From Shinella kummerowiae (GTDB lineage: Bacteria; Pseudomonadota; Alphaproteobacteria; Rhizobiales; Rhizobiaceae), in contig NZ_WUMK01000003.1 in assembly GCF_009827055.1 (NCBI RefSeq), forward strand, positions 496,001 through 560,000: DNA of 64,000 bases, in the 5' to 3' direction. Both the position numbers and the translations under genes were made by a program. This document shows positions 1 to 64,000 of this stretch, one piece after another. Each line of letters opens with the position of its first letter. Position 1 is the first letter of the stretch. A model generated the notes under the pieces. That model ran no database searches. It was not told the DNA's origin and was given only the letters and a program-made list of their open reading frames with translations.

Positions 1-1400
1 AGCTCGTCACGCTCGACAAGGACAACAAGCTGCAGCCGTTGCTCGCCTCAAGTTGGGAGGTCAACAAGGAACAGACCGAGCTGACCTTCAAGCTCGATCC
101 GGCGGCGAAATTCTCCGACGGCTCCCCGGTGGAGGCGAAGGATGTGAAATGGTCGTTCGAGCGGCTGAAGAACATCAAGGGCAACGGCGCCTTCATCGCC
201 GACCCGATCACTTCGGTCGAGATTCCCGATGCGCAGACCGTCATCGTCAAGCTCGCCGCGCCGAATTCGGAATTCCTCAACCAGGCGGCCGCAGGCTTCC
301 TCGGCGTGATCAACAGCGACGTCGCCGCCGCCAATGGCGCCCTTTCGGACGCAACGGCCGTCGACAAGGACACGTCGGAAAACTGGTTCCTCGCGAACTC
401 CGCCGGCAGCGGACCGTTCGTTCTTGAATCCTACGAGCCGAACGCGGAATTGCGCCTGAAGCGCAACGAGAACTACTGGCGCAAGGCGCCGACGATCCCG
501 CAGGTCGTGTTCCGCCAGGTCAAGGACGCCGTGGCGCAGGCGCAGATGCTGCAGTCGGGCTCGGCCGACATCGCCATGCAGATCGACCCGGAAACCGCCA
601 AGACGCTTGAAGGCAGCGACGTCGTGGTGGAGAAGGTGCCCTCCTACAACTTCGTCTACATCGCTCTTTCGCCGGGTGCGAAGGCCAACACCGTCAAGCT
701 GACGCCCGAGGTGCGCGAGGCCATCTCGATCGCCATCGACCGGACATCGTTGATCGACTTCACCGTCGGCGGCGCCGGCCGCGCAATCGCCACGCCCATT
801 CCGCTCGGCTTCCCTGGCGGCGATGGTCACGAAATCCCCGCCTATAACCCGGATCGCGCCAAGGAACTGCTTGCCGCGGCAGGGGCCGGCGACGGCTTTA
901 CGCTGAAGTCGATCTACCCGGACATGAACGTCTACGGCGTCGACTTCTCGCTGATGATGCAGAAGATCCAGCAAGACCTGGCGAAGGTGGGCATCACCGT
1001 GGAACTGTCGCCGGTTCCCTTCGCCAACTGGCGTGAAGCGGCCAACGGCGACCACATTCCGCTAACCGCCGTCTTCTTCGCACCCGACTTCTTCGGCACC
1101 TCGCAATATGTCGACGTCTTCGGCCTGTCGGAAGGCTCCGTCTGGGCAAAACGTGCCGGCGGAGAAATGGATCCGTCGATCATCAATGCGCAGACCAGCA
1201 AGCTGCGCGAACAGGCGCTCGCCGCCGCCACACCGGAAGAGGCGCAAAAGCTGTGGTTCGAGGCCGGCGATCAGATGGCGAAGGCCCGGATCATCATTCC
1301 GATGGTCAGCCCGGACCTCATCCTGGCGCATAGCCCGAGCATCAAGGGCGTTCGTTACAGCGCCTGCTGCAACCTGCCGCTCGCCGAAATCTCGAACTGA
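1..1400 (+). CDS. ABC transporter substrate-binding protein, family 5 (5'-truncated)
   Basis: Periplasmic solute-binding component of a peptide/nickel/opine-type ABC importer (SBP_bac_5 family). The open frame runs from base 3 without a stop, so the gene starts outside the window; the first visible residues (LVTLDKDNKLQPLLASSWEV) are the usual N-lobe start region after the signal peptide. Family signs are the 'FSDGSPVEAKDVKWSFERL' segment near the visible N-terminus and the C-terminal lobe with 'YNPDRAKELLAAAG'. About 466 residues are visible of a usual 500-540, so only the signal peptide and first strand are missing. Permease and ATPase genes are not in the window and may lie upstream. Two aminotransferases follow, suggesting an amine-bearing ligand (inference). 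The ligand cannot be read from sequence. Confidence 0.9.
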   Translation, partial: LVTLDKDNKLQPLLASSWEVNKEQTELTFKLDPAAKFSDGSPVEAKDVKWSFERLKNIKGNGAFIADPITSVEIPDAQTVIVKLAAPNSEFLNQAAAGFLGVINSDVAAANGALSDATAVDKDTSENWFLANSAGSGPFVLESYEPNAELRLKRNENYWRKAPTIPQVVFRQVKDAVAQAQMLQSGSADIAMQIDPETAKTLEGSDVVVEKVPSYNFVYIALSPGAKANTVKLTPEVREAISIAIDRTSLIDFTVGGAGRAIATPIPLGFPGGDGHEIPAYNPDRAKELLAAAGAGDGFTLKSIYPDMNVYGVDFSLMMQKIQQDLAKVGITVELSPVPFANWREAANGDHIPLTAVFFAPDFFGTSQYVDVFGLSEGSVWAKRAGGEMDPSIINAQTSKLREQALAAATPEEAQKLWFEAGDQMAKARIIIPMVSPDLILAHSPSIKGVRYSACCNLPLAEISN

Positions 1401-1454
1401 TCGCCCTATCGGGAGGGGCGCAAATGCCTCTCCCGCACAGACAAGGAACGCAAG

Positions 1455-2699
1455 ATGACAGCGAGACTGCTGAACAGCCGCGATGCGGAACTTCTCGAGC
1501 GCGCCCAGCGCGTCGTACCGAACGGCGTCTGGGGCCATATGGCGACCCGGGCGATCGCGCCCGGCTACCCCCAGTTCTTCTCGCGCTCGCAAGGGTGCCG
1601 GGTCTGGGATGCCGATGGCAACGAATATATCGACTTCATGTGCGCCTGGGGGCCGAACGTGCTCGGCTATCGCCATCCCGAAGTGGAGGCCGCAGCCCTC
1701 GCCCGCATCGACCAGGGCGATATCGGCAACGGCCCGACGGACACGATGGTCGAGCTTGCCGAACTGCTCGTCGACACGCTCGACCACGCCGACTGGACGC
1801 TCTTCCAGAAGAACGGCACGGACGCGACAACGGTCTGCGTCACCATCGCACGCGCCGCCACGGGCCGCCGCAAGATCCTCGTCGCAAGAGGCGCCTATCA
1901 TGGGGCCGTTCCGTGGTGTTCGCCGTCACTTGTCGGCGTGACGACGGAGGATCGCGCCCATCTCGTCCTTTTCGACTACAACGACAGCGCGAGCCTCGAC
2001 GCCGCCGTCGAGGCGGCGGGCGATGATCTCGCGGGCATCCTGCTCACCGCCTTCCAGCACGATGTCGGCAAGGACCAGCACCTGCCGGAGGCCGCCTTCC
2101 TCGCCCATGCCCGCGCTGTCTGCGACCGAACGGGTGCCGCCCTCATCCTCGACGACGTGCGCGCGGGTTTCCGCCTCGACGTGCGGGGAAGCTGGGCACG
2201 CTACGGTGTAAAGCCGGACCTCGCGGCCTATTCGAAGTCGATTGCCAATGGTTGGCCGCTCGCCGCAGTCGCGGGTGCAGACCGGTTCCGGGACGGCGCC
2301 GGCAAGATCTTCACCACGGGCTCCTTCTGGTATGGCTCCGCCGCTATGGCCGCGGCCGTCACCACGATCCGGATCCTGCACGACAGCGACGCGCTCGCCC
2401 ATACCGAAGCGATGGGCAACCGGTTGCGGGACGGTCTTGCGACGATTTCCGCCCGCCATGGCTTCACGCTCCGGCAGACGGGTCCGGTGCAGATGCCCAT
2501 GGTCCTCTTCGACGCGGACCAGGATCTCAGGATCGGCAACGCCTTCTGCGTGGCGGCCCTGCGCCGTGGCATCTACCTTCACCCCAAGCACAACATGTTC
2601 CTGTGCGCCGCGCATACGGCCGAGGACATCGACCGGGCTCTGGATGGCGCCGACGGCGCCTTCGCCGACATCGTCTCCGCAGGCATCCTGGCGGCCTGA
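1455..2699 (+). CDS. Class III PLP-dependent aminotransferase (glutamate-1-semialdehyde aminomutase-like)
   Basis: Fold-type I PLP enzyme of 414 residues, cytosolic, transferring an amino group between an amine or amino acid and an oxo acid. The PLP lysine is Lys261 in 'YSKSIANGWPLAAV', and the cofactor-binding Asp lies in 'LILDDVRAGFRLD'. The N-terminal 'RVWDADGNEYIDF' segment is typical of glutamate-1-semialdehyde aminomutase-like and omega-aminotransferase members. Start ATG follows an AAGGAA-type ribosome site about 10 bases upstream. It sits between a solute-binding protein and a fold-type IV aminotransferase, so a catabolic role towards an imported amine is more likely than tetrapyrrole synthesis (inference). 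Substrate unknown. Confidence 0.88.
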   Translation: MTARLLNSRDAELLERAQRVVPNGVWGHMATRAIAPGYPQFFSRSQGCRVWDADGNEYIDFMCAWGPNVLGYRHPEVEAAALARIDQGDIGNGPTDTMVELAELLVDTLDHADWTLFQKNGTDATTVCVTIARAATGRRKILVARGAYHGAVPWCSPSLVGVTTEDRAHLVLFDYNDSASLDAAVEAAGDDLAGILLTAFQHDVGKDQHLPEAAFLAHARAVCDRTGAALILDDVRAGFRLDVRGSWARYGVKPDLAAYSKSIANGWPLAAVAGADRFRDGAGKIFTTGSFWYGSAAMAAAVTTIRILHDSDALAHTEAMGNRLRDGLATISARHGFTLRQTGPVQMPMVLFDADQDLRIGNAFCVAALRRGIYLHPKHNMFLCAAHTAEDIDRALDGADGAFADIVSAGILAA

Positions 2700-2718
2700 G
2701 CGACGCTGCCTTTCAAAA

Positions 2719-2749
2719 CCTGCACGCCGTCCCCTGGACGGCGTGCAGG
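2719..2749 (+). terminator. Perfect 14-bp hairpin between the two aminotransferase genes
   Basis: CCTGCACGCCGTCC and GGACGGCGTGCAGG pair perfectly around a 3-base loop, 20 bases after the class III aminotransferase stop. There is no T-tract after it, so it may be an intrinsic pause, an mRNA-stabilising stem or a weak terminator rather than a full stop. The next gene starts 37 bases later on the same strand. Confidence 0.6.
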
Positions 2750-2785
2750 GGCGCTTGATCACATGCTTTTCAGGGAGGCCGTATC

Positions 2786-3754
2786 ATGTCCTACACGGAC
2801 CATATCTTCACCGACTATCGCCGGCGCGTGGCAGAACTCGAAGCGAGCGACAATCCGTTCACCAAGGGCATCGCCTATATTGCGGGAGAATATGTGCCGC
2901 TCAACGAGGCGCGCATTCCGATCCTCGACCAGGGTTTTCTCCATTCCGACCTGACCTATGACGTGCCTGGTGTCTGGAACGGCCGGTTCTTCCGGCTCGA
3001 CGATCACCTCGACCGGTTCGAGAAGAGCTGCGCGCAGCTGCGCCTGAAAAGCCCGCTGCCGCGACAGGAAATCCGTGACCGGCTCGTCGAAATGGTGGCG
3101 AAAAGCGGCATCCGCGACGCCTATGTCATGCTGATCGTGACGCGCGGCCTGCGGTTTGTGCGCCAGTATGCGCCGGAAGAATGCGACAATTTCTGCTATC
3201 TCATGGTCATGCCCTATCTGTGGGTGATGGACGAGGTAACGCAGAAGACCGGCGGCACCGCCGTCATCACCCGCACCGTGCGCCGCGTGCCGCCCGGCGC
3301 AATCGACCCCACCGTCAAGAACCTGCAATGGGGCGATTTCACCCGCGGCCTGCTGGAGGCGCGCGATCGCGGCGCCATGTACCCGATCCTCACCGACGGC
3401 GACGCGAACCTCACCGAGGGCTCCGGCTTCAACGTCATCCTGATCAAGGACGGCAAGCTCTACACGCCGAAGAAGGGTGTTCTCGAGGGGGTGACGCGCA
3501 AGTCCGTGCTCGCCGTCGCCGAAACGCTCGGTTATCCCTACACGATCGACGATGTCCCGGTGGAACTCGCCTACCAGTGCGACGAGATTCTCTTCGTCAC
3601 AACCGCCGGCGGCGTCATGCCGATCACCACCCTCGACGGCCAGCCGGTCGGCGACGGCAAGGTCGGCCCCATCAGCAAGGCACTCTGGAGGGGCTACTGG
3701 GATGCGCACGCTGACCCATCGGTCAGTTTTGCAGTCCACTACGAACCGGCTTGA
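2786..3754 (+). CDS. Fold-type IV aminotransferase, (R)-amine transaminase-like
   Basis: PLP class IV aminotransferase of 322 residues. The Schiff-base lysine is Lys178 in '[11 protein letters not shown]'. Cofactor-phosphate and substrate loops are visible: '[15 protein letters not shown]', 'GVTRKSVL' and '[14 protein letters not shown]'. The small-pocket segment '[10 protein letters not shown]' retains the H, Y and V that I remember from Arthrobacter-type (R)-selective omega-transaminases, and the long C-terminal '[13 protein letters not shown]' region also matches that group better than branched-chain or D-alanine aminotransferases. That comparison is from memory. ATG follows a GGGAGG ribosome site. 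Paired with a class III aminotransferase, it fits amine catabolism. A branched-chain-like specificity remains the main alternative. Confidence 0.82.
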
Positions 3755-3870
3755 TCGTCACCTGCTGCAGCCAAGCTCCAGGGCCAAGCATGCGGCTCCA
3801 ATCCGAACCAGCCGCACCCAAGCATCGGCGTCGACAACGAGACTGCCGCGCGCCGCGCCTGACAATGTCA

Positions 3871-4119
3871 TCAATTGACAAGCGTTAGTCGCCGCAGTGT
3901 GCGCTCGGTCACCGGGCAACCTTCCTGGACCTTGGTCCAGGACGAGACGTTGAGCTTCATCTCGCAGCGCGCGAGATAGGAGCCGCCGTCGACATTCAGG
4001 CAGGACACCTCTCCGAGCTTGAACATGACGCCGCGATTTCGGCATTTGCAATTGTGAGCATCCGCCGAGACGGGTATCAGGGCCACGATGAGACCAACGA
4101 TGAGCACTCCAATGCGCAT
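3871..4119 (-). CDS. Small secreted cysteine-containing protein, function unknown
   Basis: 82 residues. The first 21 form a Sec signal peptide (MRIG, a hydrophobic stretch, then SADA as the likely cleavage site). The mature part has five cysteines (HNCKCRNRG, EVSCLN, ARCEMK, EGCPV), suggesting disulfides in the periplasm, or metal binding. It stands alone between two plus-strand genes, convergent with the aminotransferase. I recognise no family. Codon pattern and signal peptide support a real gene; no function is inferred. Confidence 0.65.
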   Translation of the reverse strand: MRIGVLIVGLIVALIPVSADAHNCKCRNRGVMFKLGEVSCLNVDGGSYLARCEMKLNVSSWTKVQEGCPVTERTLRRLTLVN

Positions 4120-4346
4120 GGCAGATGCTCCTGATAGTATGCAGTCAGATTACACCCAGTCGTCGGCATCGTCAAAGCGGCCGCTCGGGGCAGCCGCCGC
4201 CAGTTTTCGAATGGCGTTGGTGGTACACCGTCGCCAAGCATTGTTAAGCCAGCCTTAAAGACGCATCCCGATATCGGCATCTAATCACGGAATGAAGCCG
4301 CCTCTATCTTTCCCGCCGAAGCGAAACGTCGAGAAGGATAGGCGCC

Positions 4347-5429
4347 TTGTATTCATGCAATCGGTTCATAGCATCGCTGGTGGCCGTGGCCACAGCGCTT
4401 TCGCCGGTGGCCGCGATGGCCGATCAGGGCAGAAAATTTGCGCCTCTCACGATTGAGGAGCAGGGAAGCGTCGCTGTCGGCGGCACCGTTCTGACGACGC
4501 CTGGGACCTACGACAACAACAACCCGACCGCGGTGGGTCAGACCTTCCACGGCGACCATCTCTACGCCTTCTACCAAATCCCGCAGGATTCCAAGGCGCT
4601 GCCCATCGTCATGCTGCATGGCGCGTATCAATCGGCGCGGAGCTGGGAAACGACGCCGGACGGCCGTGAAGGTTTCCAGACCATCTTCCTGCGCCGAGGC
4701 TACCCGGTCTATCTCGTCGATCAACCACGCCGGGGGCGTGCCGGCAACAGCACCGTGGCGACGACAGTCGAGCCAACGCCGTTCGACCAACTGTTCTTCG
4801 ATCAGTTCCGGCTCGGAAAATGGCCGGACTATTTCGATAACGTGCAGTTCGACCGCAAGCCCGAGACGCTGGACCAGTTCTTGCGGTCGGTCACACCCAA
4901 TACCGGACCTTTTGACGCCGGCATGATTTCCGATGCCATGGCGGCGCTGTTCGACAAGACGGGCCCCGCCATCCTGTTCTCACACTCGCAGGCAGGCGGG
5001 CCGGGCTGGCTGACGGCGATCAAGAGCACGAACGTCAAAGGCATCGTCGCTTTCGAGCCCGGCAGCGGCTTCATCTTCCCCGAAAGCGAACTGCCCGAGG
5101 AAATGCCAAGTGCGGCGGGCTCGTTGAAGCCGGAGGCCGTGCCGCTCGCCGACTTCGAGAGGCTGACCGGCATTCCGATTATCATCTACTACGGCGACAA
5201 CTTTCCGGTCGAGCCGACCAAGGAGCGCGGCCAGGACAATTGGCGGGTGCGGCTTGCCATGGCCAGGCTCTGGGTCGAGGCCATCAACAAGCATGGCGGC
5301 GACGCGCAGCTCGTGCATCTGCCCGACATCGACATTCGCGGCAACACGCACTTCCTGATGTCCGATCTCAACAACATCGAGATCGCGGATCAGGTGTCGA
5401 AATTCCTCTCGGACAAGAAGCTGGACTGA
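4347..5429 (+). CDS. Exported alpha/beta hydrolase, esterase 713-like
   Basis: 360-residue alpha/beta hydrolase with an N-terminal signal peptide (hydrophobic residues 7-24, cleavage near AMA-DQ). The likely triad is Ser214 in 'FSHSQAGG', Glu237 in 'VAFEPGSG' and His335 in 'RGNTHFLMSD'. This Ser-Glu-His layout and the 'SWETTPDGREGF...FLRRGYPVYLVDQ' region match what I remember of Alcaligenes esterase 713, a small group of bacterial esterases of unclear natural substrate. The start is TTG with an AAGGATA ribosome site; no ATG fits the signal peptide better. Two genes for c-type and b-type haem proteins follow closely, also with TTG starts, and may form one operon. Confidence 0.82.
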   Translation: MYSCNRFIASLVAVATALSPVAAMADQGRKFAPLTIEEQGSVAVGGTVLTTPGTYDNNNPTAVGQTFHGDHLYAFYQIPQDSKALPIVMLHGAYQSARSWETTPDGREGFQTIFLRRGYPVYLVDQPRRGRAGNSTVATTVEPTPFDQLFFDQFRLGKWPDYFDNVQFDRKPETLDQFLRSVTPNTGPFDAGMISDAMAALFDKTGPAILFSHSQAGGPGWLTAIKSTNVKGIVAFEPGSGFIFPESELPEEMPSAAGSLKPEAVPLADFERLTGIPIIIYYGDNFPVEPTKERGQDNWRVRLAMARLWVEAINKHGGDAQLVHLPDIDIRGNTHFLMSDLNNIEIADQVSKFLSDKKLD

Positions 5430-5460
5430 CGCGTCCTATCCCCCAGAATGAGGCACACCC

Positions 5461-5943
5461 TTGAAGAGATTTGCAACGCCCCTCGCGTCGAGCACGCTCG
5501 CCGCCTTCGCCGTCTCCATGATCGGATGGCAGGTCCACGCCGAACCGAACCGTGTGCAGTTTCCCGATCTCGATGCGCTGGTTCACTACACCACCGTCCG
5601 GCGGGGTGATGTGACGGAGCACATCATGACCACGCCCACCGCGATGGAGGCCGTCAGGAGTGGGAAGCCGATCCCGGCGGGCACGCATTTCGTGCTGGTC
5701 GACCACCGCGACGGCGAACTCTATCGCTACTTCGTCATGCAGAAGGGCGAGGATTGGGGCGCGGACTATGACGAAAGCCGCCGCACCGCCGACTGGCAGT
5801 TCCAGTGGTTCTGGCCGGACAAGTCGATCAACATGGACGAAAACACCGCGCGCTGTCAGTCCTGCCACCGCGGCCAGGAAGGCAGCGACTACCTCTATAC
5901 CGCCTATCGTATCCCCCGGTTCGACGGCACGCCGGTCGAGTAA
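5461..5943 (+). CDS. Cytochrome P460-like periplasmic haem protein
   Basis: 160 residues with a signal peptide (cleavage near residue 27, VHA-EP) and a single C-terminal c-type haem motif, C132-Q-S-C135-H136. A CxxCH near the C-terminus of a compact beta-rich domain is the layout of cytochrome P460-family proteins; in characterised members a lysine is cross-linked to the haem. The start is TTG, 31 bases after the esterase stop. A membrane cytochrome gene follows 14 bases later, a plausible electron partner (inference). Substrate unknown. Other small c-type cytochromes are possible, but the single late CxxCH and the sequence before it favour P460. Confidence 0.7.
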   Translation: MKRFATPLASSTLAAFAVSMIGWQVHAEPNRVQFPDLDALVHYTTVRRGDVTEHIMTTPTAMEAVRSGKPIPAGTHFVLVDHRDGELYRYFVMQKGEDWGADYDESRRTADWQFQWFWPDKSINMDENTARCQSCHRGQEGSDYLYTAYRIPRFDGTPVE

Positions 5944-5957
5944 GCGGAGGCTTCACA

Positions 5958-6671
5958 TTGTCCCCCATGTTTGTGATGCGACTTGCCTTCGATCTCATCG
6001 CCGTCGGACTGGTGCTCTTCGCCTTCTCCTATTGGTGGCTCGGCAATGTCGCGCATGAACTGGCCGGAACCGGCCTGTTCGTGCTGATCGTCGTGCATAC
6101 CGTGTTCAATCGCCGCTGGTACGGCACGATCCCAAAGGCCCGTCGCGAGGCGCGCGGCCTGCTCAACATCGTTGTGACGTTTCTGCTGGTGTTGGCGATG
6201 GTGGGTCTTCTCGTCACCAGCGTGCTCATTTCCAACGCGCTGTCCGGCGTCATGTCGCCCTATGCCGGTTTCACGATGCGGCAGATTCATACGCTCGCGG
6301 CCTATTGGGTTCTCGTGATCGTGTCCGTTCACCTCGGCCTGCGCTGGCCGATGCTCATGGGCGTGGCGCGCAAGCTGGCACGCATCTCGCAGCCAGACGG
6401 AACGCGGACACTCACACTCCGGGTAGTCACGGCCGCAATCGCCCTCCATGGTGTCTGGAGTTCATTCGAGCTGGCGATCGGCACCAGGCTCTCCATGGGG
6501 ATGACGCTCGACTGGTGGAATTTCGAGGAATCCGTCGCCGGATTCTTCATCCACTGCCTCGCGATCATCGGCCTTTACATCGCCCTCACCTATTACGCCA
6601 TGCAATGGTTGCGCGGGCGCAAGGGTAAGGCCGCGTCACCGAGAGCGATAACGCAGAACGTCCACCAGTAG
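5958..6671 (+). CDS. Membrane cytochrome b-like protein (DUF4405 type)
   Basis: 237-residue integral membrane protein with about six hydrophobic segments. Paired histidines in the helices ('NVAHELAG', 'VVHTVFNRRWY', 'RQIHTLAAYWVL', 'VSVHLGLRW') fit a DUF4405/cytochrome b561-like haem-b fold, and such proteins pass electrons across the inner membrane. The TTG start at 5958 has GCGGAGG seven bases upstream; ATG codons at 5967 and 5976 are in frame but too far from the ribosome site. It follows the P460-like gene by 14 bases. Its last 36 bases overlap the convergent LysR gene. Confidence 0.7.
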   Translation: MSPMFVMRLAFDLIAVGLVLFAFSYWWLGNVAHELAGTGLFVLIVVHTVFNRRWYGTIPKARREARGLLNIVVTFLLVLAMVGLLVTSVLISNALSGVMSPYAGFTMRQIHTLAAYWVLVIVSVHLGLRWPMLMGVARKLARISQPDGTRTLTLRVVTAAIALHGVWSSFELAIGTRLSMGMTLDWWNFEESVAGFFIHCLAIIGLYIALTYYAMQWLRGRKGKAASPRAITQNVHQ

Positions 6672-7526
6672 GGCCAGCGCCGGGGACTGTTGCCGTCGGC
6701 TCGGATAGTAGAGATGATAGCCGGGGAAATACGGACACCAGTCCTCCAGAACCCGCACCAGTCGTCCATCGGCGACATAGGGCAGAACCTGATCTTCGGG
6801 CATGTAGGCGACCCCCAGACCATCCAATGCCGAGGAAAGCCGCATGCTCAGGCTGTTGTAGATGAGTTGGCCGTCCGCACGCACCTTCACTTCACGGCCA
6901 TTCTTCTCGAGGCCCCAGCTAAAGACGCCGCCATAGGTCGGCAGGCGCGTGTTGATACAGTTATGGGATGTCATGTCCTGGGGGTTTTGCGGCGGCGGAT
7001 TCCGCTCGAAATAGGCCGGTGACGCGACGACGGCCATCCGCATCTGCGGCCCGATGGGCACGGCGATCATGTCTTTCGCGACCTGTTCGCCCATCCGCAC
7101 GCCAGCGTCGAACCCCTCCGCGACGATATCGGTCAGGCCATAGTCGATGATGATCTCGACCTGGATATCCGGATAATCCGGCAGGAAGCGCTTGAGGGCC
7201 GGTTGCAGGATCGACACCGCCGGATGCTCACCGGCGGTGATACGGACGGTTCCGGCTGGCTTGTCGCGCAATGCGCTCAAGGCCGCCAGTTCCGCTTCGA
7301 TTTCCTCGAAACGCGGTGCGATCGTGCGCAGTAGACGTTCGCCGGCTTCGGTCGAAGCGACGCTGCGTGTCGTCCGGGTCAGCAGCCGCAAACCCAGCCG
7401 CTCCTCGAGATTGCGAACGGTCTGGCTCAGCGCTGACGGCGAAACGCGCAGTTTCGCGGCGGCGCGCGTAAAACTGCGCTCCCTGGCGACGACGGCGAAT
7501 GCGGCGAGATCGTTGAAGTTTTCCAT
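6636..7526 (-). CDS. LysR-family transcriptional regulator
   Basis: 296 residues with an N-terminal winged helix-turn-helix ('[19 protein letters not shown]', residues about 19-37) and a C-terminal periplasmic-binding-like effector domain (about 90-290). It diverges from the aldo/keto reductase gene (133-base gap), the usual layout for a LysR protein controlling its neighbour, so it probably regulates the reductase/flavodoxin pair (inference). Its 3' end overlaps the membrane cytochrome gene by 36 bases. Confidence 0.92.
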
Positions 7527-7548
7527 CTGGATTTGTTAGCTCTTCTAA

Positions 7549-8649
<1,101 letters not shown>

Positions 8650-8670
8650 CCCGATTTTCGGAGTGAGGCC

Positions 8671-9252
8671 ATGAACGACAATCCAACACGACGGGAACTT
8701 CTCGTGACGTCGCTGCTCCTATCTCTGACGGCTGCACGGGCAGCGCCGGCCACGGCGGCGCAGCTTCCGGCGGGCGAGGTCCTCGTCGCGTATTTTTCGC
8801 GAAGCGGACATACGCGCGTCGTGGCGGGTCACATCAGCCGCGCCCTGCGAGCCGATCTGTTCGAGATCGAGCCCGAGCAGCCCTACCCTGCCGACTATTT
8901 CGCCACGGTCGAACAGGCGAAGCAGGAGAGCAGCCGCGGCTACGAACCGCCGTTGAAGGCGGAAACCGGAGACCTCGTCCGGTACGATACGGTGTTTCTT
9001 GCCTTTCCGGTCTGGGGAATGACAGCGCCCCCGGTGATACGATCATTCCTCACCGCGCACGATCTCTCGGGCAAGACGATCATTCCGGTGATCACGCACG
9101 GCGGCTACGGGTTGGGTAACAGCCTGGAGGTTGTCGCCAGTCATGCGCAAAGGGCCGATCTTGTCGATGGTTTTTCCATGCAGGCGCCGCAGGAGCGGCA
9201 GACCATCGAACGGGTTGCGGCGTGGTTGGATGGGTTGAAGGTGGCGCGGTGA
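8671..9252 (+). CDS. Exported flavodoxin-family protein
   Basis: 193 residues. The N-terminus 'PTRRELLVTSLLLSLTAARA' is a twin-arginine-type signal, consistent with export of a folded FMN protein. The flavodoxin FMN-phosphate loop is 'VAYFSRSGHTRVVAGHI', followed by 'VFLAFPVWGMTAPPVIRSFL' and 'ITHGGYGLGNSLEVV', the layout of flavodoxin_4 proteins found beside aldo/keto reductases. It is probably co-transcribed with the reductase under the divergent LysR. Redox partner unknown. Confidence 0.85.
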   Translation: MNDNPTRRELLVTSLLLSLTAARAAPATAAQLPAGEVLVAYFSRSGHTRVVAGHISRALRADLFEIEPEQPYPADYFATVEQAKQESSRGYEPPLKAETGDLVRYDTVFLAFPVWGMTAPPVIRSFLTAHDLSGKTIIPVITHGGYGLGNSLEVVASHAQRADLVDGFSMQAPQERQTIERVAAWLDGLKVAR

Positions 9253-9328
9253 CGATACGGGACAGCACGAGGCGAGGCCGAACCGCGCCCACCTGATATT
9301 GCGTGTCCGAGACTGTCTCGACGTATCG
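9253..9328 (+). terminator. Long imperfect stem after the flavodoxin gene
   Basis: CGATACG (9253-9259) pairs with CGTATCG (9322-9328), and GACAG (9261-9265) with CTGTC (9313-9317). No T-tract follows. It could end the reductase/flavodoxin transcript or act in its 3' region; support is modest. Confidence 0.35.
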
Positions 9329-9379
9329 ACCGTCCTCGTCGTGCCGCCGCCACGCGTCTGGCGAGGTTAAACACGAACC

Positions 9380-9498
9380 GCGCAATCGTTTTTCAAGATT
9401 GCGCCGTCCATCATCCCATGCAACTATTCGGCAGTCAGTTCATCCCAAGTCACGGCGCACCGGACGTCGCGGCAAACAAGTCTTGTTTGCCGTGCGCC
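9380..9498 (+). promoter_or_regulatory. Structured leader upstream of the alanine symporter gene
   Basis: Two strong stems precede the symporter. GCGCAATC (9380-9387) pairs with GATTGCGC (9397-9404). CGGCAAACAA (9470-9479) pairs with TTGTTTGCCG (9483-9492), enclosed by an outer GGCGCA (9454-9459)/TGCGCC (9493-9498) pairing with a 10-base bulge. The ribosome site (AAGGAG) follows about 20 bases later. It does not show the conserved glycine-riboswitch core I know, so class and ligand are unknown; it may be an attenuator, an RNA switch or a protein site. Confidence 0.5.
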
Positions 9499-9530
9499 AG
9501 CCATGCCGTGCGCGCAGCAAGGAGACGGCC

Positions 9531-11000
9531 GTGACAGCTCTCAATGCCATCATCGATTTGCTCAACACGATCTTCTGGGGCTATGTGCTCATCTACGGGC
9601 TGATCGCGGTCGGCATTTATTTCACCTTGCGTCTTCGCTTCATCCAGATCCTGCATTTCCCGGAAATGTTCCGCTCCGTGATGGCCGCACCGGCAAACGA
9701 CTCAAGCGGCATCACACCGTTCCAGGCGCTGTGCACCAGCCTTGCCTCCCGCGTTGGCACGGGCAACCTTGCCGGTGTCGCCGTCGCGCTTTTCCTCGGC
9801 GGGCCGGGCGCGCTATTCTGGATGTGGGTGGTGGCGGCCGTCGGCATGGCGACGGCCTATTCGGAAAGCGCGCTCGCGCAACTCTACAAGATCACCGACC
9901 ACAATGGGCAGTATCGCGGCGGGCCGGCCTTCTACATTTCGCGCGGCCTGAACGCACCCTGGGCCGGCGCCATCTTCTCCATCTGCCTGATCATCGCCTT
10001 CGGCCTCGTCTTCAACGCGGTGCAGGCGAATTCCATTGCCGACGCGATGCAGGGTGCCTTCGGCATCGACAAGATCTGGGTCGGCGTCGGGCTTGCGGTG
10101 CTGACCGCAGTGGTGATCTTCGGCGGGATCCGGCAGATCGCGCAGGTTGCCGAATATGTCGTGCCCTTCATGGCCGTCGCCTATCTCGGCATGGCCGTCT
10201 ATGTCGTGGTGACGAACATCACCGAAGTGCCGGCCGTGCTCTCGCTCATTGTCAAGAGCGCCTTCGGCATCGAGCAGGCCGCCGGTGGCGTGGCAGGCGC
10301 CATGCTGAACGGCGTCAAGCGCGGCCTCTTCTCCAACGAAGCCGGTATGGGTTCGGCGCCGAACATCGCAGCCGTTGCCACACCGTCGCCGCATCATCCG
10401 GCCAGCCAGGGCTTCGTGCAGGCGCTCGGCGTGTTCATCGACACGATCCTGATCTGCACGGCGACCGGCATCATGATCCTGCTGTCCGGCGTCATGACAC
10501 CCGGCTCCGAGCTGACCGGCACGCCGCTTACACAGGAAGCGATGGTTGCCCATATCGGCGAAGCGGGTCGCTATTTCATCGCCATAGCGATCTTCTTCTT
10601 CGCCTTCACGTCGATCATCGGAAATTACGCTTATTCGGAAAACGCGATGGTCTTCCTGAAGCTCGACAACAAGGGCACGATCGCTGCCTTGCGGGTCGCC
10701 GTGCTCTTGATGGTCATCTGGGGCGCCTATACGACCGTCGCGGTCGTCTTCAACATGGCCGACGCGGCAATGGGGCTGATGGCGTCGGTCAACCTCGTCG
10801 CCATCGTACTGCTCTCTGGCACCGTGGCGAAGCTGACGAAGGACTATTTCGATCAGAAAAAAACCGGCGACCCACGCTTCGATCCGGATGCCTATCCGGA
10901 ACTGAAGGGCAAGATCGAACACGCTATCTGGGTGCGGCAGCCGACACCCGTCACCAACGCAACCAGCGCCGACCAAGGAGCGCGCCAGACAGGGTCATGA
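9531..11000 (+). CDS. Sodium:alanine/glycine symporter (AGCS family)
   Basis: 489-residue inner-membrane symporter with about ten or more helices. Family landmarks are 'SLASRVGTGNLAGVAVALFL' near residue 70, 'NEAGMGSAPN' mid-protein and 'YSENAMVFLKL' late. The start is GTG at 9531 with AAGGAGAC just upstream; the frame stays open 228 bases further upstream, but that stretch holds the palindromic leader and lacks protein-like sequence. It imports small neutral amino acids (alanine, glycine) with Na+. A glycine-to-pyruvate operon 20 kb away could use glycine it imports (inference). Its 3' end overlaps the convergent nrsF gene by 50 bases. Confidence 0.9.
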   Translation: MTALNAIIDLLNTIFWGYVLIYGLIAVGIYFTLRLRFIQILHFPEMFRSVMAAPANDSSGITPFQALCTSLASRVGTGNLAGVAVALFLGGPGALFWMWVVAAVGMATAYSESALAQLYKITDHNGQYRGGPAFYISRGLNAPWAGAIFSICLIIAFGLVFNAVQANSIADAMQGAFGIDKIWVGVGLAVLTAVVIFGGIRQIAQVAEYVVPFMAVAYLGMAVYVVVTNITEVPAVLSLIVKSAFGIEQAAGGVAGAMLNGVKRGLFSNEAGMGSAPNIAAVATPSPHHPASQGFVQALGVFIDTILICTATGIMILLSGVMTPGSELTGTPLTQEAMVAHIGEAGRYFIAIAIFFFAFTSIIGNYAYSENAMVFLKLDNKGTIAALRVAVLLMVIWGAYTTVAVVFNMADAAMGLMASVNLVAIVLLSGTVAKLTKDYFDQKKTGDPRFDPDAYPELKGKIEHAIWVRQPTPVTNATSADQGARQTGS

Positions 11001-11586
11001 TGGCAATGGCGATCGTGTACCAGGTGGCGAGAAAGAGCGGACTGTCGTCGGGGCAGTGCCAGGCATAGATGGCGGCAGCGACAGCGCCCGCGGCAAACCC
11101 CGCAGCGCTACCGGCCGCTGTCGGATTGGCAGGCGCACCCTTTTTCAGCGCCCAGAACAGCCCCGCAAAGGGCGCAAGGGAGAGAACCGGAACGAAGAAC
11201 AGGCAGAACAGCGCGTTGCGGCCGACGAGATTTGCTTTCCACGCGTCCGAAGGGAGAACAACGAGCTCCGCAACGACCGCGACCGCCACCATCAGTGCCG
11301 GCACCGCGAGCAGAAGGGTGGGAATGCGCATCGGCTCGCCCGGTCGACCGATCCGCATGGCGAGCCGCACCGCAAGGACGGCAAGGACGATCGTCACGAC
11401 GATTTTGAAGCACACCCGCGCGGTCTCGAACACTGTCGCCATGTTGTGCCGGAGGCCGACGGTGACGACGAGAAGCAACGCGGAGAAGACGAAGCCCGCA
11501 ACGATCGCGATCGCAAGCGCCCGGCCGTAGCGCATGCCTACGGGCGCATCTTGCGTCATCAGGGTGATCAGGTCGTCGGTCTTCAT
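10951..11586 (-). CDS. nrsF: Anti-sigma factor NrsF (DUF1109)
   Basis: 211 residues with six predicted transmembrane segments and a short cytosolic N-terminus (MKTDDLITLMTQDAPV). This matches the NrsF/DUF1109 family of membrane anti-sigma factors, which hold SigF-type ECF sigmas inactive until a metal or redox signal arrives. It starts one base after the sigma gene stop, so the two are translated together. Cysteines in the membrane region ('ARVCFKIV', 'ALFCLFF', 'AWHCPDD') are candidates for the sensor residues described in the family. The 3' end overlaps the symporter gene by 50 bases on the opposite strand. Confidence 0.85.
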   Translation of the reverse strand: MKTDDLITLMTQDAPVGMRYGRALAIAIVAGFVFSALLLVVTVGLRHNMATVFETARVCFKIVVTIVLAVLAVRLAMRIGRPGEPMRIPTLLLAVPALMVAVAVVAELVVLPSDAWKANLVGRNALFCLFFVPVLSLAPFAGLFWALKKGAPANPTAAGSAAGFAAGAVAAAIYAWHCPDDSPLFLATWYTIAIAIMTLSGALLGRRWLRW

Positions 11587-11587
11587 G

Positions 11588-12142
11588 TCATTCGCTCCGA
11601 TAGAGGGCAGCCAGCGATTTCAGCGCCCGGTGGAGGGAGACGCGCACGGCCACCTCCGTCATTTTCAACCGTGCCGCCGTTTCCCTGATGCCTGCTCCTT
11701 CCAGGGAAATCGAGCGGACGATGTCCCGCTGCGGTTCCTTCAACTGGGCCAGGACCGTCTCGGTGTCGAGCCGGTCGGCGGCCTCATGCGTCCCGTCCTC
11801 CGCCTCCAGGAAATCGGAGACATCGTCGATCGGCACATTCACATGCCGGCCACGGCGGCGCAGGCTGTCGATCAGCTTGTTGCGCACGATGGTCGTGAGC
11901 CACGGGCCGAGCGGCCGCGCCGGATCCCAGGTACCGCGCTTCAGGTGGATCGCCAGCAGCACTTCCTGCACGACGTCCTCCGCCTCGCTCGCAGGCGCAC
12001 CGAACTGATCGCAGCGCCGCCGCGCCATGGCGCGCAGATGAGGTGTCACCGCCAGGAGGAAACGGTTATAGGCTTGCGCGTCGCCCTTGATGGCGAGGCG
12101 CAGCCAGGCCGCCCATTCCTCTTCACGCACCGATTGTTTCAC
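11588..12142 (-). CDS. sigF: ECF RNA polymerase sigma factor, SigF/NrsF group
   Basis: 184 residues with sigma region 2 ('EAEDVVQEVLLAIHLKRGTW', about residues 53-72) and region 4 ('ETAARLKMTEVAVRVSLHRA', near the C-terminus). Together with nrsF and the divergent DUF2282/DUF692/DUF2063/DoxX operon it matches the Caulobacter SigF-NrsF module that answers heavy metals. Start is GTG at 12142; a second in-frame GTG four codons on is possible, and neither has a strong ribosome site. A GTAACA-N16-CGTA promoter lies 13-38 bases upstream, matching the one before bufA, so the gene is probably self-activated. Confidence 0.9.
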   Translation of the reverse strand: MKQSVREEEWAAWLRLAIKGDAQAYNRFLLAVTPHLRAMARRRCDQFGAPASEAEDVVQEVLLAIHLKRGTWDPARPLGPWLTTIVRNKLIDSLRRRGRHVNVPIDDVSDFLEAEDGTHEAADRLDTETVLAQLKEPQRDIVRSISLEGAGIRETAARLKMTEVAVRVSLHRALKSLAALYRSE

Positions 12143-12154
12143 TGCTGTCTACCC

Positions 12155-12180
12155 TACGTCGGGGAACACAAACTTGTTAC
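12155..12180 (-). promoter_or_regulatory. Predicted ECF promoter of the sigma/nrsF genes
   Basis: On the minus strand GTAACA (12175-12180) is followed after exactly 16 bases by CGTA (12155-12158). The same -35/spacer/-10 layout occurs ahead of bufA. Transcription would begin only a few bases before the sigma GTG, giving a very short leader. Assignment rests on this shared pattern and on recalled SigF promoters with GTAACC and CGAA-like elements. Confidence 0.65.
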
Positions 12181-12292
12181 CACGCTCGATAAAACAAATT
12201 CGTAACAAGCATAAGCCACTGACAGAAAACGAATTTTTCTTCCAGTCGGATTGTGCTGGCGGGCATGACCGAAAAAATCGGCACCCTGCCGT

Positions 12293-12318
12293 GTAACGTA
12301 GAACAGGTCCTTTGCGTA
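12293..12318 (+). promoter_or_regulatory. Predicted ECF promoter of the bufferin operon
   Basis: GTAACG (12293-12298), a 16-base spacer, then CGTA (12315-12318), the same layout as the promoter of the divergent sigma gene. It lies about 48 bases before the bufA ATG, leaving a leader of roughly 40 bases. This is the expected target of the SigF-like sigma. Confidence 0.7.
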
Positions 12319-12365
12319 GCCGTGAATGCACAGCCAATCGCGGCTGCCACCAACGGAGACATCCT

Positions 12366-12647
12366 ATGAAGACCACGATCGCCACCCTCGCCCTCGCCGG
12401 TTCGCTTGCCTCTGCGCTTGTCGCCATCGCCACGCCGGCGGCTGCCGAAGATGCCAAGGAAAAGTGCTACGGCATCGCGATGAAGGGCCAGAACGACTGC
12501 GCCGCAGGCCCGGGCACGACCTGCGCCGGCACGTCGAAGATCGACTACCAGAAGAACGCCTTCAAGCTGGTTCCCAAGGGCACCTGCATGTCGATGAAGA
12601 CCCCCGATGGACACGGCATGCTGGAACAGGGTGCTGCGCCGGCCTGA
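12366..12647 (+). CDS. bufA: Bufferin precursor peptide (DUF2282), copper-binding RiPP
   Basis: 93 residues: a Sec signal peptide (about 1-27, ending AAA) and a mature part with four cysteines, C34, C45, C53 and C74, in the DUF2282 pattern KCYG...NDC...TTC...KGTC. DUF2282 proteins are bufferins: exported ribosomal peptides whose cysteines are modified by a DUF692 enzyme with its DUF2063 partner, so that they bind copper in the periplasm. Both partner genes follow immediately. ATG at 12366 is chosen because it begins the signal peptide; the upstream in-frame extension covers the promoter. Metal identity (copper) is carried over from characterised members. Confidence 0.88.
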
Positions 12648-12717
12648 GGTCACGTCGGACACAATGGGCGGCGTCTCTCCCCAGGCGCCGTCACCTTCCT
12701 CTTCAGAAAGGCCCGCC

Positions 12718-13572
12718 ATGATCGCCTCCACCCTTCCGCGCCGTGCCGGCATCGGTTTCAAGCCGGAGCACTTCGTCGATATTCTCGCCGCGCCGCAACC
12801 CATCGGCTTTTTCGAGGTTCACGCGGAAAACTACATGGGTGCCGGCGGTCCGCCGCATGCACAGCTCGGCCGGTTGCGCGAGGACTACGCGCTTTCCATC
12901 CATGGCGTCGGCCTGTCCATCGGCTCCATGCAGCCGCTCGACCGAGATCATCTCAGCCGGCTGAAGACCCTGTGCGACCGCTATCAGCCGGAGAGTTTTT
13001 CCGAGCATCTCGCCTGGTCGACCCATGACAGCGTCTTCCTCAACGATCTTCTGCCGCTTCCCTATACCGAGGCAACCCTTGCCCAGGTGGTCGATCACGT
13101 CGAACAGGTCCAGGCCACGCTGGGGCGGCAGATGCTGCTGGAAAACCCCGCCACCTATCTGCTTTTCCAGGAGAGCACGATCGAGGAAACGGATTTCCTC
13201 GCCGAGGTCGCGCGGCGCACCGGCTGCGGCCTGCTGCTCGACGTCAACAACGTCTTCGTCGCGGCGACGAACCACAATCTCGATCCCTATGACTACATCG
13301 CGCGCTTTCCCTTGGAGGCCGTGCGCGAAATCCACCTCAGCGGTCATTCCGAAACGGTGGACGATCTCGGTGCACCGCTTCTCATCGACAGCCATGATAC
13401 ACCGGTGAAAGATCCGGTCTGGGCGCTCTACGAAACGGTCATCGGCCGCATCGGCCCGATTGCCAGTCTCGTCGAATGGGACAACGATGTGCCGGCCTGG
13501 CCGGTGCTTCGCGCCGAAGCGGGCGCAGCACAGGACATCCTCGACGCCGCCACGCGGCAAAGGGCGGCTTGA
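12718..13572 (+). CDS. bufB: Multinuclear iron oxygenase of bufferin maturation (DUF692)
   Basis: 284-residue TIM-barrel MNIO enzyme that converts cysteines of the DUF2282 peptide to heterocyclic thiol products in characterised systems. Metal-ligand motifs of DUF692 are all present in order: 'SIHGVGLS', 'FSEHLAW', 'LENPATY', 'LLLDVNNV', 'EIHLSGHS', 'DSHDTPV' and 'VEWDNDVP'. ATG at 12718 has AGAAAGG upstream and begins the conserved 'GIGFKPEHF' N-terminus; an in-frame extension upstream is not conserved-looking. It is followed after 3 bases by bufC, whose product presents the peptide to the enzyme. Confidence 0.92.
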
Positions 13573-13575
13573 GCG

Positions 13576-14361
13576 ATGTCCGCCGCCACGCAGAACGCCT
13601 TCGCCGTCGGCCTCTTCGATATGACCCCGCCGCCCGCCGGGTTGACGGCTTGGAATGCCGCCGTGCCGGAGCGACGCTACGGGGTCTACCGCAACAATGT
13701 TTCCTCCAGCCTCACCGGCGCCCTCGCCTCCCGCTTTCCGGCGACGGAAACCATTGTCGGTCCAGAATTCTTTGGCGCGATGGCGCAAGCCTTCATTCGG
13801 CTCCACCCGCCGCACTCCCCCTTGCTTCTCGCCTATGGCGACGACTTTCCCGATTTCATCGCCGATTTCGAACCGGCAGCCGAACTGGCCTATCTACCGG
13901 ACGTAATGCGCCTGGAGGTCGCCCGTGGAAAGGCCTATCACGCGGCGGACGTGACATCGATCGATCCGCAGGCGCTTGCCGCCGTCGCGCCGGCCCGGCT
14001 TGGCTCGCTCGTCTTCGCGCCGCACCCGTCCCTGTCGATCCTCTCGTCCTTCCATCCGATGGTGACGATCTGGGCGATGAATTCCGGTCACCAGCCGCTT
14101 GCCATCATCGAAGGCTGGCACGGCGAGGACGCGCTGATCGCACGCCCAGCCATGATCGTCGAGGTCGTCCCGCTTGCACCGGGCGGTGCAACCTTCTTCC
14201 GCCAGCTTGCCGCCGGCACAGTGCTTGCCGGAGCCGCAGAGGCTGCCATCCGGGCGGATGCGCGCTTCGATGTCACGACGAACCTTGCAACGCTGCTCCG
14301 CAGCGGAGCCTTCACCACCTTCAGCCAGGAGAACACTGATGAAGACCGAGACCATGCCTGA
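13576..14361 (+). CDS. bufC: DUF2063 peptide-recognition partner of bufferin maturation
   Basis: 261 residues with the DUF2063 N-terminal helical domain ('[20 protein letters not shown]', about residues 34-53; '[17 protein letters not shown]', about 107-123) and a C-terminal beta-rich domain. In bufferin and other MNIO systems this partner binds the precursor leader and the DUF692 enzyme. It starts 3 bases after bufB and overlaps the DoxX gene by 23 bases. Cytosolic. Confidence 0.9.
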
Positions 14362-14809
14362 TCTTGCAGGCCCCTTGCCGAAGCGGTTCTTCGAGCAGGT
14401 GGTCCAGACCCTCGATCGTATCCCGAACGATCTCATCGCGCTCGTGGCGCGCCTCTCCATCGCCGCCGTCTTCTGGCAATCCGGACAGACGAAGGTCGAG
14501 GGTTGGATGCTCTCCGACAACGCGCTCTATCTGTTCGAGAACGAATACAAGCTGCCGCTCATCGATCCCTGGCTCGCCGCGCATCTCGCCGCCTTCGCCG
14601 AGCACTTTTTTCCGATCCTGCTGGTCATCGGCCTTGCCACCCGCTTCTCCGCGCTGGCGCTTCTGGGAATGACGCTGGTGATCGAGATTTTCGTCTATCC
14701 CGACGCCTGGCCGACGCACGGCACCTGGGCCGCCTGCCTGCTGTTCATCGCGGCACGCGGACCGGGACTGTTTTCGCTGGATGCGGTGATCGCCAGAATG
14801 GCCCGCTAA
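14339..14809 (+). CDS. DoxX-family membrane protein of the bufferin operon
   Basis: 156 residues with four transmembrane helices; '[19 protein letters not shown]' and '[20 protein letters not shown]' are typical of DoxX. Such a gene is the usual fourth member of DUF2282/DUF692/DUF2063 operons (sometimes called bufD); its role is unclear, perhaps membrane redox support. ATG at 14339 has AGGAG eight bases upstream and overlaps the end of bufC, indicating translational coupling. Confidence 0.85.
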
Positions 14810-14857
14810 AATCGACGCCAACGCCGCAACCGCGCTCGGAGTGTTTGCGGCATGGCC

Positions 14858-16555
14858 TCAATGTTGCAGAGTGCGCAGCGGCGTGCCGCTTCGCTGGGTG
14901 ACGCCGATACCGGACGCGATGCCGACCGCCGCATTGGAGGCCGCGAGCAGCGGCTTGCCGCGGACAATATCCGAAGCGCGTTCGGCGAGCATGATGGTCG
15001 GCGCATTGAGGTTCGCGTTTGGCTCGGCGGGGAAGACGGAGCTGTCGATGACCCGAAGCCCTTCGACGCCCCGCACCTTGAGATCACTGTCGACGACGGC
15101 CATGGCATCCTCACCCATGCGGCAGGAGCCGCAGGGATGGTAGGTGCTCTCCATGGTTTCGCGCACCCAGGCGTCGATCTCGTCATTGCTGCGCACATCC
15201 TTGCCCGGCGCAATCTCCTCGCCACGGAAACGGTCGAAGGCTGGCTGGGCAATGATCTCCCGGGTGAGCCGCAGGCAGCGGCGGAAACCCTCGCGGTCCT
15301 CTTCACGGTCAAGGTAGTTGATGAGGATGTCCGGCTGCTCGTGCGCTTCCGGTGAGCGCAGGCGCACGTAACCGCGACTCTTCGGCTTGTTCGGCCCGGT
15401 CAGCACCATGAAGCCGTGACCATCGAGCGGCTTCTTGCCGTCATAGCGCATCGCGGCGGGCAGGAAGTGGAACTGGATATCCGGCCATTGCAATGACGCG
15501 TCGGAGCGGATGAAGCCGCCGCTCTCGAAATGATTGGAGACCGAAAGACCTTTCTTGAACAGCAGCCATTCCGCGCCGATCATTGCCTTGCTCAAGAGCC
15601 CCATCTTGCCGTTCAGCGTAATCGGCTCCTTACAGGCATATTGAATATAGACTTCCGAATGGTCCTGCAGGTTCTCGCCGACGCCCGGCAGGTCGTGCAG
15701 CACCGCGACACCCGCCTTCTGTAGAAGGGCGGCCGGGCCGATGCCGGAACGCTGCAGCAAATGCGGGGAGCCGATCGGACCGGACGAGATCAGCACCTCG
15801 CCCGTGGCCTTCGCCACGATGCGCTGGCCGCCACCGAGTTCGTATTCGGCACCGACGGCCCGTTTGCCATCGAGGATCACGCGCCGCGTCATGGCATGGG
15901 TGATGACGGTGAGGTTCGGCCGGCTCATCGCCGGCTTCAGATAGGCGTTCGCCGTCGACCAGCGCACGCCGTCCTTGACGGTCATGTGCATGGGGCCGAA
16001 GCCTTCCTGCATATGGCCGTTCGGGTCTTCCGTCGTGATGTAGCCCGCCTCGTGGCCGGCATCGACGAAAGCCTTGTAGAGCGGGTTCTTCATCTTGTTG
16101 CCGGCATTGGTGGCAAGCGGGCCGGAAGCGCCGCGATACGCGTCGCCCCCGTCCTGCCAGCTTTCGGCGCGCTGGAAATAGGGCAGACAATTGGCATAGC
16201 GCCAGCCGCGCGCGCCCAACGCCTCCCACTCGTCGAAGTCACTGGCATGGCCGCGCATGTAGACAAGCCCGTTGATCGACGAGGAGCCGCCGATGACCTT
16301 GCCGCGCGGGCAATGGACCTGGCGCCCGCCGAGACCAGGCTCCGGCAAGGTCATGTATTTCCAGTTGTATTTGGTGCCGTTCATCGGAATGGACAGCGCC
16401 GTCGGCATCTGGATGAAGATCGACTTGTCGCTGCCGCCATATTCGAGGACCAGGACCTTGGTGGCCGGATCTTCCGAAAGACGGTTGGCAAGCACGCAGC
16501 CGGCCGATCCGGCACCGATGATGATGTAGTCGTAGGTCTCGGTCATGGCGGTCAT
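14858..16555 (-). CDS. GMC-family alcohol dehydrogenase, choline dehydrogenase-like
   Basis: 565-residue FAD flavoprotein oxidising an alcohol to an aldehyde. FAD-binding '[20 protein letters not shown]' lies near the N-terminus; the GMC signature '[20 protein letters not shown]' follows at about 80-100, and the C-terminal catalytic region has '[19 protein letters not shown]', with the His of YHPCGSC as the likely base. Start ATG at 16555 lies 7 bases after the permease stop; ATG at 16546 (MTETYDY) is equally likely. It resembles BetA, but the adjoining NCS1 permease, aldehyde dehydrogenase and ureohydrolases suggest another amino or guanidino alcohol (inference). Confidence 0.85.
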
Positions 16556-16562
16556 CCAAAGG

Positions 16563-18026
16563 TTACGGGTAGAGGCCCCAGCCGCGCCCGCGGGCGAAGA
16601 GCCGGGTCAGGACATAATGGACCGTGCCGGCTGCAAGGCAGGAAGGTACGGAGGCGGTCAGGTATTTGAAGATCGGCAGGCTTGCGAGCGTCTGCGGATT
16701 GAAGACGAGCACATAGACCCCGAAGCCGACGGCAAGCGCGAAGAGGCCGATCGGGTTGAAGCCGCCCCAGAACCGGTAGGGACCGTTTTCCTGCGGGGCG
16801 TGCAGGCTGCGCACGTCGAGTTTCTGGCGACGCAGGAAGAAGTAATCGGCGATGCCGATGCCGGCGAGCGCGGAATTGAGCGCCGAGGTCCAGACGAGGA
16901 AGATGAAGAACCCGTCATACATCTGCGGATAGAAGACCACGAGACCGAGCGGGATGACGCAGAAGAGGAAAAGGATCGCGCCCCAGGAAATGGCGCGGAT
17001 GGACGCCGTTCCCACCTGCCGCAGGCCGACGATGGAGGTGTAGAGAATGTTCGCCATCGAGGTCATGTTGGCGAAGGCGACGAAGAGCAGCGCGATGATA
17101 CCGATGACGGGACCGGCGATCTTGGTCATCCAGATCGTCGGGTCGCTGTCGCCGAGCGCGACAGCAGCGAGCAGGCCGACGATTTCGCCGAGCGCAGCGG
17201 CGCCGAAGATGCCGACGATATTGGGCCAGAAGGCAGTACGCTCTTTCTTGGTGAGGCGGGCAAGGTTGCCGATATAGGGCCACCAGGAGAAGCCTGCGGC
17301 AAGGTTCACTTCGACGGCAATGATGAAGTTGAGCGTATTGTCCTCGAAAGGCGGGGCAAGTGCCGGCATCGCCAGCAGCTCGGAGAAGGAGCGGTGCTGA
17401 AGGATGAGGTAGAGCATCACGATCATCAGGATCACCAATGCGGGCGAGACGATCATGTTGAAGAACTTGATCGAGGTCGGCCCCTTGGCGACGATGAACC
17501 AGGTGACGAGGATGGCGCCGACGGCGGCGATGATCATCTTGATGCCGGTCGGATTGGCCGCCTCGCCGGCACTCAGCGCCGTAAGCCCGTCGATCGAGCG
17601 GCCGAACATCATGGCAAGCACGGCAAGCCAGCCCATGGTGAGGACGACCACGGCGAGCACATAGACGACGCGGCTGCCGTTATAGCCGAACTGGCTGCGC
17701 AGGGCGATGAACTGCTCGATGCCATAGCGGCCGGAAATCGGCGTGGTGGCGAGCGCCGTCAGCATGACGCCGACGATATTGCCGATGATGATGGCGGCGA
17801 TGCCTTCCTTCGGCCCAACGAACAGGCCGACCGAGCCGCCGATCAGGAAGGCCCAGGTGGCGATGGCGAGCGCGGAATTGGCGTACGTGAATTCCCAGAA
17901 ACCCCAGAGCCGCTCGGATGGCAGGAGTGGCGCATCGCCGCGTTCGGCGGCAGCGCGGTTGCGCTCGGCTTCCGCCCGTTCGGTTTCGGCGGCGGCAAAA
18001 CCGCCATGGGTGACGTGATCAGTCAT
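16563..18026 (-). CDS. NCS1-family permease (purine/cytosine/hydantoin type)
   Basis: 487-residue inner-membrane transporter with about twelve helices. N-terminal '[20 protein letters not shown]' and '[20 protein letters not shown]' fit the nucleobase:cation symporter-1 family, which carries purines, cytosine, allantoin, hydantoins and thiamine. The substrate is not decided by sequence alone. It lies in a row with a 55-residue membrane protein (one-base gap), a GMC dehydrogenase and an aldehyde dehydrogenase, so it probably imports the compound they oxidise. Confidence 0.85.
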
Positions 18027-18027
18027 C

Positions 18028-18195
18028 TCATGCCCCCCAGATCCAGAAGGCGACGACCAGCAGCAGCGTCAACGCCGCCATGCCAGCATAGTCGATGGCG
18101 GTCATCTTGCCTTCGAAGCGGTGGCCCGCCTCGATGTCCTCGTAGATGCGGGCGCGGCGCGCCAGTTCGTTCTGCCAGGCAATATCGTTGTCCAT
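18028..18195 (-). CDS. Small single-helix membrane protein, NCS1 permease partner candidate
   Basis: 55 residues: a charged N-terminal half (MDNDIAWQNELARRARIYED) that can form an amphipathic helix, then one transmembrane helix at about 37-54 ('AGMAALTLLLVVAFWIWG'). ATG at 18195 has a strong AGGGG ribosome site seven bases upstream; the frame is open further upstream but without one. It ends one base before the permease start, so the two are coupled. The layout recalls small accessory subunits of sodium symporters. Function not known. Confidence 0.7.
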   Translation of the reverse strand: MDNDIAWQNELARRARIYEDIEAGHRFEGKMTAIDYAGMAALTLLLVVAFWIWGA

Positions 18196-18305
18196 TGTCG
18201 TTCCCCTTTCGCGCCGCGCCTTGAGGCGTCTGTCCGCGATGAAGGCGGCCCCATCAGCCGCCCGTGATCGTGAAGCGGCCACCCATGGGCGGCGGCCGGC
18301 AAGGT

Positions 18306-19817
18306 CTATGGCAGCGTGATCCACACCGCCTTGGTTTCCATCAGATAGTCGAGCTGCTCCGGGCCGAGGTCCTTGCCGAGGCCCGAATCCTTAAAACCGC
18401 CAAAGGGCATGGACGGGTCGATGGTGCTGTGCGCATTGACGTAGACGGAGCCCGCATGCAGTTGCGGGATCAGCGTGTGCACGCGGGCGAGATCGTTCGA
18501 ATAGATCGCGGTGGCCAGGCCGAAGGGCGTGTCGTTCGCCAGCGAAACCGCTTCTTCCAGCGTATCGAAGGGGCTCGTCACCAGCACCGGCCCGAAGATT
18601 TCCTCGCGCACGATCCGCATGTCCGGCTTGCAATGGGCGAAGATCGCGGGTTCGATGAAATGGCCCGGTCCTTCCGGGCTGCCCCCGCCATGAACAAGCT
18701 TTGCGCCCTCGCGAAGTCCAAGCTCGATATAGCCGGCGACGGCCTTCTTCTGCTGCGCCGAAACCATGGGGCCGATGTAGCAATCACGGTCGAGGCCGGG
18801 CGCCATCTGCAGTGTGCGCGTGACGGCAATCAGCTCGTCGAGGAAGGCATCATGCACCGACCGCTGGATGTAGACGCGGGTGCCGGCATCGCAGACCTGG
18901 CCGGAATTGAAGAACACGCCGTTTGCCACCGCCCGCGCGGCACTTGCCAGATCGGCATCGTCGAGCACCAGCACCGGCGACTTGCCGCCGAGTTCCAGCG
19001 TCACATGCTTGAGATTGCCGACGGCTGCGCGTCCAACCTCCTGCCCAACGGGGGTCGAACCGGTGAAGGTGACCTTGTTGATGCCCGGATGAGTGGACAT
19101 GGCCGCGCCGATGACGCTGCCCTTGCCGGTGACGATGTTGACGACGCCATCGGGAATGCCGGCTTCCTGCACCAGTTCTGCAAAGCGCAGGGTGGAGAGC
19201 GACGTCAGCTCCGCGGGTTTGACAACGACCGTGCAACCGACGGCGAGCGCCGCAGCGACCTTCCAGGCCATGGTCTGCAGCGGGAAATTCCACGGAACGA
19301 TGGCGGCAACGACGCCAAGTGGTTCCTTGCGCGTATAGGCGAGATAGTTGCCGGGAATGGACGGCTCGACGGTGCGGCCGTGAAGCTTGGTCGGCCAGCC
19401 CGCAAAGTAGCGGAAGGTATCGATCGTGCCCTGGATATCAATCTCGCGCGCGAAGGTCACCGACTTGCCCATGTCGATGGCTTCGATCTCCGCCAGTTCG
19501 TCGGCATGGGTTTCGATGAGATCGGCAAGCCGGTGCAGCATCCGCTCACGTTCGAGCGGCTTCAGGCGACGCCATTCGCCGCCGTCGAACTGTTGGCGCG
19601 CGGCAGCGACGGCGCGGTCGAGATCATCCGTCGTGCCCGACGGGCCGTGCGTGATCAGGCCGCCGGTGGACGGTTCGAAAATGTCGAAGGTTGCGCCGTT
19701 GCTGCTCTCGACCCAGGCACCGCCGATGAACATCTTTTGCGATTTGTCGAGAAACCGCCGCGTCGCATCGCTGACGCCGTATTGATCCAGATAATTGCGG
19801 ACTGTTGAGTCCATCAT
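18306..19817 (-). CDS. NAD(P)-dependent aldehyde dehydrogenase (betaine/aminoaldehyde type)
   Basis: 503-residue cytosolic aldehyde dehydrogenase oxidising an aldehyde to its acid. Catalytic Cys309 in 'FFNSGQVCDAG' and general-base Glu275 in 'TLELGGKSP' are intact; the NAD site 'FTGSTPVGQEVG' and 'IVPWNFPL' are present. The sequence resembles betaine-aldehyde and aminobutyraldehyde dehydrogenases. Two ATGs (19817, 19814) follow GGAGGAAAT; the second has slightly better spacing. It probably acts after the GMC dehydrogenase. The following ureohydrolase suggests the acid may carry a guanidino group (inference). Confidence 0.88.
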   Translation of the reverse strand: MMDSTVRNYLDQYGVSDATRRFLDKSQKMFIGGAWVESSNGATFDIFEPSTGGLITHGPSGTTDDLDRAVAAARQQFDGGEWRRLKPLERERMLHRLADLIETHADELAEIEAIDMGKSVTFAREIDIQGTIDTFRYFAGWPTKLHGRTVEPSIPGNYLAYTRKEPLGVVAAIVPWNFPLQTMAWKVAAALAVGCTVVVKPAELTSLSTLRFAELVQEAGIPDGVVNIVTGKGSVIGAAMSTHPGINKVTFTGSTPVGQEVGRAAVGNLKHVTLELGGKSPVLVLDDADLASAARAVANGVFFNSGQVCDAGTRVYIQRSVHDAFLDELIAVTRTLQMAPGLDRDCYIGPMVSAQQKKAVAGYIELGLREGAKLVHGGGSPEGPGHFIEPAIFAHCKPDMRIVREEIFGPVLVTSPFDTLEEAVSLANDTPFGLATAIYSNDLARVHTLIPQLHAGSVYVNAHSTIDPSMPFGGFKDSGLGKDLGPEQLDYLMETKAVWITLP

Positions 19818-19872
19818 ATTTCCTCCTCGCCGGCCGCTATAGGCGTGCCGGCCCTCCTCGGGGGGGCTTCGA

Positions 19873-20850
19873 TCAGCGCTTTTCGGCTTTTGCGTGCATG
19901 ATGCGGCCGATGAGGTTCATGAGAACCTGCGCGGCCAGAATGGCGGTGCCGCCTGTGTGGTCGTAATCCGGCGCGACCTCGACCAGGTCGATGCCGACGA
20001 TGTCGCCGCGTTTGGCAAGTGCCGCCAGGATCTCCAGCACCTCGTAATAGATGAAGCCGCCATGCGACGGCGTGCCGGTGCCCGGCGCAATCGACGGATC
20101 GAAGCCATCGATATCGATGGTGACGTAGTAGCGCGCACCGGCCGGGATGCGGTCCACCACACCGTCCGTGCCCAGCGCCCGGATCTGGCGGACGGAGAGA
20201 ATGTCCGAGCCCATCCTGCGGGCATCCTCATAACCTTCCTTCGCCGTCGAGGAGACGTTGCGGATGCCGAGCTGCGACAGGCCGCTGACATAGGACTTTT
20301 CCGCCGCACGCCGCATCGGGTTGCCATGGCCGTAACGCACGCCATGGCGCTCGTCGACGAAGTCGAGATGGGCGTCGATCTGCACGATATGGATAGGGCC
20401 GTTCTTGGCGCAGTCTTCGGCAAAGGCGTTGACGCAGGGGATGTTGATGGAGTGGTCGCCGCCGAGCACCACCGGCAGCGCACCGGCCTCGAGGATCTTG
20501 CGCACGCCGAACTCGATGTTCGCATGGCTCTTCATCGTGTCGGTGTGGACGATGTCGGCGTCACCGATATCGACGATGGAGACGGCGCCGCTCGGCATAT
20601 AGGTGACGTCATCCTCGTGATCATAGGCACCGCCATGGCCGAAGGAGAACAGCGTCGAGGCCTCGCGGATCGAGCGCGGCCCGAAGCGGGTGCCGGCGCG
20701 CCATTGCGTGCCGCAGTCGAACGGCGCGCCGAGGATCGCCACATCCGCGTCGATGGCGTCCCAATCCGGCTGGTAGGGATATTTGCCGAAGGTGCAGATG
20801 CCGACAAACGGCAGGTTCAGACGACCGGTCTCATACGAATTGCTGCTCAT
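19873..20850 (-). CDS. Agmatinase/guanidino-acid ureohydrolase, copy 1
   Basis: 325-residue Mn-dependent ureohydrolase that releases urea from a guanidino compound. All binuclear-metal ligands are present: His133 in 'LGGDHS', Asp159, His161 and Asp163 in 'DAHLDF', Asp246 and Asp248 in 'DIDGFDPS'. Family members act on agmatine, guanidinobutyrate, guanidinopropionate and other guanidino acids; the specificity loop 'GHGNPMRRAAEKS' does not settle which. GGAGGAGGG sits just before ATG, a strong ribosome site. It is divergent from a LysR gene (92-base gap). A second copy differing by only a few residues lies about 4.5 kb away (24419-25390). Confidence 0.9.
   Translation of the reverse strand: MSSNSYETGRLNLPFVGICTFGKYPYQPDWDAIDADVAILGAPFDCGTQWRAGTRFGPRSIREASTLFSFGHGGAYDHEDDVTYMPSGAVSIVDIGDADIVHTDTMKSHANIEFGVRKILEAGALPVVLGGDHSINIPCVNAFAEDCAKNGPIHIVQIDAHLDFVDERHGVRYGHGNPMRRAAEKSYVSGLSQLGIRNVSSTAKEGYEDARRMGSDILSVRQIRALGTDGVVDRIPAGARYYVTIDIDGFDPSIAPGTGTPSHGGFIYYEVLEILAALAKRGDIVGIDLVEVAPDYDHTGGTAILAAQVLMNLIGRIMHAKAEKR
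19890..20850 (-). repeat. 961-bp direct repeat, copy 1 (ureohydrolase gene)
   Basis: This stretch matches 24430-25390 in the same orientation. In the roughly 260 bases I compared base by base there are about seven differences, mostly silent. Similarity begins within the last codons and stops at the start codon, so the repeat covers the coding sequence and not the flanks. Confidence 0.85.
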
Positions 20851-20927
20851 GTGCCCTCCTCCAAAGGTAGGAGGAGTGTGCCAAAGGCAGAAACATTTAA
20901 AAGCATCTATGATTTCATGTTTACTTG

Positions 20928-20938
20928 TGAATTATTCA
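20928..20938. promoter_or_regulatory. Perfect 11-base palindrome between ureohydrolase and LysR genes
   Basis: TGAATTATTCA reads the same on both strands and has the T-N9/11-A character of LysR boxes. It lies just before the LysR ATG in the 92-base divergent gap, an AT-rich island in GC-rich sequence. It is a likely site for self-regulation and control of the ureohydrolase. Confidence 0.45.
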
Positions 20939-20942
20939 ATGA

Positions 20943-21875
20943 ATGATCAACAAGGTTCGGCAACGCGTCCTCAATCTGTCACTTGGCGACGCCGAGCTTA
21001 GGCTGCTGCGTGTCTTCGCCTCGGTGGTGCAACATGGCGGCTTTACCGCTGCGCAATCGGCGCTCGGCATGACACAGGCGACCATCTCCACCCACATGCG
21101 GCATCTAGAGGAGCGTATCGGCTTGCGCCTGTGCACCCGCGGGCGCAGCGGTTTCCAGCTGACGGAGGAAGGGCGGCTCGTCTACGACGCGGCGCTCGAG
21201 CTCTTCGGCTCATTGGAAAAATTCCAGAGCCGCATCGGCGAGGCGCAGGGTGAGCTTTCCGGCAATCTCAGTTTCGGCACGGTCGATGCGATGATCAGCA
21301 ACCGTGACCTCAATCTTCCCGGCGCGCTCGCCGCTTTTCACGCGGAGGCGCCGCGCGTGCATCTCGAAATCGATGTCGCGGCACCACAAGTCCTGCATCA
21401 GGGTCTCTTGAATGGTGCCTACCAGATCGCGCTCATGCCCTCGGTCGGCAGCGTCATGCCGAATTTCCGCAGCCATCCCGTCTTTTCCGAGGTGCAGAAA
21501 CTCTACTGCGCCGAGGGTCATCCGCTCTTCGACCGTCCCGACGCGGATCTCACCGACGCGCTTCTGGAAGCCCAGTCCTTCGCCGGCCGCACCTACATGC
21601 TGAACGAGACGATCTGCGGCGTGAATTTCAACTGGGCTGCGGCGACGCCGCATATGGAAGGCACGCTGCTTCTCCTGCTTTCCGGCGCCTATATCGGCTT
21701 CCTGCCCGATCACTATGCCGACGAATGGGTACGCAACGGTCGCCTGCGAATCCTCGCGCCCGAGCGCATGACCTTCGAAGACATGTTCCACATCGCCTAC
21801 CCGCGCAACAAACCCTCGCGGGCCGCCGAAACCCTGGCGGCAGCCATCGCCAGGAGCGTGCGCAAGCTGCGCTGA
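20943..21875 (+). CDS. LysR-family regulator, divergent from ureohydrolase
   Basis: 310 residues. The winged helix is 'FTAAQSALGMTQATISTHM' (about residues 33-51), followed by the linker helix and an effector-binding domain. Divergent orientation to the ureohydrolase/ALDH/permease/GMC group suggests it controls them (inference). Its transcript ends against the convergent deacetylase gene, with a hairpin at 21903-21940 between them. Confidence 0.9.
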   Translation: MINKVRQRVLNLSLGDAELRLLRVFASVVQHGGFTAAQSALGMTQATISTHMRHLEERIGLRLCTRGRSGFQLTEEGRLVYDAALELFGSLEKFQSRIGEAQGELSGNLSFGTVDAMISNRDLNLPGALAAFHAEAPRVHLEIDVAAPQVLHQGLLNGAYQIALMPSVGSVMPNFRSHPVFSEVQKLYCAEGHPLFDRPDADLTDALLEAQSFAGRTYMLNETICGVNFNWAAATPHMEGTLLLLLSGAYIGFLPDHYADEWVRNGRLRILAPERMTFEDMFHIAYPRNKPSRAAETLAAAIARSVRKLR

Positions 21876-21902
21876 CAGTCCTTATGGAAAGAGGCAACTG
21901 CG

Positions 21903-21940
21903 CAACAAGGCAGGCAGCCGTTTCACTGCCCACCTTGTTG
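21903..21940. terminator. Hairpin between convergent LysR and deacetylase genes
   Basis: CAACAAGG (21903-21910) pairs with CCTTGTTG (21933-21940), with an inner GCAG/CTGC pairing. Its place between convergent genes suggests a shared terminator, though no T-tract follows. Confidence 0.5.
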
Positions 21941-22011
21941 TCCCGGTTTACGACTGCTTAACCGATGCAGCGCAGCAAATCCTCCCTTTCGAGCGCCCGA
22001 CGTTCCAGCTG

Positions 22012-22902
22012 TCACCGAACCCGGACGGGCTCCGTGTAGTAGGGCAGCCGATCGATCCTCGGTGACCACAATCCCGTGTCGACGACCGTGCGCACATGCG
22101 CGGCGATCTCCTCCATCGGCGCGAACCAGACATCACCTCGTTCGCGAACCTGCTCGAGGAACCGGTGCACCACCTCCCAGCGCGCAAGGCGGCCGGTAGC
22201 GAAGGGATGAACGACCGGCACCCAGAGCGCGCCGTGCCGGTAGGCGGCCTCGAATTCCTGCGCGAAGGCGGCAAAACCCTGCTCGGGCGCGCGGATCGGC
22301 ATCATGTAGTCGAGGTCCATCGACTGGACATATTGCGGCCAGTCGTCGAGGCCCCAATGCGAGGGCAGCTCCACAAGACGGCCGGCTTCGCATTCCAGGA
22401 GATAGGGAATATCGTCCCCCATCAGCGAAGCGTCGTATTCGAAGCCGCGCGAGACGAGCAGGTCGGCCGATCGGTGCGAGAAGTTGTAGAGTGGCGCCCG
22501 CCAGCCGCGCGGACGCTTGCCGCTCGCCTTGACGATCACGGCGATGCTGCGGTCCAGCCAATAGGCCTCGTCCTCATCCGAAAGCTCGCGCGGATGCTCG
22601 TGCAGATAGCCGTGGTGGGCAAGCTCGTGGCCGCCTTCCAGAATGGCCTCAATCGCTTGAGGATACTGCTCTATGCACCAAGCCGGCACGAAGAAGGTCT
22701 GGTTGATGCCGAGCTGGCGGTAGCTTTCCACGATGCGCGGGATCGCCACCTTCGGCCCGTATTGCAGCATGGAGATCCCAGCAACGCGGCTATGGCCATC
22801 CTCGGGATGGGCGATATGGATGAGGCTGTCCGCATCCATGTCGAAGGTGATGCAGGCGGCGCATTTCGCGCCTTTCGGCCAGGGAATGGGGTTCTTGATC
22901 AT
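22012..22902 (-). CDS. Polysaccharide deacetylase (NodB-fold) family hydrolase
   Basis: 296-residue NodB-fold hydrolase. The metal/catalytic motif 1 is 'ITFDMDADSL' (Asp21, Asp23) and motif 2 'GHELAHHGYLHEHP'; the later 'GWRAPLYNFS' is motif 3. There is no signal peptide, so a cytosolic substrate is likely, as for allantoinase (PuuE) or cyclic-imide hydrolases of this fold rather than peptidoglycan or chitin. The start overlaps the SDR stop by four bases (ATGA). Being between ureohydrolase copies and downstream of an NCS1-type uptake gene supports amide or imide chemistry on a nitrogenous compound (inference). Confidence 0.82.
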   Translation of the reverse strand: MIKNPIPWPKGAKCAACITFDMDADSLIHIAHPEDGHSRVAGISMLQYGPKVAIPRIVESYRQLGINQTFFVPAWCIEQYPQAIEAILEGGHELAHHGYLHEHPRELSDEDEAYWLDRSIAVIVKASGKRPRGWRAPLYNFSHRSADLLVSRGFEYDASLMGDDIPYLLECEAGRLVELPSHWGLDDWPQYVQSMDLDYMMPIRAPEQGFAAFAQEFEAAYRHGALWVPVVHPFATGRLARWEVVHRFLEQVRERGDVWFAPMEEIAAHVRTVVDTGLWSPRIDRLPYYTEPVRVR

Positions 22903-23636
22903 GGCATGATGCTCCCGCCATTGCTGCCGACGCCTTGGCCGGTGAAGTAGCGACCGCCGGACCCGGCAAGGAACAGCGCCAGTTCGCCAATCTCCTCCGG
23001 CTTGCCGAAGCGGGCGAGCGGGATGGCAAGTTCCCTGGCACGCCATTCGGGGCTCATGTTGGCCGCACCGAGCATTTCGGTATCGATGGGACCGGGGCAG
23101 ATGGCGTTGACCAGGATGCGCGGCGCGAATTCCTTTGCCCAGGAGCGAACCAGACCGAGCACCCCGTGCTTGGACGCGACATAGGGGGAGAAGGTCTCGC
23201 GGCCGTAGTAAGCCATGTCCGAGGCGATCATGATCACCCGTGCCGGCGCATCCGGAGTGCCGTCCATCAGCCCGATCGCCATCTTGCCGACGAGGAAACT
23301 TCCGCGCAGGTTGATGCCGATCACCCGGTCGAAATCGGCGACCGGGGTTTCCAGCAGAGGCGCTTCGTGAATGACGCCGGCGCAATGCACGACCACATCC
23401 AGACCGCCGAACGCTTGCTTCACCGCGTCGCCGACCGCAAGGACGGCGCCTTCATCGGAGACGTCGCAGGCAAGCGCCAGTGTTTCTATCGCCCCTGCCT
23501 TTGTTGCCGCGGCGGCGGTTTCATCGGGCTTGCGAATATCGGCGAGCGCGACGCGCGCACCGGTTCCGGCAAATGCGAGGGCGCAAGCCGCGCCGATGCC
23601 GCGATAGGCACCTGTAACGAGAACGCGCCGGCTCAT
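22899..23636 (-). CDS. Short-chain dehydrogenase/reductase
   Basis: 245 residues with the Rossmann motif 'VTGAYRGIGAACALAFAGTG' near the N-terminus and the YxxxK catalytic pair in 'FSPYVASKHGVLGLV'. The N-terminal pattern and 'LADIRK' point to NAD(H). It overlaps the flanking genes by four bases on both sides, so the three genes form one translational unit. Substrate unknown; probably oxidation of a hydroxy group. Confidence 0.88.
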   Translation of the reverse strand: MSRRVLVTGAYRGIGAACALAFAGTGARVALADIRKPDETAAAATKAGAIETLALACDVSDEGAVLAVGDAVKQAFGGLDVVVHCAGVIHEAPLLETPVADFDRVIGINLRGSFLVGKMAIGLMDGTPDAPARVIMIASDMAYYGRETFSPYVASKHGVLGLVRSWAKEFAPRILVNAICPGPIDTEMLGAANMSPEWRARELAIPLARFGKPEEIGELALFLAGSGGRYFTGQGVGSNGGSIMP

Positions 23637-24415
23637 GCCATCACCTCGCCGCGGTCGAGCATAAGCCCCTGGCCGGTCATGTCCTTTGCCCCATCGGAGG
23701 CCAGGAAGAGATAGGGAGCGGCGAGGTCTTCCGGCTCCAGCAAGCCGGGCAGAACCTGCGCGCCGACAATTTCGGCCAGCAGGTCCTCTTCGCTGCGGCC
23801 CGTGCGCAACGACATGTTCTTCAGCGACAACATGGCCGCCTCCGTGCGCACCCAGCCAGGGCAGACGGCGTTGACGCGGATACCCTTAGGGCCGAGCTCT
23901 TTGGCCATGACGCGGGTAAAACCGAGATTGGCGTGCTTGGAGGTGATGTATGCAGAAAATTCCGGCACCGCGACACGGCTCCAGATCGAGGCCGTGACGA
24001 TGATGCGCCCGCCCTCCCCCATATGCGGCACGGCATTGCGCGTCACATAGAACGTGCCGTTGGTGTTGATGTCGGTGATGCGGCGGAACGTGTCTTCGAT
24101 TGCGGCATCGGGATCGAGCAGCGGCGTGATGCGCTCCAGCCCCGCATTGTTGACGAGCACGTCGATGCGGCCGAGCGGCGCAAGCGCGGCCTTCACCGCG
24201 GCGCTGTCGGTGATGTCGCATTCGATCGACGCGATCGTGCGGCCGTAACGGGCAGACATTTCCAGCGCTGTATCATGGATGCCTGAACCGGAGGAAAGGA
24301 TCGTTACCTCGGCGCCTGCGGCGGCAAAACCTTCCGCCACCGCCCGGCCGATGCCGCGGCTTGCCCCCGTGACGAGCACGTGCTCGCCGGAAAAATCGTA
24401 GTGAAGTCGTCCCAT
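23633..24415 (-). CDS. Short-chain dehydrogenase/reductase
   Basis: 260 residues: Rossmann 'VTGASRGIGRAVAEGFAAAG', catalytic Tyr/Lys in 'FSAYITSKHANLGFT' and C-terminal 'DMTGQGLMLDRGEVMA'. It starts 3 bases after the second ureohydrolase stop and overlaps the next SDR by four bases. It is clearly different in sequence from its neighbour, so not a tandem duplicate. Substrate unknown. Confidence 0.88.
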   Translation of the reverse strand: MGRLHYDFSGEHVLVTGASRGIGRAVAEGFAAAGAEVTILSSGSGIHDTALEMSARYGRTIASIECDITDSAAVKAALAPLGRIDVLVNNAGLERITPLLDPDAAIEDTFRRITDINTNGTFYVTRNAVPHMGEGGRIIVTASIWSRVAVPEFSAYITSKHANLGFTRVMAKELGPKGIRVNAVCPGWVRTEAAMLSLKNMSLRTGRSEEDLLAEIVGAQVLPGLLEPEDLAAPYLFLASDGAKDMTGQGLMLDRGEVMA

Positions 24416-24418
24416 GGT

Positions 24419-25390
24419 TCAGCCTTTCCTTGCGTGCATGATGCGGCCGATGAGGTTCATGAGAACCTGCGCGGCCAGAATGGCGGTGCCGCCGGTGTGG
24501 TCGTAATCCGGCGCGACCTCGACCAGGTCGATGCCGACGATGTCGCCGCGTTTGGCCAGTGCTGCCAGGATCTCCAGCACCTCGTAATAGATGAAGCCGC
24601 CATGCGACGGCGTGCCGGTGCCCGGCGCAATCGACGGATCGAAGCCGTCGATGTCGATCGTCACGTAGTAGCGCGCACCGGCCGGGATGCGGTCCACCAC
24701 GGCGTCCGTGCCAAGCGCCCGGATCTGGCGGACGGAAAGAATGTCGGAGCCCATTCTGCGGGCATCCTCATAGCCTTCCTTCGCCGTCGAGGAGACATTG
24801 CGGATGCCGAGCTGCGACAGGCCACTGACATAGGACTTTTCCGCCGCACGGCGCATCGGGTTGCCGTGGCCGTAGCGCACGCCATGACGCTCGTCGACGA
24901 AGTCGAGATGGGCGTCGATCTGCACGATATGGATCGGGCCGTTCTTGGCGCAGTCCTCGGCAAAGGCGTTGACGCAGGGGATGTTGATGGAGTGGTCACC
25001 GCCGAGCACCACCGGCAGCGCGCCGGCCTCGAGAATCTTGCGCACGCCGAACTCGATATTGGCGTGGCTCTTCATCGTGTCGGTATGGACGATGTCGGCA
25101 TCGCCGATATCGACGATGGAGACGGCGCCGCTCGGCAGATAGGTGACGTCATCCTCATGATCATAGGCACCGCCATGGCCGAAGGAGAATAGCGTCGAGG
25201 CTTCGCGGATCGAGCGCGGCCCGAAGCGGGTGCCGGCGCGCCATTGCGTGCCACAGTCGAACGGCGCGCCGAGGATCGCCACATCCGCATCGATGGCGTC
25301 CCAATCCGGTTGGTAGGGATATTTGCCGAAGGTGCAGATGCCGACAAACGGCAGGTTCAGACGACCGGTCTCATACGAATTGCTGCTCAT
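24419..25390 (-). CDS. Agmatinase/guanidino-acid ureohydrolase, copy 2
   Basis: Ureohydrolase with the same metal ligands as copy 1. Over the shared length I see only Met85 to Leu and Gly230 to Ala plus a different C-terminus (HARKG instead of HAKAEKR). ATG at 25390 matches the copy 1 start; an in-frame ATG at 25396 would add MT. Unlike copy 1 there is only a weak ribosome site (GGA), so translation may differ. It sits at the end of the BMP-type ABC importer genes and heads the SDR/deacetylase set, so the two copies may belong to different transcription units with the same substrate class. Confidence 0.9.
   Translation of the reverse strand: MSSNSYETGRLNLPFVGICTFGKYPYQPDWDAIDADVAILGAPFDCGTQWRAGTRFGPRSIREASTLFSFGHGGAYDHEDDVTYLPSGAVSIVDIGDADIVHTDTMKSHANIEFGVRKILEAGALPVVLGGDHSINIPCVNAFAEDCAKNGPIHIVQIDAHLDFVDERHGVRYGHGNPMRRAAEKSYVSGLSQLGIRNVSSTAKEGYEDARRMGSDILSVRQIRALGTDAVVDRIPAGARYYVTIDIDGFDPSIAPGTGTPSHGGFIYYEVLEILAALAKRGDIVGIDLVEVAPDYDHTGGTAILAAQVLMNLIGRIMHARKG
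24430..25390 (-). repeat. 961-bp direct repeat, copy 2 (ureohydrolase gene)
   Basis: Near-identical partner of 19890-20850, same orientation, with starts about 4.5 kb apart. Recombination between the copies would delete the LysR, deacetylase and both SDR genes and leave one ureohydrolase. Confidence 0.85.
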
Positions 25391-25429
25391 GGTCATTCCA
25401 TTTCTGTTGGGTGAAGACGAAGGGGGCGC

Positions 25430-26368
25430 TTATTTTCCGCCCCGAACATATTTGATGCCGATGGCTCCCGGCGGGCGCACACGACCGGCGAAGACGACGA
25501 GCGCGACGAAGGAGGCCAGGAACGGCACCATCGAGAAGAGCTGGTAGGGCACATCCGGATTGTTGAACTGCAGGCGCAGTTGCAGGGCTTCCGAAAAGGC
25601 AAAGAAGATGCAGGCGGCAAAGACGAGCGCCGGGTTCCAGCGCCCGAGGATGACGGCGGCAAGCGCGATCCAGCCCTTGCCCGCGCTCATGTTCTCGGTG
25701 AAGACGAACACCTGGCAAAGCACGAGATAGCAGCCGCCGAGCCCGCCGAGCATGCAGCTTGCGATGACGCAGAGTGCGCGAACTGCCGGAACGCTGACGC
25801 CAACCGTATCAGCCGCAATCGGGTAATCGCCGATGGCACGCACGATGAGCCCCCAGGGCGTGCGATAGAGGAACCAGAAGGACAGCGGCACGGCGAGATA
25901 CATCAGGTAGGCCAACGGATCCTGATTGAACAGCACTGGCCCGATGACCGGAATGGACGAAAGCACGGGGATCGCCATCGGCGAGAAGCCCGGCAGGGTC
26001 GAGGTGGCATCCGCCCCGAGGATGAGGCGCGCCAGATAGGATGTCAGCCCCAGCACCAGGATATTGATCGCGATGCCCGTCACGAGCTGGTTGATGCCGA
26101 GACTGACCGCAAGGCCGGCAAGGATGCAGCCGATGGCGGCCGCGGCCAAGAGCCCGACAAGGAGGCCGCCGACCGGCGTTCCCGTAAGATAGGCCCCCGT
26201 CGCCGCGCCAAAGGCGCCGCCAAGAATGCAGCCCTCCAGCGAGACATTGAACACGCCCGCCCGCTCCGAAAGCACGCCGCCGAGCGCGGCGAAAACGATG
26301 GGAATGGACAGTCTGAGGACGGTGGAGAAAAAATCCACCCAGGCCGACATATCACCCAGCAAACTCAT
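25430..26368 (-). CDS. BMP-type ABC transporter permease (second permease)
   Basis: 312-residue inner-membrane permease of the branched-chain/ribose/nucleoside class. 'FAALGGVLSERAGVFNVSLE' near the N-terminus is the hallmark of the YufQ/BmpC-type permease, with about eight to ten helices after it. It overlaps the preceding permease by four bases. Together with a second permease, a double ATPase and a BMP-family binding protein it makes a complete importer, a class known for purine nucleosides and related compounds. Confidence 0.9.
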   Translation of the reverse strand: MSLLGDMSAWVDFFSTVLRLSIPIVFAALGGVLSERAGVFNVSLEGCILGGAFGAATGAYLTGTPVGGLLVGLLAAAAIGCILAGLAVSLGINQLVTGIAINILVLGLTSYLARLILGADATSTLPGFSPMAIPVLSSIPVIGPVLFNQDPLAYLMYLAVPLSFWFLYRTPWGLIVRAIGDYPIAADTVGVSVPAVRALCVIASCMLGGLGGCYLVLCQVFVFTENMSAGKGWIALAAVILGRWNPALVFAACIFFAFSEALQLRLQFNNPDVPYQLFSMVPFLASFVALVVFAGRVRPPGAIGIKYVRGGK

Positions 26369-27474
26369 GACGTGCCTCCGGAATTGTTCGTTACGCCCTG
26401 GGCGAGGCCGGCATCCAGCAGCCTGCGCCGTTCCAGGAAGCGGCGCCAGTTGCCCCGATCGAACCGGAAGGCGAGGCTGACGGCGACGAAGATGATGACG
26501 AGACCCTGAATCGCCTCGACGACGGTGCTTTCCAGTCCCACCGCGCGCTGCATGATGAGGCCACCGACCTTCAGCCCACTGAGGAAGAACGCGGCGATCG
26601 GCGCCATCAGCGGCGACAGTTGCGCCAGGAAGGCGACGACGATGCCGTCAAAACCATAACCCGGGGAGAAGAGATGGTAGAGGCGATGCTTGAGGCCCAG
26701 CACCTCGAAGGTGCCGGCAAGTCCGCCGATCGCACCGGCGACGAACATCACCGCCACAACGTTGCGCCGGACGCGGATGCCGGCATAGGTGGCGGCCGTC
26801 GGGTTCTTGCCGATCATGCCCAGACCAAAGCCGACCGTGGTGAAACGGAAGACGAACCACGCGGCAAGGCAGAGGACGATACCGGCCAGAACGCCGAGAT
26901 GCGCATCGGTCTGCGGCATGATGTAGGGCAGCCAGAGCCCTTCGCGGATTTCCTCCGAATAGGGATAGGGCGCGCCCTCCTGCATCATCGGCCCGCCGGC
27001 GACATAGCTCACCAGATTGATGGCGATGAAGTTGAGGAGAATGGTGATGATGACTTCGTTGACGCCGCGATAGGCCTTCAGGTAGCCCGGGATCATCCCC
27101 CAGAAACCGCCACCGACGGCGCCGGCGAGAACGCATAGCGGCACCTGCAGGTAGGGTGACATCTCCGGCAGCAGCAGGGCCGCCATCGACGAGAAGAGCC
27201 CGCCCATATAGATTTGCCCTTCCGCGCCGATATTGAGCAGGCCGACGCGGAGGGGCACGATGACCGCCAGTCCGGCCAGCAGGATCGGCGACATTTTTGC
27301 CAGGGTGCTGGCAAGGCCGTAATAGTCGAGGAAGGCGCCGCCGAAGAGGGCGCCATAGGCGTCCCACGGATTGACCCCGGCAACGGCGATGAGCCCTGCG
27401 CCCACGAGGAGCGCGGCCAGCACAGCCCAGACCGGGCGCAACACATAGATATACTGGATGGCTCGCAGCATCAT
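26365..27474 (-). CDS. BMP-type ABC transporter permease (first permease)
   Basis: 369-residue inner-membrane permease, YufP-like. 'VPLRVGLLNIGAEGQIYMGG' and 'AYRGVNEVIITILLNFIAI' are characteristic, and the C-terminal 'GFDGIVVAFLAQLSPLMAPI' is conserved in this transporter class. ATG overlaps the ATPase stop (ATGA). Confidence 0.9.
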   Translation of the reverse strand: MMLRAIQYIYVLRPVWAVLAALLVGAGLIAVAGVNPWDAYGALFGGAFLDYYGLASTLAKMSPILLAGLAVIVPLRVGLLNIGAEGQIYMGGLFSSMAALLLPEMSPYLQVPLCVLAGAVGGGFWGMIPGYLKAYRGVNEVIITILLNFIAINLVSYVAGGPMMQEGAPYPYSEEIREGLWLPYIMPQTDAHLGVLAGIVLCLAAWFVFRFTTVGFGLGMIGKNPTAATYAGIRVRRNVVAVMFVAGAIGGLAGTFEVLGLKHRLYHLFSPGYGFDGIVVAFLAQLSPLMAPIAAFFLSGLKVGGLIMQRAVGLESTVVEAIQGLVIIFVAVSLAFRFDRGNWRRFLERRRLLDAGLAQGVTNNSGGTS

Positions 27475-28997
27475 GCCACCTCCGCCTCTGCAAGCCCGCC
27501 GAGGAGAGCGCCGACACGTTCGGCCGTCGCCTCTTCAGGGGAAATGATGCCGGTGATCCGCCCCGCGCACATGACGGCCACGCGATCGCAGACGCTCAGG
27601 ATGTGCTCCAGCTCCGTGGAGATGTAGAGGATCGCCGTGCCGCGCTCGCGCTCGGCGAGAACGGTGCGGTGAACGGCCTCGATGGCGCCGACATCAAGGC
27701 CCTTGCAGGGCTGCATGATGACCAGCAGCCGCGGCCGGCACTCGACCTCGCGGGCAAAGATCAGCTTCTGCTGGTTGCCGCCCGACAGGAAACGGATCGG
27801 CTGATCCACCGATTGCAGGCGCACGTCGTAGCGTCGGACCCAGTCCTCGGTCACCGCTTTCGCATTCGCCGTCCTGAGCATCGGGCCGGAAGAAAACGAA
27901 CTCTCCCGGAAGTCACGGATCATGGCGTTCTGGTAGACCGGGAAATCGAGCACGAGACCCGTGCCGTGACGGTCCTCCGGCACGAAGGAAATGCCGAGCC
28001 GGTGACGGCGCTCGTAAACGCCGGTGCATGTGATGTCTTCCCCAGCCAGTTCAACTGAACCGCCCTCCGCCGGGCGCAGGCCCGTCAGGACTTCGGCAAG
28101 TTCGGCCTGGCCGTTGCCATCGACACCGGCGACGCCGAGGATTTCCCCTGCCCTGATATCGAAGGAGACGCCTTTCAGCGCCTGGTTGCCGCGGGTGACG
28201 CGCGCCTTGAGATCGCGTGCACGAACGAGAACCGTATCGGATTTCAGCGACGCCTTTTCGAGCGTGGTGAGAACAACGTCCCGCCCGACCATCATTCGCG
28301 CCATTTCGCGGGGCGTTGCACCTTCAATGGGAAGGTCAGCGGAAACGGCGCCGCGGCGCAGCACGGTAACCCGATCAGCCACCGCCGCCACCTCGTCCAG
28401 CTTGTGGCTGATGAAAATGACGGTCTTGCCCGCCGCCCGAAGCCGGCGCAGGCCTTGGAGGAAGCCCTCCACCTCATTGGGCGCCAGCACGCTGGTCGGC
28501 TCGTCGAGGATAATGAGGCGGGCATCGCGATAAAGCACCTTGAGGATTTCGACCCGCTGGCGCATGCCCATCGGCAGCTTCCACACTTCCTGGTGCGGAT
28601 CGACATCGAAGCCAAAGCTGTCGGCAAGCGTCGCAAGCCGGCGCGCGTGCTCATCAAGGGACAGCCGCATTCCCTGCCCCGGCAGGCCGAGCACCACATT
28701 CTCGACGACCGTCAGCGTTTCAACGAGCATCAGGTGCTGGTGGATGATGCCGATCCCGAGATCCATTGCCCGACGTGGAGACGCGATCCGTTGGGGTACA
28801 CCGTCCAGGAGAATGCGCCCCCCGTCGGGCTGGTAGAGCCCGTAGAGAATGTTCATCAATGTCGTCTTGCCGGCACCGTTCTCACCGAGAATGGCGTGAA
28901 TGCTTGCCGGTGCGATCGTCAGGTCGACGCCGTCGAGGGCCTTGAAATCACCGAAGGTCTTGGTAATTTTTTCGAGCCGAAGTCCTTGCGCGGTCAT
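27471..28997 (-). CDS. BMP-type ABC transporter ATP-binding protein, two ATPase domains
   Basis: 508-residue ATPase with two fused domains. Domain 1 has Walker A 'GENGAGKTT', a signature-like 'LPMGMRQRVEILK' and Walker B 'LIILDEPTSVL'. Domain 2 has the degenerate Walker A 'GVDGNGQAEL', signature 'FLSGGNQQKL' and 'LLVIMQPCKGLDVGAIE', where the catalytic Glu is replaced by Gln, as usual for the second domain of RbsA/BMP-type ATPases. ATG at 28997 begins the typical 'LRLEKITKTFGDFKAL'. The frame stays open upstream to 29468, but that covers the binding-protein gene. Confidence 0.92.
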   Translation of the reverse strand: MTAQGLRLEKITKTFGDFKALDGVDLTIAPASIHAILGENGAGKTTLMNILYGLYQPDGGRILLDGVPQRIASPRRAMDLGIGIIHQHLMLVETLTVVENVVLGLPGQGMRLSLDEHARRLATLADSFGFDVDPHQEVWKLPMGMRQRVEILKVLYRDARLIILDEPTSVLAPNEVEGFLQGLRRLRAAGKTVIFISHKLDEVAAVADRVTVLRRGAVSADLPIEGATPREMARMMVGRDVVLTTLEKASLKSDTVLVRARDLKARVTRGNQALKGVSFDIRAGEILGVAGVDGNGQAELAEVLTGLRPAEGGSVELAGEDITCTGVYERRHRLGISFVPEDRHGTGLVLDFPVYQNAMIRDFRESSFSSGPMLRTANAKAVTEDWVRRYDVRLQSVDQPIRFLSGGNQQKLIFAREVECRPRLLVIMQPCKGLDVGAIEAVHRTVLAERERGTAILYISTELEHILSVCDRVAVMCAGRITGIISPEEATAERVGALLGGLAEAEVA

Positions 28998-29074
28998 GGC
29001 ACAATCCAGGATTCTTGCGAGGGGTGGGGAGTTGCGCGAGGAGGAATATCCTCCCCGCGCGGAAGCGCGACGCC

Positions 29075-30040
29075 TTAGTGGACGTCGATCTCGCCGGCCT
29101 TGATTTTCTCGATGATCGCGGCGGCTTCGTCCTGCACGGCGGCCGGAACGGAGGCGTGGTACGTGCCGATACGCGTCGCCTTCGGCGTTTCCAGGCCATA
29201 GATGTAGGCCTTGCCTTCCAGCCGGCCTTCCTTCGCCTCGGTCAACGTCGTCAGGAGCGCACCGCGCATGTCGAAGATGGCGGATTGCACAACCGTATCC
29301 GGCCAGTCCGAAATGGCATCGTAATAGATGCCGATGGCCTTCTTGCCCTTTTCCTTCACGCCCTGGAGGCTGCCGACCACGGCATTGTCCATGGACGGGA
29401 AGATGACGTCTGCACCCTGGCTGATCTCGTTGAGGGCCGCTTCCTTGCCCTTGGCGACATCGTCCCAATCGTTCGTCCAGGCGGTCAGCACCTCGCCGTC
29501 CGGGCGGGCGGCCTTGAAGCCCTTGGTGTAGCCATTGCCGAGATCGACATAGAATTTCAGCTTCTGCGCACCGATATAGCCGCCCTTGCCGGTCTCGGAG
29601 ACCTTCCCCGCGACATAGCCCATGACATAGCCGAGTGCGGGGAAATCGAAACTCATGATGGCAACATTGCCGCCCGGTTCCGTGCCGTTCACCACGACGA
29701 ACTTGGTATCGGGAAAGCGGGAGGCGACCTTTGCGACCGAATCCTGGAATTCACCGCCATGGCCGATGACCACGGAATAGCCGCGCCGCGCATAGTCGGC
29801 CAGCGCTTCGGGTTGGTCCGGCTGGGCGACCTTCTCGCTATAGGCGAATTCGAGGCCAAGCTCCTTGGCCGCGTGCTCCACCCCTTCGTAACCCGCCTGG
29901 TTGAACGACTTGTCCGTCTTCACCCCCGGCAGGACGATTGCAACTTTAAGATTTTCGGCAAAGGCCGGCGTGGACAGGCCGAGGCCCGTCAAAACCGTCG
30001 CTGTTGCCAGCAGGCAGAAAGAACGTCTGGAAATGCTCAT
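29075..30040 (-). CDS. BMP-family substrate-binding protein
   Basis: 321 residues with a Tat-like/Sec signal peptide (SISRRSFCLLATATVLTG..., cleavage near AFA-EN) and the PnrA/Med-type fold: 'DKSFNQAGYEGVEHAAKELG', 'VIGHGGEFQDSVAKVA', 'DVIFPSMDNAVVGSLQG'. It is the periplasmic ligand-binding part of the importer encoded downstream. Ligands of the family are mostly purine nucleosides; here the linked ureohydrolase hints at another nitrogen compound (inference). Its promoter carries a palindrome probably bound by the divergent TetR protein. Confidence 0.9.
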   Translation of the reverse strand: MSISRRSFCLLATATVLTGLGLSTPAFAENLKVAIVLPGVKTDKSFNQAGYEGVEHAAKELGLEFAYSEKVAQPDQPEALADYARRGYSVVIGHGGEFQDSVAKVASRFPDTKFVVVNGTEPGGNVAIMSFDFPALGYVMGYVAGKVSETGKGGYIGAQKLKFYVDLGNGYTKGFKAARPDGEVLTAWTNDWDDVAKGKEAALNEISQGADVIFPSMDNAVVGSLQGVKEKGKKAIGIYYDAISDWPDTVVQSAIFDMRGALLTTLTEAKEGRLEGKAYIYGLETPKATRIGTYHASVPAAVQDEAAAIIEKIKAGEIDVH

Positions 30041-30054
30041 GGTTGGTTCCCCTA

Positions 30055-30091
30055 ATTTTTAGAGCATAAAAAGTTTATGTCACTAAAAAAT
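30055..30091. promoter_or_regulatory. Nested palindrome, probable TetR operator
   Basis: A 37-base near-palindrome: outer ATTTTTAG (30055-30062) against CTAAAAAAT (30083-30091), inner CATAAA (30065-30070) against TTTATG (30074-30079) around AAG. It lies between the divergent BMP binding-protein and TetR genes and covers the -10 region of the importer promoter, so binding would block transcription. Confidence 0.65.
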
Positions 30092-30099
30092 CTTGTCAA
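30072..30099 (-). promoter_or_regulatory. Sigma70-like promoter of the BMP importer
   Basis: On the minus strand TTGACA (30094-30099), a 16-base spacer, then TAAACT (30072-30077). The start point would lie near 30065, about 25 bases before the binding-protein ATG. It overlaps the TetR operator candidate. Confidence 0.5.
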
Positions 30100-30142
30100 C
30101 ACCAATTTTGGTTGCGCATCAACGAAATCGGAGGCACAAGCC

Positions 30143-30796
30143 ATGGAGGGGAGGCGAACGGGTGGTATGGCCTTGATGGGACTGAGAGAACGGCAGAAGG
30201 CAAATCGTCGCGAGCGCATCCTGGAAGTCGCAAAGGCTCGTTTCCAGACGGATGGCTACGCTCCGACGACGATCGAGCTGATCGCCAAGGATGCCGATGT
30301 CTCCACCGTTACCGTCTACAACTATTTCGACAGCAAGGCTGGTCTTCTCCTCGCGCTGGTCAGCGAAAGCGACCAGTTGCTGATCCGCCAGTTGAAAACC
30401 ATGATCGCGCAAAAGCCGACGGACCTCATCGATGCCGTCGCCACTTTTGGCCAGATCCTGCGCCGCCACGCCATGCGATACCTGGCGAAGTCGACATGGC
30501 GCGAGGTCCTTTCGGCGAGCATTCAGGAAGGCAGCAGCGACTTCGGGCGAACCTATCTCGAACTGGACCGCGTTCTCGTCGACCTGATGCGGTCGATGAT
30601 CGTCGACTTCCAGGCCCGCCGCCTCGTGCCGGAGACAGTGGACAGCGATGCCCTCGCCGACTGTCTGTTTTCACTGCAGAACATCCGGTTCTTTCAGTTC
30701 ATTGCAGACGACAACCGCGACGACGAGGATATTGATAGTCGTCTGCGCAGCGACCTCAAGGCACTTCAAGGCCTCTTCTCTACGCCAGCCCATTAA
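30143..30796 (+). CDS. TetR-family transcriptional regulator
   Basis: 217 residues. The DNA-binding domain is at about 14-60 ('RRERILEVAKARFQTDGYAP', 'IAKDADVSTVTVYNYFDSKA'), followed by a helical ligand domain. ATG at 30143 is preferred: CGGAGG lies eight bases upstream. An earlier in-frame ATG (30077) falls inside the operator. It diverges from the BMP importer and probably represses it. The last four bases overlap the convergent LysR gene. Confidence 0.9.
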   Translation: MEGRRTGGMALMGLRERQKANRRERILEVAKARFQTDGYAPTTIELIAKDADVSTVTVYNYFDSKAGLLLALVSESDQLLIRQLKTMIAQKPTDLIDAVATFGQILRRHAMRYLAKSTWREVLSASIQEGSSDFGRTYLELDRVLVDLMRSMIVDFQARRLVPETVDSDALADCLFSLQNIRFFQFIADDNRDDEDIDSRLRSDLKALQGLFSTPAH

Positions 30797-31713
30797 CCGG
30801 CGGCGTATTGCCCGGAAACCGGCGCAAGCCCACCGGCCTGACCGAGGCGCTCCGCTATGTAGGTCTCCAGATAGTCGATCGCCTCTTCCGACTCGGCCGT
30901 GGGCCGGCGGTGCAGGTGGACGTCGAGATGTCCGAGCTGAGCAAGACCGTCCGCCATTCCCAGCGGCCGCACATCATCGGGAACCGTGCTCTGAGCCATG
31001 GCGGTGACGCCGAGCCCGGCCCTGACGGCCGCAAGCACGGCGCTGTGGCTAGAGCTCAGATACGCGATCCGGCACGGCTTTGCCTCCCGGTTCAGTTGCT
31101 GAAGCATGCGCCGGCGATAGACACAGGGCGGCGGTGCCAGCACCAGCGGCAGAGGGCTTTGCATATGCCCGAAGTGATCCGCACTGGTGAACCATATCAG
31201 CGGCTCGGTGTGGATGGGTTTGCCCCCGCCGGCCGGCGTATCATCGTGCAGAGCGATGACGAGATCGAACTCACCATTCTGCTGGCGGGAAAGCAGGTTC
31301 TTGCTGAGATCGCTGGTGACTTCGAGCATGACGTGGGGGTGCGCCTGCGCGAAACGCCCCAGCAGGTGCGGCAACAGGGAATCGGTATATTCGCTTGGTG
31401 CGCCAAGCCGCACCCGGCCCGACACCGCCGGGCTTTGCATCAAGGCGAGAACCTCGTCGTTCAGTGCCAGCATGCGACGCGCATATTGCGCGAAAGTGCG
31501 CCCCTGCGCGGTGAGTTGCAGATTATGCGCGTCGCGCTGAAACAGCCGTACGCCGACAACCTCCTCCAGCCGCTTGATTTGGAGGCTGACAGCCGATTGC
31601 GTGCGCCCGACCATCTCCGCCGCACGGGTGAAACTGCCCCCGTCGATCGCCTTCACAAAGCTGCGCATCAGGTCTGTCGGGATATTCCGCACGGCCAATC
31701 CTATCATGAACAA
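30793..31713 (-). CDS. LysR-family regulator, divergent from glyA operon
   Basis: 306 residues with a winged helix 'FTRAAEMVGRTQSAVSLQI' (about 28-46) and an effector-binding domain. It diverges from the glyA-lpd-gcvTHP-sdaA operon (110-base gap containing the palindrome ATGCTAGCAT at 31719-31728), so it is the best candidate for its regulator, perhaps sensing glycine or serine (inference). Two ATG codons lie at the start (MFM). Confidence 0.9.
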   Translation of the reverse strand: MFMIGLAVRNIPTDLMRSFVKAIDGGSFTRAAEMVGRTQSAVSLQIKRLEEVVGVRLFQRDAHNLQLTAQGRTFAQYARRMLALNDEVLALMQSPAVSGRVRLGAPSEYTDSLLPHLLGRFAQAHPHVMLEVTSDLSKNLLSRQQNGEFDLVIALHDDTPAGGGKPIHTEPLIWFTSADHFGHMQSPLPLVLAPPPCVYRRRMLQQLNREAKPCRIAYLSSSHSAVLAAVRAGLGVTAMAQSTVPDDVRPLGMADGLAQLGHLDVHLHRRPTAESEEAIDYLETYIAERLGQAGGLAPVSGQYAAG

Positions 31714-31718
31714 ACCTC

Positions 31719-31728
31719 ATGCTAGCAT
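31719..31728. promoter_or_regulatory. Palindrome in the LysR/glyA divergent gap
   Basis: ATGCTAGCAT is a perfect 10-base palindrome six bases upstream of the LysR start codon. It is a plausible operator half, but short enough to need experimental support. Confidence 0.3.
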
Positions 31729-31823
31729 AAGAACTATGAAGTTCAACAATGATCGGTCTTCGTTATCCTCCGCCAAAAGATCGGCCGGCCTGCGCTGGCG
31801 GTCGCTATTCGGAGGAGAAAGAC

Positions 31824-33095
31824 ATGACCGACGCTACAGCGCCACTTTCCATTTTCGACCCGGCCCTCTGGGCGGCCATCGAGGCCGAGGGGCGGCGCCA
31901 GGAGGGTGAGATCGAGCTGATCGCCTCGGAAAACCACGCCAGCCTGCGGGTGATGGCCGCCCAGGGTTCCGTGCTGACCAACAAATACGCGGAAGGTTAT
32001 CCCGGCAAGCGCTACTACGGCGGCTGCGGCGAGGTGGATGTGGTCGAACAGCTTGCCATCGACCGCCTCAAGCAGCTCTTCGGCGCTGACTTCGCGAACG
32101 TGCAACCGCATTCGGGCGCGCAGGCGAACGGAGCGGTGATGCTGGCCCTGCTGCAGCCGGGTGAGACCATTCTCGGCATGTCGCTCGATGCCGGCGGCCA
32201 TCTCACCCACGGCGCTCGCCCGGCCCTCTCAGGGAAATGGTTCCACGCCGTCGCCTACGGGCTGACACCGGAAGGACTGATCGACTATGAACAGGTCGCC
32301 GCGCTGGCGGAAGCCGAGCGCCCCAAGCTGATCATCGCCGGCGCCTCGGCCTATTCGCGGATCATCGACTTCGCCCGTTTCCGCGCCATCGCCGACAGTG
32401 TCGGCGCGCTGCTGATGGTCGACATGGCCCATATTGCCGGCCTCGTCGCCACCGGCCACCATCCGAGCCCCATGCCGCATGCCCATGTCGTGACCTCGAC
32501 CACGCACAAGACGCTGCGCGGCCCGCGCGGCGGCATCATCCTGAGCAATGACGAGGCAATCGCCAAGAAGATCAACGCGGCGGTCTTTCCGGGCCTGCAG
32601 GGAGGCCCGCTCATGCACGTCATTGCCGCCAAGGCCGTCGCTTTCGAGGAAGCGCTGCAACCTGATTTCACCGACTATGCCGGCCGGGTCGTCGCCAGCG
32701 CCAAGGCGCTCGCCGAGGTTCTTGTCGAGCGCGGTGCGGCAATCGTCTCGGGTGGAACCGACAATCATCTGATGCTGGTGGATCTGCGACCGCTCGGCCT
32801 GAAGGGTAACGAAGCCGCCGATGCCTTGGAGCGTGCCGGCATCACCTGCAACAAGAACGGCGTGCCGGGCGATCCCGAAAAGCCGACCGTCACCTCCGGC
32901 ATTCGCCTCGGCACGGCCGCCGGCTGCTCGCGCGGTTTCGGTCCGGATGAATTCCGGCAGATCGGCCACCTGATCGGCGACGTGCTGGACAACCTGCGCA
33001 ACGGCCCGGACGCCTCCGTCGAGGACGCCGTGCATCAGAAGGTTTCCGCGCTCTGCCGTGCTTTCCCGATCTATGGAGGCACGGCGAATGTCTGA
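31824..33095 (+). CDS. glyA: Serine hydroxymethyltransferase
   Basis: 423-residue PLP enzyme interconverting serine and glycine with tetrahydrofolate. The PLP lysine is Lys229 in '[13 protein letters not shown]'. 'LIASENHAS', '[16 protein letters not shown]' and 'LQGGPLMH' are standard landmarks. ATG at 31824 has GGAGGAG upstream. It heads an operon with the whole glycine cleavage system, so here it condenses the methylene-THF made by GcvT with a second glycine to give serine, which SdaA then deaminates. It is likely a catabolic copy additional to the housekeeping gene (inference). Confidence 0.95.
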
Positions 33096-34476
33096 TTTCG
33101 ACCTCGTCGTCATCGGCGCGGGTCCCGGCGGTTATGTCGCCGCCCTGCGCGCCGCACAGGCCGGCCTGCGGGTGGCCTGCATCGACGAGCGCGCCACCGC
33201 CGGCGGCACCTGCCTGAATGTCGGCTGCATTCCATCGAAGGCGCTGCTGTCGTCCACCGAACACTGGGCGGAGTTGAAGACGCTTGCCGATCACGGCATC
33301 GAAACGGACGCCGCACGCTTCGACCTGACGCGCATGATGGCCCGCAAGGACCGGGTGGTTTCAGACCTCACCAAGGGCATAGCCTTCCTGTTCAAGAAGG
33401 CGGGCGTCGACTTCATCAATGGGCGCGCGGCCATCACCGCACCGGGACAGTTGGTTGTGGACGGACGCGAGATCACCGCCCGGCATATCCTGATCGCCAC
33501 TGGTTCGGAGCCGACCGCCCTGCCCGGTATCGCCTTTGACGAAAAACGCGTCCTCTCGTCCACTGGCGCCCTGTCGCTCGACGCGGTGCCGGAGCGGCTG
33601 GTCGTGGTTGGCGCCGGCGTCATCGGCCTCGAACTTGGCCAGATCTGGTCACGCCTTGGCAGCAAGGTGACGGTAGTCGAATATCTCGATCGCATCCTGC
33701 CCGGCATCGACGGCGAAGTCGCCAAGACTGCGCAACGAATTCTCGCCCGCCATGGCATCGGCTTCAAGCTGAACACCGCGGTCAAGGCAGTCACTCGTAC
33801 GGGCGAGACGGCCGCCGTCGAGATCGAAAGCCGTGCTTCGGGCAATGGGGAAACGCTGGAAGCCGATGCCGTCCTGGTGGCCATCGGCCGACGGCCGCGC
33901 TCCGCCGGACTCGGGCTGGAGGCGTTGGGCGTCCAGCGTGATGCCAGGGGCTTTATCGCCGTGGATGCACAGTTTCGCACGAGCGTTCCCGGCATTCTCG
34001 CTATCGGCGACGTGGTTCCGGGACCGATGCTCGCCCACAAGGCGGAGGAGGACGCTGCGGCCTGCATCGACGCGCTTGTCGGCAAGCCGCATGACGCACC
34101 GGACTACGGGCTCGTGCCGGGCGTGGTCTACACCGCACCCGAGATCGCGGGCGTGGGTCTGACGGAAGAAGATGCAGGCGCCGCCGGGCGTGCGGTTCTC
34201 GTCGGCAAGGCGAGCTTCCTGGCGAACGGCCGTGCCCGCGCCATTGGGGCGACGGACGGGTTTGCGAAGGTGATCGCCTGTGCCGAAACCGGCCGGGTTC
34301 TCGGCGCGCACATCCTTGGCCACGGGGCCGGCGAACTTTTGCAGGAGCTCGTGCTGGCGCTCCGGCTCGGTGCGACCCTGACCGACCTTGTCGGGACGTC
34401 ACACGCGCATCCCGGCATGGGCGAGGCAGTCAAGGAAGCCTGCGTTGTCGCGCTTGCCGCCCGCCGCCCGGCCTGA
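33088..34476 (+). CDS. lpdA: Dihydrolipoyl dehydrogenase (L-protein)
   Basis: 462-residue FAD/NAD disulfide oxidoreductase reoxidising dihydrolipoyl-GcvH. FAD site '[20 protein letters not shown]', redox disulfide Cys42-Cys47 in '[13 protein letters not shown]', NAD site '[20 protein letters not shown]' and C-terminal base pair in '[14 protein letters not shown]'. ATG at 33088 overlaps the glyA stop by eight bases and has GGAGG upstream. Its place inside the gcv operon implies a copy dedicated to glycine cleavage. Confidence 0.95.
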
Positions 34477-34517
34477 CGCCACCCCAATCCCTTTCCGCTT
34501 TCTATCGGAGTCTTTCC

Positions 34518-35660
34518 ATGACCTTGCCAGACGACCTGCGGCAAACCCCGCTCACCGCCTTCAACATCGCCCATGGCGGCAAGATGGTGCCGTTCGCCGG
34601 ATACGAGATGCCGGTCCAGTTCCCGGACGGCGTGTTGAAGGAGCACCTGCACTGCCGCGCCGCGGCCGGACTTTTCGATGTCAGCCATATGGGACAGGTC
34701 ATCCTGCGCCCGAAGTCGGGCAGGCTTGAGGATGCCGCGCTTGCGCTCGAACGGCTGGTGCCCGTGGACGTGCTCGGCTTGAAGCCGGGACGCCAGCGTT
34801 ACGGGCTGTTCACCGCGCAAGACGGCGGCATTCTCGATGACCTGATGATCGCCAACCGGGACGATCACCTGTTCCTCGTTGTCAACGCGGCCTGCAAGGC
34901 TGAGGACATTGCCCATCTGCGGACGCATCTCGGCGACGAATGCGACATAGAGGAACTAACCGATCGCGCCCTGATCGCACTGCAGGGGCCGCAGGCCGAG
35001 GCCGTGCTTTCGACCCTGGCGCCTGAAGTGGCGGACATGCGCTTCATGGAAGTGGCCGATGTCGTACTGCTGGGATCGCCCGCCATCGTGGCCCGCGCCG
35101 GCTATACCGGCGAGGACGGCTACGAAATATCGGTTCCTGCCGACCGCGCCGTGGCGCTCGCCGAGGCGTTCCTGGCCGACACGCGGGTCCTTCTTGTCGG
35201 GCTCGGCGCGCGCGACAGCCTGCGGCTTGAATCGGGGCTGTGCCTCTACGGCCACGACATCGACACCGCCACCACGCCGGCGCAGGGCGCCATCGAATGG
35301 GCGATCCAGAAGGTCCGACGCAGCGGCGGCGCACGCGCCGGTGGCTTTCCCGGCGCCGACATCATCCTGGCGGAACTGGAAACGGGCGCGCCCCGGCGCA
35401 GGGTCGGGTTGCGGCCCGAAGGTCGCGCGCCGATCCGCGAGGGCGCGGTGCTCTTCGCCGATGAAGCCGGCGGCGAACCGGTCGGGCGGGTAACGTCCGG
35501 CGGCTTCGGCCCCTCCGTCAATGCACCGGTCGCGATGGGCTACGTTCCGGCCAGTCTCTCTGCCGCCGATACAGCGCTGTTTGCCGAAGTGCGCGGCAAA
35601 CGCCATCCCGTTTTCATCTCGCCCCTTCCCTTCATCACCCAGCGCTACAAGCGCAGCTGA
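34518..35660 (+). CDS. gcvT: Glycine cleavage system T-protein (aminomethyltransferase)
   Basis: 380 residues. It takes the aminomethyl group from GcvH and releases ammonia and methylene-THF. Characteristic segments are '[20 protein letters not shown]', 'FDVSHMGQ', 'YTGEDGYEI' and '[20 protein letters not shown]'. It lies 41 bases after lpdA and 11 before gcvH. Length and motifs are normal. Confidence 0.95.
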
Positions 35661-35671
35661 GGAGCCCTGTC

Positions 35672-36034
35672 ATGCTGAAATTCACCGCAGACCACGAATG
35701 GTTGTCCATCGAGGGCGATGTCGCGACCGTCGGCATCACGCAGCACGCCGCCGAGCAGTTGGGCGACCTCGTCTTCGTCGACCTGCCCGATGTCGGCGCC
35801 GTGCTCGAAGAAGGAGGCGCCGCATCGACCGTGGAATCCGTCAAGGCGGCGTCCGACGTCTATTGCCCGCTGGCCGGCGAGATCGTTGCCGTCAACGAGG
35901 AGATCCTTGCCGATCCCTCGCTGATCAACCGGGCACCGCAGGGCGAGGGCTGGTTCTTCAAACTCCGGCTTGCCAATCCGGACGATGCAACAGCGCTGAT
36001 GGACGAAGCGGCCTATCTGGCGCTGGTTGGTTGA
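35672..36034 (+). CDS. gcvH: Glycine cleavage system H-protein
   Basis: 120-residue lipoyl carrier. The lipoylated lysine is Lys58 in '[13 protein letters not shown]', in the usual hairpin, and the N-terminal '[17 protein letters not shown]' is typical. ATG follows GAGGAG. It shuttles between GcvP, GcvT and the adjacent L-protein. Confidence 0.96.
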
Positions 36035-36045
36035 GGAGACACGGC

Positions 36046-38892
36046 ATGAGCTATATCCCAACGGGCTACGCACCCTACGACTTCGCAAACCGCCGCCATA
36101 TCGGCCCCTCCCCGCGCGAAATGGCCGAGATGCTGGAAGCGGTCGGGGCCGAAAGCCTCGATGCCTTCATCGATGCCATCGTGCCCGCCGATATCCGCCA
36201 GTCGCGCCCGCTCGCCTGGGGCAAGGCGCTTTCCGAGCGCGGCGTGTTGGAACGCCTGCGCGCCGTTGCCGCGAAGAACACGGCCAATGCCAGTTTCATC
36301 GGACAAGGTTACCACGGCACCGTCACGCCGCCCGCGATCCAGCGCAATATCTTCGAGAACCCCGCCTGGTACACCGCCTATACCCCCTATCAGCCGGAGA
36401 TCAGCCAGGGCCGGCTGGAAGCGCTGCTCAACTACCAGACCATGATGGCCGACCTCACCGGGCTCGACGTCGCCAATGCCTCGCTGCTCGACGAAGGCAC
36501 CGCCGCCGCCGAGGCGATGGCGCTGTGCGAGCGCGCGTCACGCACCAAGGCGCGTGCCTTCTTCATCGACCACCATTGCCATCCGCAGACCATCGCGGTG
36601 GTCGCGACCCGCGCCGAACCGCTCGGCTGGGAAGTGATCGTCGGCGATCCCTTCACCGATCTCGACCCGTCGACGGTTTTCGGCGCGTTGTTCCAGTATC
36701 CCGGCACCTATGGCCATGTGCAGGATTTCACCGCGCCGATCGCCGCGCTGAAGCAGGCCGGAGCGCTCGCCGTTGTCGCCGCCGATCCGTTGGCGCTGGC
36801 GCTGCTCAAGCCGCCGGGCGAGATGGGCGCCGACATCGCCATCGGCGCGACCCAGCGCTTCGGCGTGCCGATGGGCTATGGCGGCCCGCATGCGGCCTAT
36901 ATGGCTGTGCGCGCCAACCTCACCCGCTCCATGCCGGGCCGCATCGTCGGCGTCTCGATCGACGCGCGCGGCAACCGCGCCTACCGCCTGTCGCTGCAGA
37001 CGCGCGAGCAGCACATCCGCCGCGAGAAGGCGACGTCGAATGTCTGCACCGCCCAGGCGCTTCTCGCCGTCATGGCCTCGATGTACGGCGTCTTCCACGG
37101 TCCAGACGGCCTGCGCGCCGTCGCCGAACGCATACACCGCAAGATGGTGCGGCTGGTCAAAGGCTTGGAAACGCTCGGCTTCAGCGTCGAGCCGAAAACC
37201 TTCTTTGACACGATCTCGGTGGAATGCGGCCCACGCCGCGACGCCATCCTGGCCGCGGCGCTGCGCGAGGGCGTCAACCTGCGGGCGGTCGGCGAGACGC
37301 GCATCGGCATCGCCTTCGATGAAACGACGCGACGCAGCCACACCGAGGCGATCTGGCGCGCCTTCGGCGGCGGCATGACGGACGACGTGCTGACCCACGA
37401 GTACCGCCTGCCCGAGGCACTGCTGCGCACGTCCGGTTTCATGACCCATCCGGTCTTCCACATGAACCGTGCGGAAGCCGAGATGACACGCTACATGCGC
37501 CGCCTCGCCGACCGCGACCTCGCGCTCGACCGGGCGATGATCCCGCTCGGCTCCTGCACGATGAAACTCAACGCCACAGCCGAGATGATGGCGCTGAGCT
37601 GGCCGGAATTCGCCAACCTGCATCCCTTTGCCCCCGCCGACCAAGCGAAGGGCTATGCCGAGATGCTGACCGACCTCGAAGCGAAACTGTGCCAGATCAC
37701 CGGCTACGACGGCTTTTCCATGCAGCCTAATTCGGGTGCGCAGGGCGAATATGCCGGCCTGCTGGCGATCCGCCGCTACCACGCGGCACGCGGCGAAGGC
37801 CACCGCGACATCTGCCTGATCCCGACCTCGGCGCATGGCACCAATCCGGCCTCCGCACAGATGGCCGGTATGAAGGTGGTCGTGGTCGGTGTCGCGCCCG
37901 ACGGCAACATCGACGTCGCGGATTTCCGCGCCAAGGCGGAGGTCCATGCCGCAAACCTCGCCGCCTGCATGATCACCTATCCCTCGACCCACGGCGTCTT
38001 CGAGACCACCGTGCGCGAGATCTGCGCGATCACCCATGCCCATGGCGGGCAGGTCTATATCGACGGTGCGAACATGAACGCGATGGTCGGCCTGGCACGG
38101 CCCGGCGATATCGGCGGGGACGTCAGTCATCTCAACCTGCACAAGACCTTCGCGATCCCGCATGGCGGCGGCGGACCTGGCATGGGGCCGATCGGCGTCA
38201 AGGCCCATCTTGTGCCGCACCTGCCGGGCAATCCGGCCGAAGGCGACTTCGCCGTTTCCTCCGCCACCTTCGGCTCGGCATCCGTCCTGCTCATCTCCTG
38301 GGCCTATTGCCTGTTGATGGGCGGCGAGGGGCTGACCCAGGCCACCAAGACCGCGATCCTCAACGCCAACTACATCGCCCGGCGGCTGTCGCCGGCCTAT
38401 CCGATCCTCTACAGCTCGGCCGCCGGCCATGTCGCGCATGAATGCATTCTCGATACGCGGGTTTTGAAGGAGCGGGCCGGCGTTTCGGTCGATGATATCG
38501 CCAAGCGCCTGGTCGACTGCGGCTTCCACGCACCGACCATGAGCTGGCCGGTCGCCGGTACGTTGATGGTGGAGCCCACCGAAAGCGAGCCGAAGGCCGA
38601 ACTCGACCGCTTCATCGCGGCCATGCTGGGCATCGCGGCCGAAGCGGAGGCGATTGCAGCCGGCACGCTCGATGCCGACAACAATCCGCTGAAACGCGCG
38701 CCCCACACCGTCGAGGATCTCGTCGGGGAATGGAACCGTCCCTACAGCCGCGAGGCCGCATGCTTCCCGGCAGGCTCGTTCCGCACGGACAAGTATTGGC
38801 CGCCGGTCAACCGGATCGACAATGTCCATGGCGACCGCAACCTGATGTGCAGTTGCCCGCCGCTCGAAAGCTACGCGGAAGCTGCCGAGTGA
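36046..38892 (+). CDS. gcvP: Glycine dehydrogenase (decarboxylating), P-protein
   Basis: 948-residue PLP enzyme decarboxylating glycine and loading GcvH. The PLP lysine is Lys700 in '[17 protein letters not shown]'. The single-chain form (N- and C-halves fused) is the usual one in proteobacteria. ATG at 36046 lies 11 bases after the gcvH stop with GAGGAG upstream, and begins with the normal '[15 protein letters not shown]' stretch. A longer in-frame extension upstream runs through gcvH in another frame and is not real. Confidence 0.96.
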
Positions 38893-38898
38893 AATCTT

Positions 38899-38923
38899 CG
38901 CCCCCGGTTCACCGCCGGGGGCG
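38899..38923 (+). terminator. GC-rich hairpin between gcvP and sdaA
   Basis: CGCCCCCGG (38899-38907) pairs with CCGGGGGCG (38915-38923). With only a short T-run after it and sdaA starting 18 bases later, it is more likely a partial attenuator or RNA-processing stem than a full terminator. Confidence 0.5.
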
Positions 38924-38941
38924 CTTTGTCAGGATCGATCC

Positions 38942-40324
38942 ATGTTTCTCTCCGTCTTCGATATTTTCAAGATCGGCATCGGCCCGTCCTCGTCCCACAC
39001 GATGGGACCGATGGTCGCCTCTTCGCGTTTCCTCGCGGCGCTCGCCGCCCTCCCGGAAAGGGCGGATTGTGCACGGCTGACAGTCTCCCTACACGGGTCC
39101 CTTGCCTTCACCGGCAAGGGCCATGCCACCGATCGGGCGGTGTTTCTGGGCTTCCTGGGCTTTCTCCCGGAAACGCTCGACCCGGACCAGGCTGAAGCGC
39201 TCGTAAGGCAGTTGCAGGGCACACGGAGCATTGCCGTGCCCGGCATCGGCCCCGTTGCCTTCGACCCCGAAAACGACCTCCTCTTCGACTATGGGCCGCC
39301 CCTGCCGGGCCATGCCAACGGCATGACCTTCACGGCACTCGGTCCTTCCGGCGGCGTTCTGTTGCGGCAGGTCTGGTATTCCATCGGCGGCGGTTTTGTC
39401 GTCAACGAAGACGAGCTTTCCGGCGTGTCGGCGTCACCGGACGTCGCGGCAGCTGAGGTGCCCTATCCTTTCACTTCCGCCGTTGAAATGCTGCGGATGG
39501 GACGAAGCACCGGCCTGTCGATCGCAGCAATGAAGGAGGCGAACGAGCGCATCCGCCACGGCGCTGATCTGGAGCCCGGGCTCGAGCGCTTGCAGGCGGC
39601 GATGGACGGCTGCCTCGACCGGGGCCTTACGCAGGACGGGATCCTTCCCGGCGGACTGTCGGTCCGTCGCCGCGCCCGCGCGCTTCATCAACAATTGCTG
39701 CACGAACGGGGAAGCAACCGGGCGCAGCCGCATGCCGCCACCGACTGGCTGCTCGTCTATGCGATGGCCGTCAACGAAGAGAATGCGGCGGGAGGGCGCG
39801 TCGTGACGGCGCCGACCAATGGTGCTGCCGGCGTCGTGCCGGCCGTGCTGCGCTATTACCGCGATCATTGTATCGGTGCCAGCACCGACGGTGCGCGGCA
39901 GTTCCTGCTGACCGCGGCCGCGATCGGTGGCTTGATCAAACATCGCGCTTCGATTTCGGGGGCGGAATGCGGTTGTCAGGCCGAGGTCGGTTCGGCCGCC
40001 GCCATGGCCGCTGCCGGGCTTTGCGCAGCCCTCGGCGGAACCAACGAGCAGGTCGAGAACGCAGCCGAAATCGCACTTGAGCATCACCTCGGCATGACTT
40101 GCGATCCTGTCGCAGGGCTCGTCCAGGTGCCGTGCATCGAGCGCAATGGGCTTGGCGCCATCAAGGCCGTATCGGCGGCAAGCCTCGCTCTGCGCGGCGA
40201 TGGACAGCACTTCATGCCGCTCGACAATTGCATCGAAACGATGCGCCAGACCGGGCAGGACATGGCCGAAAAATACAAGGAGACGTCGATCGGCGGGCTG
40301 GCCGTCAATCTCCCGGAATGTTGA
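38942..40324 (+). CDS. sdaA: L-serine ammonia-lyase, iron-sulfur type
   Basis: 460-residue single-chain enzyme converting L-serine to pyruvate and ammonia. Three cluster cysteines are visible, Cys343 ('GAECGCQAE'), Cys387 ('MTCDPVAG') and Cys398 ('[10 protein letters not shown]'), almost the spacing I know from E. coli SdaA. '[11 protein letters not shown]' near the N-terminus is the beta-domain signature. As last gene of the glycine cleavage operon it draws the serine made by GlyA into pyruvate. A strong terminator follows. Confidence 0.95.
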
Positions 40325-40362
40325 GGCACCTGTCCTCGACATCCAGGCAAATCGACGAACAG

Positions 40363-40398
40363 AAAACCCGCCGCTGATTCCAGCGGCGGGTTTTTGTC
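40363..40398. terminator. Strong bidirectional intrinsic terminator
   Basis: CCCGCCGCTG (40367-40376) pairs with CAGCGGCGGG (40381-40390) around ATTC, flanked by AAAA on the left and TTTTTGTCTTT on the right. It ends the glycine operon and, on the other strand, probably the convergent permease transcript. Confidence 0.9.
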
Positions 40399-40416
40399 TT
40401 TAACTCCGGCCTCCGC

Positions 40417-41814
40417 TCAGGCCGCCTTGCGCCAGAGCTTCGACAGAGCCCAGAGCCCGACAGCAATACCCGCCAGGACCAGCTCGCCGATCAGGAAGTC
40501 CGTGGTCTGCGTCACGAGAGCATAGCCGGTGAAGCCGACGACGATGATGGGCGGCAGCGGCCAGAACGGCATCTTGAACGGCCGGGGGACACGCTTCTGG
40601 GAAATGCGGCTCCAGAACGCGGCGATTCCGACGAAGAAATAGACCGTCGCAATCATGGTTCCGGCGAACATGATGAGCCAGTCGAGGCTGGACATCATGA
40701 TCAGGAACGCCGACGGGACAAGCAGCGCAGCAACGCCCCAGCCCGGCGAACGGAAGCGGTTCAGCTCAGCAAGCCTGTTGCCGATCACCGGTGGCCAGAG
40801 GCCGTCGCGCGCCGAGGCGAAGACGCCACGGGCGAAATACATCTGCAGCGTCAGGGCCGCGTTGAAGAGCGCCGCGATGACGCCGATGTTGACGATCGTG
40901 CTGGCCCAGGGGCCGAGCGCGCTTTCGACCGCCGAAACGATCGGCGCGTCCGATTGCAGGAAGGCGACGAGGTCCGGCGCGGCAATGACCCCGGCGAAGA
41001 GCGGGATAGTGATGAGGATTGAGGCAAGGATTGCCGCATAGATCACCGCCTTGCCGACATCATGCGCGCCGCCCTTGAGCTCCTCGACGAAGCCGCACAC
41101 GGCATCATAGCCGTTCAGCACGTTGAAGGCCGGGGCGAGCGTCGCCAATGCAATACCAAGCGTCAGGGGCACGAGTTGTCCGTTTTCGAGCACGACCGGG
41201 TGGAACACGATCTCAACCGGATTCTGCACCGGAGCGACAATGGCCGCCAGGACGATGAGCCCGACCACGATGAGCTGCACGAAAAGAATGGCGATGTTCA
41301 CCTTTGCGCCGATCTCGACCTTGGTGATGGCAATGGCGCCGGAGATAGCCAGCAACACGAATGCGATCACCTCGTTGGGCACCGTGATCCACGGAAGCAT
41401 GTTCTTCAGGAAAATCGGGATGCCCAGGAGCAGCGACGCGGGGATCACGATGCCCTGCGTGACGAAATTGAACAGCGTAATCCAGGCGAGTGGCTCGGGC
41501 AGCGCACTGCGCACCATCGAATATGAGCCACCCGTCGACGGATACGTGGAGGCAAGCTCCCCCAGGCACATCGCAATCAGGACGACAACGACGCTGAGGA
41601 TCAGCATCGCTCCAACGCCGAACGTCCCGCCGACCTGAAACACACCGGCCGTCAGCAGCAGGACGGCCATTGCCGGCGAGGCATCGGCCATGGCCAGGCA
41701 CACCACATGCGAAACCTCGAGGCGCCGCCGGAGCGTATGCGCCTCCCCCTCAGGCGCCGCCCCTTCAAACTCCGGGCTCTGCCCGACCCCTTCCAGCATT
41801 TTTGTCGATGACAT
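40417..41814 (-). CDS. APC-superfamily amino acid permease
   Basis: 465-residue inner-membrane transporter with about twelve helices. 'CLGELASTYPSTGGSYSMVR' (helix 2-3) and 'LNGYDAVCGFVEELKGG' are typical of amino-acid/polyamine permeases. The charged N-terminus of about 30 residues is cytosolic. Its substrate is not readable; convergence with the glycine operon is not proof of a link. Transcription probably starts at the sigma70-like promoter near 41965-41993. Confidence 0.88.
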   Translation of the reverse strand: MSSTKMLEGVGQSPEFEGAAPEGEAHTLRRRLEVSHVVCLAMADASPAMAVLLLTAGVFQVGGTFGVGAMLILSVVVVLIAMCLGELASTYPSTGGSYSMVRSALPEPLAWITLFNFVTQGIVIPASLLLGIPIFLKNMLPWITVPNEVIAFVLLAISGAIAITKVEIGAKVNIAILFVQLIVVGLIVLAAIVAPVQNPVEIVFHPVVLENGQLVPLTLGIALATLAPAFNVLNGYDAVCGFVEELKGGAHDVGKAVIYAAILASILITIPLFAGVIAAPDLVAFLQSDAPIVSAVESALGPWASTIVNIGVIAALFNAALTLQMYFARGVFASARDGLWPPVIGNRLAELNRFRSPGWGVAALLVPSAFLIMMSSLDWLIMFAGTMIATVYFFVGIAAFWSRISQKRVPRPFKMPFWPLPPIIVVGFTGYALVTQTTDFLIGELVLAGIAVGLWALSKLWRKAA

Positions 41815-42197
41815 CGTTCACTCCTCCCTCTCCGCACCCTGCATGGATGCGCCTCCAACCGTCAGATCAAAGTCCGCATGCGCTGCGCGACGTTCGACAC
41901 TCCACTCGAACATCCACGCGGGCTCCAATAGCTTTGAGTCTCTTAAAGTTTTTATTGAGTAAAATTTTTAATCGCGAAAATTCTTGTCGTCAACGATGAA
42001 TGCGTTAACGGCTCGATGAGATTTCGATTTAATGCCATGCAACGATGCATCGCCTTCGGCAAAGGGCAGCCAATCGGGATCAAGGCCCGGCCTTGAGAGA
42101 AAGCAAAGTGGGCATTGCTCCGCTCTAAGTCGTTTGGCTGGGGGCCCCAGGGGCTGCCCGGCTCACGACCTGCTTGACCTGAAACCTCAGGCTCAGG
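41815..42197. other. Intergenic region between permease and TPR regulator genes
   Basis: 383 bases without a gene I can support. 41925-42010 is strikingly AT-rich for this window and carries the permease promoter; the rest (42030-42197) is ordinary GC-rich sequence downstream of the regulator gene with no clear terminator. Confidence 0.6.
41965..41993 (-). promoter_or_regulatory. Sigma70-like promoter of the amino acid permease
   Basis: On the minus strand TTGACG (41988-41993), a 17-base spacer, then TAAAAA (41965-41970), within an AT-rich stretch. This predicts a leader of about 140 bases before the permease ATG. Confidence 0.5.
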
Positions 42198-43790
42198 TCA
42201 TTCAGGCAGTCCCGCCAAACGCAAGCCCTCGGAAAAACGGGCAAGGTCTTCCGGCCGACGGATCGGCAGCCAGTCCTTCAGGTTCGCGAGGCTCAGCGAC
42301 GGGTCGAGGGCTTGCAGGCGTTCCATCGCCTTCTGGGCATCCTCGAGCCGCCCAGCCAGGGCATGGCTTGCCGCCACGATGGCGACGGTGACGAGGAGGC
42401 TCGGCAGGTTGCCCAGCGCATCTTCCGCCGAAGCCAGCGCAGAATCGTAGCGCCCGGCGGAGAAGTGGGCGAGCGCCATGCCGGCCTGTATGCGGAACAT
42501 TTCCGGATCCAGCGGGCTGAGGCGCACAGCATGCGTAAGGTTTTCAACCGCGCTGTCCGTCTCACCCCGGAAAATGCGCAAGACGCCGCCGAGGAACCAG
42601 GCGGTAGCAAAATTGGGATTGAGTAGCCGTGCCCGATCGATGAGCGCGATACCGCCATCGAGATCGCCGGTCAGGTGGGCGAGCGCGTGACCGCCGCGGG
42701 TCAACGCCACGGCATCGTTCCGGCCAAACTCCACCGCCAGCCGCGCCAGCCGCATCCCCTCGGCAACCTCTTTTGCGGGATCGGCCATCCAACCATTGAG
42801 TTTTCGCCAGAAGTAACACCAGGCAGCCCCGCCATAGGCCGAGGCGAATTCGGGGTCGCGTTCAATCGCCCTGGAAAACAGCGGGAGCGCCGTGTCGATG
42901 GCGGTGCGTGTTCCGATATGGAGGCTGGCCACGCCGCGCAGATAGTAGTCATAGGCGTCCAGGCTTTCCGTCGGCTTGCGCTTCGCGCGCTCGATCTCCG
43001 CTCTTTCGAGCTGCGGCGCGATAGCCCCTACGACGCTTTGCGCAACCCGGTCCTGCAGGTCGAAAATGTCGTCGAATGCCCCTTCGAAGCGCTCCGCCCA
43101 GAGATGCGCGCCGGTCGTCGCGTCGAGAAGCTGCCCGGTGATGCGCACCCTGTTTGCGGATTTGCGCACGCTGCCTTCCAGCACATAGCGCACGCCAAGT
43201 TCCCGGCCGACATCCTTTACGTCAACGATGCGGTCCTTGTAGGTGAAGCTCGAATTGCGCGCGATGACGAACAGCCAGCGCACGCGCGACAGGGCCGTGA
43301 TGATGTCCTCCACCACACCATCGGTGAAATATTGCTGCTCCGGGTCACCACTCAAATTCTGGAAGGGCAGCACGGTAATCGATGGCTTGTCGGGAAGGGG
43401 GAGCGGAGACGATACCCCTACAGTTGCGCTGAAACCGTCTTTGTCGCCCACGCCCTCGGGCTGGCGCCCCTCCTCCGCCTCGCTGGATGTGATGTCGCCG
43501 ACAAAGCGAAAGCCCTTGCGGGCCACGGTGCGCACAAGGCGCTGCTCCTCGCCGCTGTCGCCAATCGCCCTGCGAACCGCATTGATATGGCTGGTGATCG
43601 TCGATTCCGAGACGATGCGGCCGCCCCACACCGCCTCCAGCAGATCATCCTTGCTGGTAACGCGGTCGCGATGCGTGATGAGGTGCAGCAGGAGGTCGAA
43701 TGCCTGCGGCCCCAAGGCAACGGCCTGGCCGCGCAGCATCAGCTCCCGGCGTTCCGGATCGAGCACATAGTCTCCGAACATGAACCGCAC
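42198..43790 (-). CDS. CadC-like winged-helix regulator with TolB-like and TPR domains
   Basis: 530 residues. An OmpR-type winged helix (about 1-95, 'STITSHINAVRRAIGDSGEE', 'GFRFVGDI') is followed by a TolB/FlgO-like domain (about 130-240, 'ITVLPFQNLSGDPEQQYFTD', 'YVLEGSVRKSANRVRITGQL') and TPR-like helices to the end. No transmembrane segment is seen, so it is a soluble relative of CadC-type regulators, a group common in Rhizobiales whose signals are mostly unknown. Start is GTG at 43790; ATG at 43781 is a possible alternative. It stands alone with no obvious target operon. Confidence 0.82.
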   Translation of the reverse strand: MRFMFGDYVLDPERRELMLRGQAVALGPQAFDLLLHLITHRDRVTSKDDLLEAVWGGRIVSESTITSHINAVRRAIGDSGEEQRLVRTVARKGFRFVGDITSSEAEEGRQPEGVGDKDGFSATVGVSSPLPLPDKPSITVLPFQNLSGDPEQQYFTDGVVEDIITALSRVRWLFVIARNSSFTYKDRIVDVKDVGRELGVRYVLEGSVRKSANRVRITGQLLDATTGAHLWAERFEGAFDDIFDLQDRVAQSVVGAIAPQLERAEIERAKRKPTESLDAYDYYLRGVASLHIGTRTAIDTALPLFSRAIERDPEFASAYGGAAWCYFWRKLNGWMADPAKEVAEGMRLARLAVEFGRNDAVALTRGGHALAHLTGDLDGGIALIDRARLLNPNFATAWFLGGVLRIFRGETDSAVENLTHAVRLSPLDPEMFRIQAGMALAHFSAGRYDSALASAEDALGNLPSLLVTVAIVAASHALAGRLEDAQKAMERLQALDPSLSLANLKDWLPIRRPEDLARFSEGLRLAGLPE

Positions 43791-44049
43791 GTCGCATCCC
43801 CTGGGCCGAGCGCAGCAAATCCCTCACCGAGGCAGCCTGCGAATATCTCCATGCATCGATAGCATGGCCAAGTGTGGTTCGTGCATCCTATGCCTGCATC
43901 TGGCAAGCGCCTTGGAGGGAAACGCAAGCTTTTCTCGAAGATAATTTGGGCGGCAGCCAAGGACCTCTCCGGCACCGACCTTGGACCCGGCTTTAGCTTT
44001 CGTCCACCGGCGGCGCGCTCGTTGCGGCCCTCCCCTCACGTTTTGAACG

Positions 44050-45219
44050 TCAGATCAGGCCGAGACGCTCGGCAAGCTCCCGGGCGGCCGCGGCGCCGGC
44101 GCGGTTGGCGCCGATGGTGGAGGCGGACGGCCCGTATCCCACGAGGTGGATGCGCGGATCCTTCACGATTTCGGTGGCGAGCCGTCCCGCCATGACGATG
44201 CCACCGTTCTCCCCGCGCAGTTGCAAGGGCGCAAGATGATCGAGCGAACTGCGAAACCCTGTCGCCCACAGGATGACGTCGGCCCTCTGCTCCGTGCCAT
44301 CGGGCCAACGTATGCCATGCGCGGTGATCTCGCTGAACATCGGCAGGCGCTTGAGCGCGCCGCGTGCCGCCGCCGCACGCAGCGCCGGCGTCCAGGGAAT
44401 TCCGGTGACCGACACGACGGAGCCCGGAACCAGCCCGTTCCGCACCTTGTCCTCGACAATGGCGACCGCAGCGCGGCCGTCCTCCGGCGTGAAAGGCCGG
44501 TCGCGAAACTGCGGCTCGCGCCGCGTGACCCAGCTTGTCGTCGTCACCTGTGAAATCTCATCGAGATGCTGGAGCGCGGAAATACCACTACCGACGATGA
44601 CGACGTGCTGGCCGGCGAATTCGGCGGCCGTCCGGTAGTCGCGGGAATGCAGCTGCCGCCCCTGAAACAGCGCGGCGCCAGGATAATCGGGCACCTGCGG
44701 GGTCTCCCACGTTCCGGTGGCATTGATGATGCCACCGGCCGAAAAGGCCTCGCGATCCGTTTCCACCCGAAGCCGCTCGAAGCGATTGCAGACAACCTTG
44801 ACGGTGACCGGCCGATAGACCGGCAGCCGGAACTTTTCCTCATAGGCGGCAAAATAGCCCGGCACCGCGACCGATGCCCGCGCCTCGGTCTCGCCTGCCG
44901 GCACCACCTCGGCAAACTCCATGCCGGGCAGGTCGTGAACCCGGTTGACGGTGCTGAGCGTCAGCGACGGCCAGCGATGCTGCCAGGCGCCGCCCGGCTT
45001 CTCATTCTTGTCGAGCACGATGAAATTGCGGCCCGGCCGCAGACCCAGCCGCATGAGGTGATAGGCCGATGACAACCCCGCCTGACCGGCGCCAATCACC
45101 ACGATGTCGACCTTGATGGCCGCGCGCAGACCCGCCTCGTGGGGCGGCGTTTCAGGTGGCAAAGCTGGCAAATCGATCCCCATTCTTCCCGGTGGCCTGA
45201 CACTATCCGGATACTTCAT
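44050..45219 (-). CDS. Flavin-containing monooxygenase-like FAD/NAD(P) oxidoreductase
   Basis: 389 residues with two Rossmann sites: FAD 'IVVIGAGQAGLSSAYHLMRL' (about 39-58) and NAD(P) 'HVVIVGSGISALQHL' (mid-protein). 'KPGGAWQHRWPSLTLSTVN' resembles Baeyer-Villiger/FMO-type proteins, and 'ILWATGFRSSLDHL' is the ATG motif near the C-terminus. Members include CzcO-like proteins once called potassium-transport flavoproteins; the substrate is unknown. It has no close operon partner, with LysR genes nearby. Confidence 0.82.
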   Translation of the reverse strand: MKYPDSVRPPGRMGIDLPALPPETPPHEAGLRAAIKVDIVVIGAGQAGLSSAYHLMRLGLRPGRNFIVLDKNEKPGGAWQHRWPSLTLSTVNRVHDLPGMEFAEVVPAGETEARASVAVPGYFAAYEEKFRLPVYRPVTVKVVCNRFERLRVETDREAFSAGGIINATGTWETPQVPDYPGAALFQGRQLHSRDYRTAAEFAGQHVVIVGSGISALQHLDEISQVTTTSWVTRREPQFRDRPFTPEDGRAAVAIVEDKVRNGLVPGSVVSVTGIPWTPALRAAAARGALKRLPMFSEITAHGIRWPDGTEQRADVILWATGFRSSLDHLAPLQLRGENGGIVMAGRLATEIVKDPRIHLVGYGPSASTIGANRAGAAAARELAERLGLI

Positions 45220-45274
45220 TGTCGGCCCGGTGAAAACCGGAACCGTCCCTGCGGGTTTGTCCGATCTGCCCTGA

Positions 45275-46204
45275 TCACCTGTCCTGGATTTGCTGCTCGG
45301 CCCGGCTCAAAGCCGCGTACTCCGCGGCAAGGTAATCCATCAGCGCGCGCACGGAGGGTAGCAGCCCACGCCGGGACGGGAAGACGGCGTGGATGATGCC
45401 GGCGCGCGGCGCCCAGTGCGGCAGGATGTCGATGAGGCGGCCGGCCGAAAGATCGTCCTGCACGACCATGGTCGGGAACTGACCGACGCCGATGCCGGAC
45501 AGGGCGGCCTGACGAAGCGCCACCATGTCCTCCGTCACCAGCCGCGGATCGTGCGGCACGATGGCCGTCGCGCCCTGCGGCCCGTCCAGCCGCCATTCGT
45601 GCCCGCCGGACGACGGTCCCCAGGCGAGGCTCGGCATGACCGTCAGGTCCGCCGGCACGATGGGCCGTGAAAAACATCCCTCCACCAAATCCGGGCTTGC
45701 GACCAGCCGCTGGGTGCTCTCGGCAAGCTTGCGGACCACGAGGTCGCTGTCGTCCAGCGGAGGGAAGCGCACGCGGATGGCGATGTCGAAGCCCTCCCTG
45801 ATGACATCGACACGCCGGTTGGTGCTTTCCAGATGAACGTGGACCTGGGGATGCTTCGCCATGAAGCGGGCGACCATCGTCCCGATCTGGAAATAGATCA
45901 CGGACGACGGGCAGCTTATTCTCACGGTGCCGCGCGGTTCGGCACGCATGCGCTCGATCACCTCCTGTGCCGCTTCCGCCTCCACCACCATCGCCAGACA
46001 ATAGCGATAGAATTCCTGGCCGATCTCCGTCACCGTGAACTGCCGCGTGGAACGCTGCACGAGGCGGACGCCGAGGCTCTCCTCCAGCATGCCGATGCGG
46101 CGGCTGAGCCGCGAGCGCGGCATGCCGAGCTTGCGGGCAGCCGCCGCAAAGCCGTTCTGCTCGACCACATCGACGAAGAAGCGGAAATCGTTGAGGTCCT
46201 GCAT
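45275..46204 (-). CDS. LysR-family regulator of the pirin operon
   Basis: 309 residues with winged helix 'FAAAARKLGMPRSRLSRRI' (about 19-37) and the effector domain; the sequence belongs to the large DsdC/PA2758-like subgroup common next to pirin and oxidoreductase genes. It diverges from the pirin gene; a perfect 8+8 palindrome sits 20-37 bases upstream of its ATG. Confidence 0.9.
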   Translation of the reverse strand: MQDLNDFRFFVDVVEQNGFAAAARKLGMPRSRLSRRIGMLEESLGVRLVQRSTRQFTVTEIGQEFYRYCLAMVVEAEAAQEVIERMRAEPRGTVRISCPSSVIYFQIGTMVARFMAKHPQVHVHLESTNRRVDVIREGFDIAIRVRFPPLDDSDLVVRKLAESTQRLVASPDLVEGCFSRPIVPADLTVMPSLAWGPSSGGHEWRLDGPQGATAIVPHDPRLVTEDMVALRQAALSGIGVGQFPTMVVQDDLSAGRLIDILPHWAPRAGIIHAVFPSRRGLLPSVRALMDYLAAEYAALSRAEQQIQDR

Positions 46205-46223
46205 GGCGGTTTCGCTCTCATAT

Positions 46224-46241
46224 TGTCCTGATTTCAGGACA
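46224..46241. promoter_or_regulatory. Perfect palindromic operator between LysR and pirin genes
   Basis: TGTCCTGA-TT-TCAGGACA. An 18-base perfect inverted repeat in the 133-base divergent gap, close to the LysR start. It is a strong candidate for the LysR binding site controlling both directions. Confidence 0.65.
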
Positions 46242-46337
46242 TAGTAGCACGATATTGCCGTCTACTGCCAGTTTTGGTGCAGCCGTATATTGCTCTTAAC
46301 GGATCGCCCAACGGCAGATCCTCAAGGAGCACCTACG

Positions 46338-47201
46338 ATGAGAAAGATCCTCGGCATTTTCAGCAGCCCTGCTCAGCACTGGGTGGGCGATGGTTTCCCG
46401 GTCCGCTCGATGCTGTCCTATTCGACGCTCGGCGAGCATGTCAGCCCGTTCCTGCATCTCGATCACGCAGGTCCGGCGACCTTCACCCCGACCAACCGGC
46501 CACGCGGCGTTGGCGCCCACCCGCATCGCGGCTTCGAGACCGTCACCATCGTCTATCAGGGCGAAGTCGAGCATCGCGACTCGACCGGCGCGGGCGGCAT
46601 CATCGGCCCCGGCGACGTGCAATGGATGACGGCCGCCGCCGGCATCCTGCACGAGGAGTTCCATTCGCAGGCCTTCACGCGGCAGGGCGGCACGTTGGAC
46701 ATGGTCCAGCTCTGGGTCAACCTGCCTGCGAAGGACAAGAATGCTGCGCCCGGTTATCAGTCGCTGCTCGCTGGCGACATTCCCTCGGTCGCACTGGCGA
46801 ACAACGCTGGCCATCTCCGCGTCATCGCCGGCGAATTTGCAGGCCACAAGGGCCCTGCCCGCACGTTCTCGCCGATCAACCTCTGGGACCTGAAGCTGAA
46901 CCAGGGCAAGTCGACCACTTTCGATCTGCCGGAGGGTCATTCCGCCGTGCTGGTCGTGCTGCGCGGCTCCGTTCTGGTGAACGGCACGTCGGCCGCCCGT
47001 GAAGGCCAGTTCGTGCTGTTCGATAGTCAAGGCAGCATCAGCCTGGACGCCGAGAGCGATGTAACGGCGCTGGTGCTGGGCGGTGAGCCGCTCGGCGAAC
47101 CGGTCACCATGCACGGCCCCTTCGTCATGAACACGCAGGAAGAACTGCACCAAGCCTTCGCAGACTTCCGCGCCGGCAGGTTCGGCATCATCGCCGCCTG
47201 A
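46338..47201 (+). CDS. Pirin-family protein
   Basis: 287-residue double-cupin pirin. Metal-site residues lie in 'GVGAHPHRGFETVTIVYQGE' (two His) and 'GILHEEFHSQ'. Bacterial pirins include quercetinase-like dioxygenases and proteins that sense or remove electrophiles. ATG at 46338 has AAGGAG upstream. An isochorismatase-like hydrolase gene follows 98 bases later, with a hairpin between. Both are probably under the divergent LysR. Confidence 0.9.
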   Translation: MRKILGIFSSPAQHWVGDGFPVRSMLSYSTLGEHVSPFLHLDHAGPATFTPTNRPRGVGAHPHRGFETVTIVYQGEVEHRDSTGAGGIIGPGDVQWMTAAAGILHEEFHSQAFTRQGGTLDMVQLWVNLPAKDKNAAPGYQSLLAGDIPSVALANNAGHLRVIAGEFAGHKGPARTFSPINLWDLKLNQGKSTTFDLPEGHSAVLVVLRGSVLVNGTSAAREGQFVLFDSQGSISLDAESDVTALVLGGEPLGEPVTMHGPFVMNTQEELHQAFADFRAGRFGIIAA

Positions 47202-47213
47202 CCGCCAAGTTTT

Positions 47214-47237
47214 GCCCCCGACCAGTCCGTCGGGGGC
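47214..47237 (+). terminator. Hairpin between pirin and hydrolase genes
   Basis: GCCCCCGAC (47214-47222) pairs perfectly with GTCGGGGGC (47229-47237) around a 6-base loop. It lacks a T-tract, so it is a possible partial terminator or stability element within the pirin/hydrolase unit. Confidence 0.45.
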
Positions 47238-47299
47238 AGATCGGGCCGGAACGTTCCGGCCATCCCTCCGCCTGAAACACCAACCAAGGAGACTTTGAA

Positions 47300-47989
47300 A
47301 TGAGCACCCCCGCCAACATTGCCAATTTCAATGGCCAGCGCCCGGTTATCGATGCCGATGACGCAGTGATGCTGCTGATCGACCACCAGAGCGGCCTGTT
47401 CCAGACCGTTGCCGACATGCCGATGCCGGTGCTGCGCAACCACGCGGCAGCACTGGCCAGGATGGCGACGCTGTCCAAGATGCCGGTCATCACGACGGCT
47501 TCTGTGCCGCAGGGCCCCAACGGCCCGCTGATCCCGGAAATCCACCAAAACGCCCCGCATGCTCAGTACGTGGCGCGCAAGGGCGAGATCAACGCCTGGG
47601 ACAACCCGGACTTCGTGGCTGCCGTCAAGGCGACCGGCCGAAAGACCCTGATCATCGCTGGTACGATCACCAGCGTCTGCATGGCTTTCCCGGCCATCAG
47701 CGCAGTCTACGACGGCTACAAGGTGTTCGCAGTGGTCGATGCCTCCGGCACCTATTCCAAGATGGCCCAAGAGATCACCCTTGCCCGCGTCGTGCAGGCC
47801 GGTGTTGTGCCGATGGACACGGCGGCCGTCGCCTCCGAACTGCAGAAGACCTGGCACCGCGACGACGCCCAGGAATGGGCGACGATCTACACCAAGATCT
47901 TCCCGGCCTACCAGCTTCTGATCGAAAGCTACCTGAAGGCGCAGGACGTCGAGAAGAACCACGAACAGCTCGACTCCACCCGGGCCTAG
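47300..47989 (+). CDS. Isochorismatase-like cysteine hydrolase (YcaC-like)
   Basis: 229 residues of the cysteine-hydrolase superfamily. The catalytic triad Asp28 ('LLIDHQSG'), Lys94 ('ARKGEINAW') and Cys127 ('[10 protein letters not shown]') is spaced as in YcaC. Members hydrolyse amides or are uncharacterised; YcaC and its partners are often induced together with pirins under aromatic or electrophile stress. ATG follows AAGGAGA. Substrate unknown. Confidence 0.88.
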
Positions 47990-47997
47990 GGTGAGAC

Positions 47998-48027
47998 GGG
48001 AGACGGCGGCTTGCGCCGCCGCCTCCC
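47998..48027. terminator. Hairpin after the cysteine hydrolase gene
   Basis: GGGAGACGGCGGC (47998-48010) pairs with GCCGCCGCCTCCC (48015-48027), one mismatch, loop TTGC. It lies between the convergent hydrolase gene and the 3' end of the large minus-strand operon and may end both; no T-tract is seen. Confidence 0.6.
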
Positions 48028-48097
48028 GAGATAGGCACGGCTTCTACGGCTGCCTGCCGGTCCCAAGGACATCCGGAAACCGCATGTGCGTTCCTCC

Positions 48098-49594
48098 TCA
48101 GTCCTTGGGCGGCCAGGTGGGGATCACGCCCTTACCCGATGGGAACCGGACATTCTTCGAGCGGGTGAATTCGCGCAGCGTCTCGGCGGCGTTTTCCCGT
48201 CCGAAGCCGCTGCCCTTCTGTCCGCCGAACGGCGAACCGAGAAATGCACGGCGCATGTAGTTGTTGATGAAGACCATGCCGGCCTCGAGCTTGGCAGCCA
48301 TCTTTCCGGCATGCGCCTCGTCCCGCGTGCAGATGGCGGCGGTCAGGCCATACTCGCTGTCATTGGCGATGCGGATCGCCTCTTCCTCGGTGGAGAAGCG
48401 CATGACCGTGGCGATCGGACCGAACATTTCCTCGCGCGCCGGGGTCATGTCGGGTGTCACATCGGCCAGGATGGTCGGTGCCACCCAGTAGCCGCCGCTC
48501 AGCCGTGCCTCGGTCGGCAACTTGCCCTGCATCACCAGCCTCGCCCCCTCCTTGAGCGCGATGTCGAGATAGGCGAGCACCTTGTCGCGGTGTTTGGCAT
48601 CAACCATCGCACCGATATCGGTGGTCTTGTCGAGACCATCGCCGACGACCAGCTTGGCCGTTGCACTGGCAAACTTTTCGAGGAAATCGTCATGCACGCT
48701 GTCATGCACGAGGATGCGCGATGTAGACGTGCAGGCCTCGCCCTGATTGTAGAACATGCCTTCCAGCGCGACGCTGACGGCCGAATCGAGATCGGCGTCC
48801 GGCATCACGATCAGCGCATTCTTGCCACCCAGTTCCAGTGTCGCATAGGTCAGGTTCTGCGCCGCAGCCTGCAGGACGCGGCGTCCGGTTGCCGTCGAAC
48901 CGGTGAAGCTGATCCGCTCGACCTGCGGGTGCCCGGCAAGCGCCGGGCCCGCGGCCATGCCGGAAACCGCGTTGAGCACGCCGGGCGGCAGGATCTCATT
49001 GGCGATTTCCACCAGGCGCAGAACCGTCAGGGGCGCCTGCTCGCCCGGCTTGATGACCACCGTGTTGCCGGCCGCAAGCGCCGGCGCGCATTTCTTGGAA
49101 AAATGGATCGGCGGCCAGTTGAAGGGAAGGATAGCGGCGACGACACCGTAGGGCTCATGGACCACGCGGGCTTCGATCGGCCCCTGGTCGAGAATCTCGC
49201 CATGCAGCGTGTCGGCAAGCCCGGCAAAATAGTCGAAACAGGCATGGCTAAATGAAATATCAAAGCGCAGTGCATCGCGGCGCGGCTTGCCCACCTCGCG
49301 GGCCTCCAGATCGGCAAGTTCGTCGACATGCTTGCGAATATGGGCGGCAACCTCGCGCATGATCTGGCCACGCTCGCGCGGCGAAAGCAGACGCCAGTCG
49401 GCGAAGGCGCGCCGTGCACTCTTCACGGCCAGATCGACCTCTTCCGCTCTCGCATTGGTAACATGCGCGATCGTCCGGCCGGTTGCCGGCTCCTCGACCG
49501 AGAAGGTTGTGGCATCGGCATCATCGACGAAAGCGCCGTCGATAAACACGCCCAATGTGCGCAACGGCATGGTGTTGTCGGTCTTGTCGAGCAT
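48098..49594 (-). CDS. NAD(P)-dependent aldehyde dehydrogenase
   Basis: 498 residues, with Cys288 ('FYNQGEACTS') and Glu254 ('ATLELGGKN') intact and the NAD fold present. It resembles vanillin- and salicylaldehyde-type dehydrogenases acting on aromatic aldehydes, though this is weak ground for a substrate. ATG at 49594 is chosen because GGGAGA lies six bases upstream; a TTG at 49624 would overlap the araC stop. It is the last gene of the long minus-strand operon and may oxidise an aldehyde released earlier in the pathway. Confidence 0.88.
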   Translation of the reverse strand: MLDKTDNTMPLRTLGVFIDGAFVDDADATTFSVEEPATGRTIAHVTNARAEEVDLAVKSARRAFADWRLLSPRERGQIMREVAAHIRKHVDELADLEAREVGKPRRDALRFDISFSHACFDYFAGLADTLHGEILDQGPIEARVVHEPYGVVAAILPFNWPPIHFSKKCAPALAAGNTVVIKPGEQAPLTVLRLVEIANEILPPGVLNAVSGMAAGPALAGHPQVERISFTGSTATGRRVLQAAAQNLTYATLELGGKNALIVMPDADLDSAVSVALEGMFYNQGEACTSTSRILVHDSVHDDFLEKFASATAKLVVGDGLDKTTDIGAMVDAKHRDKVLAYLDIALKEGARLVMQGKLPTEARLSGGYWVAPTILADVTPDMTPAREEMFGPIATVMRFSTEEEAIRIANDSEYGLTAAICTRDEAHAGKMAAKLEAGMVFINNYMRRAFLGSPFGGQKGSGFGRENAAETLREFTRSKNVRFPSGKGVIPTWPPKD

Positions 49595-49620
49595 CTCATC
49601 TCTCCCAATGTTCGGATGGT

Positions 49621-50616
49621 TCAACGCGGTAGGATTGCGGTCGGTGCTGCGCCATCGGCCTCCTTGGCCCGCTTCAGCCTGTAGGCGCTCGGCGTCATTC
49701 CCGCCGAACTCTTGAACGCCCGCAGGAAATACTTCTCGTCGTTGTAGCCGACGCGATAGGCGATCTGGCCGATCGTGTCGTCGGTCAGCAAGAGACGCTC
49801 CCGCGCGTCCTCGATACGCATTTCGCGGATCAGAACCTGGAAGCTCGTACCGGTGTATTGGCGGATCAGCGCACAGAGCCTGCTCTTGGAGAGGCGCGCG
49901 GCGGCGGCCGCCTCATCGAGGCTCGGGCCGCGTGTGTAGTTCTCGCCGATGAACTCGGCGATGCGGCGCATATGGCCGCTGTCGCGGCCGACCACCGGCA
50001 ATGTCCGCGACAGTTCGGCGAAGTCGGCCTCGTAGTCCTGGCAGAGGGTGGCAAGCATCAGCGTCATCTCGGCGCGCACGATCTCCATCGCCCCGATCCG
50101 TTCGGACTGATGCTGGTCGATCATCGAGCCGATCGCCCGCTCCACCCGCGTCGCCTGCGCTGCATCGAGATCAAAATTCACGTGGTTCTGCCAGGCGAAG
50201 AGGGTCAGTTCCGGCGCCAAGCGCACCAGTTCCGCCACGGGATAGGACCGCGTGATGCCGGGGCGGAGGAAATCGAGATCGAAATAGGCGACGACACAGC
50301 GCGTCGCATAGTCGAACCGGATCTGATGCGGCACCATCGGCGCGACAAAGTAGATCGAGCCTGCTTTTGGCTTGTGCGACGTCAAGCCAATCCGGATCGC
50401 CGGGGCATCCGACAGGAAATAGAGTATCTGGAAATAGTCGTGCTTGTGGGCAGGGTAGAGCCGCTGCGTGTTCTCCACCAGCCGGATGTGAAAGCGCGGG
50501 CTGTCGGACCTGTCGAGCGCGTAGGAGCGGAATGGCGCCGCGCCGGCGCGATCTTCCTCGTCCTCGGCCGGATCGGGGCGCGGCGGCATCGTCTTCTTGC
50601 TCACTGCCTTGACCAT
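49621..50616 (-). CDS. AraC-family regulator within the catabolic operon
   Basis: 331 residues: an N-terminal cupin-type sensor half ('YPAHKHDYFQILYFLSDAPA', 'FVAPMVPHQIRFDY') and a C-terminal pair of helix-turn-helix motifs ('SLDEAAAAARLSKSRLCALI', 'IGQIAYRVGYNDEKYFLRAF'). ATG at 50616 has CAGGAG six bases upstream; an in-frame start further upstream lacks one. It lies inside the operon between etfA and the aldehyde dehydrogenase, so it probably activates the operon that contains it (inference). The ligand is unknown and perhaps the aromatic substrate. Confidence 0.88.
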   Translation of the reverse strand: MVKAVSKKTMPPRPDPAEDEEDRAGAAPFRSYALDRSDSPRFHIRLVENTQRLYPAHKHDYFQILYFLSDAPAIRIGLTSHKPKAGSIYFVAPMVPHQIRFDYATRCVVAYFDLDFLRPGITRSYPVAELVRLAPELTLFAWQNHVNFDLDAAQATRVERAIGSMIDQHQSERIGAMEIVRAEMTLMLATLCQDYEADFAELSRTLPVVGRDSGHMRRIAEFIGENYTRGPSLDEAAAAARLSKSRLCALIRQYTGTSFQVLIREMRIEDARERLLLTDDTIGQIAYRVGYNDEKYFLRAFKSSAGMTPSAYRLKRAKEADGAAPTAILPR

Positions 50617-50663
50617 GTTCGCTCCTGTCCTGCGCCCCATCGAGAGATCACCGTTTCCGATCG

Positions 50664-51617
50664 CTACGCCCCGGCTTTCGCAGCAACCGCCGTGTGAAGC
50701 TCCGGCACGGCTTCGAACAGGTCCGCCACCAGACCATAATCGGCGACCTGGAAGATCGGCGCGTCAGGATCCTTGTTGATGGCGACGATCACCCTGGAAT
50801 CCTTCATGCCGGCAAGATGCTGGATCGCCCCGGAAATGCCACAGGCAATGTAGAGATCGGGCGCGATGATCTTGCCCGTCTGGCCGACCTGGAGATCATT
50901 CGAGACATAACCGGCATCGACCGCCGCGCGGCTCGCACCGATTGCCGCGCCCAGCGTATCGGCAAGCGGCGCCAGCACGGTGTCGAAGTTTTCGGCCGAG
51001 GCCAGCGCCCGTCCGCCCGACACGACAATCCGCGCGCCCGCCAGTTCCGGACGTTCGGACCGTGACAGCGCGCTTCCGATGAAAGTCGACACCCCGGGAT
51101 TGTCCGGCATGGCGACGGCTTCGATCGGCGCTGCCGCAGCGGCGACGGGTGCGGCGGGAAAGGCCGATGCCCGAATGGTAAGCACCGTTTTTGCATCGAC
51201 CGACCGCACGGTCTGGATGACGTTGCCTGCATAGATCGGTCGCTGGAACAGGTCCGGCCCGTCGATGGCGATAACGTCGGATACCTGCATCACGTCGAGC
51301 AGGGCCGCCACGCGCGGCATGATATTCTTGCCGTTGGTGGTCGAGGGCGCGAGCACGGCGCCGTAGCTGCCGGCACGGCTGACGACCAGGGCGGCCACCG
51401 GTTCTGCAAGCCGGTTCGACAGGGAAGGCTCGTCTGCGAGGAGAACCTTGGCGACGCCCGTCAGTCGCGCCGCCGCTTCGGCCGCCGCGCGGCATCCGGA
51501 CCCCGCCACCAGGACGTGAATCTCGCCGCCCATCCGACCCGCGGCCGAGACTACCTTGGCGGTGGCTTCGTCGAGAAGCGTATCCTGATGTTCTGCCAGA
51601 ACAAGAATAGTCATCAA
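50664..51617 (-). CDS. etfA: Electron transfer flavoprotein alpha subunit
   Basis: 317 residues. The C-terminal FAD domain is clear: '[20 protein letters not shown]', '[20 protein letters not shown]', '[20 protein letters not shown]' and '[20 protein letters not shown]'. The start overlaps the etfB stop by four bases. It receives electrons from the acyl-CoA dehydrogenase encoded just upstream; ETF-quinone oxidoreductase must be encoded elsewhere. It is likely a pathway-specific copy. Confidence 0.95.
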
Positions 51618-52363
51618 AGAACTCCCGCTTCCCTGTGCAACCGCTCGACAAGTTCACCGACCGAGCCGACTTTGATACCGGCCTTGCGGTTTGCCGGCTC
51701 ATGCACCCGCACAACGATCAGCCGCGGCTCGATGCTCGCGCCATAGTCGGCCGGTGTCCGTTCATCGATGGGCTTCTTCTTCGCCTTCATGATGTTGGGC
51801 AGCGAGGCGTATCGCGGTTCGTTCAACCTGAGATCGGCCGTAACCAGCGCTGGAAGTTGAAGGCTGACCGTTTGCAGGCCGCCATCAATCTCGCGGGTGA
51901 CTTCGATCGCCTTGTCGCCGACGACAAGTTTCGAGGCAAACGTGCCCTGCCCCCATCCCAGCAGCGCCGACAGCATCTGGCCGGTCTGGTTGGCATCGTC
52001 GTCGATCGCCTGTTTGCCAGTGATGATGATGTCCGGCCTCTCGGCCTCGGCGACCGCTTTGAGCAGCTTGGCGACGGCAAGCGGTTCGACAACGGCCTCC
52101 GTGCGGATGAGGATGCCGCGATCCGCGCCCATCGCCAGCGCCGTGCGCAATGTTTCCGCCGATTTTTCCGAGCCGATCGACACGACGACGACCTCGTCTG
52201 CCCGGCCAGCCTCCTTCAGGCGAACCGCCTCTTCGACGGCGATTTCATCAAACGGATTCATCGTCATCTTGACATTCGCAAGGTCGACGCCTGAACTGTC
52301 CGCCAGCGCGCGAACCTTTACATTGGGATCGGCAACCCGCTTCACCGCAACCACTATCTTCAT
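51614..52363 (-). CDS. etfB: Electron transfer flavoprotein beta subunit
   Basis: 249 residues beginning '[18 protein letters not shown]', with the AMP-binding stretch 'GADRGILI' and '[20 protein letters not shown]'. ATG at 52363 has AAGGGAGG upstream; the longer open frame has no ribosome site. The docking-loop region '[20 protein letters not shown]' is standard. Confidence 0.95.
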
Positions 52364-52430
52364 CTGTGTTCCTCCCTTGGCCAGGGCGAGCGGCACTTGC
52401 CCTCCGGCTCCACCACCCGCCCGTTTCGCG

Positions 52431-53675
52431 TCAGTTTTCCGGACCGGCATATTTTCCGGCGGTAGCGGGGAACATCGTCTTGATGATCTTCATACGGCTG
52501 ACATCGACCGTCGCGTCCATGTGCAGGAAGATCGCGGCATCGCGGAACAGCTTCTCGATACCGAATTCGAGCATCGCACCGTTGCCGCCGTGCAGTTCCA
52601 GCGCATGGGTCGCGACCTTCATGATCTCCTCCGAGGCGTAGACCTTGGCCATGTTGCACAGGATATCGGCGTCCGGGTGGGCTTCGTCCACGGCCTTCGA
52701 CGCCCGCTCGACCAGCGACCGCACAGCCTCGATGCGTGTGGCCATGTCCGCAAGCCGCAGCGCCACGGCCTGGTGCTTGATGAGGATGCGCCCGCCCTGA
52801 ACATAGTTCTGGACATAGTCCGCCGTGCGCTCGAAGCAGGCGACGCCGACCCCGAGATTCTTCGCCGCCTGGATGATCTTTCCGGCGCGGAAATACTGGC
52901 CGGCGGAGGCCAGGGCCGTGCTCTTGACGAGCAGGTGATCGGCCGGGATGCGGCAATCCTCGAAGACCAGCTCGCCGTTGTTCATGAAGCGGCAGCCCAT
53001 CGTCTCGTTGCACTTGGTGACGGTCAGGCCGCGTGTTTCGCGAGGAACCAGAAAGCTCGACGTGCCCTGCAGCATGCCAACGGAGGGGTCGGTGTTGGCA
53101 TAGACGACATAGAGGCTGGCGTCGAAACCGTTCGAGATGAACTGCTTGCGGCCATTGATGACCCAGTGATCGCCGTCCAAGACCGCCTTGGTGTGCATTG
53201 AGGCTTCCGGGACATTGTAGGGCAGCCAGCGATCGGAGGCGCCCCTCGGTTCCGTCAGGCAATGCGCCAAAAGGAACTTCGGATCCTTCAGCAGACGCGG
53301 GAACCACTTTTCCTGCAGGTGCGAGGCTGCAAACTGGCGGATGACAATCGAGACCTTCCAGTTCTGCACCAGCTTGTCGGCAAGACCGGAATCGCCGCGG
53401 GCGATCTCCTCGGCGATCAGGGCAAAGGTGCGCACCTCGGTCTCGCGTTCGAGGTCGATACCGCCGAATTCCTCCGGTACGCCGAGCGTGCGCACACCAA
53501 TCGCCTCGGCGCCTTCGAGGATCGAACCCGGCAATCTTTCACCCGGGCTCATGTCCCACTCGCGCTGCCAGTTCGACCGGATGAACGGCGTCACCACATC
53601 GTCGACAAACGATCGGCAACTGTCGCGCATCAGGCGTTGTTCCTGGGACAAAATCCCGTCATCGGCGTGAATCAT
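52431..53675 (-). CDS. Acyl-CoA dehydrogenase-family flavoprotein with atypical active site
   Basis: 414 residues of the acyl-CoA dehydrogenase fold. FAD-binding '[11 protein letters not shown]' and '[13 protein letters not shown]', and the C-terminal '[20 protein letters not shown]' are present. In medium-chain enzymes the base is the Glu of a 'YEGT' motif; here the matching place reads 'HMDAT', with Asp387. The position 64 bases upstream of etfB shows that it feeds ETF. Other family reactions (nitroalkane oxidation, hydroxylation, 1,4-dehydrogenation of ring thioesters) are possible. ATG at 53675 follows AGGGGAG. Confidence 0.88.
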
Positions 53676-53769
53676 CTTCGCTCCCCTTGAGTGCAAAACG
53701 GTCGGCTGCTTGTGTCTTCCGCTATGCCGCAATTGGTATCAGCCCGCGCGATAGGCGATCAGGTGGCGG

Positions 53770-53788
53770 TGTCCGCTTGTGGTGGACA
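53770..53788. promoter_or_regulatory. Inverted repeat in the largest gap of the catabolic operon
   Basis: TGTCC-N9-GGACA within the 203-base gap between the alpha/beta hydrolase and acyl-CoA dehydrogenase genes, by far the largest gap in the operon. It is a candidate AraC or other regulator site serving an internal promoter for the dehydrogenase/ETF/AraC/ALDH part. Confidence 0.4.
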
Positions 53789-53878
53789 ATCGTCTAATTT
53801 CGAGTGGACTTTTCCCGTTCCAGACCAACCCAATCGACCTGCCATTTTGGACACCCCGCCTCCAGCCCACTTGCTTCG

Positions 53879-54928
53879 CTAGACCTTAAGCCGTTCCGCG
53901 AGCCAGTCGGCCACGAGCGGCCGGTACATCCAGGGAATGTTGTTGCAGACATGGTTTCCGGTGGGAAAGACATGCAATTCCGAACCCGCCCTGCAGATCT
54001 CGGCGCATTTCTGCGCTTCCGAGGGCGGGAAGATCTTGTCAAGGCCGCCATGCAGCACGAGCGCCGGGACCACCGGCCCCTCGATACCCGCCAGGGTGAA
54101 ACGACAAGCACGTTCGACAACGTCATCGCCCAGCGCGAAGCTCATGTTGTCCTGGTAGACCTTGGGCAAGGTCGGCCAGAGCGCGCCGAGATCATAAAAG
54201 CCGTTGATGGAGACAACGGCAGCAAGCCCCTCCAGTGCCGCCGCTGCCCGGAGCGCCAGAAAGCCGCCAAAGGCCATGCCGACCAGGCCGATGTCGCCGG
54301 TAAGACCTGGCCGGTTCTCGAGCGCCTTGATCGTCGCGGCGATAGCCGGGGCGATATCGGCGCGCAGGTAGCCATGCGACCGGCCCTCGCCCTGCCCCGG
54401 ACCATCGAGCGACAGCGTCGCCATGCCGCGGATGAGAAAATGCCGTTCGAACGCCGGGAACTCCTCCTTGGTGGAATCCGAGCCGGGGATAATGAGCGCC
54501 AGCGGATGCGGCCCCTGCCGCGCCGGGCGGCGGAGATATCCGCGCAGAATGCCGCCCTCGAACGGCACCTCGATCAATTCGCCCGACTGCTCCAGCAGCG
54601 GCGCGGCCCTGCGGAACGCCTCCACCTTCATCGCAGCGACGCGCTCTTTTGCGACAAGATCGTCGAAAGCCATGAACTGGCCGAAGTGGTAGAACAGGCT
54701 GGCGCGGGCGAACGCCTCGCCGGCGGTGACCTTGCGCCCGCGCGCAAGGGCCGCCTCGCCCATTTCGGCATGGCGATCGCCTTCGGCGCTCCAGGCCGCA
54801 AGCCAGTTCTCCCAGACGCCGGCGCTGTCGATCACCGTCTTCGCCGTCGCCGAAGGGATGCCGGCGACCTCCATGCGTGGCAGCCAGTGTTCCACCACGC
54901 TCAGCAACCGGTTCTCAGTCTCGCTCAT
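53879..54928 (-). CDS. Alpha/beta hydrolase, 2,6-dihydroxypseudooxynicotine hydrolase-like, nucleophile replaced
   Basis: 349 residues: an N-terminal helical region (about 1-115, 'HWLPRMEVAG', 'AFARASLFYHFGQFMAFDD') and an alpha/beta hydrolase domain. The layout resembles the carbon-carbon hydrolase of the Arthrobacter nicotine pathway and the FrsA/DUF1100 group (from memory). Asp297 ('GGLDKIF') and His326 ('PTGNHVCNN') are present, but the nucleophile elbow reads G-M-Ala219-F-G instead of GxSxG; the codon is a clear GCC. The enzyme must use another mechanism or do another job. ATG at 54928 overlaps the preceding gene by 14 bases. Confidence 0.82.
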   Translation of the reverse strand: MSETENRLLSVVEHWLPRMEVAGIPSATAKTVIDSAGVWENWLAAWSAEGDRHAEMGEAALARGRKVTAGEAFARASLFYHFGQFMAFDDLVAKERVAAMKVEAFRRAAPLLEQSGELIEVPFEGGILRGYLRRPARQGPHPLALIIPGSDSTKEEFPAFERHFLIRGMATLSLDGPGQGEGRSHGYLRADIAPAIAATIKALENRPGLTGDIGLVGMAFGGFLALRAAAALEGLAAVVSINGFYDLGALWPTLPKVYQDNMSFALGDDVVERACRFTLAGIEGPVVPALVLHGGLDKIFPPSEAQKCAEICRAGSELHVFPTGNHVCNNIPWMYRPLVADWLAERLKV

Positions 54929-55508
54929 TCTCTGTCCTTCCAGGGCCGCCGGATATGCCCCGTTTTCCGGGATCAAACGCGGCGAGGTCACGCGGATAGG
55001 ATTCCGCTTTCGCGCGATATCGTTCTGCTCCGCGTGCGAGTTTTTCCGCCGCCTCCGCATCAAGCGTCCTGACGATTTTGGCTGGCACGCCGATGACGAG
55101 TGATCCGTCAGGCACCACCATGCCCTCGCGCACGAGGGAATTTGCCCCGATCAGACACCGCTCGCCGATGCTCGCGCCGTTGAGAATGGTCGCCCCCATG
55201 CCGATCAGACTTCCCTTGCCGATGTTGCATCCGTGAACGATCGCATTGTGGCCGATCGTGACGTCTTCGCCGATCTCGACCGGGAAGCCCGGATCCGTGT
55301 GGATGACGCACCCGTCCTGGATGTTCGAACCGGCACCAATGGTGATCGGCTCGTTGTCACCACGCAGGACCGCGTTGAACCACACGCTGGCACCACGGGC
55401 GAGGCGCACGTCGCCAATGACGACGGCGCCCGGTGCAATATAGAATTCGCCGTCTTCCGGCAGGCTGGGCGCCCAATCACCCAGCCGATACAGTGTCGGA
55501 TTGCTCAT
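54915..55508 (-). CDS. Gamma-carbonic-anhydrase-like hexapeptide protein
   Basis: 197 residues. A left-handed beta-helix from repeated hexapeptides (about 20-145) with the zinc histidines in 'GCVIHTD', 'IGHNAIVHGCNIG'. Relatives are PaaY and CaiE of phenylacetate and carnitine operons, where PaaY is a thioesterase clearing dead-end CoA thioesters. That role would suit this operon with its acyl-CoA enzymes (inference). The basic C-terminal tail after 150 is variable. It overlaps the hydrolase gene by 14 bases. Confidence 0.85.
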   Translation of the reverse strand: MSNPTLYRLGDWAPSLPEDGEFYIAPGAVVIGDVRLARGASVWFNAVLRGDNEPITIGAGSNIQDGCVIHTDPGFPVEIGEDVTIGHNAIVHGCNIGKGSLIGMGATILNGASIGERCLIGANSLVREGMVVPDGSLVIGVPAKIVRTLDAEAAEKLARGAERYRAKAESYPRDLAAFDPGKRGISGGPGRTENERD

Positions 55509-55532
55509 AGCTTTCGGCCGCTCGTTCCGGTT

Positions 55533-55865
55533 TCAGGTCGGCATCGCAAGCAGGATCGACGCCGGCGCATTGGTGCGGTTGACCAGCGCACGCGCTTCGC
55601 CCGGCGCCAGCCGGCAACTGTCGAGCACGCCAAGCGTGACGGCGGCATCGACGGTTTCCACGGTCACCTCGCCAGCGACGACGATGTAGATCTTCTCCAC
55701 CGCCGCGTCCTTGAGCGAGGTATGCCCGCCCGGCAGAAGGTGCGACAGGCCGATCCAGATCGTGTCCGTCACCGTCGCCTCCTTGCCTTGCAGGCGCAGG
55801 CAGCGCATGTCGTAGTGTTCCGGAGCCTCGTAAGGCTTCGCCTCGCTGTAGCGGGTGACCTGCAT
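55533..55865 (-). CDS. Small cupin-domain protein
   Basis: 110 residues, single cupin barrel. 'HLLPGGHTSLKDAAVEKIYI' provides candidate metal ligands, while the second cupin motif ('APGEARALVNRT') lacks its usual His, so metal binding may be incomplete. It could be a small isomerase, a hydrolase-type cupin or a substrate sensor. Adjacent genes are 9 and 24 bases away, so it is part of the operon. Confidence 0.75.
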   Translation of the reverse strand: MQVTRYSEAKPYEAPEHYDMRCLRLQGKEATVTDTIWIGLSHLLPGGHTSLKDAAVEKIYIVVAGEVTVETVDAAVTLGVLDSCRLAPGEARALVNRTNAPASILLAMPT

Positions 55866-55874
55866 GGTGCCTCC

Positions 55875-56879
55875 TTACGGCTTGAGCAGCACCCGCTCGG
55901 GCGTTCCGCGCAGCACCGAAGCGTAGGCCTTCGCAGCGTCAGCAAGATCGTAGCAGCAGTCAGGGTTGATCGGGAACGGCTTGAGCAAACCTTCCTCGAA
56001 CTTCAACTTCAACCTGTCGAAGATCCGCGCACCGTCCACGGACGACAGCGCCAGCGTGTCGATGCCGATATATTTGTGGCGACCGCGGAAGAAGTTGAAG
56101 ATGTCGAAGGGCACGGCGCGATCGAAGGTCGAGATGAAGATCTGCCGCGCCTGCTTGGCCATCGCCTTGTTGGCGATCTCGAAATAGGGGCTGCCGACGG
56201 TGTTGAAAACGATATCGGCACCATGGCCGTCGGTCATGTCACGAACGATGGCCGCGACATCGTCTACCGCGCTGTTCAGTATCGTGACCGGACCATTGGT
56301 GTGGCCCATCAAGGGCTGATCATTGTATTCGACGGCGAAGACCTTTGCCCCGGCCATCGTGGCAAGCTGGATCGCCGCCTGCCCGACCTTGCCATTGCCG
56401 CCGCAGACCAGAACGACATCGGTCGGCTGGGCGCCGCCGGCCTCGCGCAGGCCCTCATAGGCCGTGATGAACGGCACGCCGACCGAGCCGGCCTCTTCCA
56501 TGGAGAAAGTCTTCGGCTTGGCGCGCACCGCCTTCTGGTCAAGCACCATCCATTTGCCATGGCTGCCATCCTGGCTGATGCCGAGTTCGCCGCCACCGCC
56601 CCAGACTTCCATGCCGATCATCTGCGAAGGCCCCTCGCGCACGATGCCGCCGAAGTCGCGGCCCGGTATGCGCGGCCAGATGGCATGCGGCATGTGGCCG
56701 AGCGAGGCCTTGACGTCGCTGGGATTGACCCCCGCCGCCACGATCTCGACCAGCACCTGGCCCGGGCCAGGACGCGGTATGGCCACCTCGACGACGTCGA
56801 TCAGAAGATTGTCGAGGTCCGGTGATTTCTGGGAAACCCTGAGGGCGTTGCCGGCTTTGGCGCTTGTTTGAATGTTCAT
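55875..56879 (-). CDS. Quinone oxidoreductase-like medium-chain reductase
   Basis: 334 residues, MDR superfamily. 'GVNPSDVKASLGHMPHAIWP' and 'PGRDFGGIVREG' begin the GroES-like domain and 'VVLVCGGNGKVGQAAIQLAT' is the nucleotide site. The zinc-binding cysteines of alcohol dehydrogenases are absent, as in NADPH quinone or enoyl reductases. In this operon it might reduce an unsaturated ring-cleavage product such as maleylacetate (speculative). It starts 31 bases after BKACE. Confidence 0.85.
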   Translation of the reverse strand: MNIQTSAKAGNALRVSQKSPDLDNLLIDVVEVAIPRPGPGQVLVEIVAAGVNPSDVKASLGHMPHAIWPRIPGRDFGGIVREGPSQMIGMEVWGGGGELGISQDGSHGKWMVLDQKAVRAKPKTFSMEEAGSVGVPFITAYEGLREAGGAQPTDVVLVCGGNGKVGQAAIQLATMAGAKVFAVEYNDQPLMGHTNGPVTILNSAVDDVAAIVRDMTDGHGADIVFNTVGSPYFEIANKAMAKQARQIFISTFDRAVPFDIFNFFRGRHKYIGIDTLALSSVDGARIFDRLKLKFEEGLLKPFPINPDCCYDLADAAKAYASVLRGTPERVLLKP

Positions 56880-56910
56880 GTCTCAGTCTCCTTTGCTTCA
56901 GCTGCGCCGC

Positions 56911-57789
56911 TCAGGCTGCAAGCCCCAAGATTTCCCTGGCCTCCGACGGACCGGCAATCTGCCCGCCGAGTTTCTCGATGAGGTCGCGGGCGCGCTCCAC
57001 CAGTTCACCATTGCCTTTCGCCAGCACGCCCTTGGCGATGTAGGAATTGTCCTCGAGGCCGACGCGGACATGCCCGCCGAGCAGATAGGCCTGCATCGCC
57101 ATCGGAAACGACATCCGGCCGACGCCGAAACCCGTCCAGACGGCGTCACCAGGAAACATGCGCGCAGCGGTCGCCATGACATCGGTCGTGGCGGGAAAGC
57201 CGTACTTGACGCCCGTGACGATGGTGAACATCGCCGGTGACTTCAGCACGCCCGCCTTCAGCAAATCCTGTGCGAGGACGATATGGCCGGTGTCGAAGAC
57301 CTCGAGTTCCGGCTTTGACCCGGCCTCATTGATAAGGTCGGCCATGATCTTCACATTGCCGGGGGTGTTGATCACCACCTCATTGCCGAAGGTCATGGTG
57401 TTGAGGTCTAGCGTGGCGATGTCGGGCTTCAGCGCGGTGATGTGTTCGACGCGCTTTTCCGGCCGCATCAGCGTCGTGCGCGGACCGGCCACCGCCGGAT
57501 TTTCATCGCTCGGGTGATAACGTCCGCCCGGTCCCGTGGTCACGTTGAGGATCAGCGCGGTGTTTCTCGCCCGGATCCTCTCGACCACCTCGCGGTAGTG
57601 CTTCAGCTCCATCGACGGCTTCGCGGTCTCGGGATCGCGCACATGGATGTGGGCGATGGCAGCCCCGGCATCCGCCGCCTCGAGACAGGCATTCGCAATC
57701 TCCTCCGGCGTCACCGGCAGGTCGGGATGATTCTCCCGTGTCGTCAGGTTGCCGGTCACGGCACAGGTGATGATGACTTTCGGCTGCAT
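56911..57789 (-). CDS. BKACE-family beta-keto acid cleavage enzyme
   Basis: 292 residues, formerly DUF849. It condenses a beta-keto acid with acetyl-CoA and splits the product into acetoacetate and a new CoA ester. Zinc ligands His47 and His49 ('IAHIHVRDPE') and the late 'HVRVGLEDNSY' Glu are present. ATG at 57789 shares one base with the stop of the SDR gene (TAATG), so the pair is coupled. Family substrates include 5-amino-3-oxohexanoate, dehydrocarnitine and others; with a ring-cleavage dioxygenase nearby, 3-oxoadipate is a sensible guess (inference). Confidence 0.9.
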   Translation of the reverse strand: MQPKVIITCAVTGNLTTRENHPDLPVTPEEIANACLEAADAGAAIAHIHVRDPETAKPSMELKHYREVVERIRARNTALILNVTTGPGGRYHPSDENPAVAGPRTTLMRPEKRVEHITALKPDIATLDLNTMTFGNEVVINTPGNVKIMADLINEAGSKPELEVFDTGHIVLAQDLLKAGVLKSPAMFTIVTGVKYGFPATTDVMATAARMFPGDAVWTGFGVGRMSFPMAMQAYLLGGHVRVGLEDNSYIAKGVLAKGNGELVERARDLIEKLGGQIAGPSEAREILGLAA

Positions 57790-58550
57790 TACAGGTGCCT
57801 TCCTCCATCGACGACAATCCGACTGCCGGTCGAGAACTTCAGGTGCGTTGCGCAGGAGACGATCGCCTCGGCGACATCCACCGGGCTGGTGATCCGTCTG
57901 AGCGGCGTGGTCGCGGCGACCTTGTCGGCAAATTCCTTGCCCCGGCCGGGCACGAATTGCGTGTCGACAGCCCCGGGTGACACCACCATGACCCGGATTT
58001 CCGGTGCGAGCGCCCTGCCCAGCGAGTTCGCCATGATGTCGATGCCTGCCTTCGCGCCGCAATAGGCGACGTTTGAGCCGACGCCGGTGAAGCCCGCAAT
58101 CGACGAGACATTGACGATCAAGCCGTCGCCGCCTGCTTTCAGCGCTGGAGCAAAGGCGCGGATAGTAGCGAAGACGCCGCGCCAGTTGTTGATGAAGATG
58201 CGATCGATCATCTCGTCCGTCAGGGCATCGAGATCGGCATGCGCCACCGGCTCGGTGACGCCTGCGGTATTGACCAGGATGTCCGCCCGGCCGAGCCTTT
58301 GCAGCACCGCATCCCGGAACGCTTCGATGGTCGCGGTCTCCTCGATGGAGACCGGCAGCGCGACATGGCCTTCGCCCGCCAGTCCGGCAACAATTTCCTC
58401 GGCCTTCTGTCTGCCCGCGCGATAACCGACGACGACCGTCGCACCGGCGGCGGCGAGCATTCGGCAGGTCTCGCGGCCGATACCGCCGGAACCACCGACG
58501 ACGACAGCCACCTTGCCCTCAAGCGGATGATGGGAGTTCTGCACGGCCAT
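57789..58550 (-). CDS. Short-chain dehydrogenase/reductase of the catabolic operon
   Basis: 253 residues: Rossmann 'VVVGGSGGIGRETCRMLAAA', catalytic Tyr/Lys in 'VAYCGAKAGIDIM' and C-terminal 'TGSRIVVDGGRHL'. It lies 3 bases after the dioxygenase stop and is coupled to BKACE by TAATG, which suggests it makes the beta-keto acid used by BKACE by oxidising a beta-hydroxy acid (inference). Confidence 0.9.
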   Translation of the reverse strand: MAVQNSHHPLEGKVAVVVGGSGGIGRETCRMLAAAGATVVVGYRAGRQKAEEIVAGLAGEGHVALPVSIEETATIEAFRDAVLQRLGRADILVNTAGVTEPVAHADLDALTDEMIDRIFINNWRGVFATIRAFAPALKAGGDGLIVNVSSIAGFTGVGSNVAYCGAKAGIDIMANSLGRALAPEIRVMVVSPGAVDTQFVPGRGKEFADKVAATTPLRRITSPVDVAEAIVSCATHLKFSTGSRIVVDGGRHL

Positions 58551-58553
58551 GGC

Positions 58554-59501
58554 TCAGCTCTTCTTTCCCGAAATCGGCGGAACGGGGAGTGTCGATGTGC
58601 CGGGCACCAGCTTGAAATCGTACTTGCAGGTATAGAAGGGCAGGCTCGCGTCCGGATAATCGGGATGCGGCTCGGTATGCATGACGAAATTCCCGACGAT
58701 CTGTTGTTTGGCGCCGAAGACAACGTCCGCCGCCAGCGCCTCGGGCGCATCGGAAAAGATCTGCGTGACCAGGGTCTTGTGCCCCGGCGCGGAAACGATG
58801 AAGTGAACATGCGCCGGCCGCATCGATTCGCGGTTCTGCGCCCGCAGCAGCACGCCGACGGGACCGTCGGTCGGCACGGGATAGCCCGCCGGCTTCACCG
58901 AGCTGAAATGGTACCGGCCATCGGCCTCGCTCGTGAACTTGCCACGAAGGTTGCAGTCCTCCTGGGTTTCATCCTGGTTCTCGTAGAGCCCCACGGGTGA
59001 TGCCTGCCAGACATCGAGCACCGCGCCCGCAACCGGCGCACCATCGATACCGACCACCCTGCCGGAGAAGAAAAGCGAGGCGCCGGGCGTTTCAGAACGG
59101 GCGATGCAATCGCCATTCCCGCAGACTGGCGCCCCACCACGATAGAATGGCCCGAGCAGCGCCGACATCGTCTCGCCCTGCATGCCATCATTGTTGATGA
59201 GGTCGATCAGCGTGGAAGCGCCGAGCACATCGGCCGCAAGCACCACCTCATTGTGGAATTCGTTCGTCCGTTGGCCGATCTCGACGATCCAGCGCAGCGC
59301 ATATTCGAACTCCTCCTCGGTCGGGCGCGTCTTGAGGATGAATTGGTGGAGGTGTTCCACCAGCGCGGTCATGATTTCCTTCAGCCGCGGATTTTCGGTA
59401 TCCGCCATCGCCGCAAGCACGGTGGGCGTTACATCGGCTTCCGTCGTGATGAGCTTGGGGGTGGTGCTGACATAGTCCATTTCATCCTCCACTGCGTTCA
59501 T
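58554..59501 (-). CDS. Intradiol ring-cleavage dioxygenase (catechol/hydroxyquinol 1,2-dioxygenase type)
   Basis: 315 residues. An N-terminal helical dimerisation domain (about 20-120) and the beta-sandwich catalytic domain with Fe(III) ligands Tyr173 ('GLYENQ'), Tyr207 ('AGYPVPTDGPVG'), His231 and His233 ('RPAHVHF'), spaced as in catechol 1,2-dioxygenases. It opens an ortho-dihydroxy ring between the hydroxyls. The substrate could be a catechol, hydroxyquinol or a substituted derivative. ATG at 59501 overlaps the GST stop by four bases; a shorter start, MDYVST, is possible. Confidence 0.92.
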   Translation of the reverse strand: MNAVEDEMDYVSTTPKLITTEADVTPTVLAAMADTENPRLKEIMTALVEHLHQFILKTRPTEEEFEYALRWIVEIGQRTNEFHNEVVLAADVLGASTLIDLINNDGMQGETMSALLGPFYRGGAPVCGNGDCIARSETPGASLFFSGRVVGIDGAPVAGAVLDVWQASPVGLYENQDETQEDCNLRGKFTSEADGRYHFSSVKPAGYPVPTDGPVGVLLRAQNRESMRPAHVHFIVSAPGHKTLVTQIFSDAPEALAADVVFGAKQQIVGNFVMHTEPHPDYPDASLPFYTCKYDFKLVPGTSTLPVPPISGKKS

Positions 59502-60283
59502 GCGTGCATGGCTTCAGGCCGCTTGGCATCGGCCTGCAGGTGCGGGTATTTTTCGGTCAATAGCGACCCGTGATAGTAGGTTGCGGAGAAGGCGGGCGTT
59601 TCCCGGATCCGCTCGAGCCAGCGGCCGATGGCGGGTGCATTTTGCCACATGCCGGAAAGCCGGATGTCGTCCATCCGCACGATGACGGGCATGATCGCGA
59701 TATCGGCAAGGCTGAGCTCCGCGCCCATCAACCAGGGCCCGCCGCTGGCGGCGAGCCACGTCGCCATGCGGTCGGTGCCGCGCTGCAGCCGCCCCAGGGC
59801 CTCGTCCATGTCGGCCTTCGGGAAGCCGGTCCGCCCCATCTTCATGAGGAATTCGCGGCGCAGGGGCTTGCTGTCGCAAAGCGCCTGGAATTCCTCATCG
59901 CTCATGGCCTGGAAGTGCGGAAGGAAGGCGAGGTTATACGATGGCACGCGAACAGCCGGTGTTGGCACCTCATCGATGAAACGCATCATCGATCGCATCT
60001 CCGCCACCTTGAGCGGGTCACTCGGCCTCAGCGGTGCCACACCGCCGAGGATATCCTCGAGATACTCCATGATGACGGCGGAATCCGTGACCGGCGCACC
60101 ATCGTGAACCAGGGTCGGCACCACGCCGTTGGGATTGATCGCGAGGTATTCGGGCTTGAGCTGATCTCCCTTGAAGAGGTCGAGCTTGTGTTCCTCGAAG
60201 GCCTTGCCCTTGACGTGAAGGGTATAACGCACGCGCTGGCTGCATGTGGACTGCGGCGCATTGTAGAGCACGAATTCCGGCAT
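59498..60283 (-). CDS. Glutathione S-transferase, LigF/beta-etherase-like
   Basis: 261 residues: thioredoxin-like N-domain with 'INPNGVVPTLVHDG' and 'TDSAVIMEYLEDIL', and a long helical C-domain ('MSDEEFQALCD', 'LADIAIMPVIVRM'). The stretch 'LRPSDPLKVAEMRSMMRFID' and the MSDEEF element closely resemble what I remember of Sphingobium LigF, which cleaves beta-aryl ethers of lignin dimers with glutathione. The candidate catalytic residues near the N-terminus are Ser12, Thr13 or Ser15. Other GST roles (isomerase, dehalogenase) remain possible. It precedes the ring-cleavage dioxygenase in the operon. Confidence 0.82.
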   Translation of the reverse strand: MPEFVLYNAPQSTCSQRVRYTLHVKGKAFEEHKLDLFKGDQLKPEYLAINPNGVVPTLVHDGAPVTDSAVIMEYLEDILGGVAPLRPSDPLKVAEMRSMMRFIDEVPTPAVRVPSYNLAFLPHFQAMSDEEFQALCDSKPLRREFLMKMGRTGFPKADMDEALGRLQRGTDRMATWLAASGGPWLMGAELSLADIAIMPVIVRMDDIRLSGMWQNAPAIGRWLERIRETPAFSATYYHGSLLTEKYPHLQADAKRPEAMHA

Positions 60284-60347
60284 ACCGATTTCCTCTCTTT
60301 GACCGTACGAGCCGTATTCTCTGTTGTCGGGGGCCGTTGGCTTGCCG

Positions 60348-61394
60348 CTAGTCCCAGTTGAGGACGCGGGGGAGCTTTCCGCTTCTGGCCAACGTTCCGA
60401 CCAGTCCGAGCGGGAAGAAGATCAGGCCGATCGCCATCACCAGGCCGGTGCCGAGGATGTTGATTTCGGACGCCCCCATCGTGGCGACGAAGAGCTCGTT
60501 GAGCGCGACGATCAGGATCGCGCCAATCACCGGCCCGGCAATCGTGCCCTTGCCGCCGAGGATGCACATCAGCACCATGTTGGCCGAGATCAGGATGAGC
60601 AGGAAAATGTTCGGCCGGAGGTAGGTCAGGTATTCTCCCCACACCGCGCCCGCCATGCCGACGAAGAAGGCCGAGAGTGCAAAGGCCGTGACCTTGTAGA
60701 AGCGTGTATCGATACCCGCGCTTTCCGCCTTGATTTCGTCCTTGGACAGGGCGCGCAAGCCAAGCCCGAACTTCGAGTGCTTGATCTTGTAGGCCGACCA
60801 CACGGTGAAGGCGGCGATCGCCAGCATTGCGTAGTAGTAAGGCACCTTGGCCCACTGCACCGACAAGTCGTTCGGCGGCAGGGTCAGGCCGTTGGCGCCG
60901 CCAATGAAGTGCCAGTTGTCGAACAGGATGCGGGCGATCATCAAAAGGGCGATCGACGAGATAATGAAGCTCGGGCCGCGCACTTTCAACGTGACCATTC
61001 CGACGGCATAGCCGAGTGCCGCCGCGACAAGGCCGGCAAGCGGCGCGGTGACCAACGTGGAGATGCCGTAGCGCGCCAAGATCATGCCCGAAAAATACCC
61101 GCCGACACCGAAGAACACGGCGTGGCCGAGCGAGACATAGCCGGCAAAACCGCCGAGGATGTTCCAACCCGACGCCATGGCGACGTAGGAGGCGGTGAAG
61201 AGCACGAGGTGCAGGACATAATTGTAGTTGCCGACAAATTGCAGCAGCGGCAGCGCGGCGAGCAAGACAAGCAGGGTGAGCGGGAACCAGGTTGCCCTCG
61301 TCTGATCGGCCTTGCGCGACAGCTTTTCATTGTGAGCGCGGCGCGCCTCGATCACAGCGCTGGCGCTGGAGTCCTGAAGGGTAACGGCCATCAT
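60348..61394 (-). CDS. livM: LIV-type ABC transporter permease LivM
   Basis: 348-residue inner-membrane permease: 'GYVSLGHAVFFGVGGYFSGM' and 'GPSFIISSIALLMIARI' are typical of LivM, with about ten helices and an N-terminal cytosolic tail. ATG at 61394 overlaps the livH stop (ATGA). A longer frame upstream is not real. Confidence 0.92.
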   Translation of the reverse strand: MMAVTLQDSSASAVIEARRAHNEKLSRKADQTRATWFPLTLLVLLAALPLLQFVGNYNYVLHLVLFTASYVAMASGWNILGGFAGYVSLGHAVFFGVGGYFSGMILARYGISTLVTAPLAGLVAAALGYAVGMVTLKVRGPSFIISSIALLMIARILFDNWHFIGGANGLTLPPNDLSVQWAKVPYYYAMLAIAAFTVWSAYKIKHSKFGLGLRALSKDEIKAESAGIDTRFYKVTAFALSAFFVGMAGAVWGEYLTYLRPNIFLLILISANMVLMCILGGKGTIAGPVIGAILIVALNELFVATMGASEINILGTGLVMAIGLIFFPLGLVGTLARSGKLPRVLNWD

Positions 61395-62269
61395 GCCATC
61401 TCCGGTTTTTCGCCGAACAGCCCCTGGGGCCGGACAAGCAGAATGATGAAAAGGGCGAGGAAGAAGGTCAGCGTCGACCAAGTCGCGCCGATCCAGGTGC
61501 CGACAAAGGCGGCGACCACGGAAAGGATGAGCGCTCCCACCACCGTGCCGAGGATGCTGCCCATCCCGCCCAGCACCACCACCGACATCAGCATGGCGAT
61601 CCATTCCCAGTGTTTGGCCGGGAAGAAGCTGAACACGAAGCTGACGAGCGATCCGGCGGCACCGGCGAGGGCAAGGCCGATGGCGAAGGCGAGCACGCTG
61701 ATGAACTGCACGTTGACGCCCAGGAGTTCCGCCGCCTCGCGGTTCTGCGTGGTGGCGCGGATGGCATAGCCGAGCCGCGAATATTTGAGGAACAAGGACA
61801 GTCCCGCGATGATCGTCAGCGAGACGATGCCGGCATAGAGCTGCCCCTTGGGGATGAAGACGTCACCGATGAAGAAGGCAGCGGTGGCGTAGTCGGGCGA
61901 CGTCACCCGCTGGGTGTTGGTGAAGAGACCGCCGAGCAGCCCTTCCACCATCATCGCCAGCGCGAAGGTGAGCAGCACCGTCATTTCCGAATATTTGGCG
62001 CTCTTGGCTTCGCGCTGGAACACCAGCCGATAGAGCAGCACGCCGATGGCGGCCATGATGGCGGCTGCGACCGGAAGCATCACGATGGGGTCGATCCCGA
62101 GCGACTTGAAACCCCAATAGGTAATGTAGGCGCCGCCGATGATCAGCGAGGGATGGGCGAGATTGACGATGCGCATCACGCCGAAGACCAGCGACAGGCC
62201 GGACCCCATGAGGGCGATGACGCCGCCAAGCGCCAGGCCCAGTATCAATATCTGCACTATTTCTGCCAT
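61391..62269 (-). CDS. livH: LIV-type ABC transporter permease LivH
   Basis: 292-residue permease: 'LALGGVIALMGSGLSLVFGV' at the N-terminus, 'RIVNLAHPSLIIGGAYITYW' and 'AFAIGLALAGAAGSLVSFVF'. ATG has GAGGAG upstream. It forms the membrane pore with LivM. Confidence 0.93.
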   Translation of the reverse strand: MAEIVQILILGLALGGVIALMGSGLSLVFGVMRIVNLAHPSLIIGGAYITYWGFKSLGIDPIVMLPVAAAIMAAIGVLLYRLVFQREAKSAKYSEMTVLLTFALAMMVEGLLGGLFTNTQRVTSPDYATAAFFIGDVFIPKGQLYAGIVSLTIIAGLSLFLKYSRLGYAIRATTQNREAAELLGVNVQFISVLAFAIGLALAGAAGSLVSFVFSFFPAKHWEWIAMLMSVVVLGGMGSILGTVVGALILSVVAAFVGTWIGATWSTLTFFLALFIILLVRPQGLFGEKPEMA

Positions 62270-62281
62270 GTCTGCTCCTCG

Positions 62282-63010
62282 TCAGGCGGCCTTCTTGCCG
62301 CCGAGGTAGAGTTCCTGGATGCGCGGATCAGCCAGCACCGTGGCGGCCGGGCCTTCGAACAATGTCCGGCCAAGGTCGAGGACAACGCCCCAATCGGCGT
62401 TCTTCAGCCCCATCAGGGCATTCTGTTCGACCAGGAGAACGGTGACGCCCTCTGCCGACATCATCTTCATGATATCGAACATCTCCTGGACCACCTTCGG
62501 CGCCAGGCCGAGGGACGGCTCGTCGAGCATGACGATGTCGGGTCTGATGATGAGCGTGCGGGCCATGGCGAGCGTCTGCTGCTGGCCGCCGGACATGGTG
62601 CCGGCATGCTGGTCGGCACGCTCGCGAAGGATCGGGAAGCGTTCGAGGATGCCGTCGATACGGCGCTCGACCTCCCTTTTGTCATCGATGATGAAGCCGC
62701 CCATGCGCAGGTTCTCGCGCACGGTCATCTTTGCAAACAGTGCGCGCTCCTGCGGCACGAAACAGATGCCCTTGCGCAGGATCTGGTCGGGGCGCAGCCC
62801 GTTCAGGCGTTCGCCCTTGAACATCACGTCGCCCTTGCGGATCGACAGCATGCCGCAGATCGCCTTGAGCAGCGTCGACTTGCCCGCGCCGTTCGGACCG
62901 ATGATGCAATGGACCTTGCCGGGTTCGACGGTCAGATGCGCGCCATCGATGATGGCGGGGCCGTCGCCGTAGCCGGCGGTGATATTGGTAACGTCGAGAA
63001 GTTTCGTCAT
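62282..63010 (-). CDS. livF: LIV-type ABC transporter ATPase LivF
   Basis: 242 residues with Walker A 'GPNGAGKSTLLK', signature 'MSGGQQQTLAMAR' and Walker B 'IVMLDEPSLGLAP'. The ATG shares one base with the livG stop (TGATG). It ends 12 bases before livH. Confidence 0.94.
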   Translation of the reverse strand: MTKLLDVTNITAGYGDGPAIIDGAHLTVEPGKVHCIIGPNGAGKSTLLKAICGMLSIRKGDVMFKGERLNGLRPDQILRKGICFVPQERALFAKMTVRENLRMGGFIIDDKREVERRIDGILERFPILRERADQHAGTMSGGQQQTLAMARTLIIRPDIVMLDEPSLGLAPKVVQEMFDIMKMMSAEGVTVLLVEQNALMGLKNADWGVVLDLGRTLFEGPAATVLADPRIQELYLGGKKAA

Positions 63011-63756
63011 CAGGCTGCCTCGTCTTCCAGGACGCCGCCGAGATAGGCATCGAGCACGTGGGGATCCTTGCGCACCACGTCGGGCGTGCCGGCACAGATG
63101 ACCTTGCCGTGCGCCATGACCACGACCTTGTGCGAGAGACGCATGATCAGGTCCATATTGTGCTCGACGATCAGCACCGTCAGGCCCTTGTCGTTGAGTG
63201 CGCGGATATGGCCGACGATCTCTTCCATCAGCGACGGATTGACCCCACCGGCCGGCTCGTCGAGCAGGATGATCTTGGGGTCGGACATCAGAAGAGCTGC
63301 GAGATCCATGAGCTTCTTCTGCCCATAGGAGAGGTTGTGGCCATCCTCGTGGGCGATGCGGGTGATGCCGAGGAAGTCTAGAATGGACATCGCCTTGTCC
63401 TTTTCCTCCTGCGACATGGCTGGACGGAAAAGTCCGCGCAGGCCATCGACCCTCGACTGGACGATGACATTCTCGATCACCGTCATGTCGCCGAGGTTGC
63501 GCGAGATCTGAAACGTCCGGCTGAGACCCTTGGCCGTGATCTTGTGCGGCCGGAGGTGGTCGATCCGTTCGCCATCGAGCCAGACCTCGCCAGACGTCGG
63601 CGCTGCCGTCCGGCTGATGCAATTGAACGCAGTCGTCTTTCCGGCACCATTCGGTCCAATCAGAGCGGTGATCGCCCCTTTCTCGACCGTGAACGTGGCA
63701 CCGTCGACGGCTTTGATGCCGCCGAAATGCTTACAGAGGTTCTTCACTTCCAGCAT
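63010..63756 (-). CDS. livG: LIV-type ABC transporter ATPase LivG
   Basis: 248 residues with Walker A 'GPNGAGKTTAFN', signature 'LSYGQKKLMDLA' and Walker B 'IILLDEPAGGVNP'. ATG at 63756 begins the typical 'MLEVKNLCKHFGGIKAVDG'; another ATG seven bases upstream is out of frame. A hairpin lies between it and the binding-protein gene. Confidence 0.94.
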   Translation of the reverse strand: MLEVKNLCKHFGGIKAVDGATFTVEKGAITALIGPNGAGKTTAFNCISRTAAPTSGEVWLDGERIDHLRPHKITAKGLSRTFQISRNLGDMTVIENVIVQSRVDGLRGLFRPAMSQEEKDKAMSILDFLGITRIAHEDGHNLSYGQKKLMDLAALLMSDPKIILLDEPAGGVNPSLMEEIVGHIRALNDKGLTVLIVEHNMDLIMRLSHKVVVMAHGKVICAGTPDVVRKDPHVLDAYLGGVLEDEAA

Positions 63757-63800
63757 GCGCCATCTCTCTTTCGCAGTTGCGCCGACACGGGCCGGCGGTG

Positions 63801-63829
63801 GGAAAGATGCCCAAGGCGGGCACCTTTCC
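63801..63829 (-). terminator. Attenuating hairpin between binding-protein gene and livG
   Basis: On the minus strand GGAAAGGTGCCC pairs with GGGCATCTTTCC (one G-U pair), loop of five. Such stems after binding-protein genes often reduce downstream transcription or protect the upstream mRNA, so that binding protein exceeds ATPase. Confidence 0.6.
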
Positions 63830-63842
63830 GCTGCCTGTCCTG

Positions 63843-64000
63843 TCAGAACCCGCTCTTGGGGTAGCTGAACGGCGATACACCCTCGAATTCGCCGGTCGGG
63901 TAGACGAACTTCAGGCTGCCATCCTGCCACTGGGTCATGATGTGCGACTTCTCCACCGGCAGGCCGACGTCATCCCAGGAGAAGCGTCCAAGAACCGTGC
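63843..64000 (-). CDS. LIV-type ABC substrate-binding protein (C-terminal end only)
   Basis: The last 52 residues, read from the window edge to TGA at 63843: '...GRFSWDDVGLPVEKSHIM', 'QWQDGSLKFVYPTGEF', ending 'FSYPKSGF'. The 'QWQDG...VYP' end is typical of Peripla_BP_6 binding proteins of LIV-type importers. It is the first visible gene of the catabolic operon; its start and the promoter lie beyond the window. Some such proteins bind aromatic acids rather than amino acids. Confidence 0.85.
   Translation of the reverse strand, partial: TVLGRFSWDDVGLPVEKSHIMTQWQDGSLKFVYPTGEFEGVSPFSYPKSGF

Follow-up and report, generated by a model that had tools for sequence, protein, structure and literature searches.

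Our analysis of a 64,000-nucleotide stretch of the Shinella kummerowiae genome (from contig NZ_WUMK01000003.1 of assembly GCF_009827055.1; hereafter the window) reveals a four-gene Buf1 bufferin operon, comprising genes for a DUF2282 precursor, an MNIO maturase, a DUF2063 partner protein and a DoxX protein, that is divergently oriented from the genes for an ECF16-type sigma factor and its NrsF anti-sigma factor. Very likely, these genes constitute a self-contained system in which the sigma/anti-sigma pair governs the stress-induced chelation of copper. The Buf1-sigma arrangement itself is an already known kind of system and not new; what our work adds are the tandem precursor genes found in relatives, as opposed to the hybrid-like gene of Shinella, and the single origin of the CGTA -10 element of the bufferin promoter. 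All genes occupy the place and orientation that the initial annotation had assigned to them (Table 1), and every one of them exceeds its own Pfam cut-off. Both promoter motifs are held by the 223-bp gap between sigF and bufA, a GGAGA stretch is located 6 nt before the bufA ATG, and the last 23 nt of bufC overlap the start of doxX. In the entire 6.34 Mb genome, bufA is the single match to DUF2282 and bufB the single match to PF05114 (MNIO).

Table 1. Features of the bufferin locus, in coordinates of the window.
Feature	Position	Strand	Basis
nrsF, membrane anti-sigma factor (NrsF family)	10951..11586	-	PF06532 189 bits, cut-off 26.8
sigF, ECF sigma factor, ECF16 type, GTG start	11588..12142	-	Sigma70_r2 and r4_2 above their cut-offs
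predicted SigF promoter of sigF-nrsF, GTAACA-N16-CGTA	12155..12180	-	motif and conservation in relatives
predicted SigF promoter of bufferin operon, GTAACG-N16-CGTA	12293..12318	+	motif and conservation in relatives
bufA, DUF2282 precursor, 93 aa	12366..12647	+	PF10048 89 bits, cut-off 22.4
bufB, MNIO maturase	12718..13572	+	PF05114 355 bits; NF050167 MNIO_BufB 387 bits, cut-off 310
bufC, DUF2063 partner protein	13576..14361	+	PF09836 84 bits, cut-off 27.2
doxX-family membrane protein	14339..14809	+	PF07681 69.5 bits, cut-off 23.6

The operon carries the hallmarks of the Buf1 type by its Pfam and NCBIfam scores, namely a DUF2282 precursor with four conserved cysteines, a BufB-type MNIO and a DUF2063 partner. 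Judged by the same kind of score, it belongs neither to the BufA2 type nor to the oxazolin (Hvf) clusters: the equivalog cut-offs of BufA2 (19.8 of 60 bits), HvfB (234.3 of 360 bits), HvfC (39.5 of 142 bits) and HvfX (52.9 of 80 bits) were not reached, and BufC and DoxX fall short of the equivalog cut-offs that NCBIfam sets for the named models closest to them. Solved relatives of BufB are 3bww, 8hci and MbnB; a sequence search returned no solved structure for BufA. The BufA precursor does possess cysteines at positions 34, 45, 53 and 74, as had been claimed, and the gaps between them (10, 6 or 7, and 20 residues) recur across 131 tabulated loci. Its signal peptide was recognized as Sec type by eye only, from a hydrophobic stretch and an AAA-ED sequence, with cleavage assumed after residue 27. 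Caulobacter bufferin 1 has been described by Leprevost et al. (2024), and published work on bufferins reports that the two central cysteines are modified to thiooxazoles and that the outer two form a disulphide. Of the four cysteines from which the initial annotation expected modification sites to be predictable, only Cys45 and Cys53 are predicted to be modified, while Cys34 and Cys74 are predicted to form a disulphide. For the mature peptide of 66 residues we calculated a monoisotopic mass of 6820.17 Da in reduced form, which two thiooxazoles and a disulphide would lower to 6810.09 Da; an absorbance near 305 nm has been reported for peptides of this kind. By analogy, the Shinella precursor would carry thiooxazoles on its central cysteines and would bind copper.

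The close relatives of this locus mostly possess two tandem precursor genes, whereas Shinella has one. Six residues separate the cysteines predicted to be modified in the first tandem copy, and seven in the second. The Shinella bufA gene resembles copy 1 in its signal peptide and copy 2 in its core, and in seven Shinella loci the signal scores are 38 to 45 points higher with copy 1; one locus (L168) was omitted from both this comparison and the precursor tree. This hybrid signature is consistent with a collapse by recombination. On balance, we consider it slightly more probable than not that an ancestral tandem pair recombined at a shared 17-residue stretch, thereby leaving a single Shinella gene with the promoter and signal of copy 1 and the core of copy 2, and that other lineages underwent a collapse of this kind on their own, the clearest case being A. 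vitis, whose precursor gene is a plain hybrid of the two copies of its sister. Possible, though doubtful, is the reverse history in which the single Shinella gene is ancestral, no collapse took place, and the tandem pair is a later development, having either originated repeatedly or passed from one lineage to another. Such a history would accommodate the single genes of the outgroup, which display the same pattern weakly (the signal scores higher with copy 1 in 8 of 12, the margin being 2 to 12 points, and the core scores higher with copy 2 in all 12), as well as the weak node uniting the tandem clade (81/53) and a precursor tree in which the outgroup does not fall on one side of a branch and the inner branches stay open. 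It also fits the DNA level, at which the two copies are poorly told apart by the Shinella gene and, past the second cysteine, by the R634 gene as well. Two tandem loci (L154 and L145), however, lie outside the group that includes Shinella, from which branches of 99/91 and 96/95 separate them, and this placement, together with the A. vitis hybrid, speaks for the collapse of a tandem pair.

The regulatory half of the locus consists of an NrsF/DUF1109 six-helix anti-sigma factor adjoining an ECF sigma factor. SigF scores 270.7 bits against the RNA polymerase sigma factor model PRK12512 (cut-off 198), and its ECF16 label is based on the neighboring gene and the promoter and not on an ECF classifier. 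Since NrsF attains 87.2 bits against a cut-off of 300 for the NCBIfam equivalog NF042994, we regard it, from its sequence, as a homologue of that family and not as the equivalog. Its AlphaFold2 model (pLDDT 91.9) comprises six long helices and allows residues Cys128 and Cys178 to be placed on one side of the membrane. Among the aligned NrsF sequences, Cys128 is kept in 144 of 144 and Cys178 in 139 of 144; by position, and not by an alignment with the Caulobacter protein, they would be equivalent to Cys131 and Cys181 of Caulobacter NrsF. None of the 140 matches of the model to solved structures, 50 of which were listed, reaches an E value of 0.001, and a sequence search likewise yielded no solved structure for NrsF.

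The initial annotation had called the system metal-responsive, and metal is indeed its presumable trigger. In Caulobacter, whose SigF-NrsF pair and CC3254-CC3257 genes match Shinella in operon content and in the two conserved NrsF cysteines, the SigF-controlled bufferin genes are induced by Cr, Cd and Cu (PMC3511200, PMC8224329), agents that generate reactive oxygen do not induce them according to the abstract of the 2012 study (PMC3511200), and a sigF mutant is sensitive to copper (PMC8224329). The S. meliloti orthologue RpoE7 and its targets are reported not to respond to CdCl2, K2CrO4 or H2O2, and that source does not list copper among its inducers (PMC6180224); the Brucella NrsF-type system BcrS-AbcS is induced by HOCl (PMC8315932). 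This latter pair shares with Shinella an ECF16 sigma factor, an NrsF-type anti-sigma factor, an adjacent target operon and the same promoter type, but its bcrXQP target encodes a Met-rich peptide and an MsrPQ-type pair, as opposed to the bufferin operon of Shinella (PMC8315932). It could therefore be envisaged that the wiring is the same and that oxidative or chlorine stress is the natural signal, with the thiol/thiooxazole peptide and DoxX protecting the envelope and metal binding being secondary. The impairment of the Caulobacter sigF mutant in stationary-phase oxidative stress (PMC8224329) would suit such a role, and so would our survey of NrsF loci (102 matches, of which 90 were retrieved and the 12 weakest omitted): 15 of them lack bufferin genes but have a facing motif, and the gene downstream, tentatively named by eye, encodes a Met-rich small protein in ten, a DUF1223-like protein in three and an MsrA-like protein in one, with no credible gene in the last. 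Nevertheless, given the Caulobacter metal and copper phenotypes, and with H2O2 failing to induce the S. meliloti operon, we deem an oxidant as the natural signal unlikely.

The two promoters had been described as GTAAC(A/G)-N16-CGTA with identical spacing, and this is what we found. The Shinella form, GTAACR-N16-CGTA, represents the published ECF16/SigF promoter, GTAAC-N17-CGAA, with a single A-to-T change in its -10 element. Caulobacter SigF-NrsF promoters read GTAACC-N16-CGAA (PMC3511200), and that of Brucella BcrS-AbcS reads (T/C)GTAAC-N17-CGAA (PMC8315932). In S. meliloti, where RpoE7-EcfR7 is likewise divergent from an operon of the same four-gene type (SMb20530-SMb20527), both units are listed with such a promoter, the rpoE7 spacer being one base shorter; the -10 element is CGAA at both, in contrast to CGTA at both in Shinella (PMC6180224). 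The genome scan that had been proposed to define the regulon, which covered the N16 spacer only, recovered the bufA/sigF pair as the only two of six strict sites to lie together, but it revealed no enrichment (14 sites for the reversed pattern) and no further member that we could accept. Nor was the relaxed motif GTAACN17CGWA enriched, with 21 sites against 63 for its reversed control. As the strict motif alone is not enriched, the argument for the promoter pair rests on position and conservation. Apart from the pair, 14 relaxed sites lie inside likely genes and five outside (by a GC-frame heuristic), and two of these five precede a likely gene start, named by eye as RNase E and RepA-like. The RNase E site was rejected because, of the three further Shinella genomes, two lack its -10 element. 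MsrPQ-like genes were likewise not accepted as targets: three of four Oxidored_molyb loci are devoid of the motif, and the fourth (L226) has a 24-base match whose spacer is shorter and which lies beyond the gene, about 1 kb from the domain. The predicted SigF regulon of Shinella is small, with two promoters found, and differs from that of Caulobacter, to which msrPQ and another operon of bufferin type (CC2907-CC2905) also belong.

Conservation was assessed with a looser pattern (GTAAC, a spacer of 15-17 after the sixth base, CGNA). In the family sample, which includes the window's own locus, both sites are present in 38 of 45 divergent loci, with five of the other seven lacking a recognized sigF site and two a bufA site; in the named-genome sample, they are present in 37 of 42 divergent loci, the remaining five lacking the bufA site. 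The two samples may overlap. Seven loci of the family survey were typed as 'buf_far', including L078, for which the script had misplaced the start of bufA, and the named-genome sample comprised 80 loci, with L186 left uncounted for want of a BufA match. Our position table was built from loci chosen for both motifs, and its 100% GTAAC columns, which arise by construction, were not used. In 9000 dinucleotide shuffles, the motif occurred on the plus strand in 86 and on the minus strand in 64, and on both in none. Where the stretch has a SigF match, the motif lies upstream of bufA in 46 of 56 loci, as against 6 of 23 where it has none (Fisher p 4e-6, uncorrected for relatedness) or 1 of 13 when only long stretches lacking SigF are counted. 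The exact window form (N16, CGTA) is found at the bufA site in 6 of the 38 family loci with both sites. CGTA at both promoters is common to 32 of 75 loci; in these and the window row (n = 33), SigF has Gly70/Asp73/Arg76 in 30, and rows with CGAA at both promoters (n = 32) have His70 in 27, Arg73 in 19 and Ala76 in 17. Because the bufferin -10 element changed only once on the tree, to CGTA, this residue pattern provides no independent evidence of co-evolution between sigma factor and -10 element. That a single sigma factor would drive both units, as had been claimed, is well supported by the published ECF16/SigF motif and by S. meliloti, where RpoE7 overexpression raises precisely the orthologous units, its own pair and the SMb20530-SMb20527 operon (PMC6180224). 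Despite the missing enrichment and the loci with one recognized site only, the retention of both sites, their absence from all shuffles and the S. meliloti data make it most improbable that the promoters are alike by common descent or chance and that the bufferin operon is mainly under another regulator.

From these data and the published systems, we infer the following course of events. In the resting state, NrsF in the inner membrane would hold SigF. A stress in the periplasm, for which copper in excess or a different thiol-active metal is the likeliest cause, would act via Cys128 and Cys178 of NrsF and free SigF, which would then bind the two GTAAC-N17-CGTA promoters and raise expression of its own operon and of the bufferin operon. 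In the cytoplasm, BufB together with BufC would turn Cys45 and Cys53 of BufA into thiooxazoles; subsequent to export by Sec, the Cys34-Cys74 disulphide would form, and the periplasmic BufA would chelate copper.

Our findings add Shinella to the bacteria with the published wiring of bufferins to a sigma factor; its predicted regulon is small, and the Shinella system is well suited to asking whether NrsF senses metal or oxidant. Tandem and hybrid precursors, with their two cysteine spacings and different signal peptides, are natural variants for studying how BufB-BufC recognizes a Sec-exported substrate. If the recombination collapse is true and the hybrids work, they would be natural domain swaps, showing that a shared MNIO complex tolerates the exchange of signal peptide and core, and would bear on how such a complex recognizes substrates that carry a Sec signal in place of a leader.

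The bufferin locus of the Shinella kummerowiae window is real and well supported, and it was read accurately in the initial annotation as regards its genes, the promoter pair shared by the bufferin operon and the divergent sigF-nrsF unit, and the four cysteines of the precursor. Its arrangement is of an already published kind; sigma factors and NrsF have been noted as components of Buf1 clusters in the literature. The genome contains a single match each for NrsF, DUF2282 and MNIO, and the closest named BufB relatives are found in three Shinella loci (85-86% identity). A Shinella-type locus (BufB identity 86%) is also present in the plasmid record NZ_CP084754.1, whose label, Roseateles sp. XES5, may be wrong; with BufB as the query, MNIO relatives are encoded in 354 of 72,556 plasmid records, among them 73 from Escherichia and 18 from Klebsiella.

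Genes and predicted promoters of the bufferin locus (window positions)
Feature	Position	Strand	Basis
NrsF-family anti-sigma gene (nrsF)	10951-11586	-	over Pfam cut-off
ECF sigma gene (sigF)	11588-12142	-	over Pfam cut-off
Predicted sigF-nrsF promoter, GTAACA-N16-CGTA	12180 to 12155	-	motif in 223-bp intergenic gap
Predicted bufferin-operon promoter, GTAACG-N16-CGTA	12293 to 12318	+	motif in same 223-bp gap
DUF2282 precursor (bufA)	12366-12647	+	over Pfam cut-off
MNIO gene (bufB)	12718-13572	+	over Pfam cut-off and NCBIfam bufferin maturase model
DUF2063 gene (bufC)	13576-14361	+	over Pfam cut-off
DoxX gene	14339-14809	+	over Pfam cut-off

A genome-wide scan for the strict promoter pattern, as the initial annotation had proposed, yielded 6 sites in 6.34 Mb, compared with 14 for a reversed-pattern control. 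At the rate of the control, we calculate about 2.5e-4 sites per strand for the 223-bp gap, so that a divergent pair at this position is far from chance. Three other Shinella-group genomes contain 4, 4 and 7 matches to the strict pattern, and the same divergent pair is among the sites of each. Only 12 nt lie between the predicted -10 of sigF and its GTG start (12143-12158); the transcript would consequently be nearly leaderless, unless translation begins further in. A relaxed SigF-like site is also located 5' of a RepA-like gene of the same genome (L230, C2:123863-123888; named by eye), possibly in a plasmid replication region. Of four Shinella-group genomes, two have another one ahead of a gene for RNase E (L005, 1501-1526, and its relatives L243-L245; named by eye), and the remaining two have a disrupted -10 there; the site is probably a fortuitous match within a conserved leader sequence.

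The regulatory logic and the matching promoters had already been published for orthologues. In S. meliloti, overexpression of RpoE7 raises rpoE7-ecfR7 and the divergent SMb20530-SMb20527 genes, and GTAACA...CGAA promoters are listed for both units (PMC6180224). In Caulobacter, CC3254-CC3257 are under the control of SigF via GTAACC-N16-CGAA, and SigF is released by the C131S/C181S changes in NrsF (PMC3511200); copper induces the SigF regulon, and a sigF mutant is copper-sensitive (PMC8224329). Since HOCl elicits the response of an NrsF-type system in Brucella (PMC8315932), we can only infer that copper is the signal for the system in the window. A whole-word search of the accessible literature, which would miss the plural "bufferins", found no work naming Shinella together with bufferin, RpoE7 or DUF2282.

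NrsF matches at E 0.001 were obtained in 88 of the 247 genomes of the family, and 90 of the 102 matches were fetched with their surroundings. Among these 90 loci, bufferin genes are divergent in 45, missing from the stretch in 38, and placed elsewhere or mislocated by the script in seven. A looser pattern, in which base six is followed by a spacer of 15-17 and then CGNA, locates both promoters in 38 of the 45 divergent loci, including that of the window, while a recognised sigF site is absent in five and a bufA site in two; 9000 dinucleotide shuffles produced the plus site 86 times, the minus site 64 times and both never. A second set, collected via BufB, has a BufA match in 79 of 80 loci and both sites in 37 of 42 divergent ones. 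The two sets may have species in common and related loci are not independent. The motif precedes bufA in 46 of 56 loci whose stretch contains a SigF match versus 6 of 23 without one (79 loci, uncorrected for kinship), and in one of 13 long stretches lacking SigF. Fifteen NrsF loci that lack bufferin genes (L039-L041, L043-L047, L049, L050, L052, L056, L057, L060, L062) have a promoter of this type facing other genes instead, which by eye are ten for Met-rich small proteins, three DUF1223-like, one MsrA-like and one unclear; NrsF pairs with several target types.

The -10 elements of the 75 loci with both sites read CGTA at both promoters (32), CGAA at both (32), or CGAA at the buf and CGTA at the sigF promoter (11). 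On the SigF tree, CGTA arose once at the buf promoter and changed seven times at the sigF promoter; its coincidence with sigma loop residues is therefore a lead only. In 144 aligned NrsF sequences, C128 is invariant and C178 occurs in 139. The structure model contains six long helices (pLDDT 91.9) and, assuming a cytoplasmic N-terminal tail, would have C128 where helix 4 reaches the periplasmic side and C178 in the loop that joins helices 5 and 6 on that side, likely in one shared site; in the Caulobacter study, both cysteines were assigned a position facing the periplasm (PMC3511200).

Tandem precursor genes have been mentioned in general in a published survey. A tandem pair of bufA genes that differ in type occurs in 27 of 131 tabulated loci, the first (copy 1) with six residues between the second and third cysteine (KHDC-like), the second (copy 2) with seven (GTTC-like); in two further loci both copies have the seven-residue gap. 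In the BufB list, the three Shinella loci are followed by 26 others (L132-L157), 23 of which are tandem; in these, as in L168, L088, L092 and L097, both spacings adjoin one MNIO gene. Shinella bufA, a single gene, is probably a hybrid: in the window BufA, the signal peptide has a score of 118 with the best copy 1 and of 80 with the best copy 2, and the core has scores of 142 with copy 1 and 225 with copy 2. In a test of 14 single genes of the clade, copy 2 scores higher for all 14 cores and copy 1 for 13 signals, in one case by only one point; the remaining signal is that of L142, whose start is not readable. Applied to true tandem copies with their own locus left out, the test classified 51 of the 52 signals and every one of the 52 cores correctly.

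An ancestral single gene with a copy-1-like signal and a copy-2-like core is a possible alternative, since outgroup singles lean the same way: all 12 cores towards copy 2, and 8 of the 12 signals towards copy 1, with margins of 2 to 12 points compared with 38 to 45 for the Shinella signals. In a BufB, BufC and DoxX tree of 46 loci, the tandem loci L154 and L145 fall outside the Shinella-containing group (99/91 and 96/95), which argues against this alternative. However, the outgroup loci are not split off by a single branch in this tree, the node from which every tandem locus descends has weak support (81/53), and the inner branching order is open. The tree has eight single/tandem changes, at least three of them forced. 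The single bufA of A. vitis (L156) is a DNA-level hybrid of the two tandem copies of its sister R. oryziradicis (L153): its signal is 88% identical to copy 1 and 73% to copy 2, and the part after the second cysteine 85% to copy 2 and 72% to copy 1. In Rhizobium sp. R634, the signal DNA favors copy 1 (81 versus 68%), whereas the remainder does not separate the copies (78 versus 76%), which are poorly separated at the DNA level in Shinella bufA as well. The survey gives preliminary evidence for a role of the signal peptide in recognition. Collapse between tandem copies must keep the front of copy 1 and the back of copy 2; hence, the parts retained in a hybrid bufA do not point to selection.

In every one of the 131 tabulated loci, the four BufA cysteines are spaced by 10, 6 or 7, and 20 residues (one extra upstream cysteine in L136 stems from ORF over-extension). 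In bufferins, the central two cysteines are reported to be modified and the outer two to be joined by a disulphide, and each thiooxazole formation entails the loss of four hydrogens. By analogy, C45 and C53 are the predicted modification sites of the Shinella precursor, and the mature peptide should show a total mass shift of about -10.08 Da.
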